64,000 nucleotides of DNA, from contig KI542675.1 in the NCBI GenBank assembly GCA_000496135.1, positions 62,001-126,000 of the forward strand. Reading direction: 5' to 3'. The notes beneath the pieces are model-generated. The model was not told the DNA's origin and did no database searches. It saw only the letters and a program-made list of their open reading frames with translations. Below, piece by piece: positions 1-64,000 of this stretch (its first letter is position 1; the number at the start of each line of letters is the position of its first letter). The stretch comes from Thermoplasmatales archaeon E-plasma. Its GTDB lineage: Archaea; Thermoplasmatota; Thermoplasmata; Thermoplasmatales; Thermoplasmataceae. Both the position numbers and the translations under genes were made by a program.

Positions 1-177
1 TCAATGGTCTTTTAATATCTCCCTGTGAGCAAAGTCATAATCAAATTAATTCAATTCAAAAGACTCTCAATATCCCTGATGGAAGCAACATGGAAAACAC
101 ATTTTATTCATCATTGTTTGGCATTCCCTGAAAAGGCAAACAATAATTAATGACCTTAGTTTACAAATCTGAAACAT

Positions 178-2478
178 TTGCAAAGGACTTTAATAATTTC
201 AGAAAAGGCAGATGCAGCGAGAAGGATAGCTTATTTTCTGTCTGAAGGGAATTCAAAACAGAAATCATCAAAGGGTTTAAGTTTCATAGAGTTTCAGAAA
301 GGAGAAGAGGAATATTATGTGGTACCACTCAGTGGTCACATAATCGAGATCGATTTTCCAAAAGAACTTAAGGACTGGAAACCCGAAATCGTAAAGCAAC
401 TTATTTCATCAGGAATTGAAAAGAAAGTTAAGAATAAAAGAGCATCTGACAGCCTCATTCAAACCGCAATTAATTCTCAGAAAGTAATAGTTGCAACTGA
501 TTATGACCGGGAAGGTGAACTCATAGGAGTTGAAGCCCTGGAAATAATCAAAAATAAGACTCCATTTAAGGGAGATATTCAAAGGGCAAAATTCAGTGCC
601 CTCACAGGTACCGAAATCAGGGAAGCCTTTGATAATCTCATAACTGTTGATTATAACCTTTCGGATTCAGCAGAAGCTAGAGAAGAAATTGATCTTCTGT
701 GGGGAGCGGTACTTACAAGATATTTTTCAATAATAACTGGAAGAATGGGAAAGGACTTCTTATCCATAGGAAGGGTTCAAACACCAACCCTTGCAATAGT
801 GGTTAAGAGGGAGCTTGAAATTGAATCGTTCGTTCCAAGGCCTTTCTGGGTCATTTCTGTTGATTTCCTTAAAGAAACAGCTTTCAGGGGAACACTGGAA
901 GAGGGCCCAATATTTGAGGAAGCAAGGGCTGAAAAGATATTAAGTGACATAACAGGAAAGAATGGTAAGGTTACTTCATTCGAAAAGAAAGAGGAGAGAA
1001 TACCACGACCACCACCGTTCAGCACAACAGACTTCCTGAGAGAGGCATCAAGAATTGGTGTTCAACCTGGAAAAGCGATGAAAATAGCTGAAAATCTTTA
1101 CGTCAAAGGTTATATAAGCTATCCCAGAACTGATAATACAGTTTATCAGAGATCAATACCATTGAAATCCATAGCGGAAAAGCTTCTGGAGTCAGATTTC
1201 AAGAAAGAGGCACAAATGGTTCTTTCACAGGAGAAGATAAAACCCACCAGAGGAAGAACTGAAACAACAGACCATCCGCCCATATACCCTGTTTCTGTTC
1301 CAAAGAAGGGTGCACTTAAAGGGGACGAAAACAAGGTTTATGAACTCATAGTCAGGAGATTTCTATCAACAATATACCGTGATGGTATAAGGGAAGTAAA
1401 GACTGCCATAATTGATGTTTCAGGATACCCATTTAAAACATCAGGGTTGAGAATAATTGATCCAGCATGGCTGGAGATTTACACATACAGGAAAGTGAGG
1501 GAGATCGAGCATCCGGATCTGGTAATGGGAGAGGATGTAAAGGCGACATCATGGAATAAGGATCGGGATGAGACAAAGCCTCCACCAAGATATGACATGG
1601 CATCTCTCATAAAAGAGATGGAAACACTGAGACTCGGAACCAAGAGTACAAGACACAGCATCATAGAGAAACTTCAGGATCGGGGTTTCATCGAGGGAAA
1701 TCCTGTAAGACCGACACCACTGGGCAAGGGTCTGATAAAGGCAGTTCTGACCGTTGATTCAAAGATATCAGAGCCTGATATGACAGCAGAACTTGAATCA
1801 AAAATGGATCTGATAACACAGGGAGAAATTACACGGGAGGCCGTTGTAAATGAATCAAGGGATATGCTCAGAACAGTTCTAAAGAGCCTGGAAAAGGCAG
1901 AATCACAGTTAAAGGACAAAATAAAGAATTCTCTCAATGAAGGTATAGTTATAGGCAAATGCCCGGAACACAACACTGATATAAAGGTCATAAAAAATCG
2001 TGAATACATCAAGATCAAGTGTGTAACAGAGGGTTGCAGGATTGATTATACTTCAAAGATCATGGGATTAATCAAGGAGACGGATAAGAAATGTGACGTA
2101 TGCGGATTGCCATTAATAAATATCATTAGAAGAGGGCAGTCCCCGGAATTGAGGTGCATAGATAAGGATTGTTCCTATAACAAAGATAAGATTATAATGG
2201 GAAAGTGCCCCAGGGACGGGGGGGATATGATCATAAGGCAGTCCAGATATGGAAAGAGATTTCTGGGATGTTCCAATTATCCCAAATGCACCAACACATA
2301 TGCTTTGCCCCAGAAGGGAACAGTAAAATTTACTGGGGAATATTGCCCCATCTGTAATTCGCCTCTCATAATGGGATATATTGGTGCAAGAAGATGGAAG
2401 TTCTGTCCTGATATGAAATGTGAATACAACAAGAGGAAAGAGAAAGTTGAAAGAAAAGAGAAGCCTGCAACTGCCTGA
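178..2478 (+). CDS. topA: DNA topoisomerase I (type IA)
   Basis: Relaxes negatively supercoiled DNA by transient single-strand cleavage. The 766-residue product has a Toprim domain at the N terminus (acidic motif DYDREGE at about 108-114, Glu in LIISEK near residue 9) and the catalytic tyrosine in GYISYPRTDNT (Tyr about 315). The last ~170 residues hold four Cys4 zinc-ribbon-like repeats (for example CDVCGLPL, CPRDGGD, CPICNSPL), as usual for archaeal TopA. The start is TTG, chosen because family similarity begins within three residues (LIISEKADAARR). The 3' end overlaps the next gene by 59 bases, implying co-transcription. Assignment is secure from motifs and length. Confidence 0.96.
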   Translation: MQRTLIISEKADAARRIAYFLSEGNSKQKSSKGLSFIEFQKGEEEYYVVPLSGHIIEIDFPKELKDWKPEIVKQLISSGIEKKVKNKRASDSLIQTAINSQKVIVATDYDREGELIGVEALEIIKNKTPFKGDIQRAKFSALTGTEIREAFDNLITVDYNLSDSAEAREEIDLLWGAVLTRYFSIITGRMGKDFLSIGRVQTPTLAIVVKRELEIESFVPRPFWVISVDFLKETAFRGTLEEGPIFEEARAEKILSDITGKNGKVTSFEKKEERIPRPPPFSTTDFLREASRIGVQPGKAMKIAENLYVKGYISYPRTDNTVYQRSIPLKSIAEKLLESDFKKEAQMVLSQEKIKPTRGRTETTDHPPIYPVSVPKKGALKGDENKVYELIVRRFLSTIYRDGIREVKTAIIDVSGYPFKTSGLRIIDPAWLEIYTYRKVREIEHPDLVMGEDVKATSWNKDRDETKPPPRYDMASLIKEMETLRLGTKSTRHSIIEKLQDRGFIEGNPVRPTPLGKGLIKAVLTVDSKISEPDMTAELESKMDLITQGEITREAVVNESRDMLRTVLKSLEKAESQLKDKIKNSLNEGIVIGKCPEHNTDIKVIKNREYIKIKCVTEGCRIDYTSKIMGLIKETDKKCDVCGLPLINIIRRGQSPELRCIDKDCSYNKDKIIMGKCPRDGGDMIIRQSRYGKRFLGCSNYPKCTNTYALPQKGTVKFTGEYCPICNSPLIMGYIGARRWKFCPDMKCEYNKRKEKVERKEKPATA

Positions 2479-3343
2479 AATAACAGCACTCATATTATTC
2501 GCTACATCAGCCCTGGCTGGAATGTTCATTGCATTTCTCCTGAATGGAATAACGCCTTCCTCATCATCAGGCAATCCTTCCAATGGATTTGGTCTGGTTC
2601 TGTATTATATAGTAGCAGTAATTGTAATGTCTGCAATAATTGTATATTTTTCAAAGCGAAGAAAGATTGGAATTCTAAAGTATCTCTTTGTGGGTTCCAT
2701 GGTGCTGATCATATTCCTGGTTACTTCAATTCTTGCCGCTTTCCTTCCTGTTGACATTTATGAATACTATGCAATCAGTTTTGCTGTTCCACTCCTATTT
2801 CTTTATGCTCTTCTTTTCAAAAACCACTGGCTAATATCAGATATTGCGGGTCTCATTTCATCTGCAGGTCTGGCAGCATTCTGGGGCATCGATGTGGGCA
2901 TTTACGCTGCTCTTACGCTCTTAATTCTCTTTGCAGTTTATGACTATATTGCCGTATACAAGACAAAACATATGCTCACTATTGCAGAGGCTTCTGCGAA
3001 TTCATCCATACCGCTCTTCTTCATCATACCGAAAAAGGCAAATTTTAAGTTCAGTGGATTAAATCTCCATAAAGGCGAAGAAGAGAAGGAAGAGAAAAGC
3101 GATGTGCTCATACTTGGATTCGGCGACATTGCACTTCCCAATGTGCTCGTGGTATCATCCTACCTCTATGGCGGTGCAAACTGGATATATTTTGCAATCC
3201 TGCCACTGATTGGAGGAATTATAGGTATGATAGCGTTGTTTCTCTATGTAAAGAGGCCTGCACCGGGCCTGCCTCTCATAAACGGTGGGGTAATAGCAGG
3301 ATTTGCAATAGCATTTCTTTACGTTCTGCTTGCTTTGAAATGA
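2420..3343 (+). CDS. presenilin/signal-peptide-peptidase-like intramembrane aspartyl protease
   Basis: Polytopic membrane protein of 307 residues with about nine hydrophobic segments. The three hallmark motifs of the presenilin/SPP family are visible: the first catalytic Asp in the YDYIAVYK segment (about residue 175), the second in LGFGDIALPN (GxGD, about residue 237), and PGLPL near the C terminus as the PAL-type motif. It therefore probably cleaves transmembrane helices such as signal-peptide remnants (family knowledge). The GTG start lies inside the end of topA, in another frame; a later start would lose only a charged cytoplasmic N terminus. The short polar loop between the two Asp segments is rich in Glu and Lys. 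Confidence 0.88.
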   Translation: MNTTRGKRKLKEKRSLQLPEITALILFATSALAGMFIAFLLNGITPSSSSGNPSNGFGLVLYYIVAVIVMSAIIVYFSKRRKIGILKYLFVGSMVLIIFLVTSILAAFLPVDIYEYYAISFAVPLLFLYALLFKNHWLISDIAGLISSAGLAAFWGIDVGIYAALTLLILFAVYDYIAVYKTKHMLTIAEASANSSIPLFFIIPKKANFKFSGLNLHKGEEEKEEKSDVLILGFGDIALPNVLVVSSYLYGGANWIYFAILPLIGGIIGMIALFLYVKRPAPGLPLINGGVIAGFAIAFLYVLLALK

Positions 3344-3374
3344 AAGCTATGGCCTTTTAACATATATTTTATAT

Positions 3375-4859
3375 TCAATGGAGAAAGACTCTTTTTCCAG
3401 TGAAAACCATACCGATTCCCGCATTCATGCACGCTTCAATTACATCCTTATCTCTGATGGATCCACCGGGCTGTATTATTGTGGCTATGCCGTATTTGGC
3501 TGCGATCTCAACATTATCCACAAATGGAAGATAGGCATCTGAAGCAAGTGAAGATCCCTTGCTGTTATCTGCCGCTTTTGAAACAGCAATTCTCAGGGCC
3601 TCGACTCTTGAAGTCTGACCCGCTCCAATTCCAACGGTTCTTTTATCCTTAACGAGCACCATGGCATTGCTTCTGCAATGTGCCACGACTTTCCAGGCGA
3701 AAAGCAGATCATCCATTTGATTACTATCCACATTACCTGTAACAACTTTAAGCTCATCCGGATTTGAATTTTGAAGGGTTTGAACTAGAACTGAATTATA
3801 AATGCTCCTTATTCTCATCTTTGACTGTCCCTTTTCATAGGTAACTATTCTCAGGTTCTTCTTTTTGGATATTATCTCCAGAGCTTCGCTGGAAAAAGAA
3901 GGGGCCATGACAACCTCAACAAACAGGTCTTTCATATTTTCAGCACATTTTGAGTTGAACTCCCTGTTCACGCAGATGACGGATCCATAGGCAGATTCCC
4001 TGTCTGCATTAATTGCATTCTTCAACGAATCATGTATCTCTGATGAACTGGCAACACCACATGGGCTGTTGTGTTTCACAACCACTGCAGTAGGCTCACT
4101 GAAATCATCACATGTCTCAAGGGCAGAGGAAGCGTCCAGGTAATTATTATAAGACATTTCTTTTCCATGTTCCACGTTCCATTTACCCGTTCCCGGAAGT
4201 GGATAAATATATCCTTCCTGATCAGGGTTTTCCCCATACCTCAGGCGCTTTCCATTATTCAGGGCAAGGATAAAGTTATCAGAGTCAACTTTATATTTTT
4301 CAGATAAGCCCCTGGCTATCATGGAATCATATGCTGCTGTTAATCCAAAGGCTTTCACTGCCAGGCGTCTTCTTAGGTCTTCTGATATGGAACCGGATCG
4401 GTCCATATCTTCCTCAACAAGATGATAATCATCCGGTTCAACAATTACTGCCACCCGGGCACTATTCTTAGCAGCAGCTCTTATGAGGCTTACCCCCCCA
4501 ATGTCTATATTCTCAACCATACTGTTTAAATCTCCATGAATAAGATGTTCTTCAAAGGGGTAGAGATTGCATATTACCATATGAAAAACAGGATAACCCA
4601 TTTTTTCAACCGAACTATTATCGGCCTCATTATCCCTTGAGAGGAGACCTGAGAAAATAGCCGGATGAAGTGTTTTTACCCTTCCATCAAGAAGGTTTTC
4701 GAATCCGGTAAGTTCTGAAGTATTCACACTTTTGATACCATTTTCGGAGAGGAACCTGAATGTTCCGCCTGAAGCATATATCCTGTGGTTATTCCAGTGG
4801 ATATTTTTTAAAAATTCCGCCAGACCTTTCTTGTCATAGACGCTTACGAGAATGTTCAT
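3375..4859 (-). CDS. purH: bifunctional AICAR transformylase / IMP cyclohydrolase
   Basis: Carries out the last two steps of de novo IMP synthesis. The 494-residue protein has the N-terminal MGS-like cyclohydrolase domain (YASGGTFRFL near the start, LLDGRVKTLHPAIFSGLLSR at about 57-76) followed by the AICARFT domain with the conserved VVVKHNSPCGVA segment and the C-terminal IQPGGSIRDKDVI and GMVFTGKRVFLH. Length is close to bacterial PurH, with a slightly shortened transformylase part. ATG start. It stands alone, convergent with the presenilin-like gene and divergent from AdoMet synthetase; purM lies 17 kb away, so purine genes are not clustered. Confidence 0.95.
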   Translation of the reverse strand: MNILVSVYDKKGLAEFLKNIHWNNHRIYASGGTFRFLSENGIKSVNTSELTGFENLLDGRVKTLHPAIFSGLLSRDNEADNSSVEKMGYPVFHMVICNLYPFEEHLIHGDLNSMVENIDIGGVSLIRAAAKNSARVAVIVEPDDYHLVEEDMDRSGSISEDLRRRLAVKAFGLTAAYDSMIARGLSEKYKVDSDNFILALNNGKRLRYGENPDQEGYIYPLPGTGKWNVEHGKEMSYNNYLDASSALETCDDFSEPTAVVVKHNSPCGVASSSEIHDSLKNAINADRESAYGSVICVNREFNSKCAENMKDLFVEVVMAPSFSSEALEIISKKKNLRIVTYEKGQSKMRIRSIYNSVLVQTLQNSNPDELKVVTGNVDSNQMDDLLFAWKVVAHCRSNAMVLVKDKRTVGIGAGQTSRVEALRIAVSKAADNSKGSSLASDAYLPFVDNVEIAAKYGIATIIQPGGSIRDKDVIEACMNAGIGMVFTGKRVFLH

Positions 4860-4956
4860 CTGGTTAGCATTAATTCATAGGTTAAAACCTTATGAAAATT
4901 ACTGGCAGTAATAAGTTTTATTTCAGGGTAATTTAAATCGCTGTGCAACAAAACAT

Positions 4957-4964
4957 TTTATAAA
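4957..4964 (+). promoter_or_regulatory. TATA box of AdoMet synthetase gene
   Basis: TTTATAAA lies 28 bases before the ATG at 4992. With archaeal spacing of about 25 bases from TATA to transcription start, the transcript would begin at or just before 4992. This makes the in-frame GTG at 4980 an unlikely start. Confidence 0.55.
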
Positions 4965-4991
4965 GAACGAAAATTAGCCGTGGAGATAACA

Positions 4992-6194
4992 ATGGAAAGA
5001 AACATTTCTGTGGAAGCATTAAAGCAGACGGCAACATTTAACAGAGAAGTAGAACTCGTGGAAAGAAAGGGAATCGGCCATCCGGATAGCGTATCCGATG
5101 GAATTGCAGAAGCTGTCAGTCGCGAACTGAGTAAATATTATATTAAGAATTATGGAAGGATATTGCACCATAATACAGATCAGGTTGAAATCGTAGGAGG
5201 ACAGTCTGCACCTGCATTTAAAGGAGGTTCCGTTCTTGAACCAACATACATTCTTTTAAGCGGAAGGGCAACCACATCCATAGATGGTGTGAGGATACCA
5301 TTCAAGTCGATCTCAATAAAGGCGGCAAAGGAATATCTCAGGAACAATTTCAAGCACCTTGATCTTGACGGGGATGTCATGATTGACTCCAGAATCGGTC
5401 ATGGATCAGTGGATTTAAGGGAGGTTTATGACACATCCAAGCACAGGGCAAATGATACGTCCTTTGGAGTAGGTTTTGCACCTTTCACAGATACTGAAAC
5501 ACTTGTGAAAGAGACAGAGAATTACATCAACGGAAAACTGAAGGAGAAGCTCCCTGCAATCGGATACGATGTAAAGGTAATGGGTTACAGGCAGAAAGAT
5601 GTAATCAACCTGACTATTGCTGCTGCTTACGTGGATAAATTTGTAAAGGACAGTGATGAATATTTTTCAATCAAGGAAGAATTGATTAATCTTGTAACTG
5701 ATAACGCAGTGAAGAGAACTGACAAACAGGTTAAGGTCTTTGTGAACACCGCCGATAAGGAGGATGGAAACAAAACCGGTCACTACCTGACAGTAACAGG
5801 ATTATCAATGGAAAACGGAGACGATGGTTCTGTTGGAAGAGGAAACAGAGTTAACGGAGTTATAACCCCATACAAGCCAATGAGTATGGAAGCCGCTGCT
5901 GGAAAGAATCCAGTTACCCACGTTGGAAAACTGTATAACTGTCTCTCAAATATTATTGGAAACGAGATCGTGAAGGAATGCGGTGGAGATGTACAGGAAG
6001 TCTTTGTAAGGATTGTTTCCCAGATTGGAAGACCAATAGATTACCCCCACGTGGCAAGCATTCAGGTGATTTATGCTCCAAACGTTGATGAATCAAAGCA
6101 TAAGAAGAATATCACAAGAATAGCCGATGACAAGCTTGCAAAAATTTCAGACCTGACAAACATGTTCCTGGAAGAAAAAATAAAAACCTTCTAG
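4992..6194 (+). CDS. mat: S-adenosylmethionine synthetase, archaeal type
   Basis: Makes S-adenosylmethionine from methionine and ATP; about 400 residues, as expected for the archaeal (AdoMet_Synthase) family. Recognisable segments are ERKGIGHPDSVSDGIAEAVS near residue 25, HHNTDQVEIVGG, IDSRIGHGSVDL, the glycine-rich NGDDGSVGRGNRVNGVITP, and EAAAGKNPVTHVGKLYN. The frame stays open upstream to GTG 4980, but ATG 4992 is preferred: it follows GGAG and the TATA box at 4957, and the protein then begins MERNISVEAL as in relatives. Monocistronic, divergent from purH. Confidence 0.96.
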   Translation: MERNISVEALKQTATFNREVELVERKGIGHPDSVSDGIAEAVSRELSKYYIKNYGRILHHNTDQVEIVGGQSAPAFKGGSVLEPTYILLSGRATTSIDGVRIPFKSISIKAAKEYLRNNFKHLDLDGDVMIDSRIGHGSVDLREVYDTSKHRANDTSFGVGFAPFTDTETLVKETENYINGKLKEKLPAIGYDVKVMGYRQKDVINLTIAAAYVDKFVKDSDEYFSIKEELINLVTDNAVKRTDKQVKVFVNTADKEDGNKTGHYLTVTGLSMENGDDGSVGRGNRVNGVITPYKPMSMEAAAGKNPVTHVGKLYNCLSNIIGNEIVKECGGDVQEVFVRIVSQIGRPIDYPHVASIQVIYAPNVDESKHKKNITRIADDKLAKISDLTNMFLEEKIKTF

Positions 6195-6230
6195 GCAACA
6201 AAATTTTAATCCATATTACCATCTATTTTT

Positions 6231-7061
6231 GTGAAATTTGGAAATTCCGAAATTTATATTTTCAATGATGGCACATTCACACTGGATACGGGAGCGGCTT
6301 TTGGTATAATCCCAAAGAACGTATGGTCAAAGCGTACAACAGTTAATGCAGAGGGAAGGGTTTCGCTTCAGACAAACATTCCTGTTATTGTTGGCATGGA
6401 ATATGGCTTTATTATTGACACTGGGTTGGGAAAAAATCCTGATCCTATTAAGAGTAAATGGTTTCAGGTGGAAAAAAAGTCTGATCTTGCAGAAAACCTC
6501 TCTGAAACCGGGATAGACAGGAAAATAACGCACATCCTTCACAGCCACATGCATTTTGATCATATGGGACACACATTCGAAATGGATCAGGATCGTTCAT
6601 ATTTTCTTAATAAGGCAATTCCTGTTGTGAACAGAAAGGAACTGAACAATTTCAAAAAACCAAACGAATTCACAAAGGGAAGCTATATTCAATGGCAGAA
6701 GGATTTTAGCAGGAGAAAGAGCAGAACAGTGGAAGGAACGACAAAATTATCCGGAGGCATGAAGATTATGGAAACCTCCGGGCATACAAGCGGCCATTGT
6801 GCATTCCTCTATGAAGATGGTGACAGTAAACTGACATATTTCGGTGATCTGGTCCCCAATACGTTCTACCTTAAGGCAGGATACCTCACGGCGATAGATA
6901 CATATCCAATGGAAACCATAATTCAAAAGAAAAAGCTCATAAAGCAGGCAATCAGGGAGAAGAGACTCTGCTTTTTCTCTCATGATATGAAGATAAGCGC
7001 TGCTTTTCTTTCGGGAGATGAATCAAACCCGGAAATTGAACCGGTAAACGTCAACGAATAG
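6231..7061 (+). CDS. metallo-beta-lactamase superfamily hydrolase
   Basis: The 276-residue product carries the zinc-binding signature HSHMHFDHMGH (HxHxDH at about residues 106-111), with a later His in SGHTSGHC (about 185) and Asp in YFGDLVPN, then a C-terminal FSHDMK His; together the usual two-zinc ligand set. The HxHxDH arrangement with an early IIDTGLGKNP segment resembles lactonase-like and generic hydrolase members, but the substrate cannot be told. GTG start, 36 bases after the AdoMet synthetase stop, so it may be read from the same transcript. Convergent with the PhoU-like gene with a one-base gap between stops. Confidence 0.82.
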   Translation: MKFGNSEIYIFNDGTFTLDTGAAFGIIPKNVWSKRTTVNAEGRVSLQTNIPVIVGMEYGFIIDTGLGKNPDPIKSKWFQVEKKSDLAENLSETGIDRKITHILHSHMHFDHMGHTFEMDQDRSYFLNKAIPVVNRKELNNFKKPNEFTKGSYIQWQKDFSRRKSRTVEGTTKLSGGMKIMETSGHTSGHCAFLYEDGDSKLTYFGDLVPNTFYLKAGYLTAIDTYPMETIIQKKKLIKQAIREKRLCFFSHDMKISAAFLSGDESNPEIEPVNVNE

Positions 7062-7062
7062 A

Positions 7063-8040
7063 TCAGATCTTTGCTTCATCGACTCCAGACAACACCATAT
7101 CCATAAGTATTTCTGCTATGTCTATGGAATACAATCCTATTCTGGAGATTTCCTCAGCAATAGATGAGGATAAGAGATTTGAATTTCCTGAAACTCTTGC
7201 CCTTATTTCATTTCTGCCTTCGATTATGACCTTTCTTGTCTCAATGAGAGAATTCAAAGTTGCAAGTTCTTTTCTGTTATATTGTTCAACACATTTCATA
7301 AACAGATCATTGCTTGACTTCAGATATTGAATGATATCGCTGTCAATGTTATCGTGCCTTTCTTCATCATTGGCCTCAAGAAAGAGGCAAATATTAACCG
7401 TATGATCTGCAATTCTTTCCATAATTCTGGATAAGAGGAGAAGGAATATTACAGAGTGATCCTCAGCAGATTTTTTCATCACTTCCTTCATCATGTAAAA
7501 ATGATAGCGATCGACTTCATCATCTCTTGAAATAACGCTTTTTCTCAATTCAATATCATTTTCTTCCAGAACTCTCAGCGTATCGGTTATCATTGTTTCC
7601 ACGTTGAGAGCCATTCTCCTGAAAGCCTTGGTCATTGGAAAAGAGCTGGAATCAAGAACATTTTGAAGCATCATGCTCTTTGCAGTCTCCTCAAAAATCT
7701 CAACCCCCATTACAAGCTTTGAGAAGCTCTTTATTTCAGATCTAGCCTTTTCATCCATATAGGACGAGCTTCTCACAATAAGGTTGTCAAAGCCTGCAAT
7801 ATAATATGAGGTCAATGCTCTATGGATCGCTTCCTTAGGCGTGTTAGACCCAATATCAAGGATTCTTGTTATTTCATCCCTTGAGGAAGAATCCTTTCTA
7901 AGGACAAGCCTGTTTCCAAGATCCTCGATCTGTATGGCATTTCCTTTTTTAATGTTGTTTCTGTTTGTCCATTCATGTGGTAATGATATAATGAAGGTTG
8001 CTCCACCAGTTAACTGAACCCTCCTGTTATATTCTGCCAT
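7063..8040 (-). CDS. AbrB-PhoU domain phosphate-uptake regulator-like protein
   Basis: A 325-residue protein with an N-terminal swapped-hairpin AbrB/SpoVT-type domain (residues ~1-50, RRVQLTGGATFIISLPHEW, then KKGNAIQIEDLGNRLVLRK) followed by PhoU-like helical repeats. This fusion is common in archaea and is usually annotated as a phosphate uptake regulator; no pst transporter genes are nearby, so a phosphate role is only inferred from family. ATG start. Convergent with the metallo-hydrolase; the next leftward gene upstream is an unrelated membrane protein. Confidence 0.85.
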   Translation of the reverse strand: MAEYNRRVQLTGGATFIISLPHEWTNRNNIKKGNAIQIEDLGNRLVLRKDSSSRDEITRILDIGSNTPKEAIHRALTSYYIAGFDNLIVRSSSYMDEKARSEIKSFSKLVMGVEIFEETAKSMMLQNVLDSSSFPMTKAFRRMALNVETMITDTLRVLEENDIELRKSVISRDDEVDRYHFYMMKEVMKKSAEDHSVIFLLLLSRIMERIADHTVNICLFLEANDEERHDNIDSDIIQYLKSSNDLFMKCVEQYNRKELATLNSLIETRKVIIEGRNEIRARVSGNSNLLSSSIAEEISRIGLYSIDIAEILMDMVLSGVDEAKI

Positions 8041-8070
8041 GCATGGAAATAGTGAAAGATGTAATTGAAT

Positions 8071-8841
8071 TTACTGATTAAGACTTCTCTTTCTGTAGGC
8101 ATTGCTATGGCTCAAACTTCTGGCAAACATAATTCCCCCAGCCAGTATTATTTCAAAAAACAATACGTAAAGAGGGAGATAGTCTACCAACAGATAGAAA
8201 TAGAACAGTTCTCCCGTTATGTCCAAGGGTCCCTTGACTACATTTGATGTTACGTTATAATTTGATTTTGCACCTATGAGATTTGTCTGAATGTAATAGA
8301 TTCCCGTAGGTAATGATGACAGAGTAAAATTAAGGTATACTACGCCAGAAGCGGGAACGTTTATATCACTGAGATTATAATATTTATAAAGGGATGCACC
8401 TGAAATTGTATCGCTTATCACAGCTATTGAAGGCATATATGACTGATTGTCGGGAACAGACGTTATTACCGATGATAGGTTAAACTCATTATGAACGCCA
8501 TTGAATGGAGTAATAGTTGTTGTTATGGTGCCACCATTGCTTGTGCTGAGCGTTTGCGGTCCTGGATTGGTATAAGAATATGGAAATGAAATACTAACGG
8601 CAAGAATCCATATTACAAAAAACAGGGCAAGACCATATAAAAGTCTCTTTTTTACACCGTAATATCCGGTATAATGCATTGAAAGAAAAACGGCGAAGGG
8701 GATTATATATGGAATGAAGAGGTTTTTGAAATATATCCCAAGAAATTCAAGCAAAATAGCCGATAATATGGCCAAAACCGGCATTGCGATCTTCTGATTT
8801 TTATGCAGCCATTCGTTTACAGTTTCCAAAGTAGTTTGCAA
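8071..8841 (-). CDS. membrane protein with extracytoplasmic domain, unknown function
   Basis: Not recognised. The 256 residues comprise hydrophobic segments at about 17-37, 40-56 and 66-88, an extracytoplasmic region of ~120 residues rich in Ser, Thr, Asn and beta-prone stretches with several N-x-S/T sites (NLSS, NQSY, NLSD, NFTL, NVTS), a C-terminal membrane segment (about 215-240) and a basic tail (RKRSLNQ). The topology suggests a surface-exposed, possibly glycosylated domain. It is followed 30 bases later by the AbrB-PhoU gene on the same strand. Seen in sequence: topology only; function unknown. Confidence 0.7.
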   Translation of the reverse strand: MQTTLETVNEWLHKNQKIAMPVLAILSAILLEFLGIYFKNLFIPYIIPFAVFLSMHYTGYYGVKKRLLYGLALFFVIWILAVSISFPYSYTNPGPQTLSTSNGGTITTTITPFNGVHNEFNLSSVITSVPDNQSYMPSIAVISDTISGASLYKYYNLSDINVPASGVVYLNFTLSSLPTGIYYIQTNLIGAKSNYNVTSNVVKGPLDITGELFYFYLLVDYLPLYVLFFEIILAGGIMFARSLSHSNAYRKRSLNQ

Positions 8842-8931
8842 TAGATTGCAATATCACTTTGCTATAAATATTGATTGAATCGCATCTATTACTGTTCAGA
8901 ATAGTCATAACAAAACATATTATTTGCAATA

Positions 8932-8940
8932 ATATTTATA
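8932..8940 (+). promoter_or_regulatory. TATA box of XRE-CBS regulator
   Basis: ATATTTATA about 31 bases before the ATG at 8971, in an A/T-rich divergent intergenic stretch. It places transcription start very near the coding start. The same gap contains two copies of TTGCAATA near 8842-8860, next to the opposite gene's start. Confidence 0.45.
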
Positions 8941-8970
8941 GGCAGCACAGATAGCACAGATTGACAATCA

Positions 8971-9561
8971 ATGCTCCCAACCATTGAAGAAATAGGGAAA
9001 ATGAGAAAGAACCTTGGCATAAGCCAGAAAGAGCTTGCCAGAACTTGTGGTGTTAGCCAGTCATACATAGCTAGAATGGAGAAAGGCTCTATCAACCCGA
9101 CTTATGACAAGATCAGGAAAATATATGACTATCTCTCTGTATTCAGCAAAAAAGCGGAATCGTTTGATCTCATTGCAAGCAAGATTATGTCTAAATCGGT
9201 AATAACATGCCATTTAAATGATCCAATAATTTCAGCTCTTAACACAATGCGGGAAAAGGGATATTCACAGCTGCCTGTTGTTAACGGAGAAAACAAAATA
9301 ATGGGAACAATCACTGAGGCAGACGTTAATGAAATACTTCTAAAGGGAACACCCATTGAATCACTGAAAAATCTAAGCGTAAGAAAGGTTATGGGGCCAT
9401 CACTTCCACAGATGCCTATGAATACCCCGGTGAGCGTAATATACCCCATATTGAGATTCTCCAATGCGGTTCTTGTAATGGATGGTGGTGAACTGAAAGG
9501 AATAATATCAAAGGCAGATATACTGAAGGCAGTAGAGTTATATGGTGAACGTCCTTTATGA
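8971..9561 (+). CDS. XRE-type helix-turn-helix protein with paired CBS domains
   Basis: 196-residue transcription regulator: residues ~1-55 form a Cro/C1-type HTH ([36 protein letters not shown]), followed by two CBS motifs (from about 70 and 130; [19 protein letters not shown] and [14 protein letters not shown]). CBS pairs commonly bind adenosyl nucleotides such as AMP, ATP or AdoMet, so DNA binding may respond to energy or AdoMet state (inference). This HTH-CBS arrangement is widespread in archaea. The stop overlaps the start of carS by 20 bases. Confidence 0.85.
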
Positions 9562-10102
9562 GATAATACAGGGGATTATCCTCTTTATCCCTGCATTTAT
9601 ATCCAACCCGGGTGCAGTGATAACAGGTGGAAAAGGAAAGATGGATTTTGGAAAGAACTTCATTGATGGCAGGAGAATCTTTGGCGATGGAAAAACAATA
9701 AGCGGTTTTTTTGGTGGGTCTTTCATAGGTATATTATTTGGTTTGATCATTTTTGAGATAATATCCATGACAAAAGGGCTTTCAGTAAACTATGGCAGTA
9801 ACATCATAGAAGCTTTGGTACCCATTACCGCAATGAGCTTCGGTTCTCTTACGGGGGATCTCATAGGTTCTTTTATAAAGAGAAGGATCGGCATGAAAAG
9901 CGGTTCCAAGGGAAATCTGCTGGATCAATGGCCATTTGTACTTTCTGCCACTCTGTTCATATTCATATTCTCCCGGGGGTTCTTCTTCGCGGCCTACCCT
10001 TATTTAATTCCAATCATTGTTATTCTTGTATTAACGCCTCCTCTCCATAGATCAATAAATATACTGGCTTTTAAATTACACAGGAAGGATGTGCCTTGGT
10101 AG
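9542..10102 (+). CDS. carS: CDP-archaeol synthase
   Basis: Integral membrane CTP:2,3-di-O-geranylgeranylglyceryl phosphate cytidyltransferase of archaeal lipid synthesis. The 186-residue polytopic protein has the family hallmarks: an early [10 protein letters not shown] segment, [18 protein letters not shown] (about 37-54), [20 protein letters not shown], and [11 protein letters not shown] near residue 120. About five hydrophobic segments. The ATG lies within the end of the XRE-CBS gene, and the stop overlaps the pth2 TTG start, so the three genes form one tight operon. It is a later step of the lipid pathway whose early enzyme (HMG-CoA synthase) is encoded at 42.6-43.7 kb. Confidence 0.92.
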
Positions 10103-10455
10103 ACGAATACAAGATGGTTGTAGCCATCAGAAAGGATCTGGATATTGGAAAAGGTAAAATGGCAGCACAGGTAGCTCATGCTGCAGTGAACCTCGCGCTC
10201 TATTCAGAAAAGAAGAACAAAAAGGCCTTCAGGAACTGGGAATCATTTGGTGCAAAGAAAGTTGTAGTAAGAGTTTCTGGTCTTGAAGAATTGTATAGAC
10301 TGAAACAGATGGCTGAAGACAAGGGTCTAGCAACATCACTAATATCTGATGCAGGCCTGACTCAAATTCCCCCTGGAACTGTCACATGCCTTGGCATAGG
10401 TCCTGCAGAATCATCTGTAATAGATGATATCACTGGAAATCTACCATTATGGTAA
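10096..10455 (+). CDS. pth2: peptidyl-tRNA hydrolase, archaeal/eukaryotic type (Pth2)
   Basis: Releases peptides from prematurely dropped peptidyl-tRNA. The 119-residue product has all Pth2 landmarks: [44 protein letters not shown], and the C-terminal [20 protein letters not shown]. Start is TTG, overlapping the carS stop, giving the expected short MVDEYKM N terminus. Last gene of the XRE-CBS/carS/pth2 operon. Confidence 0.95.
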
Positions 10456-10575
10456 AGGGCTGTTTTCACATACTTTTCCGTATCATCGGGAAATTCAAAA
10501 TATCGCTTTTAAATATGAAAAAAGCTGTTTCCACAATAAATAAATTAATATCAGCGGTTTGTCTAAAGAAAATCA

Positions 10576-11046
10576 TTGGTACTGGGTAGAAAGAAAAAGG
10601 AAGAAAAGCCATCTCAAAATCTGCAGCAGCCTATAGCTTATGCAAAGGATTCAAAATCCGAGGATGTTAAGCCGCCAAAAGACAGGAAAGCAAGGAAAGT
10701 TAGCGGCAGACCTGAAATCCAGACAACATCCAAATCAAGGCAGGTGATTAGCCCGGCAGTAGAGCAACCAAAAGAAAAGAGATCTTTACTTCAACTTCTG
10801 GGGATAAAGAAGCCTGAACCACAGATAAAAGATGAAAAGATTACATGGGAAGAATTCGTAAAAATGTTTTTCGAAGGAAGAACTCACACCCTATATGGGC
10901 AAATCTTAAACATTTTTCTGGCAATATTTCTCATAGTCCTTTTCAGGGCATCAAGCAATCCGCTTCTTTTCATAGTACCTTTACTCATACTCATCGTCGC
11001 AGTTGGTTCTGCAGTTGATATAACTGCACATTTGTGGTATCATTAA
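10576..11046 (+). CDS. small membrane protein with charged cytoplasmic N terminus, unknown
   Basis: Not recognised. The first ~95 of 156 residues are hydrophilic and rich in Lys, Pro and Gln with no clear fold; two closely spaced hydrophobic segments follow (about 108-125 and 130-150) with a short C-terminal tail. A conserved-looking KITWEEFVKMFFEGRTHTL segment precedes the membrane part and may be an amphipathic helix. The start is TTG with no clear ribosome site; a TATA-like CTTTTAAATATG lies near 10505. It is the last ordinary gene before the mobile-element-rich stretch. Confidence 0.55.
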   Translation: MVLGRKKKEEKPSQNLQQPIAYAKDSKSEDVKPPKDRKARKVSGRPEIQTTSKSRQVISPAVEQPKEKRSLLQLLGIKKPEPQIKDEKITWEEFVKMFFEGRTHTLYGQILNIFLAIFLIVLFRASSNPLLFIVPLLILIVAVGSAVDITAHLWYH

Positions 11047-11089
11047 GATTTTATACCATCAAAATTGGGGCATTCATAAACTTATTATT

Positions 11090-11542
11090 TTCAAGCAAGC
11101 TTCATTGAAAAGAGTATGCCGTGAGCCATATTCCACGTTATTCCCAGGATCATGGATGAATTCATGATATCCATGTTCCTCATGATTCCCAGTGCCAGGG
11201 ATTCGAAACGCGTTGAGAACCTGGAATGTTTCGCTGACCATGGAACTGTGACCTGTAGTTTTCCAAGTCCAATGCAGTTCACCCGGGTATTCTGGCATGG
11301 ATATAGACCTGGTATATACCACTGTCAAGATCCCGCAATATCCCCTCTTTCACATGGTCAGAGATACAGTATTCCTTACTGCAGACAGGACACTGCCATC
11401 TGCAGTTCTCCTCATGTTCAGGATAGGCGTCAAGTCTGAGGTTGTCTGGAGAGAGTGTGATCCTTGAAACAAACCATGGTCTGGTGATTGAGTACAGATC
11501 TTCAACAAGTTTCCTGTCATCCATGGCAATGAAATGGAACAC
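11090..11542 (-). pseudogene. decayed ISL3-family transposase (N-terminal part)
   Basis: Read leftward from about 11542, the first frame (to ~11285) has an ISL3 zinc-finger-like N terminus (CRWQCPVCSKEYCI) and ends YQVYIHARIP. The similarity then continues in another frame from ~11283 (RVNCIGLGKLQVTVPWSAKH, SRFSTRFESLAL, LGITWNMAHGILFS), typical of the ISL3 transposase region before the DDE core. So there is one frameshift near 11284 and the rest of the transposase, including all catalytic acids, is missing. A dead fragment; no terminal inverted repeats could be assigned. Confidence 0.7.
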
Positions 11543-11601
11543 CCATTATTATTCTATCCCTAATATTGTAGGATGAACCATAAATCTTTATTCGGACCCT
11601 A

Positions 11602-11976
11602 GTTACCTTTACCGAATCAGGTCTCACCTCTGGAACCGATTGGTATGTGAACATAACAGAGAGCAACAGAATGGTTTACGATTCCGGTCCAATAACCAAT
11701 TCATCGTACTCTTTCGAACTGCCAAACGGAACGTACAGCTACACAATCGGCAGCATATCCGGTTACAATGTCTCACAGAGATCAGGTTCCATAAGCGTGA
11801 GTGGAAGGAACACTTCGCAATCAGTCACCTTCTCCAAGGTATCGACAACACCTCCTCCAAAGAAATCAACAACTCCAACAACGCCGAACACTGATCTCTA
11901 CATAATCATAAGTGCAGTTGCAGCGGTTGCCGTTATCGGTGCAGTTGTCGCGATAATGATGAGGAAGAGGAAATAA
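11602..11976 (+). pseudogene. C-terminal remnant of a cell-surface protein (thermopsin-like repeat type)
   Basis: An open frame reads VTFTESGLTSGTDWYVNITE from about 11602, then NGTYSYTIGSISGYNVSQRS, a Pro/Thr linker (TTPPPKKSTTPTTP), one hydrophobic C-terminal segment and a basic RKRK end. The TFTESGL.SGT.WYVN repeat is typical of large thermopsin-related and other surface proteins of Thermoplasmata, which end in the same kind of C-terminal anchor. There is no signal peptide or plausible start upstream: the frame meets a stop at 11581, and the only internal start is GTG 11647. It therefore looks like the tail of a gene cut off beside the ISL3 fragment. Confidence 0.6.
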
Positions 11977-12283
11977 CCTCCCTTATAATCTTCTTATTTT
12001 CTTAGAGTGACTCTAATGGTACTTCGCAAACAAATGCTGTTACAGTATTTAATATGAAAATGCCGTAAAAGCTTACTTTTGATGTACTATTCCGTTTTCC
12101 TGTGCGTGCCAATATACGCTATATCCCATGTGAAAAAAACGGCTCATTGTTTCGAAATAAAACAATGGAAAACCATAAAAACTTCCAAAGGTGGATGTTA
12201 ACATGGTTAACGAAAATCATAATCTCTTTCATTGCACTTCGATGACGAAGACATTGAATGAACACACGGGAACATTCTGAGAG
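11977..12283. other. intergenic stretch, no supported gene
   Basis: About 300 bases between the surface-protein remnant and a leftward membrane-protein gene. It holds only a 25-codon frame at 12204-12281 preceded by AGGTGGAT, inside a GTTAACATGGTTAAC inverted repeat. That is too short to support as a gene, and I see no RNA gene. Confidence 0.5.
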
Positions 12284-12763
12284 CTAGTAAGCATTTCCTT
12301 TTCCGGCTGTCTGTGGAGCTGGTTGATAAACATAGATGAGTAACAGGACAGCAAACAACATGGAAAGAATGAAGCCAGTTGACATTAGATACGAGTTTAT
12401 GTTGTTTTCACCGTCGAAAAGGAAGAATAACCCGTCTATGCCGGCAAGCAGAACGGATAGAAATAGGCCTATGGAACTGAGTAAAATCCTCAAACTACCA
12501 GTACGAATGGAAAGAAACAAGATGCCCAGAGATATGAGTCCTATAAGTATTCCAAGGAACATATGTGCCATTACTATGGGGAGAGACATAACTGGTATGG
12601 ATATGAAAAGATTTATATACATTCCAAGAAGGAACTGTATAAAAAGGAAAACAAAGAGAATTAAGAGCATGGCTTGCAATCCATTGCTCATCATTTTTCT
12701 CGGGAACATAATGAAGACAATTTCTAACAACATATTAATTTTCTGCTTTTGAGACATTGTCAA
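12284..12763 (-). CDS. four-helix integral membrane protein, unknown
   Basis: Not recognised. The 159-residue product is almost entirely hydrophobic after a short N terminus, with about four membrane segments (roughly 25-50, 55-80, 85-110, 125-148) and a C-terminal tail ending GKGNAY. The third and fourth segments are joined by a short acidic loop (DGENNINSY). It resembles small DoxX- or cytochrome-like four-helix proteins in shape only; no haem ligand pattern is convincing. It stands alone within the accessory stretch. Confidence 0.6.
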   Translation of the reverse strand: MTMSQKQKINMLLEIVFIMFPRKMMSNGLQAMLLILFVFLFIQFLLGMYINLFISIPVMSLPIVMAHMFLGILIGLISLGILFLSIRTGSLRILLSSIGLFLSVLLAGIDGLFFLFDGENNINSYLMSTGFILSMLFAVLLLIYVYQPAPQTAGKGNAY

Positions 12764-13102
12764 AAAATAGTTTATTTTTTATGATTCATGACGCCAAACC
12801 GAAAACATGAAATATCATGGAACATTCCATTATATGCGACTACGGAAAGCGCCATACACTGAGTTCAGGAGAGTTTTCAACATCACTCAATCCTCCTCAC
12901 AATAATCTCTCATTTATCCTCAAAAAATTCAATATAATGGGCTCCTGTTCCATTCTACTTATCCTGGTTTCATTTGAAAGTGTAATTCTGAACTATAGGT
13001 TTCCTGGGTTCCAGTTTTGTGATAGTTTCTGGTTAAAGTTCATGTAAAGAATATGTGTTGCAATCAAGGTTATTATAGTGAACTTACATTCGTAGGACAT
13101 GA
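12764..13102. other. intergenic stretch with a TATA box for the transglutaminase-like gene
   Basis: No supported gene. A 76-codon frame at 12817-13047 shows no domain and atypical composition. The useful signal is TTATTATA at 13070-13077, about 26 bases before GTG 13103, which fits leaderless transcription of the next gene. Confidence 0.45.
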
Positions 13103-13870
13103 GTGTGTTTGTCCCTTAACTTTTCGGAAAGTCCAGATCCATCAGTTCCAGAGTTCAATTTCTGTGCATACAATTCCGAATATCTCAAACAGCTGTCAGA
13201 TAGGTCGGGAAATGATCTGAAATTTATTGATATGAGTAACGACTTCGAAAAATCAAAATATCTCTGTGCATGGGCGCATTCACAATGGCAGCACAATGGA
13301 TACAACACCCCTTTCAGGGAAGATCCTGTATCAATTCTTTCTGAAGCAAAGGAAGGTAAGAGATTCAGGTGTGTTGAGTACAGCATCATTCTTCATGCTA
13401 TTCTGTGCACTGTTGGGATAAAGGGAAGAGTTCTCTATCTCCGTACTGAAGATGTGGAGAGCAGAAAGATAGGCGCAGGTCATGTAGTTGTCGAAGCATT
13501 TACAGAAATGCAAAAAAAATGGATTATGTTCGATCCACAGAACAATGCATATGCTGAAGCTGAGGGAATGCCACTGAATGCTCTTGAATTGGGAATGGCG
13601 CTGGAAAATGCACCGGAATCTGTTAGTTTTCCAGGCAAAGGAAGATATTTCAGGAATAAATATATACAATTCATTCGGCCGTACCTGTATTATTTTCATA
13701 CCGATATTAAGATGGCCTATCCCCAAAACTACCCCAGAACTCAGGTGGCACTGATGCCCATCGGTTCTAAAGTACCGGAAAAATTCCAGGGAATCCCTCT
13801 TGATGAGGTACTTATCCCGACTAATTCATATTCCTCATTCTATCCAGGGCAGGATAAATTCCACCTGTAG
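13103..13870 (+). CDS. transglutaminase-like cysteine protease superfamily protein
   Basis: The 255-residue soluble protein has the transglutaminase-core catalytic triad in order: Cys in RFRCVEYSIILHAIL (about residue 92), His in GAGHVVVEAF (about 130) and Asp in WIMFDPQNNAY (about 148). Such domains act as peptidases, amidases or deglycosylases in prokaryotes; the substrate is unknown. It lacks a signal peptide, so it is probably cytoplasmic. Start GTG 13103 is supported by a TATA box 26 bases upstream; the nearby ATG 13099 is in another frame and closes quickly. An orphan gene between two mobile-element remnants. Confidence 0.75.
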   Translation: MCLSLNFSESPDPSVPEFNFCAYNSEYLKQLSDRSGNDLKFIDMSNDFEKSKYLCAWAHSQWQHNGYNTPFREDPVSILSEAKEGKRFRCVEYSIILHAILCTVGIKGRVLYLRTEDVESRKIGAGHVVVEAFTEMQKKWIMFDPQNNAYAEAEGMPLNALELGMALENAPESVSFPGKGRYFRNKYIQFIRPYLYYFHTDIKMAYPQNYPRTQVALMPIGSKVPEKFQGIPLDEVLIPTNSYSSFYPGQDKFHL

Positions 13871-14010
13871 GTGGAATATTGAAAAATAACATTAATCTTC
13901 AAGTACATTGCATGGCAATTCAAATAACCCATAAGTGACGAAAATCCAAAAGGCTGAAGAATGATTGATCAGTAGGGATCTTATTAAAGTTTTAAGGGAG
14001 GACTAAATAT

Positions 14011-14235
14011 TTAAGCGGCAAAGTGAAAGGAACTAAAATTCCAACGGGATACTCCCTTTCGTTTGGCCTCTCTGAACATGTATTGTAGTCCTTCTTTCTT
14101 GGCCATATTGTTCCTGTAGAATTCCTTCCTGAATGCTTCCCTGAATTCCACAGTGTATCTCATGAATACCCGACCTTTTTCCTCAAAATTACTGTTATTC
14201 GAGCTGTTCTTCCTAAATTTTCTCAACGCTCTCAT
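14011..14235 (-). CDS. small basic protein, unknown
   Basis: Not recognised. 74 residues (or 50 from the internal ATG: MRYTVEFREAFRKEF...), strongly basic and aromatic, with probable helices in the centre. It lies 42 bases downstream of the P-loop ATPase gene on the same strand, with a TTATAA just upstream, so it could be the last gene of that cassette. The composition would suit a nucleic-acid-binding protein, but there is no direct evidence. Confidence 0.35.
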   Translation of the reverse strand: MRALRKFRKNSSNNSNFEEKGRVFMRYTVEFREAFRKEFYRNNMAKKEGLQYMFREAKRKGVSRWNFSSFHFAA

Positions 14236-14277
14236 ACGATCTTATAATCTGTTCTAATTTCTTAAGGGTTTTTGACT

Positions 14278-15804
14278 TCACTCCCATGTTTCCTCACTCT
14301 CCTTTGGGGCAGAAATGCGGTAGCACCACGAAGCTTCGCTGGAGATTTTCTTGGTTTTTGCCCTGCCTTCATTTTCCACCCTCACGCCATCGTCGGAACT
14401 TTTGACATTATTCAGAAAATCAGTTGCATTCCTGTAAGGAAGCCGGAGGCTCTGCCTTGCAATCAGCGTTTTGAAAGCCGGGCCGGTGAACCAGGTATAA
14501 TCTCTGCTCCCTATCCACTCAACCAGAAATTCACCATCAATGGGGCTGCGGTATTTCACCGACTTTATGTTTTGGTCTGTCTGTGAATTGTAATATTCCT
14601 CCGAATTCCTCTGTATCCGCTCCCATTCCCCCAAGAACGCGTGCGCCACTTCCAGAGCGTTGCTATCCTCATCAGTGTCAGCATCTTCCTCAAACTGGGG
14701 CCACTCTGGAATACCGAACCACTGGGATAACATGTTGAGTTTGCGGGTGACATAATTGATCCAGTCAGCAGGCGTCTGGAACTGCTCCGCAGCCCTCGCA
14801 ATGTCTCTGATATTCTGGCCCTCGAACATTACTCGGAACAGCTCTATCATGAATCCTTCAGGTAGACCATCAATGAGTGTGTTCCACTCTGGGAGGTTTT
14901 TTCGCCGCCTATTCTGCTCGGTGAATCTCAGAATGATTATTCTCATTGAAGCGGCCAGATCATCATCAACTCTGATCGAACTGTTGACTGTTCCAATGAA
15001 TGAGCGCCTGCCCCGGTATTCTTGAACTTTCTGGTCTGATTTGCCCCGGTCGCCAAAATGTCCAATTTGAACGTATGCTTTTAAATCATCCCTATGTTGT
15101 TGGAGCCAATCACTGGGTAAATCGTCAAACAACGCAGGAATGCTCGTCTCTCCAAGGTGCTTTATTAAGGTGAATGTCGTTCGGACTTTCTGGTATGGGT
15201 AATAATATGCATCTTTCGCCATAGCATACCCTTTGCCAATGAAGAAATCTCCCAGTGGTGTCTTGCCTCCTTGAGTCTTCCCCGCCATCATAATCTGTGG
15301 TGTCTGCACTCTGCGGTTCACATCAGCGTTTCTTTTTAGTTCATCGTGCAATGGTGCCATCAGCGCCCACCCAAGCACCGTTCTATATGCAAGCGGGTGA
15401 GTAGCCCTCTCGTGGAACCATCTCAGCTTTATGACAATATCGCCAACGTCACCAACATGAGGATAGTCAACGTGAATGATTCCGTCATTGTCAACATAAA
15501 TCGGACTCAACCGGTAATTCACTGCCTTTCCGTCGGCAACGGCCTGATCAGCCCAGGCGTTCACTATCTCTTTTAATTTCTGCAACAAAGGGTTCGTGAG
15601 CGACAATTCGTGCCTTAAAAGTTGATAAAAATCAGAGAGAGGCAGAGGGTTATACCTAACACCATTCAACGTAAGTCCACTGCCTATCGTCTCTCCGTCG
15701 ATAAGATAAATAGGCCCAATTGAACCGCTGAACCTCGCCCCATCGACTCTTTTGCCTCCAATTTTCCCTTCGCTATCAACATAGTTATGAATCCACTGAA
15801 CCAA
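14278..15804 (-). CDS. P-loop ATPase/helicase-like protein of a plasmid- or virus-type element
   Basis: The 508-residue product has a Walker A motif GKTQGGKT (about 175-182), a Walker B-like ALFDDLP (Asp 227/228), a polar sensor in RRSFIGTVNSSIRV (Asn about 274) and a candidate arginine finger in AASMRIIILRF (Arg about 288). This layout resembles superfamily 3/DUF927-like replicative helicases of mobile elements (inference). No primase motif is obvious in the N-terminal ~165 residues. The TTG start is uncertain: the same frame runs 20 codons further upstream to a TAA that ends the preceding small gene. Base composition is visibly richer in G and C than neighbouring housekeeping genes, supporting foreign origin. 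Confidence 0.7.
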   Translation of the reverse strand: MVQWIHNYVDSEGKIGGKRVDGARFSGSIGPIYLIDGETIGSGLTLNGVRYNPLPLSDFYQLLRHELSLTNPLLQKLKEIVNAWADQAVADGKAVNYRLSPIYVDNDGIIHVDYPHVGDVGDIVIKLRWFHERATHPLAYRTVLGWALMAPLHDELKRNADVNRRVQTPQIMMAGKTQGGKTPLGDFFIGKGYAMAKDAYYYPYQKVRTTFTLIKHLGETSIPALFDDLPSDWLQQHRDDLKAYVQIGHFGDRGKSDQKVQEYRGRRSFIGTVNSSIRVDDDLAASMRIIILRFTEQNRRRKNLPEWNTLIDGLPEGFMIELFRVMFEGQNIRDIARAAEQFQTPADWINYVTRKLNMLSQWFGIPEWPQFEEDADTDEDSNALEVAHAFLGEWERIQRNSEEYYNSQTDQNIKSVKYRSPIDGEFLVEWIGSRDYTWFTGPAFKTLIARQSLRLPYRNATDFLNNVKSSDDGVRVENEGRAKTKKISSEASWCYRISAPKESEETWE

Positions 15805-15864
15805 CCCTTCTTGTCCATTCCGTATGTATCCCTTAAGGCCATCCGTGGCGGAGATCGTGATATT

Positions 15865-16059
15865 TTATTCAGGTAGCGGGGAGCTACGGGCAACTCTAAT
15901 AAGTTCGTCTTCGGCTACGTTGCTGTTCTCCAGCGCTGATCGGATACGGGCAGGGATTACGCCTTCCTGAATGAGCGTGAAATCGTCGCTGGACAGTGGG
16001 ATTTCTGTGGTTCCGTTGGAGAGCATGAATTGGCTCTCTCGAATCGTTAGGGTGATCAT
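15865..16059 (-). CDS. 64-residue protein, or N-terminal part of the P-loop ATPase
   Basis: Starts at ATG 16059, which overlaps the stop of the Cys-rich gene upstream (ATGA), and ends in TAA at 15865. It reads MITLTIRESQFML..., a short beta-strand-like start, then an acidic helical part ending VARSSPLPE. It is in the same frame as the P-loop ATPase gene and the code between them (NITISATDGLKGYIRNGQEG) looks protein-like. So it may be a separate small protein or the first 64 residues of a ~593-residue ATPase broken by one stop codon. Confidence 0.55.
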   Translation of the reverse strand: MITLTIRESQFMLSNGTTEIPLSSDDFTLIQEGVIPARIRSALENSNVAEDELIRVARSSPLPE

Positions 16060-16232
16060 TCGTCCCACCACCCACATACATCAGAGTCACGGCAAAGGGC
16101 CAGAGGAAGATTTAGTTCACAACGAGTTCCCAAGAAGTGAATACAGCTGAAACACTGATCAAATGAAACGTCCGCAAGTTTTAAGAACGTGCCCAAAATT
16201 GAATTCTTAGAGGTGGGGACCTCTCTTTTCAT
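16056..16232 (-). CDS. 58-residue Cys-rich mini-protein (possible zinc finger)
   Basis: Starts at ATG 16232, 8 bases after a strong AGGAGA ribosome site, and ends TGA at 16056, overlapping the next ATG by four bases. The protein holds CFSCIHFLGTRC (Cys 27, 30, 38), Cys 47 in LALCRDSD and Cys 53 in CGWWDE at the end. Such spacing would suit a small zinc-binding module, common in archaeal virus and plasmid proteins (inference). The gene is too short for routine gene calling; support comes from the ribosome site and the ATGA overlap. Confidence 0.5.
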   Translation of the reverse strand: MKREVPTSKNSILGTFLKLADVSFDQCFSCIHFLGTRCELNLPLALCRDSDVCGWWDE

Positions 16233-16243
16233 TTTTCTATCTC

Positions 16244-16324
16244 CTACGTATTTTCGAGCTCCTCATGGTGCATGTCCCTACCCTTTAGCTCTCTCCAAAG
16301 GTCAAAGACTTTAGCCCACGACAT
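16244..16324 (-). CDS. putative 26-residue ORF in the replicon cassette
   Basis: Begins at ATG 16324 within the end of the RHH gene (14-base overlap) with a GGGGG run 8 bases upstream, and ends in TAG at 16244, part of the next gene's ribosome site. The product MSWAKVFDLW RELKGRDMHH EELENT is amphipathic and acidic at the end. It may be a tiny protein or only a translational link between its neighbours. Confidence 0.3.
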   Translation of the reverse strand: MSWAKVFDLWRELKGRDMHHEELENT

Positions 16325-16469
16325 CGCCGCAACCCCCTTTCTTAACTTCAAATGTAGCTACGGCCAGGCGCACGAACGCAGATTTACTCAAATGCAGGGC
16401 CGCATCTTTCCGACTGAGCAACTGCAAAAATTCGGTATCAGATCGAATTTGTAATGACTTCGTATTCAT
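16311..16469 (-). CDS. ribbon-helix-helix-like DNA-binding protein
   Basis: A 52-residue protein from ATG 16469: residues 3-9 (TKSLQIR) form a likely beta strand, then two helices with a LHLSKSAFVRLAV turn, the usual CopG/RHH layout in which an S-x-S-x-F-V-R turn precedes helix B. Such proteins are typical copy-number or transcription regulators of archaeal plasmids and viruses. It is the first gene of the leftward cassette that continues with the 26-, 58- and 64-residue frames and the P-loop ATPase. Confidence 0.5.
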   Translation of the reverse strand: MNTKSLQIRSDTEFLQLLSRKDAALHLSKSAFVRLAVATFEVKKGGCGDVVG

Positions 16470-16537
16470 AATGTAGTGTTCACAATTTTGGTTTATTAGT
16501 ATTTGTCTACATATATATTATTACATAGATAACATAA

Positions 16538-16759
16538 CCATTACCCTCTGAACTCCCGGATAAGATCAAACAGTTTACAAGTCAAAAGTTGCTTACAAAG
16601 GCACAGGCCACGGAAATCTTACCTTTACAAACCGGTTTGCATTTCCACCCCTGGCTGACCACCGATGATGTTCGCATGAAATGCGTCGAGGATATGGTCA
16701 GGGGGACTGACTTCCATAAAAATCAAAGAATATTAACCGCAGATTCAGTAGGGCATTGA
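16538..16759 (+). other. open frame without a start between the cassette and tRNA-Phe (possible gene fragment)
   Basis: 73 uninterrupted codons (16538 to TGA 16757) reading LPDKIKQFTSQKLLTKAQ, then LHFHPWLTTDDVRMKCVEDM, with protein-like composition but no early start codon. It could be the C-terminal remnant of a gene disrupted by the integration next to tRNA-Phe. I do not recognise a family. The bases on its left (16470-16537) are very A/T-rich and probably hold the leftward cassette's promoter. Confidence 0.3.
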
Positions 16760-16772
16760 ACTTTTGGGGGTA

Positions 16773-16845
16773 TGCCGTGAGCCGGGATTGAACCAGCGAC
16801 CTCCAGATCTTCAGTCTGGCGCTCTCCCAACTGAGCTATCACGGC
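16773..16845 (-). tRNA. tRNA-Phe (GAA)
   Basis: Folds as a complete cloverleaf: acceptor GCCGTGA/TCACGGC with discriminator A, D-arm with AGCTCAGTTGGGAGAGC, anticodon stem CCAGA/TCTGG with loop CTGAAGA (anticodon GAA), and T-arm with GGTTCAATCC. No CCA is encoded and no intron is present. A TATA-like ATAAAATATAG lies just upstream on the same strand. The 3' end borders the presumed integrated element. Confidence 0.95.
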
Positions 16846-16969
16846 CTAAAGCCCTATATTTTATCTTTATTAATAACTTTGCAGAGCTTTCAAAGAGGAT
16901 TTTTATCTGCATATTAACCTTTGCAGAACTGTAAAGAATAACAGAGAAAAGATTATTATACAATGGAAA

Positions 16970-18424
16970 ATGAGAACAAAAGTGAAAGCAAAACTTTTGA
17001 TGGTTACAGGTACTGCTTCAGGTTCAGGGAAATCCACTCTGACTATGGCTCTATGCAATCTCCTTAGAAAATCCGGTTATACGGTCACTCCCTTCAAAGC
17101 AATAAATATTTCACTTAACTCAGTCGTTACACCGGACGGTTCAGAGATATCGAGGGCACAGTGGCTTCAGGCTATTGCTTGTGGAGTGGAGCCAAACTAT
17201 GAGATAAATCCATATTTAATCAAATACGAGGGAAATGGAAGAGCCCAGCTCATTGAGAACGGTAAATCATTAGGTTCGATGCCACATAAGGATCTATCGC
17301 ATTACCTGGAAATAAACGCCAGGAATAACATAAGATCAGCAATAAAACATTTAAGTGAGAACAATCAGGTAGTTGTAATCGAAGGAGCAGGTTCACCAGC
17401 TGAAATAAACAGAAGTGGTGAGGATTACGCAAACACATTCATTCTCAGGGAATATTCTCCTGTTACCATTCTCATAACAGATATAGAACAGGGAGGTGCA
17501 TTTGCATCCTTATATGGCACTTATCTTCTTATGGAAAACAGGGGTGTGCTGAAATGGTTTGTTATAAACAGAATGCGTGGAAATCCAGACGTACTGAATA
17601 CAGGAATAGAGAAGCTTGCTGAACTCACAGGGGTTCCAACGCTTGGTGTCATACCCAGAATTGATGAGATAAGGCTTCCTGGAGAAGATGGAAATGATTA
17701 TTCCAACAGTGGAATCTTTGGGACAGATGTTTGCATAATCAAATATCCCATGATGGAAAATCTGAGCGAAGTGGACCCATTAAAAGCATTTGGCATTGGA
17801 TATAACTATGTCAACAAAAATAATAAAAACCTTCTAAAATTGGCAAAGATTATTATCCTCCCAGGCTCCAAGGATGTATTCTCGGACTTAAAGTATCTGA
17901 AAGATAGCGGAATCGATGATATTTTAAGGGAAAGAGCAGTTTCTGGAGTAAAAATCCTTGGCATATGCGGAGGTTACCAGATGCTCTCCAGGAAGATTGA
18001 AAGCGATTTAAGAAACGAGGAACATGGGAAAGTATCCGGGCTTGGCCTTTTAAACGTTGAATTCTCTTATTTTCCCGTGAAAACTTTAAAGCGGACAAAT
18101 TTTACTATTTATGAATCAAATGATGATCCAAAATCCCAGGGCTATGAAATACACTTTGGAAACGTAATTAAAAACTCTGAAAGAGCACTTTTTTATACAG
18201 ATGAAGGTCCGGAAGGAAGCATAAGCGAATCAGGAAATGTTCTCGGAACAAATGTTCATGGTTGCCTTGAAAGTACTGCCTTTATTGAATATCTTCTGAA
18301 TATTCACATTGATAAGCCATATGGAGAAAGACTGACTGAGGAAATAGATCGAATTTCAGAGATCATAGGCCATTCCATAGATTTAAAATTACTCACAGGC
18401 TATCTGTCCCCCGTGAAAAAATAA
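16970..18424 (+). CDS. cobQ: cobyric acid synthase
   Basis: Glutamine-dependent amidation of adenosylcobyrinic acid diamide in B12 synthesis or salvage. The 484 residues comprise an N-terminal BioD-like ATPase domain (Walker A GTASGSGKSTLTMAL, residues ~14-28; PFKAINISLNS; VVIEGAGSPAEIN) and a C-terminal class I glutaminase domain with the nucleophile in GICGGYQML, then GYEIHFGNV and the His in NVHGCLE. Length is normal. ATG at 16970; another ATG at 16963 is out of frame. No other cobalamin gene is in the window. Confidence 0.95.
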   Translation: MRTKVKAKLLMVTGTASGSGKSTLTMALCNLLRKSGYTVTPFKAINISLNSVVTPDGSEISRAQWLQAIACGVEPNYEINPYLIKYEGNGRAQLIENGKSLGSMPHKDLSHYLEINARNNIRSAIKHLSENNQVVVIEGAGSPAEINRSGEDYANTFILREYSPVTILITDIEQGGAFASLYGTYLLMENRGVLKWFVINRMRGNPDVLNTGIEKLAELTGVPTLGVIPRIDEIRLPGEDGNDYSNSGIFGTDVCIIKYPMMENLSEVDPLKAFGIGYNYVNKNNKNLLKLAKIIILPGSKDVFSDLKYLKDSGIDDILRERAVSGVKILGICGGYQMLSRKIESDLRNEEHGKVSGLGLLNVEFSYFPVKTLKRTNFTIYESNDDPKSQGYEIHFGNVIKNSERALFYTDEGPEGSISESGNVLGTNVHGCLESTAFIEYLLNIHIDKPYGERLTEEIDRISEIIGHSIDLKLLTGYLSPVKK

Positions 18425-18495
18425 GAAAAGTGTCTTATTGCCACAGAACTAACTAATTAACAGAAAAAGACTATATTATTAGTTGTAGTTCAAGT

Positions 18496-18864
18496 ATGAT
18501 GATGCCCGGCAAAATGAATTCAAGAGAAATGAGAAGAATGATGTCTCAGATGGGTATAAAATCCACTGAAATGACCGATGTAAAAAGAATTGTCATGGAG
18601 GGTGAGGCAAAAAATTATATTATTGACAACCCGGAAGTGGTTATGATCGAAGCACAGGGACAGAAAAGCCTCCAGATTGTAGGGAATATCAGGGAGGTTT
18701 CAAAGGCACAAACCGTTAAAAAAGCAGCTACAGAACCCTCCTTTCCAAAGGAAGATATAGACCTGGTAATGAGCCAGGCAAACGTTACCAGAGAGAGAGC
18801 TGTGGAAGCCCTTAAAAAAGCTTCCGGAGAGCCTGCCCAGGCTATCATTGATCTGAGCCAATGA
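18496..18864 (+). CDS. nac: nascent polypeptide-associated complex protein (archaeal NAC)
   Basis: Ribosome-associated chaperone that binds emerging nascent chains as a homodimer. 122 residues: basic Met-rich N terminus (NSREMRRMMSQMGIK), the NAC beta-barrel (KRIVMEGEAKNYIIDNPEV, QKSLQIVG) and a C-terminal UBA domain (VMSQANVTRERAVEALKKA ...). The stop overlaps the start of the CCA-adding enzyme gene (ATGA), so the two are co-translated. Confidence 0.93.
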   Translation: MMMPGKMNSREMRRMMSQMGIKSTEMTDVKRIVMEGEAKNYIIDNPEVVMIEAQGQKSLQIVGNIREVSKAQTVKKAATEPSFPKEDIDLVMSQANVTRERAVEALKKASGEPAQAIIDLSQ

Positions 18865-20162
18865 TCGATTTAAAAAAAGTTATTGCAGAGTATTCACCAG
18901 ACACTGCTGAAATAGAGTCTGTCAGGAAACTATCAGATGATCTTATCATTAAAATAAGCGATTATTGCAGGATTAACAACATCAACGCGGATCCACTTCT
19001 TGTTGGATCGTCATCCAGAGGTACATCACTAAGGGGTGCAGATGTAGATATATTCATCCGATTCAAAAGAGGCTATGGAATCAGGGAAATGGAGAAACTG
19101 GGTCTGGAGATAGGTCATTCCATTTTAAAAAAAGGAGTGGAAAAATATGCAGAGCATCCCTATGTATCATCCAATGAATTCGGGAGAAAGGTGGATGTAG
19201 TTCCATGCTTCATGATTGATAACGCAAATGAACGCCTCACAGCGGTGGATCGAACCCCTTTGCACAGCGAATATCTTAAGACCCACCTCACAGTCCAGCA
19301 GAGGGATGAGGTAAAACTTCTGAAGTTGTTCATGAGAAAGCAGGGGATTTATGGTTCTGAGCTGAAGACAAATGGCTTTTCAGGCTATGTTACAGAACTT
19401 TTGATCGTGAATTACGGTTCCTTCCTGTCTGCGATAACTCATTTTTCAACGCTTAAGGGGAAATTGATTGTTGGGGATTATGAGGCAACGAAAAAGTTCA
19501 CTTCACCAGTGATAATAATCGATCCAACGGACCCGCAGAGAAATGCCGGGGCGGCAGTTTCGTTGACTGCTCTATCAATCCTGAAACTCTGCGGTAAAAT
19601 ATTTCTGAGGGAACCGTCTGAATCCTATTTCGGTATGGAACCTGACAAAAAGCCTTCCCCGAATGTTGACAGAGGGACAGTATTTTACATAATAAGGATA
19701 AGGCGCCCAGAAATTGTAGACGATATTATCTTTCCACAGGTTCAGAAGATGATCTCAGCAATAGTTCGTGCCTCAAAGGAATACGGTTTCAACATAATCA
19801 GTTCAGAATATTCAGTGGAAGATGAGATTGAGGTTTTGCTGGAACTGGAAACAGATATTCTACCATCAGTAAAGTTGCACAGTGGACCGCCGGTAGAAAG
19901 TGATAACATTATTCCGTTTTTGGAAAAACATAATGGAAAGGATGTTCTCAGGGGCCCGTATGTAATGGATGGAAGAATTTACGTAGAGTTGAAAAACAGC
20001 ATGAACGTTTACGATGATGCTCTTCATAAAATACTTGAGAATGCAGATCTGGGCAAGCACATAAACAATATGAAAGAGGAGTTTAAAATTCAGAGATATG
20101 AAGGAAAATTGCCGGATCTGAAAGTATCAACTAATTTTTTATCAAAAAGGAATCCAAATTAG
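18861..20162 (+). CDS. cca: CCA-adding enzyme (class I tRNA nucleotidyltransferase)
   Basis: Adds CCA to tRNA 3' ends without a template. The 433-residue protein shows the class I nucleotidyltransferase core VGSSSRGTSLRGADVDIFI (about 49-67; GS...DxD) and the third acidic residue in GRKVDVVPCF, followed by the archaeal central domain (LLKLFMRKQGIYGSELKTNG, FSGYVTELL) and the C-terminal tail domain. It is needed here because both tRNA genes in the window lack an encoded CCA. Follows NAC with a four-base overlap. Confidence 0.96.
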   Translation: MIDLKKVIAEYSPDTAEIESVRKLSDDLIIKISDYCRINNINADPLLVGSSSRGTSLRGADVDIFIRFKRGYGIREMEKLGLEIGHSILKKGVEKYAEHPYVSSNEFGRKVDVVPCFMIDNANERLTAVDRTPLHSEYLKTHLTVQQRDEVKLLKLFMRKQGIYGSELKTNGFSGYVTELLIVNYGSFLSAITHFSTLKGKLIVGDYEATKKFTSPVIIIDPTDPQRNAGAAVSLTALSILKLCGKIFLREPSESYFGMEPDKKPSPNVDRGTVFYIIRIRRPEIVDDIIFPQVQKMISAIVRASKEYGFNIISSEYSVEDEIEVLLELETDILPSVKLHSGPPVESDNIIPFLEKHNGKDVLRGPYVMDGRIYVELKNSMNVYDDALHKILENADLGKHINNMKEEFKIQRYEGKLPDLKVSTNFLSKRNPN

Positions 20163-20164
20163 GG

Positions 20165-20359
20165 TTAGCCTCCGGAGAATACCTCCAGAAGCACAAGATC
20201 ATCATCTGGATTAACTATGTCATCTGAGGTTGCAGGATTTCCATTTAATATGGCAACAAATCTTTCTCTGGATATTAAAAATGAAGCCATAAGGTCATTT
20301 AGCTTTAGGGCTGTATCGATAAACTTCTGCTCTGACTTTCTGCCAATTATTCTAATCAT
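20165..20359 (-). CDS. MoaD/ThiS-like small archaeal modifier protein (SAMP)
   Basis: 64 residues with a beta-grasp pattern (strand IRIIGRK, a helix around KLNDLMASFL, RFVAILNGNPAT, then DDLVLLEVFSGG) and the C-terminal Gly-Gly that is adenylated and thiocarboxylated or conjugated in the ThiS/MoaD/SAMP family. It may act in tRNA thiolation or molybdopterin sulfur transfer, or as a protein tag; no E1-like partner is in the window. ATG start. Convergent with cca with a two-base gap; tRNA-Gln lies just upstream on the same strand. Confidence 0.8.
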   Translation of the reverse strand: MIRIIGRKSEQKFIDTALKLNDLMASFLISRERFVAILNGNPATSDDIVNPDDDLVLLEVFSGG

Positions 20360-20370
20360 ATCGAACCTTA

Positions 20371-20443
20371 CAGCCCCGGGCAGATTCGAACTGCCGTCGT
20401 CGGATTCAAAGTCCGATATGCTTGGCCACTACACCACGGGGCT
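20371..20443 (-). tRNA. tRNA-Gln (TTG)
   Basis: Cloverleaf with acceptor AGCCCCG/CGGGGCT and discriminator G, anticodon stem TCGGA/TCCGA with loop CTTTGAA (anticodon TTG), and T-arm CAGTTCGAATCTG. There is no encoded CCA and no intron. It sits between the SAMP-like gene and the ferredoxin gene, all on the minus strand, with only ten bases to the ferredoxin stop. Confidence 0.94.
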
Positions 20444-20452
20444 CTAAAAAAA

Positions 20453-20885
<433 letters not shown>

Positions 20886-21076
20886 GTTAACACCTCTTAC
20901 GACATTGCCACCTTGATATATAATTATTTGCACAGAAATCAGGTAAATAAGGCATTTAATCAAGTATAATACCAAGGAAAAAAAAGGCTAACCTCTCAAA
21001 AATCTTATGAATAAATGAAAAATATTGAAAAAAATTCAAATTGATATATTTTTATTTTATAATGCTATATTCCTTC

Positions 21077-22093
21077 ATGGAAAACCCTCAAGAAGGAATG
21101 GTTGATCGCAAGGGAATAGGGGAATTCGTAAATACGCTGATAAGACAGTTCAAATTTAAGAGGGAAGATTTTAGAACTATAGGCCCAATGGGAGGTTTTA
21201 CATCTCTCATAGATCTGGGAAACATAGCCATAGCAATGAATACCGATGGAGTTGGAACAAAAGTTCTCATTGCAGAGGAAGTATCCAAATGGGAAAGCAT
21301 CGGAATGGACTGCATAGCAATGAATGTTAATGATACAATAACAGTTGGTGCTGAGCCAATAGCTATGGTTGATTACATCTCGCTTAAGAAACCAAATCAG
21401 GAAGTGGCAAGGCAACTGGGAATTGGTTTGAATGTTGGAGCACAAATTTCTAACATTTCCATAGTTGGAGGAGAAACTGCAATGCTTCCAGATCTTGTGA
21501 AGGGCACAGATGTATCTGGAACGGTTATAGGTATAGTGCACAAGAATCAGATAGTCACAGGTGAGTCCATTAAAGACGGAGACATTATTTTTGGTCTACA
21601 GAGCAGTGGTCTCCACTCAAATGGCTTTACCACGGTAAGAAAAGTTATCAAAGATAATGAAATAAATCTTATGGATCCTTTCCCGGGAGAAACAAAGAAG
21701 GCACATGAAATTCTGCTGGAGCCAACCAGAATATACGTAAGAGAAATTCTTGATCTTATGAGTATAGTAAATATCAAAGGAATGGCCAATATAACGGGTG
21801 GGGGTTTAAAAAATCTTGTTAGAATGAAGGATATGAGATATGTTATCGATGACCCGATTGAACCTCAAAACGTATTTAATAAAATTATGGAATTAGGTTC
21901 TCTTGATTATAACAGCATGTATGAGATCTTCAATATGGGAATTGGATTTGCCATAGTTATAGATCAGGATGATAAGAGAGATTTTGTCAGCACAATCAAG
22001 AACCGCCTGCCATTTAAAGAAATTGGTCATATTGAAAACGGTTCGGGAATCACTGTACCCAAATTCGGAGTAGAATTGGCAGGTTATTATTGA
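21077..22093 (+). CDS. purM: phosphoribosylformylglycinamidine cyclo-ligase (AIR synthetase)
   Basis: Fifth step of purine synthesis. Characteristic segments are NTDGVGTKVLIAEEV, CIAMNVNDTITVGAEPIAMV, ISIVGGETAMLPDLVKGTDV, GLQSSGLHSNGFTTVRK and ANITGGGLKNL; the length from here (338) is normal. The frame is open from TTG 21041 with further ATGs at 21062 and 21077. The A/T-rich TATA-like run at 21043-21059 fits transcription starting near 21077, so the last ATG (MENPQEGMVDRKG) is preferred. Confidence 0.94.
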   Translation: MENPQEGMVDRKGIGEFVNTLIRQFKFKREDFRTIGPMGGFTSLIDLGNIAIAMNTDGVGTKVLIAEEVSKWESIGMDCIAMNVNDTITVGAEPIAMVDYISLKKPNQEVARQLGIGLNVGAQISNISIVGGETAMLPDLVKGTDVSGTVIGIVHKNQIVTGESIKDGDIIFGLQSSGLHSNGFTTVRKVIKDNEINLMDPFPGETKKAHEILLEPTRIYVREILDLMSIVNIKGMANITGGGLKNLVRMKDMRYVIDDPIEPQNVFNKIMELGSLDYNSMYEIFNMGIGFAIVIDQDDKRDFVSTIKNRLPFKEIGHIENGSGITVPKFGVELAGYY

Positions 22094-22160
22094 TTCGAAC
22101 CAAAAGTTATTCACACTCTTTTACACATAAAGTCTATTAAATAAATAGAAATGTTAACTT

Positions 22161-22511
22161 ATGAAAATAATAGCGGTAGTAGATGAGGAGAGAATGATAA
22201 CTCCACTGGAATATGGAAACACAATTGTGCAGATAGATACTGAAACTGGAGAGAAAAAACATTATCAAAATCCAGGCTTTGGTTCTCCTTTCCAAGGCAA
22301 AGAAAGATCAATGATGGGCATAATTTCCCTGAATCCGGATGCCATAATAGTCAAGGAAGGTGTACTTTGCCCTGGTTCTTACCACATGTCTCTCGGTAAA
22401 ATGAAGTATATACCAGTTGATGAGGAGAAGCTGGATGACATAGAACCTAAACTTACAAAGCTTAAGGACAGTGCAAAGGAAGAACTAGACTTTATGATGT
22501 ACAGAGAATAA
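22161..22511 (+). CDS. small conserved protein, possibly NifX/FeMo-cofactor-binding fold
   Basis: 116 residues starting MKIIAVVDEERMITPLEYGN, with IVQIDTETGEKKHYQNPGFG and a later LNPDAIIVKEGVLCPGSYH. The order of strands and the INP-like turn resemble the small ribonuclease-H-like NifX/NafY family found as stand-alone proteins in many archaea, but identity is weak and the function unknown. One Cys (LCPGSYH) sits where relatives carry ligands. It follows purM by 67 bases and overlaps the convergent DUF99 gene by 27 bases at the 3' ends. Confidence 0.6.
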   Translation: MKIIAVVDEERMITPLEYGNTIVQIDTETGEKKHYQNPGFGSPFQGKERSMMGIISLNPDAIIVKEGVLCPGSYHMSLGKMKYIPVDEEKLDDIEPKLTKLKDSAKEELDFMMYRE

Positions 22512-23081
22512 TTCCTTAGAACTGTACAATCCTGATGCAATAATCTGTGCAATCCTCAAAGGCTCTGGGAGAAGTCCGGTTTTAAAACATTCCGAGAGAA
22601 TCAGCAACAGTTCATTATTAGAAATGCCTGTAGCATTTACATAATATTTTTCATTTTTTATTGTTACTTCCGTTGTTTCAAGGCTGTTAAGGATTTTAAG
22701 TTTTACGCTCTCGTCCTTATTTTTTTTCAATTCAAGGCTTCTGATAGCTTTTTCCATGCATTCTCTACAGTGAGGAACCCTTGAGAAAGATGCAGTGGGG
22801 ATTTTTGTTGTGCTACAGATAATATCAGGATCGTATAGATTCAGGCCTCCCAGAGATATTCCTTTGGTCAGGATAAGCTCTATATTCGGAAACGGCCTTG
22901 ATTTCAAAGTCTCTATTATGGTGTTTGTGGAATCATCACCGTCCACTTCCACTGATGCAAAATTCACTGATTCCACTATGTCCGGGCACCTCATTAACAC
23001 AAAAACAAGTGATGTTTCAGTGTCAGAACTTCTCTGAAACCCTGAAGAAACTATTCCCAGAATTCTCCCATGCAATTTCAT
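22485..23081 (-). CDS. DUF99 family protein (endonuclease V-related fold)
   Basis: 198 residues matching the archaeal UPF0215/DUF99 family: FVLMRCPDIVESVNFASVEVDGDDSTNTII near the N terminus, ELILTKGISLGGLNLYDPD, the PHCRECMEKAIRSLE segment, and the C-terminal LPEPLRIAQIIASGL. The family is structurally related to endonuclease V, but its activity is not established. ATG start. It is read away from the 23S rRNA promoter region. Confidence 0.82.
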   Translation of the reverse strand: MKLHGRILGIVSSGFQRSSDTETSLVFVLMRCPDIVESVNFASVEVDGDDSTNTIIETLKSRPFPNIELILTKGISLGGLNLYDPDIICSTTKIPTASFSRVPHCRECMEKAIRSLELKKNKDESVKLKILNSLETTEVTIKNEKYYVNATGISNNELLLILSECFKTGLLPEPLRIAQIIASGLYSSKELFSVHHKV

Positions 23082-23220
23082 TACACCCTATATTCGAAGA
23101 AGTCAATTAAAAGATATGTCCACTGAGAAAGAAACTCACAAAACGTTAAATTAAGGGCATTAGCACTGCTTTACCGGTATTCAACATGGTACCTGTGATT
23201 TCAAAATTTTACCAAAATGC

Positions 23221-23227
23221 TTATATG
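23221..23227 (+). promoter_or_regulatory. probable 23S rRNA promoter (TATA box)
   Basis: CTTATATG, preceded by an A-rich CAAAA BRE-like stretch, lies about 120 bases before the mature 23S. Transcription would start near 23250, leaving a leader that includes the 5' half of the processing stem. Confidence 0.4.
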
Positions 23228-23317
23228 AGTCATTATAATACCACGGCTACGCACTTGATTATGCACCCTTTAAGGAAGCTTATAGGGGAAGGGAATGAGG
23301 TTTAATAACCGATGAAG

Positions 23318-23342
23318 CCGGTAAAAAAATAGACAGCACAAT

Positions 23343-23352
<10 letters not shown>
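23318..23352 (+). other. 5' half of 23S rRNA processing stem
   Basis: CCGGTAAA (23318-23325) and ATGGATTGTGCA (23341-23352) are exactly complementary to TTTACCGG (26281-26288) and TGCACAATCCAT (26259-26270) at the other end of the gene, with AGC/GCT pairing in between. Together they form the long stem with internal bulges that archaeal splicing endonuclease cuts in pre-rRNA. Confidence 0.6.
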
Positions 23353-26258
<2,906 letters not shown>

Positions 26259-26268
<10 letters not shown>

Positions 26269-26288
26269 ATGCTAAAGTTATTTACCGG
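26259..26288 (+). other. 3' half of 23S rRNA processing stem
   Basis: TGCACAATCCAT and TTTACCGG pair with the sequences at 23341-23352 and 23318-23325. The TTTACCGGTATTCA at 26281-26294 is also an exact direct copy of 23170-23183 upstream of the promoter. Confidence 0.55.
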
Positions 26289-26502
26289 TATTCATTCCAA
26301 CAAGTGTATTATTTTTATTTTTTAAGAACCAGGATTGTTTCTATATTATGATTCCAAGGACTTAACTAAAGAAAATAAATTTTACTTGTTTAGTTAAATA
26401 CCTTCTAATATTTTGAAAAATCATGGGGTATAATAGAAGAGGAATTAATTTAAAATTGTCTCTAAGAACCATTTATGAGTTATTTACAATAAGAAAATAG
26501 GT

Positions 26503-26982
26503 GTGCTATTTGTTTTTTTTACCGCTATAACCGCTTTATATTTCATTCTGTTGCCAATGCTACCATTAGGAACATTCTTTCTTTCTGCAGTGAGGTTTAT
26601 AACGCCAATTCAGGTAATTTTTTCAATTATAATGGGGTTCCTATTATCAATCCTCATCTTACTTTCCATGAGATCATATGCACTTGGTGTGAGAATAAAC
26701 AAAGGGGCAGGAGCTGCTTCGGTGTTAACAGGTATTGTTAATGTATTCTGTTGCACTCCAATTATACCTTTAATCATTGGAATTGCTGGTGCCTCCTCAC
26801 CATTTATCTTCAGGTATTCACCGCGGGTCCAGTATTTTTTTGCCGTTGACTATCCAATATTCTATTTAGTTTCAGTGTTGTTGTTAACATATTCTATCCT
26901 CACAGTGGCCTCGAATATAGGGTGCTGTAAATTGGATCCCATTACTGGAAAGAATGTTCCATCTCTTAATCAGGAGGCTTGA
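26503..26982 (+). CDS. membrane protein with conserved Cys pairs, partner of thioredoxin-like gene
   Basis: 159 residues with about four membrane segments. Two Cys-Cys pairs stand out: VFCCTPIIP (about residue 85) after the second segment and IGCCKLDP near the C terminus. A similar arrangement of a small polytopic protein with cysteines beside an anchored thioredoxin suggests a thiol-redox or metal-handling pair (inference). GTG start at 26503 without a strong ribosome site; the stop overlaps the spacer before the next gene, whose AGGAGG lies inside this coding sequence. Confidence 0.65.
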   Translation: MLFVFFTAITALYFILLPMLPLGTFFLSAVRFITPIQVIFSIIMGFLLSILILLSMRSYALGVRINKGAGAASVLTGIVNVFCCTPIIPLIIGIAGASSPFIFRYSPRVQYFFAVDYPIFYLVSVLLLTYSILTVASNIGCCKLDPITGKNVPSLNQEA

Positions 26983-26984
26983 AA

Positions 26985-27587
26985 ATGTCAAAATCAAATA
27001 AAAAAAAGTTGGAGCAGCTGAGGAAAAGACAGATAAAGCAAAGGAAAAAAATGGAAAAAATAATCCTCACAGGCATAGCTGTGATTGCGTTGATTGTAGC
27101 TGCCATCCATTATGAGCAAACTTCTGTAAACGGAAATAATTCGGTAACAAGCGCTTTGAAAAAACCCCTGAGTGATTTTACTGTCACATTGATAAACGGG
27201 CAAAAGATCTCATCCGTTTCCCTGGAGGGACAACCGATGGTTGTTTGGTTTATGACGACATGGTGCTCATCCTGTTCTGAAACAAGCCAGATTCTACAAT
27301 CCCAGTATTACAACACATTCAGGTCAGATGGAATAATCCTATTGCAAATTGAAAACTACAATGATCTGAATCAGCCTGGTGAAAGCCTGTCGAACTTTGC
27401 AGCCCAGTATGGAGGAGTAAATGAGCCGGGGTGGTATATTGGAACAGCTCCTCAGTGGGTGACCGAGCAATATAACCCTTACAGTTACCTTGATACATAT
27501 TATCTTGTTAATTCACAGGGGCAAATAGTAGGTACAGGGCAGGGCCTTGGTGCAAATCTAAACAGTGTAATTCAAACTTTGGCGTGA
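26985..27587 (+). CDS. membrane-anchored thioredoxin-fold protein (TlpA/ResA-like)
   Basis: 200 residues: a very basic cytoplasmic N terminus (KKKLEQLRKRQIKQRKK), one membrane anchor (about 26-42), then an extracytoplasmic redoxin domain with WFMTTWCSSCSETSQ (CxxC active site about residue 95) and a C-terminal YYLVNSQGQIVG strand. It probably reduces or forms disulfides outside the membrane. ATG 26985 is chosen because AGGAGG at 26972-26977 is seven bases upstream; the in-frame TTG 26979 is too close to that site. Co-transcribed with the preceding membrane protein. Confidence 0.82.
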   Translation: MSKSNKKKLEQLRKRQIKQRKKMEKIILTGIAVIALIVAAIHYEQTSVNGNNSVTSALKKPLSDFTVTLINGQKISSVSLEGQPMVVWFMTTWCSSCSETSQILQSQYYNTFRSDGIILLQIENYNDLNQPGESLSNFAAQYGGVNEPGWYIGTAPQWVTEQYNPYSYLDTYYLVNSQGQIVGTGQGLGANLNSVIQTLA

Positions 27588-27709
27588 AGGTTGTATATTT
27601 TAAATGATATTCATAAAAAAACGCAATGAGGGCTCTCCATAAAAAAATTAAAAACCAGTTTGATCAGAAATAATTTCAATAGTAAAAAAAATAAAATTAA
27701 CCTGATATT

Positions 27710-28558
27710 TTATTTTTCTAGAATTTCTTCAACCTTTGAAGTAATATTCTCGAATTCTTTTCTGATTTCATCTGATATTTCTACAGCAGGTATTCCCATG
27801 TCTCCATTTTCAACAATCTCCGGATGTATGGGTATTCTTCCAAGGAACGGAATTCCGAGTCTCTTGCAAAGTTCCTCAGCACCGCCACTTTTGAATATGT
27901 TAGTTGTCTTTCCGCAATGAGGGCAAACAAATCCGCTCATGTTTTCAACCATACCAATGACATTTAATTTTAGCTTTGAAGCAAAGTCCAGGGCTTTTCT
28001 GGCATCGAGTAACGCTACATCCTGGGGAGTTATAACTATTATGATACCATCAGCCTGTGGCACAAGCTGGGAGACGGTTAAAGCCTCATCACCGGTTCCA
28101 GGTGGCAGATCCAGAATTACGTAATCTGCATTGTCCCAGAACACATCCTCCAGAAACTGCTGAATGGCTTTATGCCTTAAGGCTCCTCTCCATATAACTG
28201 CGGTGCCATCATCCGGTAACATAAAAGCCATAGAAATTACCTTAACGCCATACTTTGTCGAAGCTGGAATTATTCCCTTCTCGTTTGCCACAAGTTTTTC
28301 CCTGGAGATACCAAGAAGAAGTGGGTCATCAGGGCCATTGATATCTGCATCTATGAGTCCAACTTTGAATTTTTTTGCAAGTGTTACTGAAAGATTTACT
28401 GAGAATGTACTTTTTCCAACTCCCCCTTTTCCGCTCATTACAAGGACAGTGTGTTTCACTCCCTGGTATTTACTTGAAGGCTGTGGTGCAGTTACTACTG
28501 GAGGTGGTGGTGGATTAATCTTGATGTTCCCTTTTGACATTACTAACATTATTGCCAT
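27710..28558 (-). CDS. Mrp/NBP35-type Fe-S cluster carrier ATPase
   Basis: Iron-sulfur cluster scaffold/carrier of the ApbC/Mrp family. 282 residues with a deviant Walker A GKGGVGKSTFSVNLS (about 43-57), LIDADINGPDDPLLLGI, DYVILDLPPGTGDEALT and the cluster-binding CPHCGKTTNIF (CxxC about residue 213). A proline-rich N terminus (NPPPPPVVTAPQ) replaces the DUF59 domain found in longer relatives. ATG start. A stand-alone gene divergent from the HIT gene. Confidence 0.92.
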   Translation of the reverse strand: MAIMLVMSKGNIKINPPPPPVVTAPQPSSKYQGVKHTVLVMSGKGGVGKSTFSVNLSVTLAKKFKVGLIDADINGPDDPLLLGISREKLVANEKGIIPASTKYGVKVISMAFMLPDDGTAVIWRGALRHKAIQQFLEDVFWDNADYVILDLPPGTGDEALTVSQLVPQADGIIIVITPQDVALLDARKALDFASKLKLNVIGMVENMSGFVCPHCGKTTNIFKSGGAEELCKRLGIPFLGRIPIHPEIVENGDMGIPAVEISDEIRKEFENITSKVEEILEK

Positions 28559-28669
28559 TCAGTATTTATCATGTTTCAAGTGCTTCCAAACTGGTAAAAA
28601 TACAATCAAAATGAAATATCTTCAAACCCTTAAATTTGCATTTTCAAGAGTAAGAATCGAAAAATCTAA

Positions 28670-29140
28670 TTGTGCAGTTATGATTCCAATTCATTGGAAA
28701 AAGAAGGATGCGTTTTTTGTGAGATCGTGAGCAAGAAGAAAGAATCCTATAATTTCTATGAGGATGGAGAGATCACAGGCTTCATGGATCTATATCCAGT
28801 TGAAAATGGACATGCCCTCATAATGCCAAACGAGCATTTTGAAAATATTTTTGATATTGAACTGAAAGTTTACCTGAAAATACATGGACTTGCTAGAATA
28901 GTTTCCATGGCTATGCGTCAATCTCTAGGTGCGGAAGGAATTAATATTGGGCAAAATAATGGAGAATGTGCCAATCAAAGGGTGAATCATTACCACCTGC
29001 ATGTGATTCCAAGATGGGAGAGCAACAATATAAACTGGGGAAGGATAGAAATGTCCAGAGAGGATATCCAGAAAAATTCAGAAATACTGCGTAAAAGCAT
29101 AGATGGATTTTTAGATCGCGGATTCAAAATTTTGGAATGA
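28670..29140 (+). CDS. HIT family nucleotide hydrolase
   Basis: Histidine-triad protein of about 150 residues; the active site NHYHLHVIPRW (HxHxH) lies near residue 108, preceded by CVFCEIV, a Cys pair (with a downstream His) that binds zinc in this family, and DLYPVENGHALIMPNEH. Relatives hydrolyse AMP-linked dinucleotides or aminoacyl adenylates. The start is uncertain: TTG 28670 or the in-frame TTG 28694, which gives MEKEGCVFCEI. Confidence 0.9.
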   Translation: MCSYDSNSLEKEGCVFCEIVSKKKESYNFYEDGEITGFMDLYPVENGHALIMPNEHFENIFDIELKVYLKIHGLARIVSMAMRQSLGAEGINIGQNNGECANQRVNHYHLHVIPRWESNNINWGRIEMSREDIQKNSEILRKSIDGFLDRGFKILE

Positions 29141-29280
29141 TAATTGTGGTCGCAGGGTAATAATTCATCTTTTCCTCTCAGTCTTAAGGAAGACCCTACA
29201 AAGATTAAAATCTTCAATCTGTATTTATGTGCAATGGTAATAAAGAGAGAAGGATTATTTTTAAAGTTTAAGGTGATAAT

Positions 29281-29877
29281 ATGAACAGTATTGAAGAATT
29301 ATACAAAAACGCGCTGGAGCTAAAAAACAAAGGAATGTCAGATAAGGAAATATCCACAGAATTGCATTTATCCGTCAATACGGTTACCTGGCTTCTCGGA
29401 AAGGAATTTCTAAAGGAGAATAAAGTGCAGGATGTGAAGATTGGATGGAGAAGTATTGGGGTTTTTGGCAGCAGGATAGCTTCTATTTCTGATATCATCG
29501 TTGATATAATATCTGAAGAAGCCACTCTTTCAGATTTTTCAGTAGATTCAATTTTGGGAATCAATGTTAACGGCATTCCCTTTGCAACAATGGTATCTTA
29601 TTCTCTTGACAAGGAATTAATTGTTTATCGACCACACCCGTCAAGAAAAGATGGCTATTTCAGCAGTAATTTTGCCGGAGTAAAAGGCAAGAGTATCGTG
29701 ATCATAGATGATGTTACAAGCACAGGTGAAACTATAAGGAGAACAATAAAAGACGTGAGAAATGAAGGAGGCAAGGTTGCACTTGTTGTTGTTCTCACAT
29801 CAAAACTTACCACAGACGAAATAGAAGGGGTCAGAATCAGATCACTGTTCAGGGCATCCCTCATTGGAACTATGTGA
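29281..29877 (+). CDS. gfcR: HTH-PRTase regulator (GfcR/PyrE-like)
   Basis: 198 residues: N-terminal helix-turn-helix ([20 protein letters not shown], about 18-37) fused to a type I phosphoribosyltransferase domain with the PRPP loop [13 protein letters not shown] (about 139-151). The catalytic loop of true orotate phosphoribosyltransferases is not obvious. In haloarchaea the same architecture (GfcR) is a transcription regulator of sugar metabolism; here the target is unknown. AAGGTGATAAT precedes ATG 29281. It is followed seven bases later by lysK. Confidence 0.85.
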
Positions 29878-29883
29878 AATTAA

Positions 29884-31368
29884 ATGCACTGGGTAGATTC
29901 GACAGTCAAAAATCAGGAAGGCCCTCAGATTGTTTCTACCGGTATCTCTCCTTCAGGACCAATTCATCTTGGAAATTTAAGGGAAATTATAACTGGGGAT
30001 CTTCTCTTCAGAGGATGCAGGGACAAAGGACTGAAATCTGAGCTCATATATCTTGCAGACGATATGGACCCGCTCAGAAAGAAATATCCATTTCTTTCAG
30101 ATGAATATGAAGCACAGGTAGGCAAACCACTGAGGCATATACCCGCCCCTGACGGAAAGGGGCTTTATTCTGACTATTTTCTTAATCCATTCATAAAATC
30201 TGCTTCAGAACTTGGTATTTTTCCACGTATCATTAAAGCGGGAGATCTGTACAGGGATGGGCAGATGGGGGAAGTTATAAGAATAGCCATCCAGAACATT
30301 GATAAAATCAGAAACTTAATTGAGACTATTTCTGGACGGGAACTTGAAAAGGAATGGTTTCCTTACAACCCTATTTGCTCCAGTTGTGGCAGGATTAACA
30401 GCACCAGTGGGTATGAGCTTAAGGGCGATCTGGTGTCATATACTTGCAAATGCGGTCATACTGGCGAATCAAATATATTTAAGGAAGAAGGGAAACTCCC
30501 ATGGAGAATAGAATGGCCTGCAAAATGGAAAGTACTTGGGGTGACAATAGAACCTTTTGGAAAGGACCACGGTACGGTGGGAGGTTCCTATGACACCGGG
30601 AAGGCCATTGCCGAAAATATATACGGATATCCAGCTCCATTGCCATTAATGTTCGAAAGAATTCTTCTGAAGGGAAAAGGTGCTATGCACTCATCTACGG
30701 GAAATGTCATACCTGCTTCTGAAATTTTATCATTCTGTCCACCGGAAATAGTCAGGTTTCTAATGTCAAGAGTTCCTTCCACCAGACATATTGAATTCGA
30801 CCCCGGCATGGGCTTTTTATCACTTATGGATGAATATCAGCGCATAGTAAAGGATCAGAAGCCGGAGGATTCAAGAATTGTGGAACTTTCCAGCCCATTT
30901 GGATTGGATAAGAAAGAGGTAATAGATTACCGCCATATTGCAACTCTTGTTCAGATTTATGATGACCCTAAAAAGATATTGAGTATTATCAAATCGACAG
31001 GAGTAGAAACTTCTCTGGAAGAAGTCTCAAAAACAATGCAGCTGGCCAGGCATTGGATTGTCACTTATGCTCCAGAATCGTTTAAATTCTCAATTCTTCC
31101 AAAAAATCAGCCGGTAAAAATTTCCGATGAGGAACGGGCGGTAATTTCAGATTTCATCACTTGGGCGCAGTTACCGGATACTCAATGGGATGCAACAAGC
31201 ATTCACAACGCAATACACAGCATAATCAAGGAACACGGAATAGAACCTGCCGATGGATTCAGGATATTCTATTCCATACTCATTGGTAAAGAACGGGGAC
31301 CAAGACTGGGTTTTTTCCTCTCTGCCATGGATAAAGGGGCTCTTCTGGAAAGACTCAAATTTGTCTGA
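29884..31368 (+). CDS. lysK: lysyl-tRNA synthetase, class I
   Basis: Charges tRNA-Lys using the Rossmann-fold class I enzyme found in most Euryarchaeota instead of class II LysRS. 494 residues with STGISPSGPIHLGNLREI (HIGH-type, about 19-36), a zinc-binding insert with two Cys pairs (NPICSSCGRI; YTCKCGHTG), the WKVLGVTIEPFGKDH segment, and KGKGAMHSSTGNVI as the KMSKS equivalent. ATG start; closely follows the gfcR-like gene. Confidence 0.95.
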   Translation: MHWVDSTVKNQEGPQIVSTGISPSGPIHLGNLREIITGDLLFRGCRDKGLKSELIYLADDMDPLRKKYPFLSDEYEAQVGKPLRHIPAPDGKGLYSDYFLNPFIKSASELGIFPRIIKAGDLYRDGQMGEVIRIAIQNIDKIRNLIETISGRELEKEWFPYNPICSSCGRINSTSGYELKGDLVSYTCKCGHTGESNIFKEEGKLPWRIEWPAKWKVLGVTIEPFGKDHGTVGGSYDTGKAIAENIYGYPAPLPLMFERILLKGKGAMHSSTGNVIPASEILSFCPPEIVRFLMSRVPSTRHIEFDPGMGFLSLMDEYQRIVKDQKPEDSRIVELSSPFGLDKKEVIDYRHIATLVQIYDDPKKILSIIKSTGVETSLEEVSKTMQLARHWIVTYAPESFKFSILPKNQPVKISDEERAVISDFITWAQLPDTQWDATSIHNAIHSIIKEHGIEPADGFRIFYSILIGKERGPRLGFFLSAMDKGALLERLKFV

Positions 31369-31436
31369 ATGTGAGAAAATACCGTTAAGGAATAATGAAA
31401 ATAAAAATATATAAGAATAGCAAATTAACTGGCAAT

Positions 31437-33555
31437 ATGGAAAACAAAATTGTCATCAACTGCGCATTGCCTTATGCAAACAGTACACTTCATATTGGAA
31501 ACATTGCCGGCTGTTACCTTGGCGGAGATATTTTCAACAGATTTTGCAGGCTTTACGGCAAAGACACTATTTTCATAAGCGGAAGCGATGAATACGGGAA
31601 CGCCCACAACCATAAGAGCAGAGAAGGAAAACAAGACCCCGAAGGAAATAGTTGATTTTTATCATGAAGAACAAAAAAAGGTATTTGCAGCGCTTGACAT
31701 ACAATTCGATTATTTTGGAAGAACAACCAGCGAAATGCACACAAAATTTGTTCAGGAGGTTTATTCAGTTATCAAAAAGAAAGGATACATAGAAGAAATG
31801 GCCATGATTTCCCCATATTGTCCTACCTGCAAAAAATTCCTTCCCGACAGATATGTAATAGGAATCTGCCCGAGATGTGGAAATCCCACTGCAAGGGGCG
31901 ATCAATGCGAAGAGTGCGGAAGGAATAACGATCCTCAGGATCTCATAGAACCAAAGTGCGCCATATCTGGAGATACTCCGGAATTCAAGGAGACAAAACA
32001 TATGTTCCTTTTGCTTGATAAATTTCAGAATTTTCTCAAAGACTGGATTGAGTCACAGAGTTCATGGAGGTCAAATGTAAAGGCATTCTCACTGGGTTTC
32101 ATAGATAGCGGACTAAAACCACGGGCAATAACAAGAGATATCGAATGGGGAGTCGCTGTTCCAGAGAAAGGTTATGAAAACAAAAGGTTTTATGTCTGGT
32201 TTGAAGCTCTTCTTGGGTATATATCAAATGCTCAGGAATTCTCAATTCAGAGTGGCAGAGAGAAACTCTGGTTTGATTATTATCACTCGGGGAAATCATA
32301 TTACTTTATGGGAAAAGACAACATATTTTTTCACACCATAATGCTTCCATCAATTCTACAGGCATATGGAAATGGAATAGAGCTTCCAACAGAGATCATA
32401 GGGAATGAATATCTGAGATTCACGGGAAAGAAATTTTCCAAGAGCAAGGGAATAGGGTATAATGCCAATGAAATTCTGCAAATGGTGGACAAGGATTCTC
32501 TGAGATACTATCTTTCCTCAATACTCCCTGAAACCTCCGATTCTGACTTTACGCTTCAGGAGATGGTGGGAAAGGTCAATGGAGAACTTGCGGATAAATA
32601 TGGAAATTATGCAAACAGGGTTCTTGCTTTTTGCATTAAAAAGAATATACTTCCAGAAAACAAAGGGGAACACGATACAAACGATTCGGAAGCCCTTAAC
32701 ACCGCAGCCAGCGTTTTTTCAGAATATTCAGGGTTGATGGAACATCTGGAATTCCGGAAGGCATTGAGCAAGTGGCTGGAACTTGTAAGTTTTTCCAACA
32801 CATATTTCAACACAAGCCAGCCTTGGAAGCTGGTTGTCAGTGATCAGGAAAAGTGCAAAAAAAAGCTTTACATCTCACTAAAATTGCTTGATTATTGCAC
32901 TGTTATGTTATCTCCATTTGTTCCATCCGGAACCTCGAGGATATGGTCATCATATCATCGTGAGGCAATGGATAAAAATGCAATTTTAAAACTGACAGAA
33001 AAAGTGGATTATGACATCAGAAGTTCTGAAATACCTTTCAGGAAACTGGAATTGCCGGAAGAGCCAAAGAATAACCTCAATCTCACGGTTGGAAAGATAA
33101 CGGAAGCTGGTTTACACCCAAACGCAGACGGCCTTCTTCTTCTAAAGGTATCACTGGGCTATAAGGGTATAAAACTCGTGGCCGGATTAAGAAAATATTA
33201 TGATCCTTCAACACTGGTTGGAAGGAAGATTATCGTGGTGGAAAATCTGAAATGGGCCAAAATAAGAGGTGAGGAATCACAGGGGATGCTTCTGGCAGCG
33301 CAGGATTCAAAAGGAGCGCACATAATAACAACTGATGAACCTGAGGGTACTCCCGTTAAAATTGGTGATCATGAATATAATGGTGAGCAGAAAATAGAAA
33401 TTGATGATCTTAAAGCATATGATTTAAGGGTAGATATAAAGGATGGAAAATCAGAGATTACCGGAATAATAGGAAGAGATCGCCTTACATTAAGTGTAAA
33501 TGGAAAGTCTCTGCTTATTGACGGAGGAGCACAGGATAAATCAACAGTTAGGTAA
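31437..33555 (+). CDS. metG: methionyl-tRNA synthetase with C-terminal tRNA-binding domain, frame broken by one extra base
   Basis: From ATG 31437 (TATA box at 31407-31413, leaderless) the protein starts MENKIVINCALPYANSTLHI with HIGN (HIGH motif), and runs to GSDEYG. One extra base in GGGAA at 31596-31600 shifts the frame there; the expected TPTTIRAEKENKTPKEIVDF continues in the next frame. The rest is intact: zinc knuckles (CPTCKKF, CPRCGN, CEECGR), KFSKSKGIGYN (KMSKS) and a C-terminal EMAP-type OB domain (NLTVGKITEAGLHPNADGLL) of ~110 residues. The total is 706 codons plus one base. Because the gene is essential, a sequencing error is most likely. Confidence 0.9.
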
Positions 33556-33700
33556 TTCACAAACCTGATATAGCCCATATTTTCTACTGTCCCGCATCCA
33601 TATGGCATATGGGTAATTTGCCTGAGTTTTTTATAAAAAGGTATACCGCCTCTATCAAACAATTCTTATAAAAAATCCGTCTTAACAATCACATCCCTAT

Positions 33701-33720
33701 GAAAGAGCTATTGCTCTTTC
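33701..33720. terminator. hairpin between convergent metG and rpoK
   Basis: GAAAGAGC-TATT-GCTCTTTC, a perfect 8-bp stem with a 4-base loop, followed by TTGT. It lies between convergent genes, 146 bases after metG and 103 bases after the end of rpoK, so it could end either transcript; there is no long T run on the plus strand. Confidence 0.35.
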
Positions 33721-33822
33721 TTGTAAGATAAATATTCTGTTTCAGGTAACTGGAATAATTTGCTTAATTAACTCTCACTATCCAAAGTGAATTAAATACT
33801 CTCAACAATCTCTCACTAAAAA

Positions 33823-33999
33823 TTATAATCTTATTGTGATTGGGATCACGTTGTTTTCATATTCCATTATGGCAATATCCACGGGATCAATAATTTCCTT
33901 GGGCACATCAATAATAACTGGAGCCCCCATAGATATTTGCAAAGACCTTGCCCCTATAATTCTTGCTTTTTCAAACTTGGTGAGTGTCATAGAAATCAT
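33823..33999 (-). CDS. rpoK: DNA-directed RNA polymerase subunit K
   Basis: Archaeal Rpb6/omega homologue that helps assemble RNA polymerase. The signature KFEKARIIGARSLQISMGAP, then VDIAIMEYENNVIPITIRL at the C terminus, covers nearly the whole family domain. Start at ATG 33999 (MISMTLTKFEK) or 33990 gives 55-58 residues. The frame is open further upstream but that part (MKYTISLMAYEIYLKYY...) is not RpoK-like and overlaps the likely promoter, so it is excluded. Confidence 0.92.
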   Translation of the reverse strand: MISMTLTKFEKARIIGARSLQISMGAPVIIDVPKEIIDPVDIAIMEYENNVIPITIRL

Positions 34000-34403
34000 T
34001 GTAGTAAGAAGGTAATAAAAGAACGTATAATATCTTTGTGATTCTTCCGGGAGAACAAGGAGACCGTAATATTTAAGATATATCTCATAGGCCATCAGGG
34101 AAATAGTATATTTCACGATAAATAAGATTAATATTGTAAAATATTGTCTTGAAGATATTCAAAAAGCACTTAGAAATGATTAAATAGGGAGTAAATATTG
34201 TGGATATTACGCACAAGCCAAATGTAAAAAATCCAGTACTAGGCGGATAGGGTGAAAGAGCGATGGCTCAATGATGATCCACTATTTTCGTGCACTGGTA
34301 AAGATGGAGTTGTGAGGAAAACTCACTACTGACAAGTGAAATGGTGCAAACTTGTGGCTCGCCAATTTTCCAAATTTTAAATATACCGACAGTTAACCGA
34401 ATA
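34000..34403. other. rpoK / 16S rRNA divergent promoter region and 16S leader
   Basis: No protein gene. CTTGTGGCTCGCC at 34351-34363 is the 5' half of the 16S processing stem, pairing over 13 bases (two G-U pairs) with GGCGGGCCACAGG at 35882-35894. Transcription must therefore start upstream of 34351; TATA-like GTAAATATTG near 34191 is a candidate. The A/T-rich TTTTAAATATAC near 34376 lies inside the leader and is less likely to be the promoter. Confidence 0.5.
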
Positions 34404-35872
<1,469 letters not shown>

Positions 35873-35881
35873 CAATAGAAA

Positions 35882-35894
35882 GGCGGGCCACAGG
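35882..35894 (+). other. 3' half of 16S rRNA processing stem
   Basis: GGCGGGCCACAGG pairs with CTTGTGGCTCGCC at 34351-34363 across the 16S gene. The pairing supports transcription as a stand-alone precursor trimmed by the splicing endonuclease. Confidence 0.55.
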
Positions 35895-35961
35895 CACATT
35901 CATTTCACTTACCAAACTTTTTTTATCTTATATTTAATTATGTTCTAGAAGGTTAGATTTA

Positions 35962-36177
35962 ATGGGTATAGAAGAAAGACTTGAAGAGGTACAAAACAAG
36001 GTTGAGCGAAGATTTTCCAACATAGGAAGAGGAAAATACGCAAGAATAATCAAACTTGCCAAGAAGCCAACTGAAAGCGAGTACATTAAGGTACTTTTGA
36101 TTACAGGAGCAGGTATTCTGTTCCTTGGTTTTATGGGTTTCTTCATTTATCTTCTCATGTCCATATGGCCTAATTAG
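35962..36177 (+). CDS. secE: preprotein translocase subunit SecE (Sec61 gamma)
   Basis: 71 residues with an amphipathic N-terminal helix (RLEEVQNKVERRFSNIGRGK), the conserved RIIKLAKKPTESEY segment, and a single C-terminal membrane helix (about 45-68). It anchors the archaeal SecYE translocon. The gene order secE-spt5 followed by translation genes is common in archaea. ATG start; 17 bases precede spt5. Confidence 0.92.
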   Translation: MGIEERLEEVQNKVERRFSNIGRGKYARIIKLAKKPTESEYIKVLLITGAGILFLGFMGFFIYLLMSIWPN

Positions 36178-36193
36178 GGAAATGTGATTTCAA

Positions 36194-37078
36194 ATGGAAA
36201 GTTCTGCCAATGAATTTAAATGGATTGATATCGAAGAGATCAACAAGGAAACAGGATGCGGTATACGTGAAGTCATACCTGTTACAATTAAGAATATTCA
36301 AAAGGGAAAAAGAAAATTCAATATAAAAGTCACTCCAGAAATTAAGGAGAAAGATCCTCTTATTGAGTGGGAAATTGGCATTATAGAAGGAAAAGATTTA
36401 GCTGAGCCAATACTTCCTAATGAAACAAAGACAGTAAGCAAGGAAATTGAACTTGATTCAAATCAGTCAAGGAGAGTTAATTTGGAAATCGGCACTCCCA
36501 AGGGAGGATACTTTGGAGATTCAATATCAATACAATTATCCATTGCATCAGAGGATGGGATTAATTCAGGCCGATGGAATTTTCAGTTTAAGTTAAAACC
36601 TACAATTATCGTAGTCAAAACAAATGTAGGAAATGAGCTGCAGGTTGCAAGAGATATGGATAACAGGGATGCAAGAGACATGGAGGAAAGGTTAGCAACA
36701 AACCCTGATGCAACAAGAGAGATTATGGCAATTATGTCTCCATACGAGGTCAAGGGTTATCTGTTTGTAGAAACAATGCATCCTGACAGAATTTCATATA
36801 TTTCAAGGGGTATAAGAGGCTTCAAAGGTCTGGCTGAAGGTAGCATAGACATTGAGGAAATAGCTCACTATCTTATTCCAAAGCCAGCAGTTACTGGTCT
36901 TGAGCTTGGCTCATTTGTTGAATTAATCGATGGGCCATTCAAGGGTGAAAAGGCCAAAATTATGTCAATTGATTCCGGTAAAGAGGAGGTAACAGTCCAG
37001 CTTATAGAATCAATGGTTCCAATTCCGGTAACCGTAAGAGCAGAAGCCATACGAGTTCTAGAATCGGGAAAGAAATGA
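36194..37078 (+). CDS. spt5: transcription elongation factor Spt5 with extra N-terminal domain
   Basis: The C-terminal ~158 residues are a normal archaeal Spt5: NGN domain (PTIIVVKTNVGNELQVARDM at about 136-155, EVKGYLFVETM) and KOW motif (LGSFVELIDGPFKGEKAKI, about 238-256). The first ~135 residues are additional: a predicted beta-sandwich (IREVIPVTIKNIQKGKRKF, PNETKTVSKEIELDSNQSRR, GDSISIQLSIASEDG) resembling CARDB/NEW3-like domains. Most archaeal Spt5 proteins are about 150 residues, so this one is nearly doubled. ATG start; the stop overlaps the next gene (ATGA). Confidence 0.9.
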   Translation: MESSANEFKWIDIEEINKETGCGIREVIPVTIKNIQKGKRKFNIKVTPEIKEKDPLIEWEIGIIEGKDLAEPILPNETKTVSKEIELDSNQSRRVNLEIGTPKGGYFGDSISIQLSIASEDGINSGRWNFQFKLKPTIIVVKTNVGNELQVARDMDNRDARDMEERLATNPDATREIMAIMSPYEVKGYLFVETMHPDRISYISRGIRGFKGLAEGSIDIEEIAHYLIPKPAVTGLELGSFVELIDGPFKGEKAKIMSIDSGKEEVTVQLIESMVPIPVTVRAEAIRVLESGKK

Positions 37079-38487
37079 GACTGAAGGCAGAATCAAAAGA
37101 AAGTCAGGCAAAGTTTGTAGCTAAAATCAAAAAGCTTTTTGAAAATCCGGAAATGATAGTCCCTGAATGTAATACAGAGGGATTTTCCTGCCCTTTTGAG
37201 AAATACAAAAAGAAGATCATAAAAGCACATAAATCGGGCAGTTTTGATAAGTTTGCAAGATCAAACGACGAGTTTTTGAGGGGTCTCTCTGAAACAGAAA
37301 AAATCCTTGAAACAGAAAAACTGCCCTTAACCGGGGTCATAAAAACTCCGCTGGGGAGTCTAAACTATGTGAAGAGAGGAGATACAGATCCAATTGTTCT
37401 TGGCGGAATACAGAATTATGATAATGAACTCTGGAGATCGCTTGCATTTTCAAAGCTTATGAAACGGGGAAACATCAAGATATATACAAGCAGGAATTAT
37501 TATACAGCATCGTGCAAAGGTCAGGGTCCAGGTATAGAATTTTTTAAGGATGTGCTAAATGAAAATGGGGTGGAATATAGTGAAAAAGATTCAGTTCTTC
37601 AGATTTCAGGAGAGGGAAAATACATAGATGTAATGCACTTCTCAGGCGTTATAATAAGAATTAACTCAGGGTCCAGAAAGAACACCGTTGCCTTACTTGC
37701 AAAACATTTCATATCTGCTGATATTTCAAGAGATTTCAACTTTGCTTCAGGTTATCTTGAAAAATGGAAGAACCGGGGGGAAAGGGACTTATTTAATGGT
37801 TATCTGGCAGGTTCTTTATCAGACAGAGACTTCATTGAAAAGATTATCTCACAGAGGATCAAAAGCGCCACTGATTCAGGTGCTTTAATAATAGGGGAAA
37901 CAGAATTTAGCGATGTGAATGAGTTTATTAAAAAAAATGAAATTGATGCAGATCTAGGGGAAGTAATCAGCGGAGTTATCCGAAGTTTTGGAGGAATCTA
38001 TATGGATGAGCCCAGTTCAAGAAAACTTCTTGAAATACTGTGGCCAAAATATTCATTTGAGATCCTGTCAGGGTTGTTTAATGGAATCGATAAGTCTGAC
38101 GTTGCTTCATTGAAGGGAAATCCGCTTGAACAGATACAGGCAATGAGGGAGAAAATCAGACATGATGAAATTAAGGAAAATCTACATATGAAGCCATGGT
38201 CCCCAGATTCTGAGTTTTTGAAAGAGGTTATTGCAGATGCCAGAATACGGGGGGTCAGCGAGGCCATAAATCTCGGCGAAAGGACACAGAAGAAGAGTGA
38301 CATACAGGAAGCAATACTTTTCGCTTTATACCTTATAAATGAAGGGGGAGACCAGGTTAAGTGGAAATTCAGTGAGGATATCCGGGATAAGGGTAAAAAA
38401 ATGGAAGAGAGCATTAAACTTCTTATAAAGTGCCCGGAAGAGAATCTGGATGAAAATTTTAACAGTATGTCAGCTATGGTGAAATGA
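37075..38487 (+). CDS. conserved protein of unknown function in secE-spt5 operon
   Basis: Not recognised. 470 residues, soluble, mixed alpha/beta. The N terminus contains PECNTEGFSCPFEKYKKK (two Cys); a middle part (LPLTGVIKTPLGSLNYVKRG, IVLGGIQNYDNELWRSL) looks beta-rich, and the rest is mainly helical. No catalytic motif stands out. It overlaps spt5 by four bases and is followed one base later by the PUA-domain gene, so it is firmly in the operon and may act in transcription or translation (inference from context). Confidence 0.72.
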   Translation: MRLKAESKESQAKFVAKIKKLFENPEMIVPECNTEGFSCPFEKYKKKIIKAHKSGSFDKFARSNDEFLRGLSETEKILETEKLPLTGVIKTPLGSLNYVKRGDTDPIVLGGIQNYDNELWRSLAFSKLMKRGNIKIYTSRNYYTASCKGQGPGIEFFKDVLNENGVEYSEKDSVLQISGEGKYIDVMHFSGVIIRINSGSRKNTVALLAKHFISADISRDFNFASGYLEKWKNRGERDLFNGYLAGSLSDRDFIEKIISQRIKSATDSGALIIGETEFSDVNEFIKKNEIDADLGEVISGVIRSFGGIYMDEPSSRKLLEILWPKYSFEILSGLFNGIDKSDVASLKGNPLEQIQAMREKIRHDEIKENLHMKPWSPDSEFLKEVIADARIRGVSEAINLGERTQKKSDIQEAILFALYLINEGGDQVKWKFSEDIRDKGKKMEESIKLLIKCPEENLDENFNSMSAMVK

Positions 38488-38488
38488 T

Positions 38489-38944
38489 ATGTCCAGACAT
38501 GTGGTTTCAAAGAAGGAAATGAGGGAACTTTATGGTAGATTAAAGGATATAGGCCTTGAAGCACCATTCATAACCGAAAACCAGATTGAAGTTGAGGAAA
38601 AAAAGGGGAAAAAATTATACTACATAAGTAAAATACCAATAGCTCTTGAAGCGCCTGAATTTTATCCAACGGTTGAACTTCTTGACGCAATCAAACCAGG
38701 ATTCAAAAACATTACAATTGACAATGGCGCTGTTCCCAGAATTCTGGGAGGTGCAAAACTTTTTGCACAGGGAATTGTGGAAATGGATATGGGAATTAAG
38801 TCTGGAGACACAGTTTTCATAAGGGGGTTGGATGGCAGATACATCGCCGTAGGAAAAGCTTCTCTTGACGCTGATAAAATCATGGAGACACGGAAGGGAC
38901 CTGCAGCGGAGATACTTCTTCGAGGTGGACAGGAGAATCTCTGA
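38489..38944 (+). CDS. PUA-domain RNA-binding protein (MCT-1/Tma20-like)
   Basis: 151 residues with an N-terminal helical/beta domain (RHVVSKKEMRELYGRL) and a C-terminal PUA domain: PRILGGAKLFAQGIVEMDMG, then GDTVFIRGLDGRYIAVGKA. The architecture matches the archaeal relatives of eukaryotic MCT-1, which bind the 40S subunit and tRNA. It probably acts on the ribosome or tRNA. Final gene of the secE-spt5 operon. Confidence 0.82.
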   Translation: MSRHVVSKKEMRELYGRLKDIGLEAPFITENQIEVEEKKGKKLYYISKIPIALEAPEFYPTVELLDAIKPGFKNITIDNGAVPRILGGAKLFAQGIVEMDMGIKSGDTVFIRGLDGRYIAVGKASLDADKIMETRKGPAAEILLRGGQENL

Positions 38945-38979
38945 TCATTGTTTTATATATATGGTTGAAATTTCCAAAA

Positions 38980-40548
38980 ATGAAAAACATGGAATCTGGA
39001 AAACAATTGATTCTGGTCATTCTTGTTTCCGTATTCTTTTTTCTAATTTATTCATATTACTCCATTTATAAATATTTGACACTCAATGCTACAGGTTTTG
39101 ATCTGGGAATTTATGGAGCATCATTACACGGCTATCTTTATGGAAACTTTTTTTATTCCACTCTTCTTAACACAAGTTTTTTTGGGACACACTTTTCCCC
39201 ATTCATTTATGTTCTGGCTTTTTTCTTCTGGATATTTCCGCACAATGCCACGATTTTAGTGTTGCAGAGTCTGTTAATAACTTTCACAGCTATTCCACTG
39301 TATCTGACTTATATGAAAATTGCTGGAAATGATAGCAAATTCTCAACTGTTTTCCTCCTAATTCTCTGTTATGAACTTTCACCATATTCCATAGGTCCCA
39401 TTGCATTCGATTTTCATCTGATGGCGCTGATGCCGTTTTTCTATGCATGGGCTCTCTATTTTTTCGTCGCAAAAAAACCTGTGGGAGAGGGAATTTCACT
39501 TGCTTTAATGATATCTCTTCATGCATCATTCATAATATTTTTCTTATTTTATATGACTGCAACACGAATATCCCGGTACGCAAAGAGGGGTCTGTTTACA
39601 AGGATGAGGCAAAACCTGAAAAAGACAGTTTTACTGTTATCAATTTATATTGCGCTGATTTTTGTTGCAGCGGAATATTTCCTTATTGCTACAAATGTCA
39701 GGGACTTCTATGGGGGAACACAGTATGGAAATATTACGAGCCTTCATGCATTTCTCAATTACCTCAAGATCAGATATCGCATTACTTATTCATTGCAAAG
39801 CCTTGAAACATATTCATCAACAAAACTTGTCTTTCTTCTATTCGTAATAATACTGGGAGGTTTTTATGCAATATTTTCTCCTCTTCTTCTTCTGCCTTCA
39901 ATACCATATTTCCTTTTCGCTTTCTTCTCTATGAATACAGCATATTTTGATCCGGGATTCCAGTATACTGCCATGCTTTCACCAGTCATATTTGCTGCAG
40001 CATTCGTGGGCCTTGCAAATATGAATAAAAGACAGAAAAATAAAAAATTCTTATTCCGGGTTCCTGGAAGAAAGGTCGCAACGGGCGTAATGATATCAGC
40101 AATTCTGGTTGTTGCCGGAATAGGATACTTTTCACCGGTAGGATCAACCATAGTATCCTCTTCTGGTAGCATCTTTTCGGGTGGGCTATCGGCACAGGTT
40201 TTGCCTTCAATTTACAATTTTCATGAAAACATGACCTCTGAAACTATTTTTGAACTGCGTGGAAATATTTCAACCAATACATGCCTCCTTACACAAAACA
40301 ATCTTTATCCTGAATTCGATGCTTTTCCCAATGCATATCTGTTATATTCGTATACTTCAGTTGGCAATCTTTCTAATCTATATTCAAGGAATTTCACATA
40401 TATTATAGCAGATAAATTCAGTAATTTTTACTATCAGAACGCCCTGGTGGGAACCTCAATGGCCAGATTTATTCAACACGCCGAATCCAGCGGACAATAT
40501 TCTATTTATCTTGAGAAGTATGGAATAATAGCACTAAAAAGGAATTGA
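38980..40548 (+). CDS. DUF2079 polytopic membrane protein
   Basis: About 520 residues with roughly ten membrane helices. The first extracytoplasmic loop has TGFDLGIYGASLHGYLYGNF and FGTHFSPFIYVLAFFFWIFP, the DUF2079 signature; the Asp and His in these loops recall GT-C glycosyltransferases, to which the family is distantly related, but activity is unproven. A TATA box (TTTATATATA, 38952-38961) suggests transcription starts around 38980, so ATG 38980 is preferred over the in-frame TTG 38965; ATG 38989 is also possible. Confidence 0.82.
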   Translation: MKNMESGKQLILVILVSVFFFLIYSYYSIYKYLTLNATGFDLGIYGASLHGYLYGNFFYSTLLNTSFFGTHFSPFIYVLAFFFWIFPHNATILVLQSLLITFTAIPLYLTYMKIAGNDSKFSTVFLLILCYELSPYSIGPIAFDFHLMALMPFFYAWALYFFVAKKPVGEGISLALMISLHASFIIFFLFYMTATRISRYAKRGLFTRMRQNLKKTVLLLSIYIALIFVAAEYFLIATNVRDFYGGTQYGNITSLHAFLNYLKIRYRITYSLQSLETYSSTKLVFLLFVIILGGFYAIFSPLLLLPSIPYFLFAFFSMNTAYFDPGFQYTAMLSPVIFAAAFVGLANMNKRQKNKKFLFRVPGRKVATGVMISAILVVAGIGYFSPVGSTIVSSSGSIFSGGLSAQVLPSIYNFHENMTSETIFELRGNISTNTCLLTQNNLYPEFDAFPNAYLLYSYTSVGNLSNLYSRNFTYIIADKFSNFYYQNALVGTSMARFIQHAESSGQYSIYLEKYGIIALKRN

Positions 40549-40611
40549 GTATCTGGATAAATTTGTATTTCCAATTGCAAATATTTATTTGTAAACATAC
40601 ATTACAATTCT

Positions 40612-41073
40612 ATGGACGAATATTTGAAAGTTGGAGAACAGGCACCGGATTTTGAATCAGTGGATCAGGAAGGAAAGAAGATAAAGCTATCCGATTTCAG
40701 GGGAAAACCTGTAGTGTTGTACTTTTACCCAAAGGACAATACACCTGGATGCACGGCAGAAGCCTGTAATTTCAGGGACAACTTTGACAGCCTTAAGGAT
40801 AAGGGTATAACGGTACTGGGAGTAAGTGTGGATAATCAGAAATCGCATAAAAAATTCCAGGAGAAATTCAATCTTAATTTCCCTCTTGTGGTGGATGACA
40901 GCAAGAAAATAACAGGTGCTTACAAGGCTAACGGCATGTTTGGCACTGCAAAGAGAATTACATATGTTATTGACAGAGATGGAAAAATAGCTTATGTTTA
41001 TGAAAAGGTGAGTCCAAAAAACCATGCAACCGAGGTATTGGAAAAAATCAACGAACTGAATCTTCTAAAATAA
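40612..41073 (+). CDS. bcp: thioredoxin-dependent peroxiredoxin (Bcp/PrxQ type)
   Basis: Detoxifies peroxides. 153 residues with the peroxidatic Cys in YFYPKDNTPGCTAEACNFRD (about 47), followed five residues later by the resolving Cys (CTAEAC), the PrxQ arrangement. Downstream GVSVDNQKSHKKFQEKFNL and FGTAKRITYVIDRDGKIAYV complete the fold. ATG start with A/T-rich TATATTTATT-like sequence about 30 bases upstream. Monocistronic, convergent with the DUF35 gene. Confidence 0.93.
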   Translation: MDEYLKVGEQAPDFESVDQEGKKIKLSDFRGKPVVLYFYPKDNTPGCTAEACNFRDNFDSLKDKGITVLGVSVDNQKSHKKFQEKFNLNFPLVVDDSKKITGAYKANGMFGTAKRITYVIDRDGKIAYVYEKVSPKNHATEVLEKINELNLLK

Positions 41074-41086
41074 AGGGTGAAGGGAT

Positions 41087-41491
41087 TTACACATCCCTTA
41101 CAAATTTGTATCCGTAGTGGATAACGCCGCTATGCCCGTCTTCTGAAATTTTTCTGAAAACAGACCTTACTCTGGTTCCTATTTCTATATCAGATGGCTG
41201 GGTATCAACAATCTGTCCGGTCATGGTTGGGCCATCATCAAGTTTGATCATTGCAAGGATATAGGGTCTCTGTCTGGTAAATGCGGGAGGCACGTCATGC
41301 ACAATGGTGAAAGATATAACTTCTCCCTTTCCGCTCATTTCAATATCCTGCATTTTGTCAATGGAATCTCTGTGGCAAACAGGGCATATGTCCCGTGGCG
41401 GGAAATAAAGCTTTCCGCAATTTCCACATTTTTCCCCTACCATTCTATATCTATGATCCGTTTCTCTCCACATTCTCGATAGTTCTCCCAT
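41087..41491 (-). CDS. DUF35 OB-fold acyl-CoA-associated protein
   Basis: 134 residues with an N-terminal rubredoxin-like zinc ribbon (EKCGNCGKLYFPPRDICPVC; CxxC...CxxC) and a C-terminal OB fold (GKGEVISFTIVHDVPPAF, ILAMIKLDDGPTMTGQI). In archaea this protein bridges thiolase and HMG-CoA synthase and provides a shared CoA-binding site, channelling acetoacetyl-CoA. The ATG at 41491 follows GGTGGTGA, just after the thiolase stop. Last gene of the HMG-CoA synthase cluster. Confidence 0.9.
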   Translation of the reverse strand: MGELSRMWRETDHRYRMVGEKCGNCGKLYFPPRDICPVCHRDSIDKMQDIEMSGKGEVISFTIVHDVPPAFTRQRPYILAMIKLDDGPTMTGQIVDTQPSDIEIGTRVRSVFRKISEDGHSGVIHYGYKFVRDV

Positions 41492-41492
41492 T

Positions 41493-42665
41493 TTACTCAC
41501 CACCTAATATGTGCACTATTGAGGTTGAACCTGTGCCTGCAACACTGTGCAGAAGACCATATTCTGCATTTTCGACCTGTCTTTTGCCGGCCTTTCCCAT
41601 AAGCTGCAGGTATCCTTCTACGAACTGGCCAACGCCGCTGGCTCCGTATGGGAATCCCTTTGCCTTTAGACCGCCTGAAGGATTTATTGGTATTTTTCCC
41701 TTAAGACCAATTTCTGAAAACACCAGGTCCTTTGCTTTTCCCCTCCCCGCAAAACCAATGTCCTCCAGTGCCATCACTCCATATATACTGAAGGAGTCAT
41801 GAATTTCTGCAAATGATATATCATCAAGAGTAACATTTGCCTTTTGAAGAGCCTTTCTGGAAGCATTTACTGTTGATTTCATTGAATATAGTGAATCCCT
41901 GCTGTGCAGTGCAAAATACTCCTGCGAAATTCCGCTTCCAGCTATCTTTACTCCCTCTTTCTTCTCCTGCTTCATAAATTTTTCAGATGCAAGTATTATA
42001 CTGGATGCTCCGTCACTTTGTGGCGCACAGTCCATTAGATTTAGGGGTTCTGCTACAGGTGTGGAGTTCATAGCCTGATCCATGGTGATTATGTTGGAGA
42101 AGTGTGCAATTGGATTCATGGATGCATTTTTGTGGTCATTCACTGAAATTGCTGCCAGAACATCCTTTCCCACACCGTAATCCTTCATATATTTTCGCGC
42201 AGAAAGCGCTGCCATGGCGGCAGGGGTACCTCCAAAAAATGCTTCCCATTCCCTGTCCAGTATTGATGAACTGATATCGATCATCTCGTTCCCATAAAGT
42301 TCAGTCATCTTTTCAACACCACCTACCATGACCAGATCATATTCTCCTGATTTAATGGAAAGATAGGCCTCGTATACTGCGGCTGCCCCTGAAGCCGTTG
42401 AGGCCTCAATTCTTAAAGTAGGCACATCCTCATCAGCTATTCCTGCATAATCTGACATTAATGCACCTATATTTTCCTGACCGCTGATCATTCCTGAAAG
42501 ACTGTTTCCCATGTATATTGCATCAAGATCCTTTGTTCTCACACCAGAGCTTTCTATGGCTTTGAGTCCAGCTTCCACAGATATCTCTCTTAAAGATCTT
42601 TCCCACAATTCTCCATATTTTGATTCTCCTGTTCCAATTATAAATACATCATTACTCAATTGCAT
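41493..42665 (-). CDS. thiolase-like protein of the HMG-CoA synthase cluster (nucleophilic Cys replaced)
   Basis: About 390 residues of the archaeal SCP-x-like thiolase family: [35 protein letters not shown], the second half [19 protein letters not shown] (catalytic His), [20 protein letters not shown], and a C-terminal [15 protein letters not shown]. It should condense two acetyl-CoA to acetoacetyl-CoA for the mevalonate pathway. However, the ACASG nucleophile segment reads [13 protein letters not shown], with Thr where Cys is expected. The nearby codons are unambiguous (GCC TCA ACG GCT TCA GGG). Start is set at ATG 42665; in-frame TTG and GTG lie just upstream. Confidence 0.85.
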
Positions 42666-43713
42666 CACCAAATATTATTTTCTTCTTGAACTTTGCATAA
42701 ACCGCATAGTCAAGCCATGTTACATCTGCAAGCATCTTCCTGATGGTCGGTGCAGATCCTCTTTCCATGTTCTTGATCTCATCTGTAACAGTTATATCAA
42801 AAGCATCTGATCCTGCTCCAGATCCAAAAGAAACAGCAAGGATCCTGTTTCCTGGCTCTGCAATATCCAGTATTGCTGACAGCCCTGTCATCATTGATCC
42901 TGAATATGTATTTCCGATAAATGGTGTCAGCAGGCCCTCCTTATACTGCTTCTCTGTGAAGCCAAGCAACTTTGCTGCCCTTGTGGGAAATTTGCCGTTG
43001 GGCTGATGGAATACTGCATAGTCATAGTCCTGCGGTTTCATTCCAACATTCTCCATGATCATTTTTGAAGCAGATATGGTATGTTTAAAATATGCAGGCT
43101 CTCCTGTGAAACGCTCCCCATGTGTAGGATACGGTTCACCCTCCCTCCTCCAGAAATCGGGAGTATCAGACGTAACCGAAAGGGTATTATTTATTTCAGC
43201 AATCACCTTTTCATTTCCAAGAATCATTGCCGTTCCACCGGCTGAAGCTGAATATTCAAGTACATCTCCAGGGGCTCCCTGAGACGTATCGGACCCTATT
43301 GCTAACCCATATTTTATCATCCCGGAATCAACCATTGCCTTTACATTCTGGATACCTGCGGTACCTGCTTTACATGCAAATTCATAATCTGCGGCAAACA
43401 TGGGAAAATTTGCGCCAATGGCGGAGCTTACAATTGTTGCAGTTGGTTTTACAGCATAAGGGTGACTTTCTGATCCTATATATATCGCCCCTATATCCTT
43501 TGGATTTATCTTTCCCCTCTTTATTGCATTTCTTGAAGCTTCCACTGAAATAGTTGCAACATCCTCATCGGGAGATGGTACCGATTTGCTCAGAATGTAT
43601 ATTCCATTTTTAATGTTCTCCGGATCTTCTCCCCATACCCTGGCGATTTCATCAGGTTTAATCCTGAACCGGGGTATGTAAGAGCCATAACTGACAATTC
43701 CTGATTTTTTCAT
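42652..43713 (-). CDS. hydroxymethylglutaryl-CoA synthase, archaeal type
   Basis: Makes HMG-CoA from acetoacetyl-CoA and acetyl-CoA for isoprenoid lipids. About 353 residues: [20 protein letters not shown] at the start, [16 protein letters not shown], the nucleophile in [13 protein letters not shown] (Cys about 114), and [16 protein letters not shown] (catalytic His). First gene of a leftward operon with thiolase and DUF35, the classic archaeal arrangement. ATG 43713 follows GGGAG at good spacing; in-frame TTG 43725 is less likely. Confidence 0.93.
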
Positions 43714-43876
43714 AGTTTCTCCCAAGATACTTATGATATTTAAAAATTGCTGAATCTCTATTCGGCGATTGACGAACTTTGTTAAATAAATTATTAAGTT
43801 GAATCAAAGTAATTGACTTGGATGCAATAGTGTTATTATAATAGTAGCAATATCTAATAACCAAAAAGGTGAAAAA

Positions 43877-44092
43877 ATGGAGGAACTATCTCCAAATGCT
43901 AAAAAGGTTTATGATGCCCTTAAGAAGGTTGGCGCCGTATCAGATGATAAATTAAAAACTGCAGATGATATTATGAAAGCAGCGGGAGTTGGTAAAGCCA
44001 TAGTTAGCGCAGCACTGCAGGAACTGACAAATAAGGGTATGGTAAAGAGAATCGCCAGGCAAAAGAGTGCCGGTTATTTTGTCACAAAATGA
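43877..44092 (+). CDS. small winged-helix DNA-binding protein
   Basis: 71 residues: two helices with a turn (LKTADDIMKAAGVGKAIVSA), a recognition helix (ALQELTNKGMVKRI) and a short wing ending RQKSAGYFVTK. It resembles MarR/PadR-like minimal winged helices and is probably a chromatin-like or regulatory protein; the target is unknown. A TATA box (TTATTATAATA near 43833) and AGGTGAA before ATG 43877 support expression. It is the first gene of a rightward group with DUF373 and mptE. Confidence 0.75.
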   Translation: MEELSPNAKKVYDALKKVGAVSDDKLKTADDIMKAAGVGKAIVSAALQELTNKGMVKRIARQKSAGYFVTK

Positions 44093-44145
44093 TTAAGTAG
44101 TTACCAAAATTTAATTATCCCGTTACTCATATTAATTGGCAGAAT

Positions 44146-45273
44146 ATGGGAAGCATCATTATCAATGTAGACCGGGATAACGACTTCGGTGAGAAGGTGG
44201 GAATAAAGGGGCCCATCCTTGGTTACACTGAGTGTTATAATGCTGCGGTAAAACTTATTTCTGTAGATCCTGAGGATTCTGATGCAAACGCTCTTTTTGG
44301 TGCCCTTAAGCACTACGATGAGCTGCAGGCAAAGGGTGAAGATATAGAAATTTGCACCATTACCGGGGATGAAGATGTGGGACCAAAATCTGATGAAATT
44401 ATCAGCAATCAGTTGGATCAGGTGCTGAAGGAAAAGCCATACCAGAGCGCAATTCTTATTTCAGACGGGGCAGAAGACGATTATATAATGCCTCTCATAC
44501 TTTCAAGAATACCAGTGAGGTATGTTAAGCATATTATAGTGAGGCATAATCAGAACATAGAATCTCTGTATTATTACATAGTAAAAGCGCTGAAGGATAA
44601 GAAACTGGTAAGTAAATTCATAATCCCAATAGGTCTATTACTTCTTACTTACGGTATTGTTGAGCTTGGGGCAGCGATTTATTTAACTGCTATTGGGGCA
44701 ATTGCCGGCCTTAATCCATCCTATTATGCAGGAGCCATAGTTGCTGTGGTCATAGGAGCTTACTTTGTTGAAAGGGGTTTCGATCTCAGAACGGTATTAT
44801 CAGAAATGTTTGATGACATTAAGAAATATTCAGAAGAGGCAAGGATACTTTTCATTTCATACCTGGTTTCCATTGGAATTGTTTTAGTGGGTATTGCATC
44901 ATCATATGTTTCCATAACCCGCTCCAGCGGAATTGCATTCGACAAATTTCTGGAATTTCTTGCGTATTTCAGCTGGTGGATATACGGTGCCGTATTCACC
45001 AGAGAAGTATTGAGGGCAGTGGATATGTATCTTGGGGAACAGAGAGACATTCAGCGGATCTGGTATGGATTAACATTTACACTTGCTGCAGAGTTTATTG
45101 TTTATGGGCTGCTCAATTATATTAGATATGTTCTAAGCTACGTGACCATATCGACTGCTTTCGACGGCGTTGTTTTCATGATTATGGGCATAGCAGTTGC
45201 AATAATAAGTGCGCTCGTTCACAGGCACTTCTCGAAGACAATGGGTGTTGGACATTCTATGCGTGATCAATGA
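44146..45273 (+). CDS. DUF373 membrane protein
   Basis: 375 residues in two parts: a soluble N-terminal domain (1-~150; MGSIIINVDRDNDFGEKVGI, GPILGYTECYNAAVKLI, SAILISDGAEDDYIMPLI) and a C-terminal part with about six membrane helices. This is the archaeal DUF373 family, of unknown function; the acidic DRDND and DGAEDD loops of the N-terminal domain suggest a metal or nucleotide site (inference). ATG start; the stop overlaps mptE by four bases. Confidence 0.85.
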   Translation: MGSIIINVDRDNDFGEKVGIKGPILGYTECYNAAVKLISVDPEDSDANALFGALKHYDELQAKGEDIEICTITGDEDVGPKSDEIISNQLDQVLKEKPYQSAILISDGAEDDYIMPLILSRIPVRYVKHIIVRHNQNIESLYYYIVKALKDKKLVSKFIIPIGLLLLTYGIVELGAAIYLTAIGAIAGLNPSYYAGAIVAVVIGAYFVERGFDLRTVLSEMFDDIKKYSEEARILFISYLVSIGIVLVGIASSYVSITRSSGIAFDKFLEFLAYFSWWIYGAVFTREVLRAVDMYLGEQRDIQRIWYGLTFTLAAEFIVYGLLNYIRYVLSYVTISTAFDGVVFMIMGIAVAIISALVHRHFSKTMGVGHSMRDQ

Positions 45274-45902
45274 CGCTTACATATGAGAAAATTTGTAATT
45301 TATTGAAATTAGACCAGAAAAAGGACAAAGAATCAGCAGATTATATTCTGAAAATTCCTAATTATGGAGATTCTCTCCTGGATATTCTGAGATCACACTC
45401 AGGAAAAGAATTTTTTGTAATAGGGAACGGCCCTCCAGTTGAGGACCTGAATTCAATTTATGGCAAGGGAATCATAGTTGTCGCAGATTCGGCAATCTGG
45501 AAAATCAAAAGACCATATGTGCCGGAAATTATAGTAACCGATCTTGACGGGGACACTGAAAGAATTCTTGAATTATCCGATTCAGGGTCAATTGTGTTTG
45601 TTCATGCCCATGGGGATAATTTGCAGAAAATCAAAGAAATTATAAAAAAATTTAAGAGGCATTTTATTCCGACAACGCAGGTTCCCGGATACGAGGGAAA
45701 CTTTGGCGGTTTTACAGATGGAGATAGAGCTGCTTATATTTCTAATTATCTAGGTGCCTCGAGAACTGTTCTTGTAGATTTTGATTTTGCAATTCCCCAT
45801 GGGAAGCCGTGGAACGAAAGAAAACAGATCAAATTGGATATAGCCAGAAAGCTGCTTGAAGATCTAAGGGAAAAAAACGGGAAAAAGATCATTGGATTAT
45901 GA
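45270..45902 (+). CDS. mptE: archaeal 6-hydroxymethyl-7,8-dihydropterin pyrophosphokinase (MptE-like)
   Basis: 210 residues of the DUF115/MptE family, which replaces FolK in archaeal pterin synthesis. Landmarks: FFVIGNGPPVEDLNSIYGKG, VVADSAIWKIKRPYVPEIIV, TDLDGDTERILELS, VHAHGDN and GNFGGFTDGDRAAYIS, with DFDFAIPHGKP near the C terminus; the DLDGD and DGDRA acidic groups would bind magnesium. ATG start overlapping DUF373. Convergent with comB with a six-base overlap of the 3' ends. Confidence 0.9.
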   Translation: MTLTYEKICNLLKLDQKKDKESADYILKIPNYGDSLLDILRSHSGKEFFVIGNGPPVEDLNSIYGKGIIVVADSAIWKIKRPYVPEIIVTDLDGDTERILELSDSGSIVFVHAHGDNLQKIKEIIKKFKRHFIPTTQVPGYEGNFGGFTDGDRAAYISNYLGASRTVLVDFDFAIPHGKPWNERKQIKLDIARKLLEDLREKNGKKIIGL

Positions 45903-46562
45903 TATTTTAATTATCTTTCCATTTTCATATTTACAGGGAAAATCTACAATATCCGGAGAAAGGCTCAGAGAAATGTCCCTTCTTCCTCCTATCATTATCA
46001 ACCTTTTCGTTCCTCTTCCCCGTCTAACCCTGTTAATTATCTTCTCCATATCATACGGTTCTCCAAGCAGACTCATCCTCAAAGCTTCTCCAAAGGCAAT
46101 ATCTTCATCTGCTGATCCGTCGGGCCTTCCTGATAAAACAATCTGAACATCCTCAAAATCCTGAAGTAGTTCCAAAGTTGCACTCATGTTTACAAAGGAA
46201 GCAATGAATATATCTCCAGTATCCTGAATTTTCCTCAATACCTTGGTACCGTTTGTTGAAGTGATTATGGCTATTTTTCCAGAAAAATCGTATCTCGACA
46301 CATCGAACGGTGAATTATTCAAGTCAAATCCTGGAACCTTTATTCCATATTTCTCTCCAACGGTAACCGAATTCTTAATTTCAGATGCAACTGATCTTGC
46401 CTCTGCGGAGGTTAGTGCGGGAATTACATATTTTGCGCCGGAATTGAGAATTAGAGGAATGGTTGTTGTTGATCTGTAAACGTCTACCAAAACTTTGGGG
46501 GATTTGGAATATTCGCTGGTTCTTCTTCCCTCGACTATGCTAACCTTCATATTTTTGTCCAT
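45897..46562 (-). CDS. comB: 2-phosphosulfolactate phosphatase family protein (ComB-like)
   Basis: 221 residues matching ComB: VLVDVYRSTTTIPLILNSGA near the start, PGFDLNNSPFDVSRYDFSGK, IAIITSTNGTKVLRKI, FVNMSATLELLQDF and the C-terminal RRGRGTKRLIMIGGRRDIS. In methanogens ComB makes sulfolactate in coenzyme M synthesis; no other CoM gene is visible here, so the substrate may differ. ATG 46562 (second ATG at 46550). Its promoter region is shared divergently with rpl11. Confidence 0.85.
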   Translation of the reverse strand: MDKNMKVSIVEGRRTSEYSKSPKVLVDVYRSTTTIPLILNSGAKYVIPALTSAEARSVASEIKNSVTVGEKYGIKVPGFDLNNSPFDVSRYDFSGKIAIITSTNGTKVLRKIQDTGDIFIASFVNMSATLELLQDFEDVQIVLSGRPDGSADEDIAFGEALRMSLLGEPYDMEKIINRVRRGRGTKRLIMIGGRRDISLSLSPDIVDFPCKYENGKIIKIS

Positions 46563-46619
46563 GGTATATTTTCAGGAAAGTATTAAAATAAATCCAGCAT
46601 CACGGAACAGGTAAAGATT

Positions 46620-47093
46620 ATGGCACAGGAAGTTAAAACCATGGTAGAAGGGGGCAAGGCCACCAGCGGTCCACCACTTGGTCCGGCACTAGGTCCACTA
46701 GGTCTCAATCTGGGGCAGATTATTAAGGAAATAAACGAGAAAACAAAGGATTTTCAGGGCATGCAGGTTCCAATAACAGTTACCGTAACAGACCCTGCGA
46801 AAAAAACATATGAGATAAAAGTTGGAATTCCACCCACTTCAGCTCTGCTTAAAAAAGAACTTGGAATAGAGAAGGGATCTGGAAAAAGAAAGGAAACAGT
46901 CGTTGCCAACGCAACACTTGAAGCCATAACAAAAGTGGCAAAATCAAAGATGGACTCAATGATGTCCAACGACCTGAAGGGAGCTGTACTTGAAGTTCTG
47001 GGAACCTGTTTCAGTCTGGGAATAAACGTAGAGGGAAAAACGGCAAAGGAAGTTCAGGAAGAAATTCTCAAGGGAGAGATCAAGGTATCCTGA
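46620..47093 (+). CDS. rpl11: ribosomal protein L11 (uL11)
   Basis: 157 residues. The N terminus KTMVEGGKATSGPPLGPALG, with PLGLNLGQIIKEINEKTKDF, and the C-terminal rRNA-binding domain (ANATLEAITKVAKSKMDSM, LKGAVLEVLGTCFSLGINV) are diagnostic. It forms the base of the GTPase-associated stalk with L10 and L12 encoded just downstream. ATG start; TATA-like TATTAAAATA at about 46580 gives a nearly leaderless transcript. Confidence 0.97.
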   Translation: MAQEVKTMVEGGKATSGPPLGPALGPLGLNLGQIIKEINEKTKDFQGMQVPITVTVTDPAKKTYEIKVGIPPTSALLKKELGIEKGSGKRKETVVANATLEAITKVAKSKMDSMMSNDLKGAVLEVLGTCFSLGINVEGKTAKEVQEEILKGEIKVS

Positions 47094-47157
47094 ATAAACA
47101 AAAAGGTTTTTAATCGAATGCCAATGCAGTTGACACTTGAACCCAATTGTCCACTTT

Positions 47158-47218
47158 TGTTAAATTAAAAATGGAGTATGGGTTAGAGCCCGCTAATACT
47201 GCAATTTTGCAGGAGGGA
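47158..47218 (+). promoter_or_regulatory. promoter and leader hairpin before rpl1
   Basis: A TATA-like TTAAATTAAAAA near 47159-47170 suggests that L1-L10-L12 have their own promoter with a transcript start near 47190. The leader then holds CTGCAATTTTGCAG (47199-47212), a perfect 6-bp stem whose last bases are the first bases of the AGGAGGGA ribosome site (47211-47218). Folding could limit access to that site. L1 autoregulates its own mRNA in bacteria and Methanococcus, so a translational control element is plausible. Confidence 0.4.
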
Positions 47219-47222
47219 TTAA

Positions 47223-47873
47223 ATGACAGGAAAACTGGAAGAGAAAATAAAGGAAGCTAAAGCAAACGGAAAGGAAAGAAAATTCCTTGAAAGTTTGGAA
47301 CTGGCCATAAACCTGAAGGACTTGGATCTGTCAAATCCTAAGAACAGGATTAACGATGAGGTCGTGTTGCCAAAAGGGAGGGGCCGTGAGTATAAGGTCG
47401 CAATATTTGCAAGCGAAGAAATGAGACAGAAAGTGAAAGGTACAATTGATATCTCTTATGGGCCCGAGGACCTCTCAAAGTTTGCTGATAACAAGAAGGA
47501 TTTTAAAAAGATTGTAAATCAGGTTGAATATTTCATAGCAGAATCAAATTTAATGGCCACAATAGGAAAATCCCTGGGTCAGGTATTGGGTCCCAGAGGA
47601 AAGATACCAAGACCGGTTCCACCGGGTCAGGATCCAAGTTCCATGATTGGAGTTCTAAAGAGAACGGTAAGGGTTAGAACAAGAGACAAAAAAACTTTTC
47701 ATGTGCCAGTTGGGACAAGGGCAATGCCTGAAGAAGATGTTGGAGCGAACATCAGGGAAGTTTTTAAGAGAATTATAGGGAAACTTGAAAAAGGAAGCTC
47801 AAATATTGATTCAATTTATATTAAGACCACAATGGGTAAAGCAGTAAAATTAGATTTGGGTGATTTGAATTGA
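47223..47873 (+). CDS. rpl1: ribosomal protein L1 (uL1)
   Basis: 216 residues of archaeal L1: NPKNRINDEVVLPKGRGREY near residue 40, the LGQVLGPRGKIPRPVPPGQD core (about 121-140) and TRDKKTFHVPVGTRAMPEED. It binds the L1 stalk of 23S rRNA and often represses its own operon. ATG start with AGGAGGGA at optimum spacing. The stop overlaps the L10 TTG start by four bases. Confidence 0.97.
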   Translation: MTGKLEEKIKEAKANGKERKFLESLELAINLKDLDLSNPKNRINDEVVLPKGRGREYKVAIFASEEMRQKVKGTIDISYGPEDLSKFADNKKDFKKIVNQVEYFIAESNLMATIGKSLGQVLGPRGKIPRPVPPGQDPSSMIGVLKRTVRVRTRDKKTFHVPVGTRAMPEEDVGANIREVFKRIIGKLEKGSSNIDSIYIKTTMGKAVKLDLGDLN

Positions 47874-48793
47874 CCGAACCGGCAAAATGGAAAGTAGAAC
47901 TTGTTAATCAGGTCACTTCTGAAATGGATCAAAGCCCAGTTTCAGCAATAGTAAGCATTAAAGGCATCAGAAATAAACAGCTTCAGCAGATAAGAAGATC
48001 ACTGAAGGGAAAAGCGAAATTGAGGGTGATGAGAGGTACCCTCGTTGAGAAATCACTTGAAAACGTCAAAAAGGATCACATAGGCGATCTGAAAGAGTTT
48101 ATTTCTGGGCAAATAGCATTAATAACCACTGAAATGACACCACAGAAGCTTTATGCATCTCTGGAGGGTTCAAAACAGAAGGCCGCAGCCAGAGGAGGAG
48201 AAACCGCCACTGAAGATATAATTATAGAAGCCAAGGAAACTCAGTTTCCACCTGGTCCAATGATCAGCGAGTTTCAGAAGGTCGGTTTGCAGACTGCCAT
48301 AGAAAAGGGGAAAATAGTAATAAAGAAAGAATCTGTTTTTGTTAAAAAGGGAGAGAAGATTTCAAAGGAAAAGGCCAAAATTCTGGAGAAGCTTGAAATT
48401 CACCCTATTACAGTTGGATTGGATGTCGTATCTGCATATTATGATGGGCTGATATTCAAGGCAGATGTTCTCTCAATCACACCGGAATTTGTCATGGGAG
48501 AAATTGCAATGGCATTTTCCAGAGCAAAGGTACTTGCAGGATCGGTAATGTTTATTACTAAAGAAATCGTTCCTGAGCTTATAATAAAGGGCAGACTTCA
48601 GGCAGAAAGCCTTGGGATGGAAGCAAAGTTCCTTGATGAAAAGGAAATGGGAAACCTTATTATTAATTCAAGAGCAGCTGTGCAAAAAACAGAAACCAAA
48701 GAAAATGCACATAAGGAAGAATTAAAAGAGGAGAAGAACGAAGAAAAAGAAGCAGAAGACGCCACGGAAGGATTTGGCGCACTATTTGGGTAA
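47870..48793 (+). CDS. rpl10: ribosomal protein L10 (uL10, P0)
   Basis: 307 residues: N-terminal rRNA-binding domain (SAIVSIKGIRNKQLQQIRRS, GKAKLRVMRGTLVEKSLE), the archaeal/eukaryotic insertion domain (ITPEFVMGEIAMAFSRAKVL follows it), L12-binding helices, then a long charged stretch rich in Glu and Lys and the conserved acidic end EGFGALFG shared with L12. The start is TTG overlapping the L1 stop. It is the stalk base that holds L12 dimers. Confidence 0.96.
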   Translation: MTEPAKWKVELVNQVTSEMDQSPVSAIVSIKGIRNKQLQQIRRSLKGKAKLRVMRGTLVEKSLENVKKDHIGDLKEFISGQIALITTEMTPQKLYASLEGSKQKAAARGGETATEDIIIEAKETQFPPGPMISEFQKVGLQTAIEKGKIVIKKESVFVKKGEKISKEKAKILEKLEIHPITVGLDVVSAYYDGLIFKADVLSITPEFVMGEIAMAFSRAKVLAGSVMFITKEIVPELIIKGRLQAESLGMEAKFLDEKEMGNLIINSRAAVQKTETKENAHKEELKEEKNEEKEAEDATEGFGALFG

Positions 48794-48807
48794 AGGAGGA
48801 AAAAGAA

Positions 48808-49119
48808 ATGGAATATGTATATGGAGCACTGTTGATTCATTCAGCAGGAAAAGAGATAGACGAAGCGAACCTTAGGAAAGTGATGGAAGAAGCAGGGGTA
48901 AAAGCTGATGATGCCAGGCTTAAAGCACTGGTATCAAGCCTTAAGGAAATTAACATCGAGGATGTCATAAAGAACGCCTCCACACAGCAGATTGCTGCTG
49001 CACCAGCTCATGGTCATCACGAAGAAAAGGCAGCTGAAAAGAAGGAAGAGAAGAAGGATGAAAAGCCAGAGGTCTCAGAAGAAGATGCAATGGCAGGGCT
49101 CAGTTCGCTCTTCGGATGA
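48808..49119 (+). CDS. rpl12: ribosomal protein L12 (P1/P2 stalk)
   Basis: 103 residues: N-terminal dimerisation domain (MEYVYGALLIHSAGKEIDEA, NLRKVMEEAGVKADDARLKA), a hinge with APAHGHHEEKAAEKKEEKKD, and the C-terminal MAGLSSLFG that recruits elongation factors. AAAGGAGG precedes the ATG at good spacing. Operon-last stalk gene, possibly followed by the small membrane protein. Confidence 0.96.
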   Translation: MEYVYGALLIHSAGKEIDEANLRKVMEEAGVKADDARLKALVSSLKEINIEDVIKNASTQQIAAAPAHGHHEEKAAEKKEEKKDEKPEVSEEDAMAGLSSLFG

Positions 49120-49127
49120 AGATATAG

Positions 49128-49310
49128 ATGGTACTGAAGGAATTTTTGACAGGGCTTGTAAAATATATACTCCCTGTCCTAATTCTAATTATTTCTATAT
49201 TTATATATCCAAACTTCCTGTGGCTGATTATCGGTCTCGTCTGGATTATGATTGATCTGTTTTTAGTCATAATGACAATGAAGGGCGACGACAAAAACAC
49301 CATGGCCTGA
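49128..49310 (+). CDS. small two-helix membrane protein, unknown
   Basis: 60 residues, nearly all within two hydrophobic segments (about 11-28 and 31-51) with a short charged tail (KGDDKNTMA). It starts at ATG 49128 only nine bases after the L12 stop, so it may be read with the ribosomal operon. I do not recognise a family. Codon pattern and two clean membrane segments favour a real gene. Confidence 0.5.
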   Translation: MVLKEFLTGLVKYILPVLILIISIFIYPNFLWLIIGLVWIMIDLFLVIMTMKGDDKNTMA

Positions 49311-50005
49311 TAAAAAATTATATATTTTCAAGCTATTCAAGAAGGCAAATTTTTTATTTGTTCATAATACACCGTATTGTCTTTATTTCATTTTGATATA
49401 ATAAAAGCATATTAAGGAGCTATATGTTAATTCAATTGTTTTCATATAAATCAGTTAATTAATATAAAATTTGAGTTTTTGTTTTCATTTATTTCGTCAA
49501 GTATATGCTTTCAAGTATTATACACATGATAAATGCAGTGCGCCAGGAAACTATTATTTGTGATGGAAATGACTCATCACTGATCTCACTCATACATGTG
49601 TACATTAATCCCGTATTCTGCAACTTTTAGTTGTTTGATTTTTTCTTGAAATGGTAAGAAGGCGATTCTTGATATCCATTTTGCTTATTGTTTCGCAGTT
49701 TGAATTCAGTAGAAATCTTGAGTAGTAACTCCACTTAACATTAATGGGATGGTGATAAAATCAATATATTTATGCAAATAGTTAATCTTTATCGTATTAC
49801 TCAGGGGAAGTGGCATGTCAATTCATGTTTAAAATGGTTTTTCAAGATTTGCATAAATATACGCATATCTATTTTCACTTTCATCGCTCGAATGAGTAAA
49901 ATACTTCTCGCATATCAATGATGAATCGAAGTTTTTCATTAAGTTCCTGATTTAATAAAATTACACCAAAGAACTTAAATACTGATTTTTTTTTCGTGTT
50001 AATAC
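49311..50005. other. 700-base A/T-rich non-coding region upstream of the peptide transporter
   Basis: No supported protein or RNA gene on either strand. It holds a 15-bp inverted repeat (49765-49779 with 49847-49861), and a TATA-like ACTTAAATAC at 49973-49982 placed about 24-30 bases before the first permease gene, fitting leaderless transcription of the transporter operon. The length and the repeat suggest regulatory DNA or the scar of a lost gene. Confidence 0.5.
49765..49861. repeat. 15-bp perfect inverted repeat, arms 67 bases apart
   Basis: TATATTTATGCAAAT at 49765-49779 is the exact reverse complement of ATTTGCATAAATATA at 49847-49861. The arms are A/T-rich but include the specific ATTTGCAT core. 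They lie 145-240 bases before the permease start, so they could be a pair of operator sites or the ends of a very small element. Confidence 0.6.
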
Positions 50006-51091
50006 ATGGAACTAAAATATTATATCATAAGAAGGTTACTTGTTTTAATACCAACACTGTTGGGTTTGTTACTTCTTACTTTCATACTTTTGGATGCTTT
50101 ACCTAAGTCATTCCTCATAGAGCAGTTCGTTAACCATAAACTTCCAATACCAGCACAAAATCTGGAGAAACAACAGGCAATTACAACCTTAGGGCTAAAT
50201 CTTTCTCCCCCGGAGCAATTCCTGATTTATGTTAATAACCTGATACATGGCAACTGGGGATTCATGTATCCTAATTCAGAGGGATATGGATCATACTACA
50301 GCGGTCCGGTTTTAGCCGGAATAATGGAGTATTTTCCTGTGACTCTGGAAATAGCAATATTTGCAGTAATATTTTCCATTGTAATAGCCATACCTCTGGG
50401 AACATATATAGGTTCAAAACCAAACTCCGTTTCAGATCAGGTTGGAAGGGTATTTTCCCTCAGTGGTTATGCCATGCCTACATTCTTTCTTGCACTGGTT
50501 CTTCAGATAGCTATAAATCCTTACTTCCCTTCTTTTATTTCAGGTCAGGGGTATCCAAGCTATACGCACCTGAGCTGGATAAAAAGTATATCTGGTACAG
50601 AGGTGTCCACACCAACACATATGCTCGTATTTGATTCGCTGCTTCATGGAGACTTTTCACTGGCAGCAGTGGCATTCGGTCACCTGGTTCTTCCAGTTCT
50701 GGCTCTTTCATATGGTTTCCTTGCAGGCCTTTTAAGATTTATCAGAGCTGGAATGGTTGATGCTTCAAATCAGGAATACGTTAAAACAGCAAGGGCTAAA
50801 GGTGTTCCTGAAAAACAGGTTTTGAGAAAGCACGTTAGGAAAAACGCCCTTCTGCCTTCCATAACTGTATTCGGCCTTGTATTTTCAGGATTACTTGGAG
50901 GGGCTGTTGTTATAGAGGAAGTGTACGATTTAAACGGGTTAGGAAGGTTTGGTCTGTCAACAGTTTCAGGGGGCTATATTCAGTTCTTTGGTATACTTGG
51001 AACCACACTGTTTTTTGGAATAGTGCTTGTTATGGCGAATTTGATTGTGGACGTTCTATACGCATTGATGGACCCTAGAATTAGATATTGA
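50006..51091 (+). CDS. dppB: peptide ABC transporter permease (DppB/OppB type)
   Basis: 361 residues with a first membrane helix after YIIRRLLVLIPTLLGLLLLT and five more from residue ~115. The coupling (EAA) motif is DASNQEYVKTARAKGVPEKQ, and the C-terminal LIVDVLYALMDPRIRY is the standard DppB ending. Forms the peptide channel with DppC. First gene of a tight operon. ATG start close behind a TATA box. The long extracytoplasmic loop (about 30-110) is typical of the family. Confidence 0.93.
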   Translation: MELKYYIIRRLLVLIPTLLGLLLLTFILLDALPKSFLIEQFVNHKLPIPAQNLEKQQAITTLGLNLSPPEQFLIYVNNLIHGNWGFMYPNSEGYGSYYSGPVLAGIMEYFPVTLEIAIFAVIFSIVIAIPLGTYIGSKPNSVSDQVGRVFSLSGYAMPTFFLALVLQIAINPYFPSFISGQGYPSYTHLSWIKSISGTEVSTPTHMLVFDSLLHGDFSLAAVAFGHLVLPVLALSYGFLAGLLRFIRAGMVDASNQEYVKTARAKGVPEKQVLRKHVRKNALLPSITVFGLVFSGLLGGAVVIEEVYDLNGLGRFGLSTVSGGYIQFFGILGTTLFFGIVLVMANLIVDVLYALMDPRIRY

Positions 51092-51103
51092 GGTGATATA
51101 AAG

Positions 51104-52096
51104 TTGGAAACTGTAAATATGATCCCGGGTGCGAATAAGGAAGAGAAAAAGAGAAATCCTAGATTAGAAGATATTAAGGACACAGCCAAGCTTTTAGTAA
51201 AGAACAAGCTTGCTTTGACAGGGTTAATTATATCATCGTTCTATATTTTCTTTGCAATTCTTGATGTAATTTATCCACAATATTTGGGTGTAGGACCAGG
51301 AGTGGTAACTACTCTAACTCGATTTACTGGACCTAACATTGTCCTTGCGCCACCAACTGATCCTACCTTTTCAAAAGGTTGGTATTATTTTCTGGGGACA
51401 ACATATGCAAATATCCCGTTGCTTCCAGCTATGCTTGCCGCTTTATATAATGATATTTGGGATTCCGCAATAGTAGTAGGTTCTGGCGCTGTAATTGGTA
51501 TATTAGTTGGTACATTTTCAGGGTATTTTGGAAAAATTGTGGACGAACTGGTTATGAGGATTACTGATATCTTCTTCAGTATTCCTTATCTTATATTTGC
51601 TATCATAATGGTTACAGTATTAGCAAGGGTTTTTGCAGCAGATAATATAACGATTCCGCCGTTAACAATTATATCGGTGTCACTTATTGTAATATGGTGG
51701 CCCACTTACGCAAGGTTGACGAGAAGCATAACGCTTTCAGTCAAATCTCAAAAATTCATAGAAGCTTCAACGGCATCTGGATCATCGAGGGTAAGAAATG
51801 TAGTTGTTCATGTGATTCCAAACGTTCTATCACCTGTATTCGTTCAAATATCACTTGACATAGGAAATGTAATACTACTGTTCGCAACTTTGGCATTCCT
51901 TCCACTTACATTTTTGAATTTAAATGAATTCACCCCGGAACTTGGCTCAATGATTAGCAGTTCAGAGACATACATGCTTGGTCCGGGATGGTTCTCAGCA
52001 GTTATACCGGCAGTATTCTTGCTTATATTTACGATTTCAATAAATCTGTTCGGAGACGGACTGAGAGATGTTTTAGACCCAAAACTGAGGAGATAA
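51104..52096 (+). CDS. dppC: peptide ABC transporter permease (DppC/OppC type)
   Basis: 330 residues: a cytoplasmic N terminus with KLLVKNKLALTGLIISSFY, a large first loop, and five more membrane segments with the EAA motif [20 protein letters not shown], ending LFGDGLRDVLDPKLRR, the diagnostic C terminus. TTG start at 51104 is supported by AGGTGATA just upstream; the next in-frame ATG (51119) has no ribosome site. Thirteen bases follow dppB. Confidence 0.92.
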   Translation: METVNMIPGANKEEKKRNPRLEDIKDTAKLLVKNKLALTGLIISSFYIFFAILDVIYPQYLGVGPGVVTTLTRFTGPNIVLAPPTDPTFSKGWYYFLGTTYANIPLLPAMLAALYNDIWDSAIVVGSGAVIGILVGTFSGYFGKIVDELVMRITDIFFSIPYLIFAIIMVTVLARVFAADNITIPPLTIISVSLIVIWWPTYARLTRSITLSVKSQKFIEASTASGSSRVRNVVVHVIPNVLSPVFVQISLDIGNVILLFATLAFLPLTFLNLNEFTPELGSMISSSETYMLGPGWFSAVIPAVFLLIFTISINLFGDGLRDVLDPKLRR

Positions 52097-52100
52097 TAAA

Positions 52101-53672
52101 ATGATTACACAGGAAGAAATTAAAACAGAACAGGGCAAAGTACCGTATATAGAGGTCAAAAATCTGGTAACAAGATTTTTCACATCTAAGGGAATAGTAA
52201 AGGCTTTAGAAAACGTCTCCTTTAAGATATATCCGGGGGAAGTATACGGTCTGGTGGGAGAAAGTGGATGTGGTAAAAGCGTTACATCTACTTCGATTAT
52301 GGATCTTATACCGGATCCGCCAGGCAGAATTCTTGATGGAGAAATATTCATTGATAATTTTAATATTTTATCAGACCTGAAATCTCTTGCAAAGATAAAG
52401 GTCCGTTCAGAAACAGATGTAAAGATAAAAAGAAATAAGAGTGCAATAAAGAGGCATAATTTTATACTCTCTAAAATCAGGGGAAATAAAATCTCAATGA
52501 TTTTTCAGGAACCATTTCTCGCTCTGAACCCTACCATATCTATTGGAAAACAGATTTCCGAAGTTATCTTGCTCCACAATATCATCGGTATGGCTGATTC
52601 TATAATCAAAAGAGAAACAATGAAAACAACCGATGTTGATGAGCTTCTTGAACAACTTGCAGAGATAAACGATTATTCTATGAGAAAGAAGATTATTAAT
52701 CAGTGGACCCGAAATTTTGGGATACCTGACTTGGAAGCTTCAATAACTTCTCTTTTGGATCATGTCACCGATCAGAAATATGTTGCTGAACAAATAGCTC
52801 ATATGATAGAGGAAAATCAAAGGGAAATTAATATTGATAGAATTAAGGAAATAAGGGATTATTATACAATTGAAAGAAAAATCTTTGAATTGACACTTAA
52901 TCAGATTCAATTTGAAAGGACTGGAGAAATAAAGAAAGCTCAGGAGGCAAAAGCAAAGATAAGAGCCTATAAAGCCATGTCAAAGAAAAAGTACTTTAAA
53001 TTAAGGCTTGAGATGAGGTTCTTCAGCAAAAGGGTTCTTGCAATATTTCATAAAGAAGCAAGAAGACGGGTACTTGAACTGCTTACGCTTGTTAACCTCG
53101 CCGGACCCGAAGTGGTTATAGATGAGTACCCTCACGAGTTAAGCGGGGGAATGCAGCAGAGGGCAATGATTGCCATGGCTCTGGCATCCAATCCTAAAAT
53201 GCTAATTGCGGACGAACCAACAACAGCTTTGGATGTAACAACTCAGGCTCAGATACTTGAACTAATAGGAGAATTGAACAAAGTTATGGGAATGTCTGTT
53301 CTCTTCATCACACATGATCTTGCAGTAATAGCAGAAATGTGTAACAAAGTCGGGGTTATGTATGCAGGTAATATAGTAGAAGAGACCACAACTGAGGAGA
53401 TATTCAATGATCCAAAGCATCCATACACAGTTGGTCTTATGAATTCGCTTCCCAGAGCAGACAAGAAGCGGGAAAAAGAACTGAAGTTCGAGACTATTCC
53501 AGGGAACGTTCCAAATTTGATAACGCCTCCACCAGGATGCAGATTCCATCCAAGATGTAAATTTGCTATGGATATTTGTTCTCTGAAAAAACCTAAGCTC
53601 ACTGAAGTCTCGGAGAATCATAAGGTAGCTTGTTTCCTGTATTCCAATGAATCGGAGGATGATGTCGCATGA
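52101..53672 (+). CDS. dppD: peptide ABC transporter ATP-binding protein (DppD type) with large helical insertion
   Basis: 523 residues against about 330 for the family. Walker A is GLVGESGCGKSVTS (about 51-64), Q-loop ISMIFQEPFLALNPTISIGK, signature ELSGGMQQRAMIAMAL, Walker B MLIADEPTTALDVT, and the C-terminal oligopeptide domain with four Cys (CRFHPRCKFAMDIC, then VACF). The extra ~170 residues sit between the Q-loop and the signature, are helical and charged, and include stretches like ERKIFELTLNQIQFER. A smaller lysine-rich insert precedes the Q-loop. The stop overlaps dppF (ATGA). Confidence 0.92.
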   Translation: MITQEEIKTEQGKVPYIEVKNLVTRFFTSKGIVKALENVSFKIYPGEVYGLVGESGCGKSVTSTSIMDLIPDPPGRILDGEIFIDNFNILSDLKSLAKIKVRSETDVKIKRNKSAIKRHNFILSKIRGNKISMIFQEPFLALNPTISIGKQISEVILLHNIIGMADSIIKRETMKTTDVDELLEQLAEINDYSMRKKIINQWTRNFGIPDLEASITSLLDHVTDQKYVAEQIAHMIEENQREINIDRIKEIRDYYTIERKIFELTLNQIQFERTGEIKKAQEAKAKIRAYKAMSKKKYFKLRLEMRFFSKRVLAIFHKEARRRVLELLTLVNLAGPEVVIDEYPHELSGGMQQRAMIAMALASNPKMLIADEPTTALDVTTQAQILELIGELNKVMGMSVLFITHDLAVIAEMCNKVGVMYAGNIVEETTTEEIFNDPKHPYTVGLMNSLPRADKKREKELKFETIPGNVPNLITPPPGCRFHPRCKFAMDICSLKKPKLTEVSENHKVACFLYSNESEDDVA

Positions 53673-55147
53673 TGAACTATGATGAGCCCAGAACAATACT
53701 ATACGTTTCTCATTTAAAGAAGTATTTCGAATTAGCCGGACTGGTTAGAAAATCAAAAAATTTCGTAAAGGCAGTAGATGACATTAATTTCGAGGTTAAG
53801 GAGGGTGAGACCCTTGGAATCGTCGGAGAGACAGGTTGTGGAAAGACAACCTTGGGAAGGGCTATCCTAAATCTAATTGAACCCACAGACGGTGATGTTT
53901 ATCTTGACATACCTGAGGAAGATCTAAGGGAAATACAAGCTCTCGAAAGAAAAATTAGCCAGATATCTGAGGAGACTGGAGAGATCGATAAACAGGAACT
54001 ATCACATCTTAAATCAGATCTTCATCAATTTAGAAAGAAATATTCCCTCACCGAGATTAGCACCAGAAAGTTGAAGGAATACAGAAAAATTATGCAACCC
54101 GTTTTCCAGGACCCTTTCAGTTCACTGGACCCGAGAAAATTGATTAAAGATTCAATTGCAGAGCCTATGAAGCTGTTAACGGATATGACTCCAGAGCAAA
54201 TTCAAGATAAGGCGCTTAGTCTGATCATGGAAATAGGTCTGAGTGAAGATCATCTGTACAGGTTCCCGCACGAATTTAGCGGAGGCCAAAGACAGCGACT
54301 GGTTATTGCAAGGGCAATAAGCATTGAACCTAAATTACTTGTTCTTGACGAACCCACATCAGCACTCGATGTTTCAGTTCAGGCACAAATCTTGAATATA
54401 CTTAAGGAACTTCAAAAATCAAGAAACATGACATATATCTTTATTAGTCACCATCTGAGCGTTATCAGAATGATGTCGGACAGAGTGGGCGTCATGTATT
54501 TGGGCAAAATGGCAGAGCTCGCTGAAACTGAGGCGTTGTTTACAGATATGCTGCATCCATATACCAAAGCACTGATGTCTGCCATTCCAATACCTGAGCC
54601 TAACATCAAGAGGGAGAGAATTGTTCTTGAGGGAGAAATTCCAAGTCCGGCTAATCCACCGAAGGGATGTTATTTCCATTCAAGGTGTCAGGTCGCTATG
54701 AGAAATTGCGGCTGGTCTCCCAGAGATATGGGAGAATCCTTGAGGCTTATGCTTGATCCATATAGGAACCAGGAAGTTCAATCACTACCAAACTTTGCTG
54801 AAATCCTCAGTGATGAGAGGGAAAATACCTTGGAACTCGTCATTGAGGAAGGGTCAAAATACGATATGGAAGAGGTTATCAGAGGGTTAAAAGCACTGGT
54901 GGAAAAGGAAGCAGCAAGGCCAAAGGGGGTAAGATTCAGCGCTATAACTGAAATAGTACCTGGGGATGATCCAAATACGATTGTAATTAAAATGCTTGAA
55001 CAATCAGTTCCACAACTCAAGGAGGTTAGAAAGGGCCATTTTGTTTCCTGCCTGATATATGACTACAACTATTGGGAGAAGGAAGGAAAAACAGGAAGCG
55101 GGGAAGATATGAGTGAAAGATCCAAAGTCTATCCAACTGCTAACTAA
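53669..55147 (+). CDS. dppF: peptide ABC transporter ATP-binding protein (DppF type) with insertion and C-terminal extension
   Basis: 492 residues. Walker A GIVGETGCGKTTLG (about 51-64), Q-loop MQPVFQDPFSSLDPRKLI, signature EFSGGQRQRLVIARAI, Walker B LLVLDEPTSALDVS, and the oligopeptide domain ANPPKGCYFHSRCQVAMRNC. A charged helical insert of ~70 residues lies between Walker A and the Q-loop, and ~130 residues follow the Cys motif, including a possible regulatory fold ending VSCLIYDYNYWEKEG. ATG 53669 (or 53672). The 3' end overlaps the next small gene by 35 bases. Confidence 0.92.
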   Translation: MMNYDEPRTILYVSHLKKYFELAGLVRKSKNFVKAVDDINFEVKEGETLGIVGETGCGKTTLGRAILNLIEPTDGDVYLDIPEEDLREIQALERKISQISEETGEIDKQELSHLKSDLHQFRKKYSLTEISTRKLKEYRKIMQPVFQDPFSSLDPRKLIKDSIAEPMKLLTDMTPEQIQDKALSLIMEIGLSEDHLYRFPHEFSGGQRQRLVIARAISIEPKLLVLDEPTSALDVSVQAQILNILKELQKSRNMTYIFISHHLSVIRMMSDRVGVMYLGKMAELAETEALFTDMLHPYTKALMSAIPIPEPNIKRERIVLEGEIPSPANPPKGCYFHSRCQVAMRNCGWSPRDMGESLRLMLDPYRNQEVQSLPNFAEILSDERENTLELVIEEGSKYDMEEVIRGLKALVEKEAARPKGVRFSAITEIVPGDDPNTIVIKMLEQSVPQLKEVRKGHFVSCLIYDYNYWEKEGKTGSGEDMSERSKVYPTAN

Positions 55148-55484
55148 GGAAGAAAAAAAGTCCAAGGCAGTCAAAGACATATCGTCAAAGGATCTTACAA
55201 GGAAGGAATTATTCCTCTATATTTTTTCTGACTTTTTTAGAATATCCTATTTAGTGCTGTGTCTTTTCATAGATGCCCTGATACTGGGTCTGCAGGTGTT
55301 CAATATAGACGACTCAATATTTAATCTGTCAAAAGTTGGTGGAAACTATCTACAATATTATTATATGTATGTTATATATCTATTTCTTATAATTATATTG
55401 ATGGAAATAATAGCAATTTCACTAGAACGCAGATTTTATAGAAGAGTTTTCTATAAGCCGCTGCTGAATCCGAAGTTCAGGTAA
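55113..55484 (+). CDS. small membrane protein in the peptide transporter operon
   Basis: 123 residues: a Lys/Ser-rich cytoplasmic N terminus of ~38 residues, a hydrophobic segment (about 45-65), a short loop with Asn and Asp, a second segment (about 84-104) and a basic C terminus (LNPKFR). Not recognised. The GTG start is inside the end of dppF, so it is translationally coupled. It may be an accessory subunit. The operon then runs into the insertion-sequence nest. Confidence 0.6.
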   Translation: MKDPKSIQLLTKEEKKSKAVKDISSKDLTRKELFLYIFSDFFRISYLVLCLFIDALILGLQVFNIDDSIFNLSKVGGNYLQYYYMYVIYLFLIIILMEIIAISLERRFYRRVFYKPLLNPKFR

Positions 55485-55791
55485 GTCTTTCAGGCGCACT
55501 TCACAATTTTTTTCTTATCCACATATTCTTGGACCCTACGAACCTTATCACATTGGTAATTTAGAAAAGATAAAGTTTCGATAATTAAAGAAATAAATAG
55601 TAATCTGAAAGTGTAAATGCGCTTTTCCGGGTTTGAGTTCAAGGAAATATTTAGAACCATAACAACGAAATTTTATGGGAATGGATCCATTTTAATTCAT
55701 GAAAACATCTTTTTCTTAGTGTTATTGAATGTAAAATTTTATCTATCCATATTCTACATAGAAGATATTAAAAAGCGATCAGGAAATAAGA
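55485..55791. other. A/T-rich spacer before the insertion-sequence nest
   Basis: No supported gene; a 61-codon frame at 55617-55802 has skewed Phe/Ile-rich composition and is probably chance. The left end of the outer insertion sequence may lie in here, but I could not identify its terminal repeat. Confidence 0.4.
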
Positions 55792-58067
55792 ATGCCACTT
55801 AATCCAAAACTTCTCAATGGAAATTATTACCTCTATCGCGCAACAAAAAGAGATGGCAGATCAACAGGAAATTCAAAAAAGGTTTCCAAACACAATGGCA
55901 GAATAAGAGAGAACGGTAAAGTTGAAGCACATCACAGTAAACGTTCCATTTATGACTACAGAAATTCGCAGCTTTTCTATTCCCTTTCCAGTCATCTGAT
56001 TGAAAGCCTCAGGAAACATTTTCCTGAAACACGAGAATCAATTTATACACTCTCACGGATCAGTTTCATTGATCCGGTTCCCATGGGGTCTGAAAGGGGG
56101 AGATTGGATATACTTCACATAAATACACTCAGGGGTGTTCACGATCAGTCGCAAGGAAGCCCAATCTTTAGGGGTGGGAGGAATTGCAACACCATTATAT
56201 ATTGAATTACCGGATCAGTGTGGTGCTTGAAACCTTCCAGATAAAGCTGCTTCCCAAATGATCAGAAGGAAGCATTGATTGATACCTTTGTAAGATTCAA
56301 TGGTGCATGTAACTTTGTCTCCATGATAGCATTTGAAAAGAAACTTTACAACAGAGTTTTTCTCCAGAAAGTTGTGTATAAGGATATAAGGAAAACATTC
56401 GATCTTGCAGCACAGCTAACCATCAGAGTCATAGGGAAGGTTGCTGAAATGTATGGAACTGATAGAAATCATTTCCATGAGTTCAGAGATTACAGTTCTA
56501 TTGTATATGATCAGAGAATACTGAACTTCAAAGGTATGGATAAGGTGAGTATCAACACCACAAGTGGAAGAATCCGGATACCCATGACCATTGAAAAATA
56601 TGGTCAAATACCCTTGGAAAGGATAAGAGGGCAATGTGATCTCATCAGGAAAAACAAACTGTTCTGCCTCATGGTTTCAGTTGAGGTTCATGAAGAACCG
56701 GTCATTGAACCTGAGAATAACACAGACATTGACATGGGCATCACCAATATTGCAGTGGATTCCACTGGCAGATACTATTCCAGTAATAAGATCAGGGAGA
56801 TAAGAGAGCATAATGCTTACCTTCGTTCCTGACTCCAATCTGTCGGAACGAAATCATCAAAACGTCATATGAAGAAGCTCTCCGGGAAGGAGAGCAGATT
56901 CGTCAGGAATACCAGCCACGTAATATCCAGTGAGATCGTGCATGAAGCCAAAGGCAACTCTTCCACCACTGCCATGGAGAATCTCGAAGGCATAAGGATG
57001 GGGACAACCGTTATGAAAGGAAAAATGTACATCCACAACTCGTGGTCTTTTCACCAGCTCAGGTCGTTCATAGAATACAGGGCAAGGGAAGCAGGAATTC
57101 CAGTCATCGTGATCGATCCACACAACACCAGCAGGGAATGCCCAAATTGCCATGCCATAACTAGGAAGAACAGATCAGAACGATCCCGGTTTAGATGCAT
57201 TTCCTGTGGCCTTAATGGAGAAGCGGATCTCATTGCATCTCTCAACATCAGAAACAGGGCTGCTGTCAAACAGCCTATTGTAGCCGGGTGCTATTTTTGA
57301 TCATTCGATCCACCCAGTTGCAAGGCCAGCGTGCTTCAGCCGTTGGTAGTTGACCAGATTGGATCAGACACGGTATCCCGGTACTTTTTTTCAGGAACTT
57401 ATGTCTGATTCAAAAAGTTCTCGTTTGATCTGTCATCTATATTTTTCTGATTTGAGAACATTGATATGGCCAAGGCCAAGCAAAATCCAGATCACATATA
57501 TATTCCGCAGTTCTACATGGCTTTATTGTTCGATGTTGGGAGATACAATCCGGTGTTTCTCAAAACTCTTTACAAATCCATGAGGGATGTAAAGTCACAT
57601 AGTAAGGTTCTTCAAGAGATTGATTTCCATGGAGGTTTTGTGCTGTTCGTGGGGATGCATCATACGATCTTACCGAGATCATGGGTTCAGGCACGGATTT
57701 TATCATGCGACTGAGTAGGAATTCAGAAATCATAGATTACGGCATGCATCTGACTTCCAGCTTCATGTATAGTGACCGTGGAATTTTGTGCGGTTTCAGG
57801 AAGAACGAAAATTACTCCATATACATGTACCTGGATCAGTCACTGATGGCAGAGGAATCAAGTGTCTGCATAAAACTCATATCAAAGGTGAAGAGAGAGC
57901 AGTTCTGGTTCAGGGACGCATCAAAACGATTAGGAAAGATATCTATCCTTTCAAACTTAAGAGATGAACCCGATTCAATATACATGATTTACAAGCAGAT
58001 GGAAGAGATAGGGCAGTCATTTGACTCCACTAATAACAAAATGGAGAACGACAAAACAAACTTGTGA
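55792..58067 (+). pseudogene. decayed IS4/IS1634-like DDE transposase, split by a TnpB element
   Basis: The N-terminal part (55792-56205) reads YYLYRATKRDGRSTGNSKKV, then IYDYRNSQLFYSLSSHLIES and RISFIDPVPM, typical of IS1634-type transposases. The matching C-terminal part resumes at about 57405: FDLSSIFF, a TGA, FENIDMAKAKQNPDHIYIPQ, FDVGRYNPVFLKTL, then after a frameshift near 57650 DASYDLTEIMGSGTDFIM (second acidic region), and DSIYMIYKQMEEIGQSFDST (third, YRxRWxIE-like). So the gene holds at least one stop and one frameshift and is interrupted by the element at 56206-57400. Not functional. Confidence 0.7.
56223..57300 (+). pseudogene. tnpB: IS200/IS605-type TnpB (OrfB), inactivated
   Basis: RNA-guided nuclease-family transposon protein of about 358 residues. 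From GTG 56223 the N terminus reads VLETFQIKLLP; an extra A near 56256 shifts the frame, and NDQKEALIDTFVRFNGACNF follows from 56258. The RuvC residues are recognisable: Asp in DMGITNIAVDSTG, Glu in MENLEGIRMG, Asp in NGEADLIASLNI, with the zinc knuckle CPNCHAITRK...CISCG. A TGA at 56830 interrupts the frame (YLRS-stop-LQSVGTKS); CGA to TGA would be one change. No TnpA accompanies it. It sits inside the outer transposase pseudogene; any guide RNA and right end should lie at about 57300-57400. Confidence 0.82.
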
Positions 58068-58390
58068 AGTGATGAATCTGTTAGGGGATAGTACTTCATA
58101 TCGTTTTTATCTCAATACTTGTATTACGGCATCTTTGTCCTCATACAGGCCACCGATCTCATGGTAAAAATATCTGTGAAGGAGGTAATTATCAGGAACT
58201 CAAGGTTATATATGGTACATGATGAAAGGAGAGAGATAATGAGTGAAGTGCCCGTATCAGTGGAAAATCCGGATAAAATGCCTGGAACGAATCTATTCTT
58301 TAAATGGTTACTATTGGGGATATAAAAGTGTGTAAAGTAATAATAAAATGGAATATGAAAAATAACTTTCCACATATAATGGCAGGTAAA

Positions 58391-58399
58391 GTATATATA
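58391..58399 (+). promoter_or_regulatory. TATA box of the peptide-binding protein gene
   Basis: GTATATATA about 45 bases before ATG 58444, with AAGGAGGA at 58431-58438 as ribosome site. So the binding protein has its own promoter, separate from the permease operon cut off by the insertion nest. Confidence 0.6.
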
Positions 58400-58443
58400 G
58401 GATAATTTTGTTATTGCCAGAGACTCTATAAAGGAGGAAAAAA

Positions 58444-61293
58444 ATGACAGACGAAGAAAATAAAATGGAATCAGGTCATGATGATATCATGCCACCTACT
58501 GGGTCCTCGGGCTCCAGTAATACAAAGTGGATAGCTATCATCATCGTTCTGGTTGTAATAATAGCGGGTTTGGCAGTCGCTTATGCCATTAAACCTACCA
58601 CCACAACAACGACTACAACGACAACCCCCACTGTAAGCACAACGACAACAGGGCAATCATACAGCTTTAAAGTAGCCAACATTCCGAGCTTTAAGTATCT
58701 GAATGTGTATTATGGAGATGGAACATCGAAGAATATTACTTCAGATCCAAGCAATTTGAGTTTGCAGCACACATATAACTACCCTGGTAGTTACATAATG
58801 TATTATACCGGAGAATTTACATCTGCAAATCCAACACCTAATGGACTGGTAGCAATAGTTCCACCGAATCCGACAGTTTCTGAAAACGCATCAGTGGGAT
58901 TTGCAACACCAATTGACGCATACTCCACAGGCGTTGTTGGTACATCTGAGAACATATTCTCAACAAACGCAAGCATGACAAATGTTTCACTTGGAATTGG
59001 TTATTATACGCCACCAGCAAACACAGCATTCTCTGTTTACGGGCAAACAGTTTCAGTTTTGGAAGCATCATCGCTTTCCAACAAGGAAATTGCAATGTAT
59101 AATGTCCCATATACATTCAGTTCGGCTACCTGCTCTTATTCCACAACAACAGCGGCCTCAATACTGAATCTTACAAACCTGAGCACAGGATACTATCAGG
59201 TTGAAATCCAGACATTAACAGGAATGGTAAGTTCAACTGGTCTTGTTTCCAATTCGAATACAACAATATCATTCTATGACTTTGCAGTATTTGCATACAA
59301 CACAATAAGTTATCAGCAGGCAGTTACCGTTAACACAGTTTCTGGAACATTCGTAAATGCAGAGCTAGAAACAGGCGGGTTCAGAACACTTGATCCAGCA
59401 CTTGCATATGATACTGTAAGCGATGAAATATTGTCCAATGTGTACAGAACACTTACAACATATCAGGGAAGTGACTCCTCAGCCTATGCACCCAACCTTG
59501 CAGTTCGTTTACCAAACCTCACAAATGGCGGTGTAAACAACAACTATCATAATTACACGCAACAGGTCAATTCAGCCATTGCAGGTTATTCTGCACCAGC
59601 CTATGCTGTAAACATAGCTCCTGGAGAGAACTATACGTTCTACATTAACAATAACTCAGAATTCCAGAATGGAACTGCAGTTACTGCATGGGACGTAATG
59701 TATTCATTGACAAGAGACCTATTATTCACAGCAAACTCTGCTAACCCGGGATGGATTATAGCTCAGTATATACTTCCAGGTGACTATTACACAAGTATGA
59801 GTTTCTGGAACATAACACAGAATATGACAGTTAACAACGCAACGAATTCAATAACAATACACTTCCAGCACCCGATGCCTGAAGCTTTAGTATACGAAAT
59901 ATTCTTTGCCTCAGGAACATACATAACAAGTGCAACATGGCTACAGCAGCAGGGAGCAGGTATTACATGGGATGCGGCAGGATTCGCTTCCTATATAAAG
60001 TATGGAAATCCTGCAAACTGGAACACAAATGTTCAATTTGCAGTAGATGCCAACGGTCCATATGAAATATTCAGTGAATCACAGAACAGTAAAGTAGTGC
60101 TTGAAGCAAATCCTCATTTCGTATCACCAAACAAATGGGTATTAGCGCCAACAATCAAATTCGTAAACATCGAATACATAGCCAGTTCATCAACGACATA
60201 TCTGCTTCTTTCAAGCGGACAGGCTCAAGCTGCTGGAATTCCAACATCAAGCTGGAATGAAGTTCAGGGTTTGGAAAAATCTGGAACAGTATTTGCAATT
60301 GGAAGCCCAACACTTAATCTCTTCTGGTATAACTTTAATGCAAACGTGAACCTGACTTTGACTGCACAGACAGTTGCAACTGTTAATATGCCAAGCAATC
60401 TGTTCGTAAGTCTTCATGCAAGAAGGGCATTTGCATACGCATATAATGAAACACAGTACCTGAATGAAGATGTTGGTAATGCACTGTTTAACACAACGTT
60501 CGGTCAGGCATATGCAGGTATGCTTGCACAGGGAATGCTTGGGTATCAGTCCATATCTCAATTGAACAACCTTACACAGGGAGTTCCATACTTCAACCTT
60601 AAAATGGCAAGAGAAAACTGGAACATTACAATGAGTAAGGATGGATCAGTTCTTGGTCTATCAATGTCTGGCGGTAATGTAATGTATAATGGCAAGAAAC
60701 TTGTCATACCTATATACATATACTCAGCAGACCCAGTTGATCTGGCAGGTGCAACAAGCTGGGGAACATACTTACAGTCTGTCATCCCAGGTGCAACATT
60801 CCCAGTTGAAGTAACAGCTTTCCCAACTCTATTGGCAAACCAGTTACAGGGACAGAATCCTATGCCAGTGTATTTGCTTGGATGGGCTCCTGACTATCCG
60901 TTCCCGACTGATTATCTTGGACCCATGGCATTACCAGTAAACTCATCAACCTACCCTGGACCAAACGATATGAACCCATGGTGGTTTGAAAACAACACGT
61001 CTAACTCAATGCACAACACTGCAACTGCTAAGAGCCAGGCAAATAACCTTACAGATATGATCAACTGGTACTACAAGGGAGCAGTATCTCCATCAACCAC
61101 AACTGCGTTGACATACTTCCACAAGATGAATGAAATGTTAATCAACATGACATTCTATGTGTATGTTTTGCAGTCGTATTCTTGGACGGTTCTCTCCACT
61201 AAAATAAACGAGCAGCAAGCCAAGGAATATCAGTTGAACACCATGTGGGTAGGAGCGTTCTTCATGTACAACGACTTTACCTATGCCTCGTAA
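58444..61293 (+). CDS. dppA: peptide-binding protein of ABC transporter (SBP_bac_5 family)
   Basis: 949 residues, membrane-anchored. A short cytoplasmic tail is followed by one hydrophobic anchor (about 31-50, WIAIIIVLVVIIAGLAVAYA), a Thr-rich linker probably O-glycosylated, then a PKD-like module (VYYGDGTSKNITSDP, LQHTYNYPGSYIMYYT) and, from about residue 300, the solute-binding family 5 domain (GGFRTLDPALAYDTVSDEIL, NNSEFQNGTAVTAWDVMYSL, and GWAPDYPFPTDYL near 820). Many N-x-S/T sites. No lipobox Cys. Captures peptides for the DppBCDF transporter encoded at 50-55 kb. ATG start with strong ribosome site. Confidence 0.93.
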   Translation: MTDEENKMESGHDDIMPPTGSSGSSNTKWIAIIIVLVVIIAGLAVAYAIKPTTTTTTTTTTPTVSTTTTGQSYSFKVANIPSFKYLNVYYGDGTSKNITSDPSNLSLQHTYNYPGSYIMYYTGEFTSANPTPNGLVAIVPPNPTVSENASVGFATPIDAYSTGVVGTSENIFSTNASMTNVSLGIGYYTPPANTAFSVYGQTVSVLEASSLSNKEIAMYNVPYTFSSATCSYSTTTAASILNLTNLSTGYYQVEIQTLTGMVSSTGLVSNSNTTISFYDFAVFAYNTISYQQAVTVNTVSGTFVNAELETGGFRTLDPALAYDTVSDEILSNVYRTLTTYQGSDSSAYAPNLAVRLPNLTNGGVNNNYHNYTQQVNSAIAGYSAPAYAVNIAPGENYTFYINNNSEFQNGTAVTAWDVMYSLTRDLLFTANSANPGWIIAQYILPGDYYTSMSFWNITQNMTVNNATNSITIHFQHPMPEALVYEIFFASGTYITSATWLQQQGAGITWDAAGFASYIKYGNPANWNTNVQFAVDANGPYEIFSESQNSKVVLEANPHFVSPNKWVLAPTIKFVNIEYIASSSTTYLLLSSGQAQAAGIPTSSWNEVQGLEKSGTVFAIGSPTLNLFWYNFNANVNLTLTAQTVATVNMPSNLFVSLHARRAFAYAYNETQYLNEDVGNALFNTTFGQAYAGMLAQGMLGYQSISQLNNLTQGVPYFNLKMARENWNITMSKDGSVLGLSMSGGNVMYNGKKLVIPIYIYSADPVDLAGATSWGTYLQSVIPGATFPVEVTAFPTLLANQLQGQNPMPVYLLGWAPDYPFPTDYLGPMALPVNSSTYPGPNDMNPWWFENNTSNSMHNTATAKSQANNLTDMINWYYKGAVSPSTTTALTYFHKMNEMLINMTFYVYVLQSYSWTVLSTKINEQQAKEYQLNTMWVGAFFMYNDFTYAS

Positions 61294-61658
61294 AATCTTT
61301 AAACAATCCCAAAAATTTTTTATTTAATTTTACATTTTTAATTTAATCAAATAATCAACTTCAAGGTTTTTTGTTTCCTTTTTTACAATATTGATAATTT
61401 CCCATTTATTCAATTGAATGAGCATAGAAACATTTCTAAGAAATGTAAGTAAGCGTTACTTATTTCGAAAATTTAATGATGGACTTCAGTGTGCTTTTCA
61501 TTGCCGGATTTATATCAGATTTATTAGATACGAGAGAACACATATTCGAAATAGAGGTATATAGGGGCATTAACCAATAAAATTCAAATCTGGTTAATTA
61601 TCATTGGAGATCATCAAGGGTATAATTGTTGTAATTTGATTAGGGAAACAGGAAGATA
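61294..61658. other. intergenic stretch with T-rich terminator and tandem palindromes
   Basis: No gene seen. Runs of T (AATTTTTTATTTAATTTTAC) at 61314-61334 are a likely archaeal terminator after dppA. Two abutting perfect palindromes lie at 61430-61461 (listed separately). Confidence 0.5.
61430..61461. repeat. two abutting perfect palindromes
   Basis: ACATTTCT-A-AGAAATGT (61430-61446, 8-bp arms) is followed without a gap by AAGTAA-GCG-TTACTT (61447-61461, 6-bp arms). They lie in non-coding DNA between the 3' ends of dppA and the DtxR-type gene, so neither is next to a known promoter. Could be protein-binding sites or a structured RNA end. Confidence 0.55.
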
Positions 61659-62072
61659 TCAATGTATCTGTTCAATCTTCTTGCCATGTGGGCAGCTTTC
61701 TGGTTTACCCAATTTGTCAAAAACCCTGTCCACTGAGTTATGATCTATGAGATAGTCAATATTTTCTGAAAGTATACACGCCTTATCCGGATCCATTCCA
61801 GAGCTGGCCATTAGTGTTTCCATTACCCTGTGATTTTCCACGAGTTCTAAATACGCTTTTTTACCCTTATCTGTGAAAATTATCATTCCTTTTTCATCTT
61901 TCAGGCAGCCCTTCCGGGACAGTCTCCTTACAAGATTAAGGGCCGTTGGGGGCTTTACTTTTAAAAGCAATGATAAATCAACCAACCTCAGAGGAAAGGC
62001 ATTGTTTCCACTATCACCAACAGCTATTACGGTATCTCTCTCCTTTTTGGTAAGTTCCATCTTGTTGATCAT
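61659..62072 (-). CDS. DtxR/MntR-type metal-dependent transcription regulator
   Basis: 137 residues: an N-terminal winged helix (LRLVDLSLLLKVKPPTALNL, VRRLSRKGCLKDEKGMIIFT) and the helical metal-binding/dimerisation domain (ELVENHRVMETLM, ACILSENIDYLIDHNSVDRV) ending PESCPHGKKI, the CPHG motif typical of DtxR proteins. It probably senses iron or manganese. No SH3-like third domain. ATG 62072 or 62060. A dyad at 62078-62094 lies just upstream of the start. No metal transporter is in the window. Confidence 0.88.
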   Translation of the reverse strand: MINKMELTKKERDTVIAVGDSGNNAFPLRLVDLSLLLKVKPPTALNLVRRLSRKGCLKDEKGMIIFTDKGKKAYLELVENHRVMETLMASSGMDPDKACILSENIDYLIDHNSVDRVFDKLGKPESCPHGKKIEQIH

Positions 62073-62077
62073 AATTA

Positions 62078-62094
62078 ATTAGCATCTTACTAAT
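62078..62094. promoter_or_regulatory. candidate operator of the DtxR-type regulator
   Basis: ATTAG-CATCTTA-CTAAT, a dyad with 5-bp arms, lies between the regulator's start (62072) and its TATA-like AATATATT (about 62103-62110, minus strand). DtxR-family operators commonly have TTAG/CTAA half-sites, so autoregulation is plausible. Confidence 0.4.
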
Positions 62095-62204
62095 GAAATT
62101 AGAATATATTACCTTATCCCACATCTTGAAATTAGAATGGAGGCATCAAATGAAATTGAAAAAAATATTGGATTGTTGGATATTAATAAATTTAACTGGA
62201 TATC

Positions 62205-63056
62205 TCAAACAAATTCATTCAGAATTTCCGGTGTTATCTTAGCAACAGGATGGTCAATCAGAGGAGTTTTCAAAACTTCATCTCTCTCCTCGTATCTGGA
62301 TGCTTCGACCTCATATAACACACCTGTTGGTATTTTATCGCCCCATTCCCTTGCCTTTTCATATGCCTTATAGAAATCCTTAGGATCATGGTTTGTTTCA
62401 TCCAGCTTGTAAACCCTCTTTCTGAAGAAATCGTATGTGTTTGTTTTGTTGAATGTAACACATGGGCTGAAAACATCCACAAAGGAGAAACCTTTGTGCT
62501 GGATACCCTTCTTAATCAGCGTCTGAAGCTGTTTAACATCTCCTGAAAATGCCCTGGCAACAAAAGTTGCACCTGCAGTCAGTGCGAATGTCATTGGATC
62601 CAGCGGCGTCTCAAGATTGCCGTCGGGTGTTGTTTTGGTCTTCATTCCCATTTCTGAAGTTGGTGAAGCCTGACCTGTTGTCAGGCCAAATATCTGATTG
62701 TCAGAGACAATGTATGTAATATCCGTATTTCTCCTTGCAGCGTGGAAAAAGTGCTGTGTGCCCTCATTAAAACCGTCTCCGTCACCACCATATCCTATAA
62801 CTGTCAACTTTGGATTTACCCACTTTATTGCTGTTGCAACTGGAAGGAGTCTCCCATGAATCCCGTGGAATCCATATGCCCTGATATATTCAGGCAGGTT
62901 GCTTGAACATCCAATACCTGAGACCACGGTGGTATCCTTCGGCTCTATTCCCAATTCTGCAAGTGCTCCGGATATGGCCGTGAGCTGGGCAAAATTACCG
63001 CAGCCCGGGCACCAGTCCGGTTTAACCGTTCCCTTAAAATCACTTATTGTTGTCAT
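62205..63056 (-). CDS. korB: 2-oxoacid:ferredoxin oxidoreductase beta subunit
   Basis: Thiamine-diphosphate subunit of the enzyme that decarboxylates 2-oxoacids to acyl-CoA with reduction of ferredoxin. 283 residues: PDWCPGCGNFAQLTAISGAL (CxxC, about 15-34), GIGCSSNLPEYIRAYGFHGI, the TPP motif YGGDGDGFNEGTQHF (about 94-108), NQIFGLTTGQASPTSE, and VDVFSPCVTFNKTNTYDFF. It follows korA by four bases. The zinc ferredoxin gene at 20.5-20.9 kb encodes the likely electron acceptor. Confidence 0.94.
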   Translation of the reverse strand: MTTISDFKGTVKPDWCPGCGNFAQLTAISGALAELGIEPKDTTVVSGIGCSSNLPEYIRAYGFHGIHGRLLPVATAIKWVNPKLTVIGYGGDGDGFNEGTQHFFHAARRNTDITYIVSDNQIFGLTTGQASPTSEMGMKTKTTPDGNLETPLDPMTFALTAGATFVARAFSGDVKQLQTLIKKGIQHKGFSFVDVFSPCVTFNKTNTYDFFRKRVYKLDETNHDPKDFYKAYEKAREWGDKIPTGVLYEVEASRYEERDEVLKTPLIDHPVAKITPEILNEFV

Positions 63057-63060
63057 ATTT

Positions 63061-64000
63061 TCATCTCCTTATTATTGCTTCTATTTCTTCACTCAATTTT
63101 CCAGGATAGAATGATTCTCCATCATATTTCACTATTAAATCTCCTGTTATGCCGAATTCCGACATAATAAGCCTTCTCAACTGGCCTGTGTAATTATTCT
63201 CCACGAAAATAACATGCTTCTTTCCCTTTACAAGCTGCAAAATATCACTGTTCATAGGATAAAGATGTGTTATTTCAATAATGCCGACCTTCATACCCTT
63301 TCCTCTGAGAATATCCACAGCTTCCTCCACTGCACCCTGGGTTGACCCCCACTGGATCACCACACTTTCAGCATCCTTAATCATATATGTTGGTGTGGGC
63401 GGTATGCTCTTAATGTATTCATCAATCTTCTTCATTCTCTTTTCCATTGCCAGTTTCCTTAGATATGGATCGGTAACGGCATCGCTGACCACATCACCCT
63501 TTTCATCATGTTCGTCTGAATCTTCATTGTGCATAAGGCCAGGCTGCCCGGGTAAGGCTCTGAATGAGATTCCGTCGCTGGTAAATTCATATCTTCTGTA
63601 ATTTTCCATCCCATCCTTTGCAATTTTCCCGGTGTTTATTTGGAAACTGGTATCCAGATTATCCACTGTCTCATAATGTTCAGCAAGGTACAGATCCGTG
63701 AGATATAGAACAGGTAACTGATAAATTTCTGCTATGTTCAGGGCCTCACTCATCATATAGTATGCCTCTTCAACATTTCTGGGTGCCAGGATAACCTTTG
63801 GAAAATCTCCCTGAGACGCACCAAGAACCTGAAGAAGATCACCCTGTTCAGTCTTGGTGGGCAATCCCGTTGAGGGCCCTGCTCTCTGTGCTTCATATAC
63901 GACAAGAGGAACCTCCATCATACCAGACATTCCAACCGCTTCGGTCATCAGGGCAAATCCTCCGCCTGACGTTCCTGTCATAGCTCTCACTCCTGCATAA
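63061..64000 (-). CDS. korA: 2-oxoacid:ferredoxin oxidoreductase alpha subunit (partial)
   Basis: The frame is open to the window edge, so the N-terminal part (including any fused gamma domain) lies beyond 64000. Visible are YAGVRAMTGTSGGGFALMTE, EVPLVVYEAQRAGPSTGLPT (the pyrimidine-binding region with the conserved QRxGPSTGxPT motif), the substrate-binding middle, and a C-terminal TKase C-like domain (VVIQWGSTQGAVEEAVDILR, HVIFVENNYTGQLRRL). Over 310 residues are present. Upstream partner of korB. Confidence 0.93.
   Translation of the reverse strand, partial: YAGVRAMTGTSGGGFALMTEAVGMSGMMEVPLVVYEAQRAGPSTGLPTKTEQGDLLQVLGASQGDFPKVILAPRNVEEAYYMMSEALNIAEIYQLPVLYLTDLYLAEHYETVDNLDTSFQINTGKIAKDGMENYRRYEFTSDGISFRALPGQPGLMHNEDSDEHDEKGDVVSDAVTDPYLRKLAMEKRMKKIDEYIKSIPPTPTYMIKDAESVVIQWGSTQGAVEEAVDILRGKGMKVGIIEITHLYPMNSDILQLVKGKKHVIFVENNYTGQLRRLIMSEFGITGDLIVKYDGESFYPGKLSEEIEAIIRR

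Follow-up and report, generated by a model that had tools for sequence, protein, structure and literature searches.

Compared with two congeneric genomes, Thermoplasmatales archaeon E-plasma carries 5,656 bp of additional DNA at the 3' end of its tRNA-Phe gene. This segment is very probably what remains of an integrative, plasmid-like element that the loss of its integrase has stranded in this acid-loving archaeon. Throughout, the window refers to the whole 64,000-nucleotide stretch of contig KI542675.1 that was analyzed.

Insertion at tRNA-Phe and its empty site

The tRNA-Phe (GAA) gene lies at 16773-16845 on the minus strand and is the target, left whole by integration. An exact 14-nt direct repeat of its 3' end flanks the element, with copies at 11114 and 16770 and 5,656 bp between them, placing the limits of the element at about 11116 to 16783. 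The attL core ATGCCGTGAGCC (16772-16783) is the 3' end of the tRNA gene itself, and the second core copy (11116-11127), which we read as a recombined attR, forms the joint between the chromosome and an ISL3-type transposase gene. The 12-mer core occurs only these two times in the 64 kb, and such repetition of the tRNA 3' end, with one copy at each border, is the mark of a tRNA-targeted integrative element.

An empty site in relatives had been named beforehand as a check, and the tRNA-Phe site is indeed uninterrupted in two congeneric genomes, G072 and G071, where CarS and tRNA-Phe are 1025 bp and 1021 bp apart, versus 6671 bp here. Locus L088 aligns to the window in two parts, 9501-11127 (87%) and 16772-18986 (85%), which meet at the 12-nt core. 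All of the assemblies are drafts, and the insertion is internal to a 911-kb contig. The tRNA-Phe gene is an insertion hot spot in the genus. The initial annotation had correctly set a leftward gene cassette beside the tRNA-Phe 3' end, but it ended the element at 14011; the insertion runs on to 11116/11127, twice the span it had proposed.

A foreign cassette with an interrupted helicase frame

The tRNA-proximal part of the element (13922-16783) is a cassette in which all of the leftward ORFs named earlier (52, 26, 58, 64, 508, and 74 aa) exist on the minus strand. The first gene (16311-16469), with a putative TATA-like stretch picked out by eye 41-50 nt upstream (16510-16519, minus strand), encodes a 52-aa RHH-like protein that may regulate copy number or transcription; the ORF holds up, but the RHH identity it was given is weak, the match to Pfam RHH_1 (E = 0.09) falling below the cut-off. 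It is followed by a 26-aa ORF (16244-16324, ATG at 16324), a Cys-rich 58-aa ORF (16056-16232), and a 64-aa ORF (15865-16059) whose ATG overlaps the stop of the Cys-rich ORF; a basic 74-aa ORF (14011-14235) lies beyond the ATPase. None of these small proteins, the Cys-rich and basic ones included, has a match above the cut-off in Pfam, PHROGs, NCBIfam, or PADLOC. An overlapping 64-aa frame at 15896-16090 was set aside on inspection of its Arg/His/Asn-rich translation.

The 64-aa ORF and the ATPase (508 aa from a TTG at 15804; 14278-15804, minus strand) had been taken as separate genes, but they form a single frame interrupted by a TAA at 15867-15865, which is also the stop of the 64-aa ORF. Homology of the ATPase restarts immediately past the TAA and so takes in the 20 codons that precede the TTG, and the feature is accordingly drawn as 14278-15864 on the minus strand. 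Walker A, Walker B, sensor Asn, and Arg finger motifs are found in order; their roles were assigned by eye, and their columns are invariant or near-invariant among 13 divergent relatives. From these motifs and the gene context, the protein is predicted to be an orphan AAA+/SF3-like helicase.

As the initial annotation had anticipated, the ATPase belongs to no family that can be named: it has no match above the cut-off in Pfam, NCBIfam, PHROG, PADLOC, or PDB sequences, and profile searches of PDB sequences gave no significant match. With the widest profile, Walker A and sensor 1 align to replication factor C at E = 0.28. AlphaFold yields a poor core model for the whole protein; for that model, the best PDB fold match is the SCCmec protein Cch (5dgk), a weak Foldseek hit (E 1.4e-3, prob 0.80, TM 0.23) to be treated as a lead only; a core-only model retrieved no fold match. 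Pfam finds no PF06048 (DUF927, the domain of Cch) in the ATPase, nor in any of 300 genomes of the class. The helicase family is without a model in any public library searched here, Pfam and NCBIfam included, and it is a candidate for biochemical work.

The cassette is richer in G+C than its surroundings, as had been claimed (45.6% in 13922-16769 versus 40.1% elsewhere in the window). Its ATPase gene stands apart in GC3 (0.52, against 0.30-0.42 in 30 long host ORFs from the window) and in host codon-adaptation index (0.57, against 0.64-0.74 in those ORFs); with both values beyond these ranges, its composition is well outside that of the host, and the codon usage of the cassette is foreign. This bears on whether the helicase cassette was domesticated and kept for the host's own use, a reading that would suit a long open frame in which the invariant motif residues have survived although the integrase is gone. 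We hold it to be extremely unlikely given the foreign codon use, the in-frame stop codon, and the absence of the cassette from G072, G071, and 109 of the 117 genomes of the order. Neither of the two findings that the initial annotation would have counted against its proposal was obtained: the cassette does not sit at this site in close relatives with normal codon use, and the ATPase does not match a chromosomal housekeeping family.

Relatives of the helicase and the Prim-Pol partner

The four closest relatives of the ATPase (in G070, G039, G078, and G080) are 36-46% identical to it, the G080 helicase at 44%, and in all four the same ATPase domain either shares a protein with a Prim-Pol primase-polymerase (PF09250) or is encoded next to one. 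The ATPase is thus homologous to helicases joined to Prim-Pol, the pairing that characterizes a Prim-Pol plus helicase replicon. Contig C15 of G070 carries in series a full-length RHH gene, an 85-aa ORF, and a fused Prim-Pol-helicase. No trace of PF09250 was found in the window, and by analogy with these relatives we assume that the ancestor of the window element had a Prim-Pol partner. The 5.8-kb G070 and 3.5-kb G039 contigs showed no end overlap for circular closure.

The empty site, the foreign codon use, and these replication-protein relatives together support the earlier reading of an integrated replicon remnant. That reading had left the choice between a small plasmid and a virus, and the plasmid is the better half of it: virus ancestry is unsupported, since no capsid or packaging gene was seen and no relatives of the ATPase turned up in IMG/VR (pattern scans with a single sequence and with an alignment) or in phage records. 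Searched by tblastn, plasmid and phage records gave no match to the ATPase; bacterial plasmids do match the fused G070 protein, mainly in its Prim-Pol part. A provirus whose structural genes were deleted along with the integrase, leaving a replication module, is very unlikely in our judgment. Viruses too have SF3/AAA+ helicases and Prim-Pol, and the deletion indicated at the far end could have taken structural genes; however, the window element contains no structural gene, none was seen among the listed ORFs of the full-length relatives that occupy this site, and capsid, portal, and packaging families went unmatched among the element ORFs scanned.

Attachment arms and the missing integrase

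The element-side attL arm (16719-16771) is common to the tRNA-Phe elements of G071 (83% over 65 nt) and G102 (94% over 31 nt), both of which have a tyrosine integrase adjoining the far end (attR). These integrases (17221-18507 of L119 and 10196-11481 of L124) are 72% identical. In the window element no integrase trace was detected by tblastn, and a split SSV-type or other integrase remnant, sought at either end, was not found. The integrase is gone, as had been proposed, and the far border is marked by the tRNA 3'-end repeat; because its own integrase gene is missing, we refer to the element as a remnant and not as a complete element.

The shared attL arm, the presence in the genus of full-length elements with an integrase, and the largely kept operon and ATPase motifs might together suggest that the cassette is alive as a satellite, copied and moved in trans by those same-arm relatives while lacking integrase and Prim-Pol. 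This seems improbable to us: the helicase frame holds a TAA, an IS has replaced the attR inner arm, and the only integrase of the G071/G102 type in the host genome is just 44% identical and also present in G072, which has no insert.

The left half and the proposed history

The left half (11116-13921) holds several parts. Next to the cassette lies a mobile block (13056-13921, plus strand; 84% nucleotide identity to G105) with a transglutaminase-like gene (13103-13870), followed by a fragment (12753-12887) that matches, at 75%, a putative transposase gene of G073 at its upstream end; that gene's own match to the InsA zinc ribbon is weak. Beyond these are a hydrophobic 159-aa membrane protein without a family match (12284-12763, minus strand), a C-terminal fragment of a surface-type protein (11647-11976, plus strand) with repeat homologues at 363 kb of G000:C3, and the 5' third of the ISL3-type transposase gene (11116-11585, minus strand). 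Homology to the IS (96% over 466 nt) stops at 11116; the gene is cut exactly at the tRNA-like 12-mer that is the far end of the element. The att-like codons of the ISL3 transposase (MAHGI) match the tRNA core at 10 of 12 nt.

In its G+C and codon use the left half resembles the host, which, at a hot spot such as tRNA-Phe, would be compatible with cassette and left half having arrived as two independent tandem insertions. That seems rather unlikely, as no third core copy lies between the halves and there is a single clean empty site.

The best-supported history is one of site-specific integration followed by recombination between attR and the IS, a step that would have cost the element its integrase and locked it in place. 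The living element would have replicated as a circle through its helicase with Prim-Pol, the RHH protein regulating copy number. An integrase of the G071/G102 type would have recombined attP with the final 12-14 bp of tRNA-Phe so that the tRNA stayed intact, and an ISL3 element would later have inserted inside the integrated element. This intact form would have had TGAGTTAATACCGG as its attR inner arm and a copy of ISL3 inside. Recombination of attR with the att-like IS codons would then have taken out the integrase together with the attR arm and the remainder of the IS, after which self-excision would no longer be possible and decay would follow (the TAA in the helicase frame, the IS scraps). 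Ordinary end-joining or homeologous recombination, and not the integrase, could have acted on the 10/12 match. The attR-IS deletion is a reconstruction, its intermediate having been found in none of the genomes. If it is right, the exact deletion joint provides an example of an insertion sequence stripping an element of its integrase and so fixing it in the chromosome.

Direct integration through the IS sequence was rejected: on the tRNA side the arm is not the other part of the IS but an attP arm of the G071/G102 type. We give little credence to a further version in which the integrase used the ISL3 codons as a pseudo-attachment site and excised its own gene, the surviving helicase cassette still working as a satellite replicon and depending for its Prim-Pol and integrase on full-length relatives that share the attachment arm. 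If true, it would amount to a distinct route from mobile elements to permanent genomic islands.

Comparison with known systems

Plasmids of the pRN1 type combine the RHH protein ORF56 with ORF904, a Prim-Pol-helicase. The window element resembles them in having an RHH-like gene, then a replicative helicase, in about 5.5 kb, but it has no Prim-Pol domain, its helicase has no family match, and its RHH match is below the cut-off. The series in G070:C15, with its full-length RHH gene, is a further parallel to the pRN1 type. The recombinase of SCC elements is a serine recombinase. In SCCmec, Cch (5dgk) is an MCM-like AAA+ helicase of an integrated element with a separate primase as partner (PMC7581432); although it is the top fold match of the full-length ATPase model, that match is weak and has no DUF927 counterpart in sequence.

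Closer to hand, the elements in G071:C111, G102:C51, and G080:C44 share a tRNA target with the window element; those of G071 and G080 have Prim-Pol plus helicase, and those of G071 and G102 have the attL arm. Unlike the window element, all three carry an integrase and cargo; moreover, the G071 element has a D5-type helicase in place of the window's type, and the G080 element lies in tRNA-Arg and not tRNA-Phe. Elements that target tRNA genes and pair Prim-Pol with exchangeable helicases, some with defence genes, apparently form an undescribed Thermoplasmatales group. The described Thermoplasmatales plasmids that we found in the literature, pTA1 and pPO1, replicate by an Orc1/Cdc6 protein, and pPO1 also carries genes for restriction-modification and a recombinase (PMC3177234). 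Their host order is the same and their size class similar, but with Orc1/Cdc6 they have neither Prim-Pol nor the window's helicase.

The cryptic integrated elements of Thaumarchaeota are small, target the 3' end of a tRNA or other gene, have short att repeats, and carry replication genes of Prim-Pol, MCM, or Cch type among mostly unknown small proteins (PMC6563490). They are defined by an integrase and belong to another phylum, whereas the window element lacks one; the likeness drawn here is one of features, and it extends to small size, tRNA target, short att repeat, replication gene, and small proteins. Set beside these systems, the window element is an integrase-less tRNA element of a known kind, but its helicase family has no entry in the libraries searched.

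Limits of the insertion at tRNA-Phe

An exact 14-nt direct repeat, GTATGCCGTGAGCC, is located at 11114-11127 and again at 16770-16783, where it coincides with the 3' end of tRNA-Phe. Here, 6671 bp separate the CarS-like gene (9542-10102) from tRNA-Phe, versus 1025 and 1021 bp in two congeneric genomes, and the sequence of the congener G072 aligns with 9501-11127 and 16772-18986, joining exactly at the 12-nt core ATGCCGTGAGCC. Based on the repeat, the congener distances, and this joint, the insertion measures 5,656 bp. The initial annotation, which had read 14011-16845 as a degraded integrated replicon, is supported by the tRNA-Phe locus in relatives; the insertion is twice as long as the interval it gave.

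A third congener (G070) has a different addition at the same tRNA, about 1.4 kb long with a transporter-like ORF, and in G071 further copies of tRNA-Phe occur at contig ends, which makes the site a hot spot. Possible readings of the G071 copies are several elements or tandem insertions at tRNA-Phe. There are three such copies (on C65, C18, and C111), two of which have common upstream sequence.

The predicted replication cassette

Every gene proposed in the initial annotation was found adjoining the tRNA-Phe 3' end. The genes form a tight leftward operon encoding an RHH-like protein (52 aa), a 26 aa protein, a Cys-rich protein (58 aa), a 64 aa protein, and a P-loop ATPase (508 aa), followed after a gap by a basic 74 aa frame; inspection by eye places a TATA-like stretch 41-50 nt before the first ATG. 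The composition of the cassette is foreign: compared with 30 host ORFs in the same window, the ATPase has a GC3 of 0.52 (host 0.30-0.42) and a codon-adaptation index of 0.57 (host 0.64-0.74).

The 64 aa frame, whose ATG overlaps the TGA of the preceding gene, and the ATPase frame are a single frame split by a TAA at 15867-15865. Directly after this TAA the sequence becomes similar to relatives (ITISATDGLKGYIRNGQEG versus IFIAISQADKVYGTIRNGKEG), and no ATG, GTG, or TTG occurs between the TAA and 15804. Either the TAA is a nonsense mutation, or the protein is initiated from a rare codon or, in a shortened form, from TTG. The stop fits decay of the element; it could also be an assembly error.

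The ATPase retrieved no family match in Pfam, PHROG, NCBIfam, or PDB sequences. Matches occur in 8 of 117 genomes of the order, the window's own included, with four close relatives at 36-46% identity. The G070 and G039 relatives form the C-terminal part of larger proteins (856 or 816 aa) in which a Prim-Pol domain comes first (PF09250, E 5e-41 and 6e-22). Those of G078 and G080 are separate 548 aa genes, each located directly behind a Prim-Pol gene of 297-315 aa whose product has a DnaG-type zinc ribbon. No trace of a Prim-Pol was found in the window element. The features conserved among 13 divergent relatives include the GK of Walker A, an acidic region at Walker B, a sensor Asn, and an Arg after it, the layout predicted for a replicative helicase of the AAA+/SF3 type. 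Foldseek points to a possible structural relationship with Cch, the MCM-like helicase of SCCmec, which is only a lead because the ATPase core is poorly modelled; a Cch homologue is on record in an archaeal integrated element (PMC6563490).

Among other loci, G055 encodes two Prim-Pol-helicase proteins of 1065-1067 aa (L113 and L115) that are distant relatives of the ATPase. A complete 9.4-kb relative in G080 (C44; L011 4757-14256) is flanked by two tRNA-Arg(TCT) copies (102-bp repeat, 99%), and its far end has a 451 aa frame resembling an integrase, with no Pfam family match.

Cargo in the left half

Composition is host-like between 11585 and 14000. The region comprises a C-terminal fragment of a surface-type protein (11647-11976), a 159 aa membrane protein, a short segment (12753-12887) that matches a putative transposase region in G073, and an 867 bp block with a transglutaminase-like gene (13056-13921). 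The DNA of this block is 84% identical to that of G105, whereas the CarS-like proteins encoded by the two genomes share just 54% identity. The left half was acquired by transfer as cargo, perhaps aided by an IS.

The block, with counterparts at L091 1863-2729 and L095 5179-5822, is common to other genera at 80-84% DNA identity, lies beside a transposase gene in G105, and has a decayed copy elsewhere in the window's own genome. A 46-nt stretch at 12180-12225, 91% identical to C3:581238-581283 of the same genome, is possibly an IS end.

Related elements at tRNA-Phe

The full-length G071 element at tRNA-Phe (about 18.4 kb) encodes a 428 aa tyrosine integrase about 60 bp from attR, the border opposite the tRNA, as well as a SIR2-STAND protein and a type II methyltransferase. 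The stretch holding the latter two and their neighbours (C111; L119 6815-12260; SIR2 plus STAND protein of 1086 aa with ThsA-like hits) is possible defence cargo. An element in another genus (G102:C51; L124 8061-11544) encodes a 693 aa restriction-like defence protein (PADLOC Orf5, HEC-06, and type IV restriction hits) and a frame-broken integrase, 72% identical to that of G071, which adjoins an attR-like 12-mer with one mismatch. Since the tRNA-side arm AACTTTTG(G/A)G(G/A)GTATGCCGTGAGCC is common to all three elements, the window element was most likely integrated by an integrase of this type.

The G071 Prim-Pol is 69% identical to that of G080. Its partner in G071 is a D5-type SF3 helicase (D5/DUF5906), a family other than that of the window ATPase, and in G080 a helicase of the window's family (L119 1492-4549; L011 6715-9247). 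One type of Prim-Pol thus goes with two unrelated helicases, showing the replication helicase to be an exchangeable module.

The far-end joint and probable loss of the integrase

The inner arm TGAGT(T/A)AAT(A/G)CCGG of G071 and G102 is absent from the far end of the window element. There, 11116-11580 matches ISL3-type transposase genes, with 96% identity to the one in G104 and 72% to the one in G089 (intact 406 aa frame). The similarity passes through the 12-nt core and stops at 11116, where the chromosome starts. On the + strand, the IS codons corresponding to the core (MAHGI) are ATGCCATGTGCC, which agrees with the tRNA core at 10 of 12 positions; by our own arithmetic, a random joint would match at 10/12 or better with a probability of about 4 in 100,000.

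The simplest account of the integrase loss is that an ISL3 copy carried an att-like place and that recombination between attR and this place removed everything between, which would include the attR arm, the integrase, and two thirds of the IS. The agent may have been either the integrase or another process, and the same joint would be expected from deletion in place or from aberrant excision before integration.

Comparison with known systems

An RHH gene with a Prim-Pol-helicase recalls pRN1; the window element is alike in its RHH-like protein and helicase but is missing the defining Prim-Pol. The Thermoplasmatales plasmids pTA1 and pPO1 differ in encoding Orc1/Cdc6 (PMC3177234). Cryptic integrated elements that combine short att sites with replication genes of the Prim-Pol, MCM, or Cch type have been described in archaea (PMC6563490, PMC5862659, PMC4158269). 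The window element is of a kind already known; its helicase family has no existing model, and its deletion joint is unusually readable.
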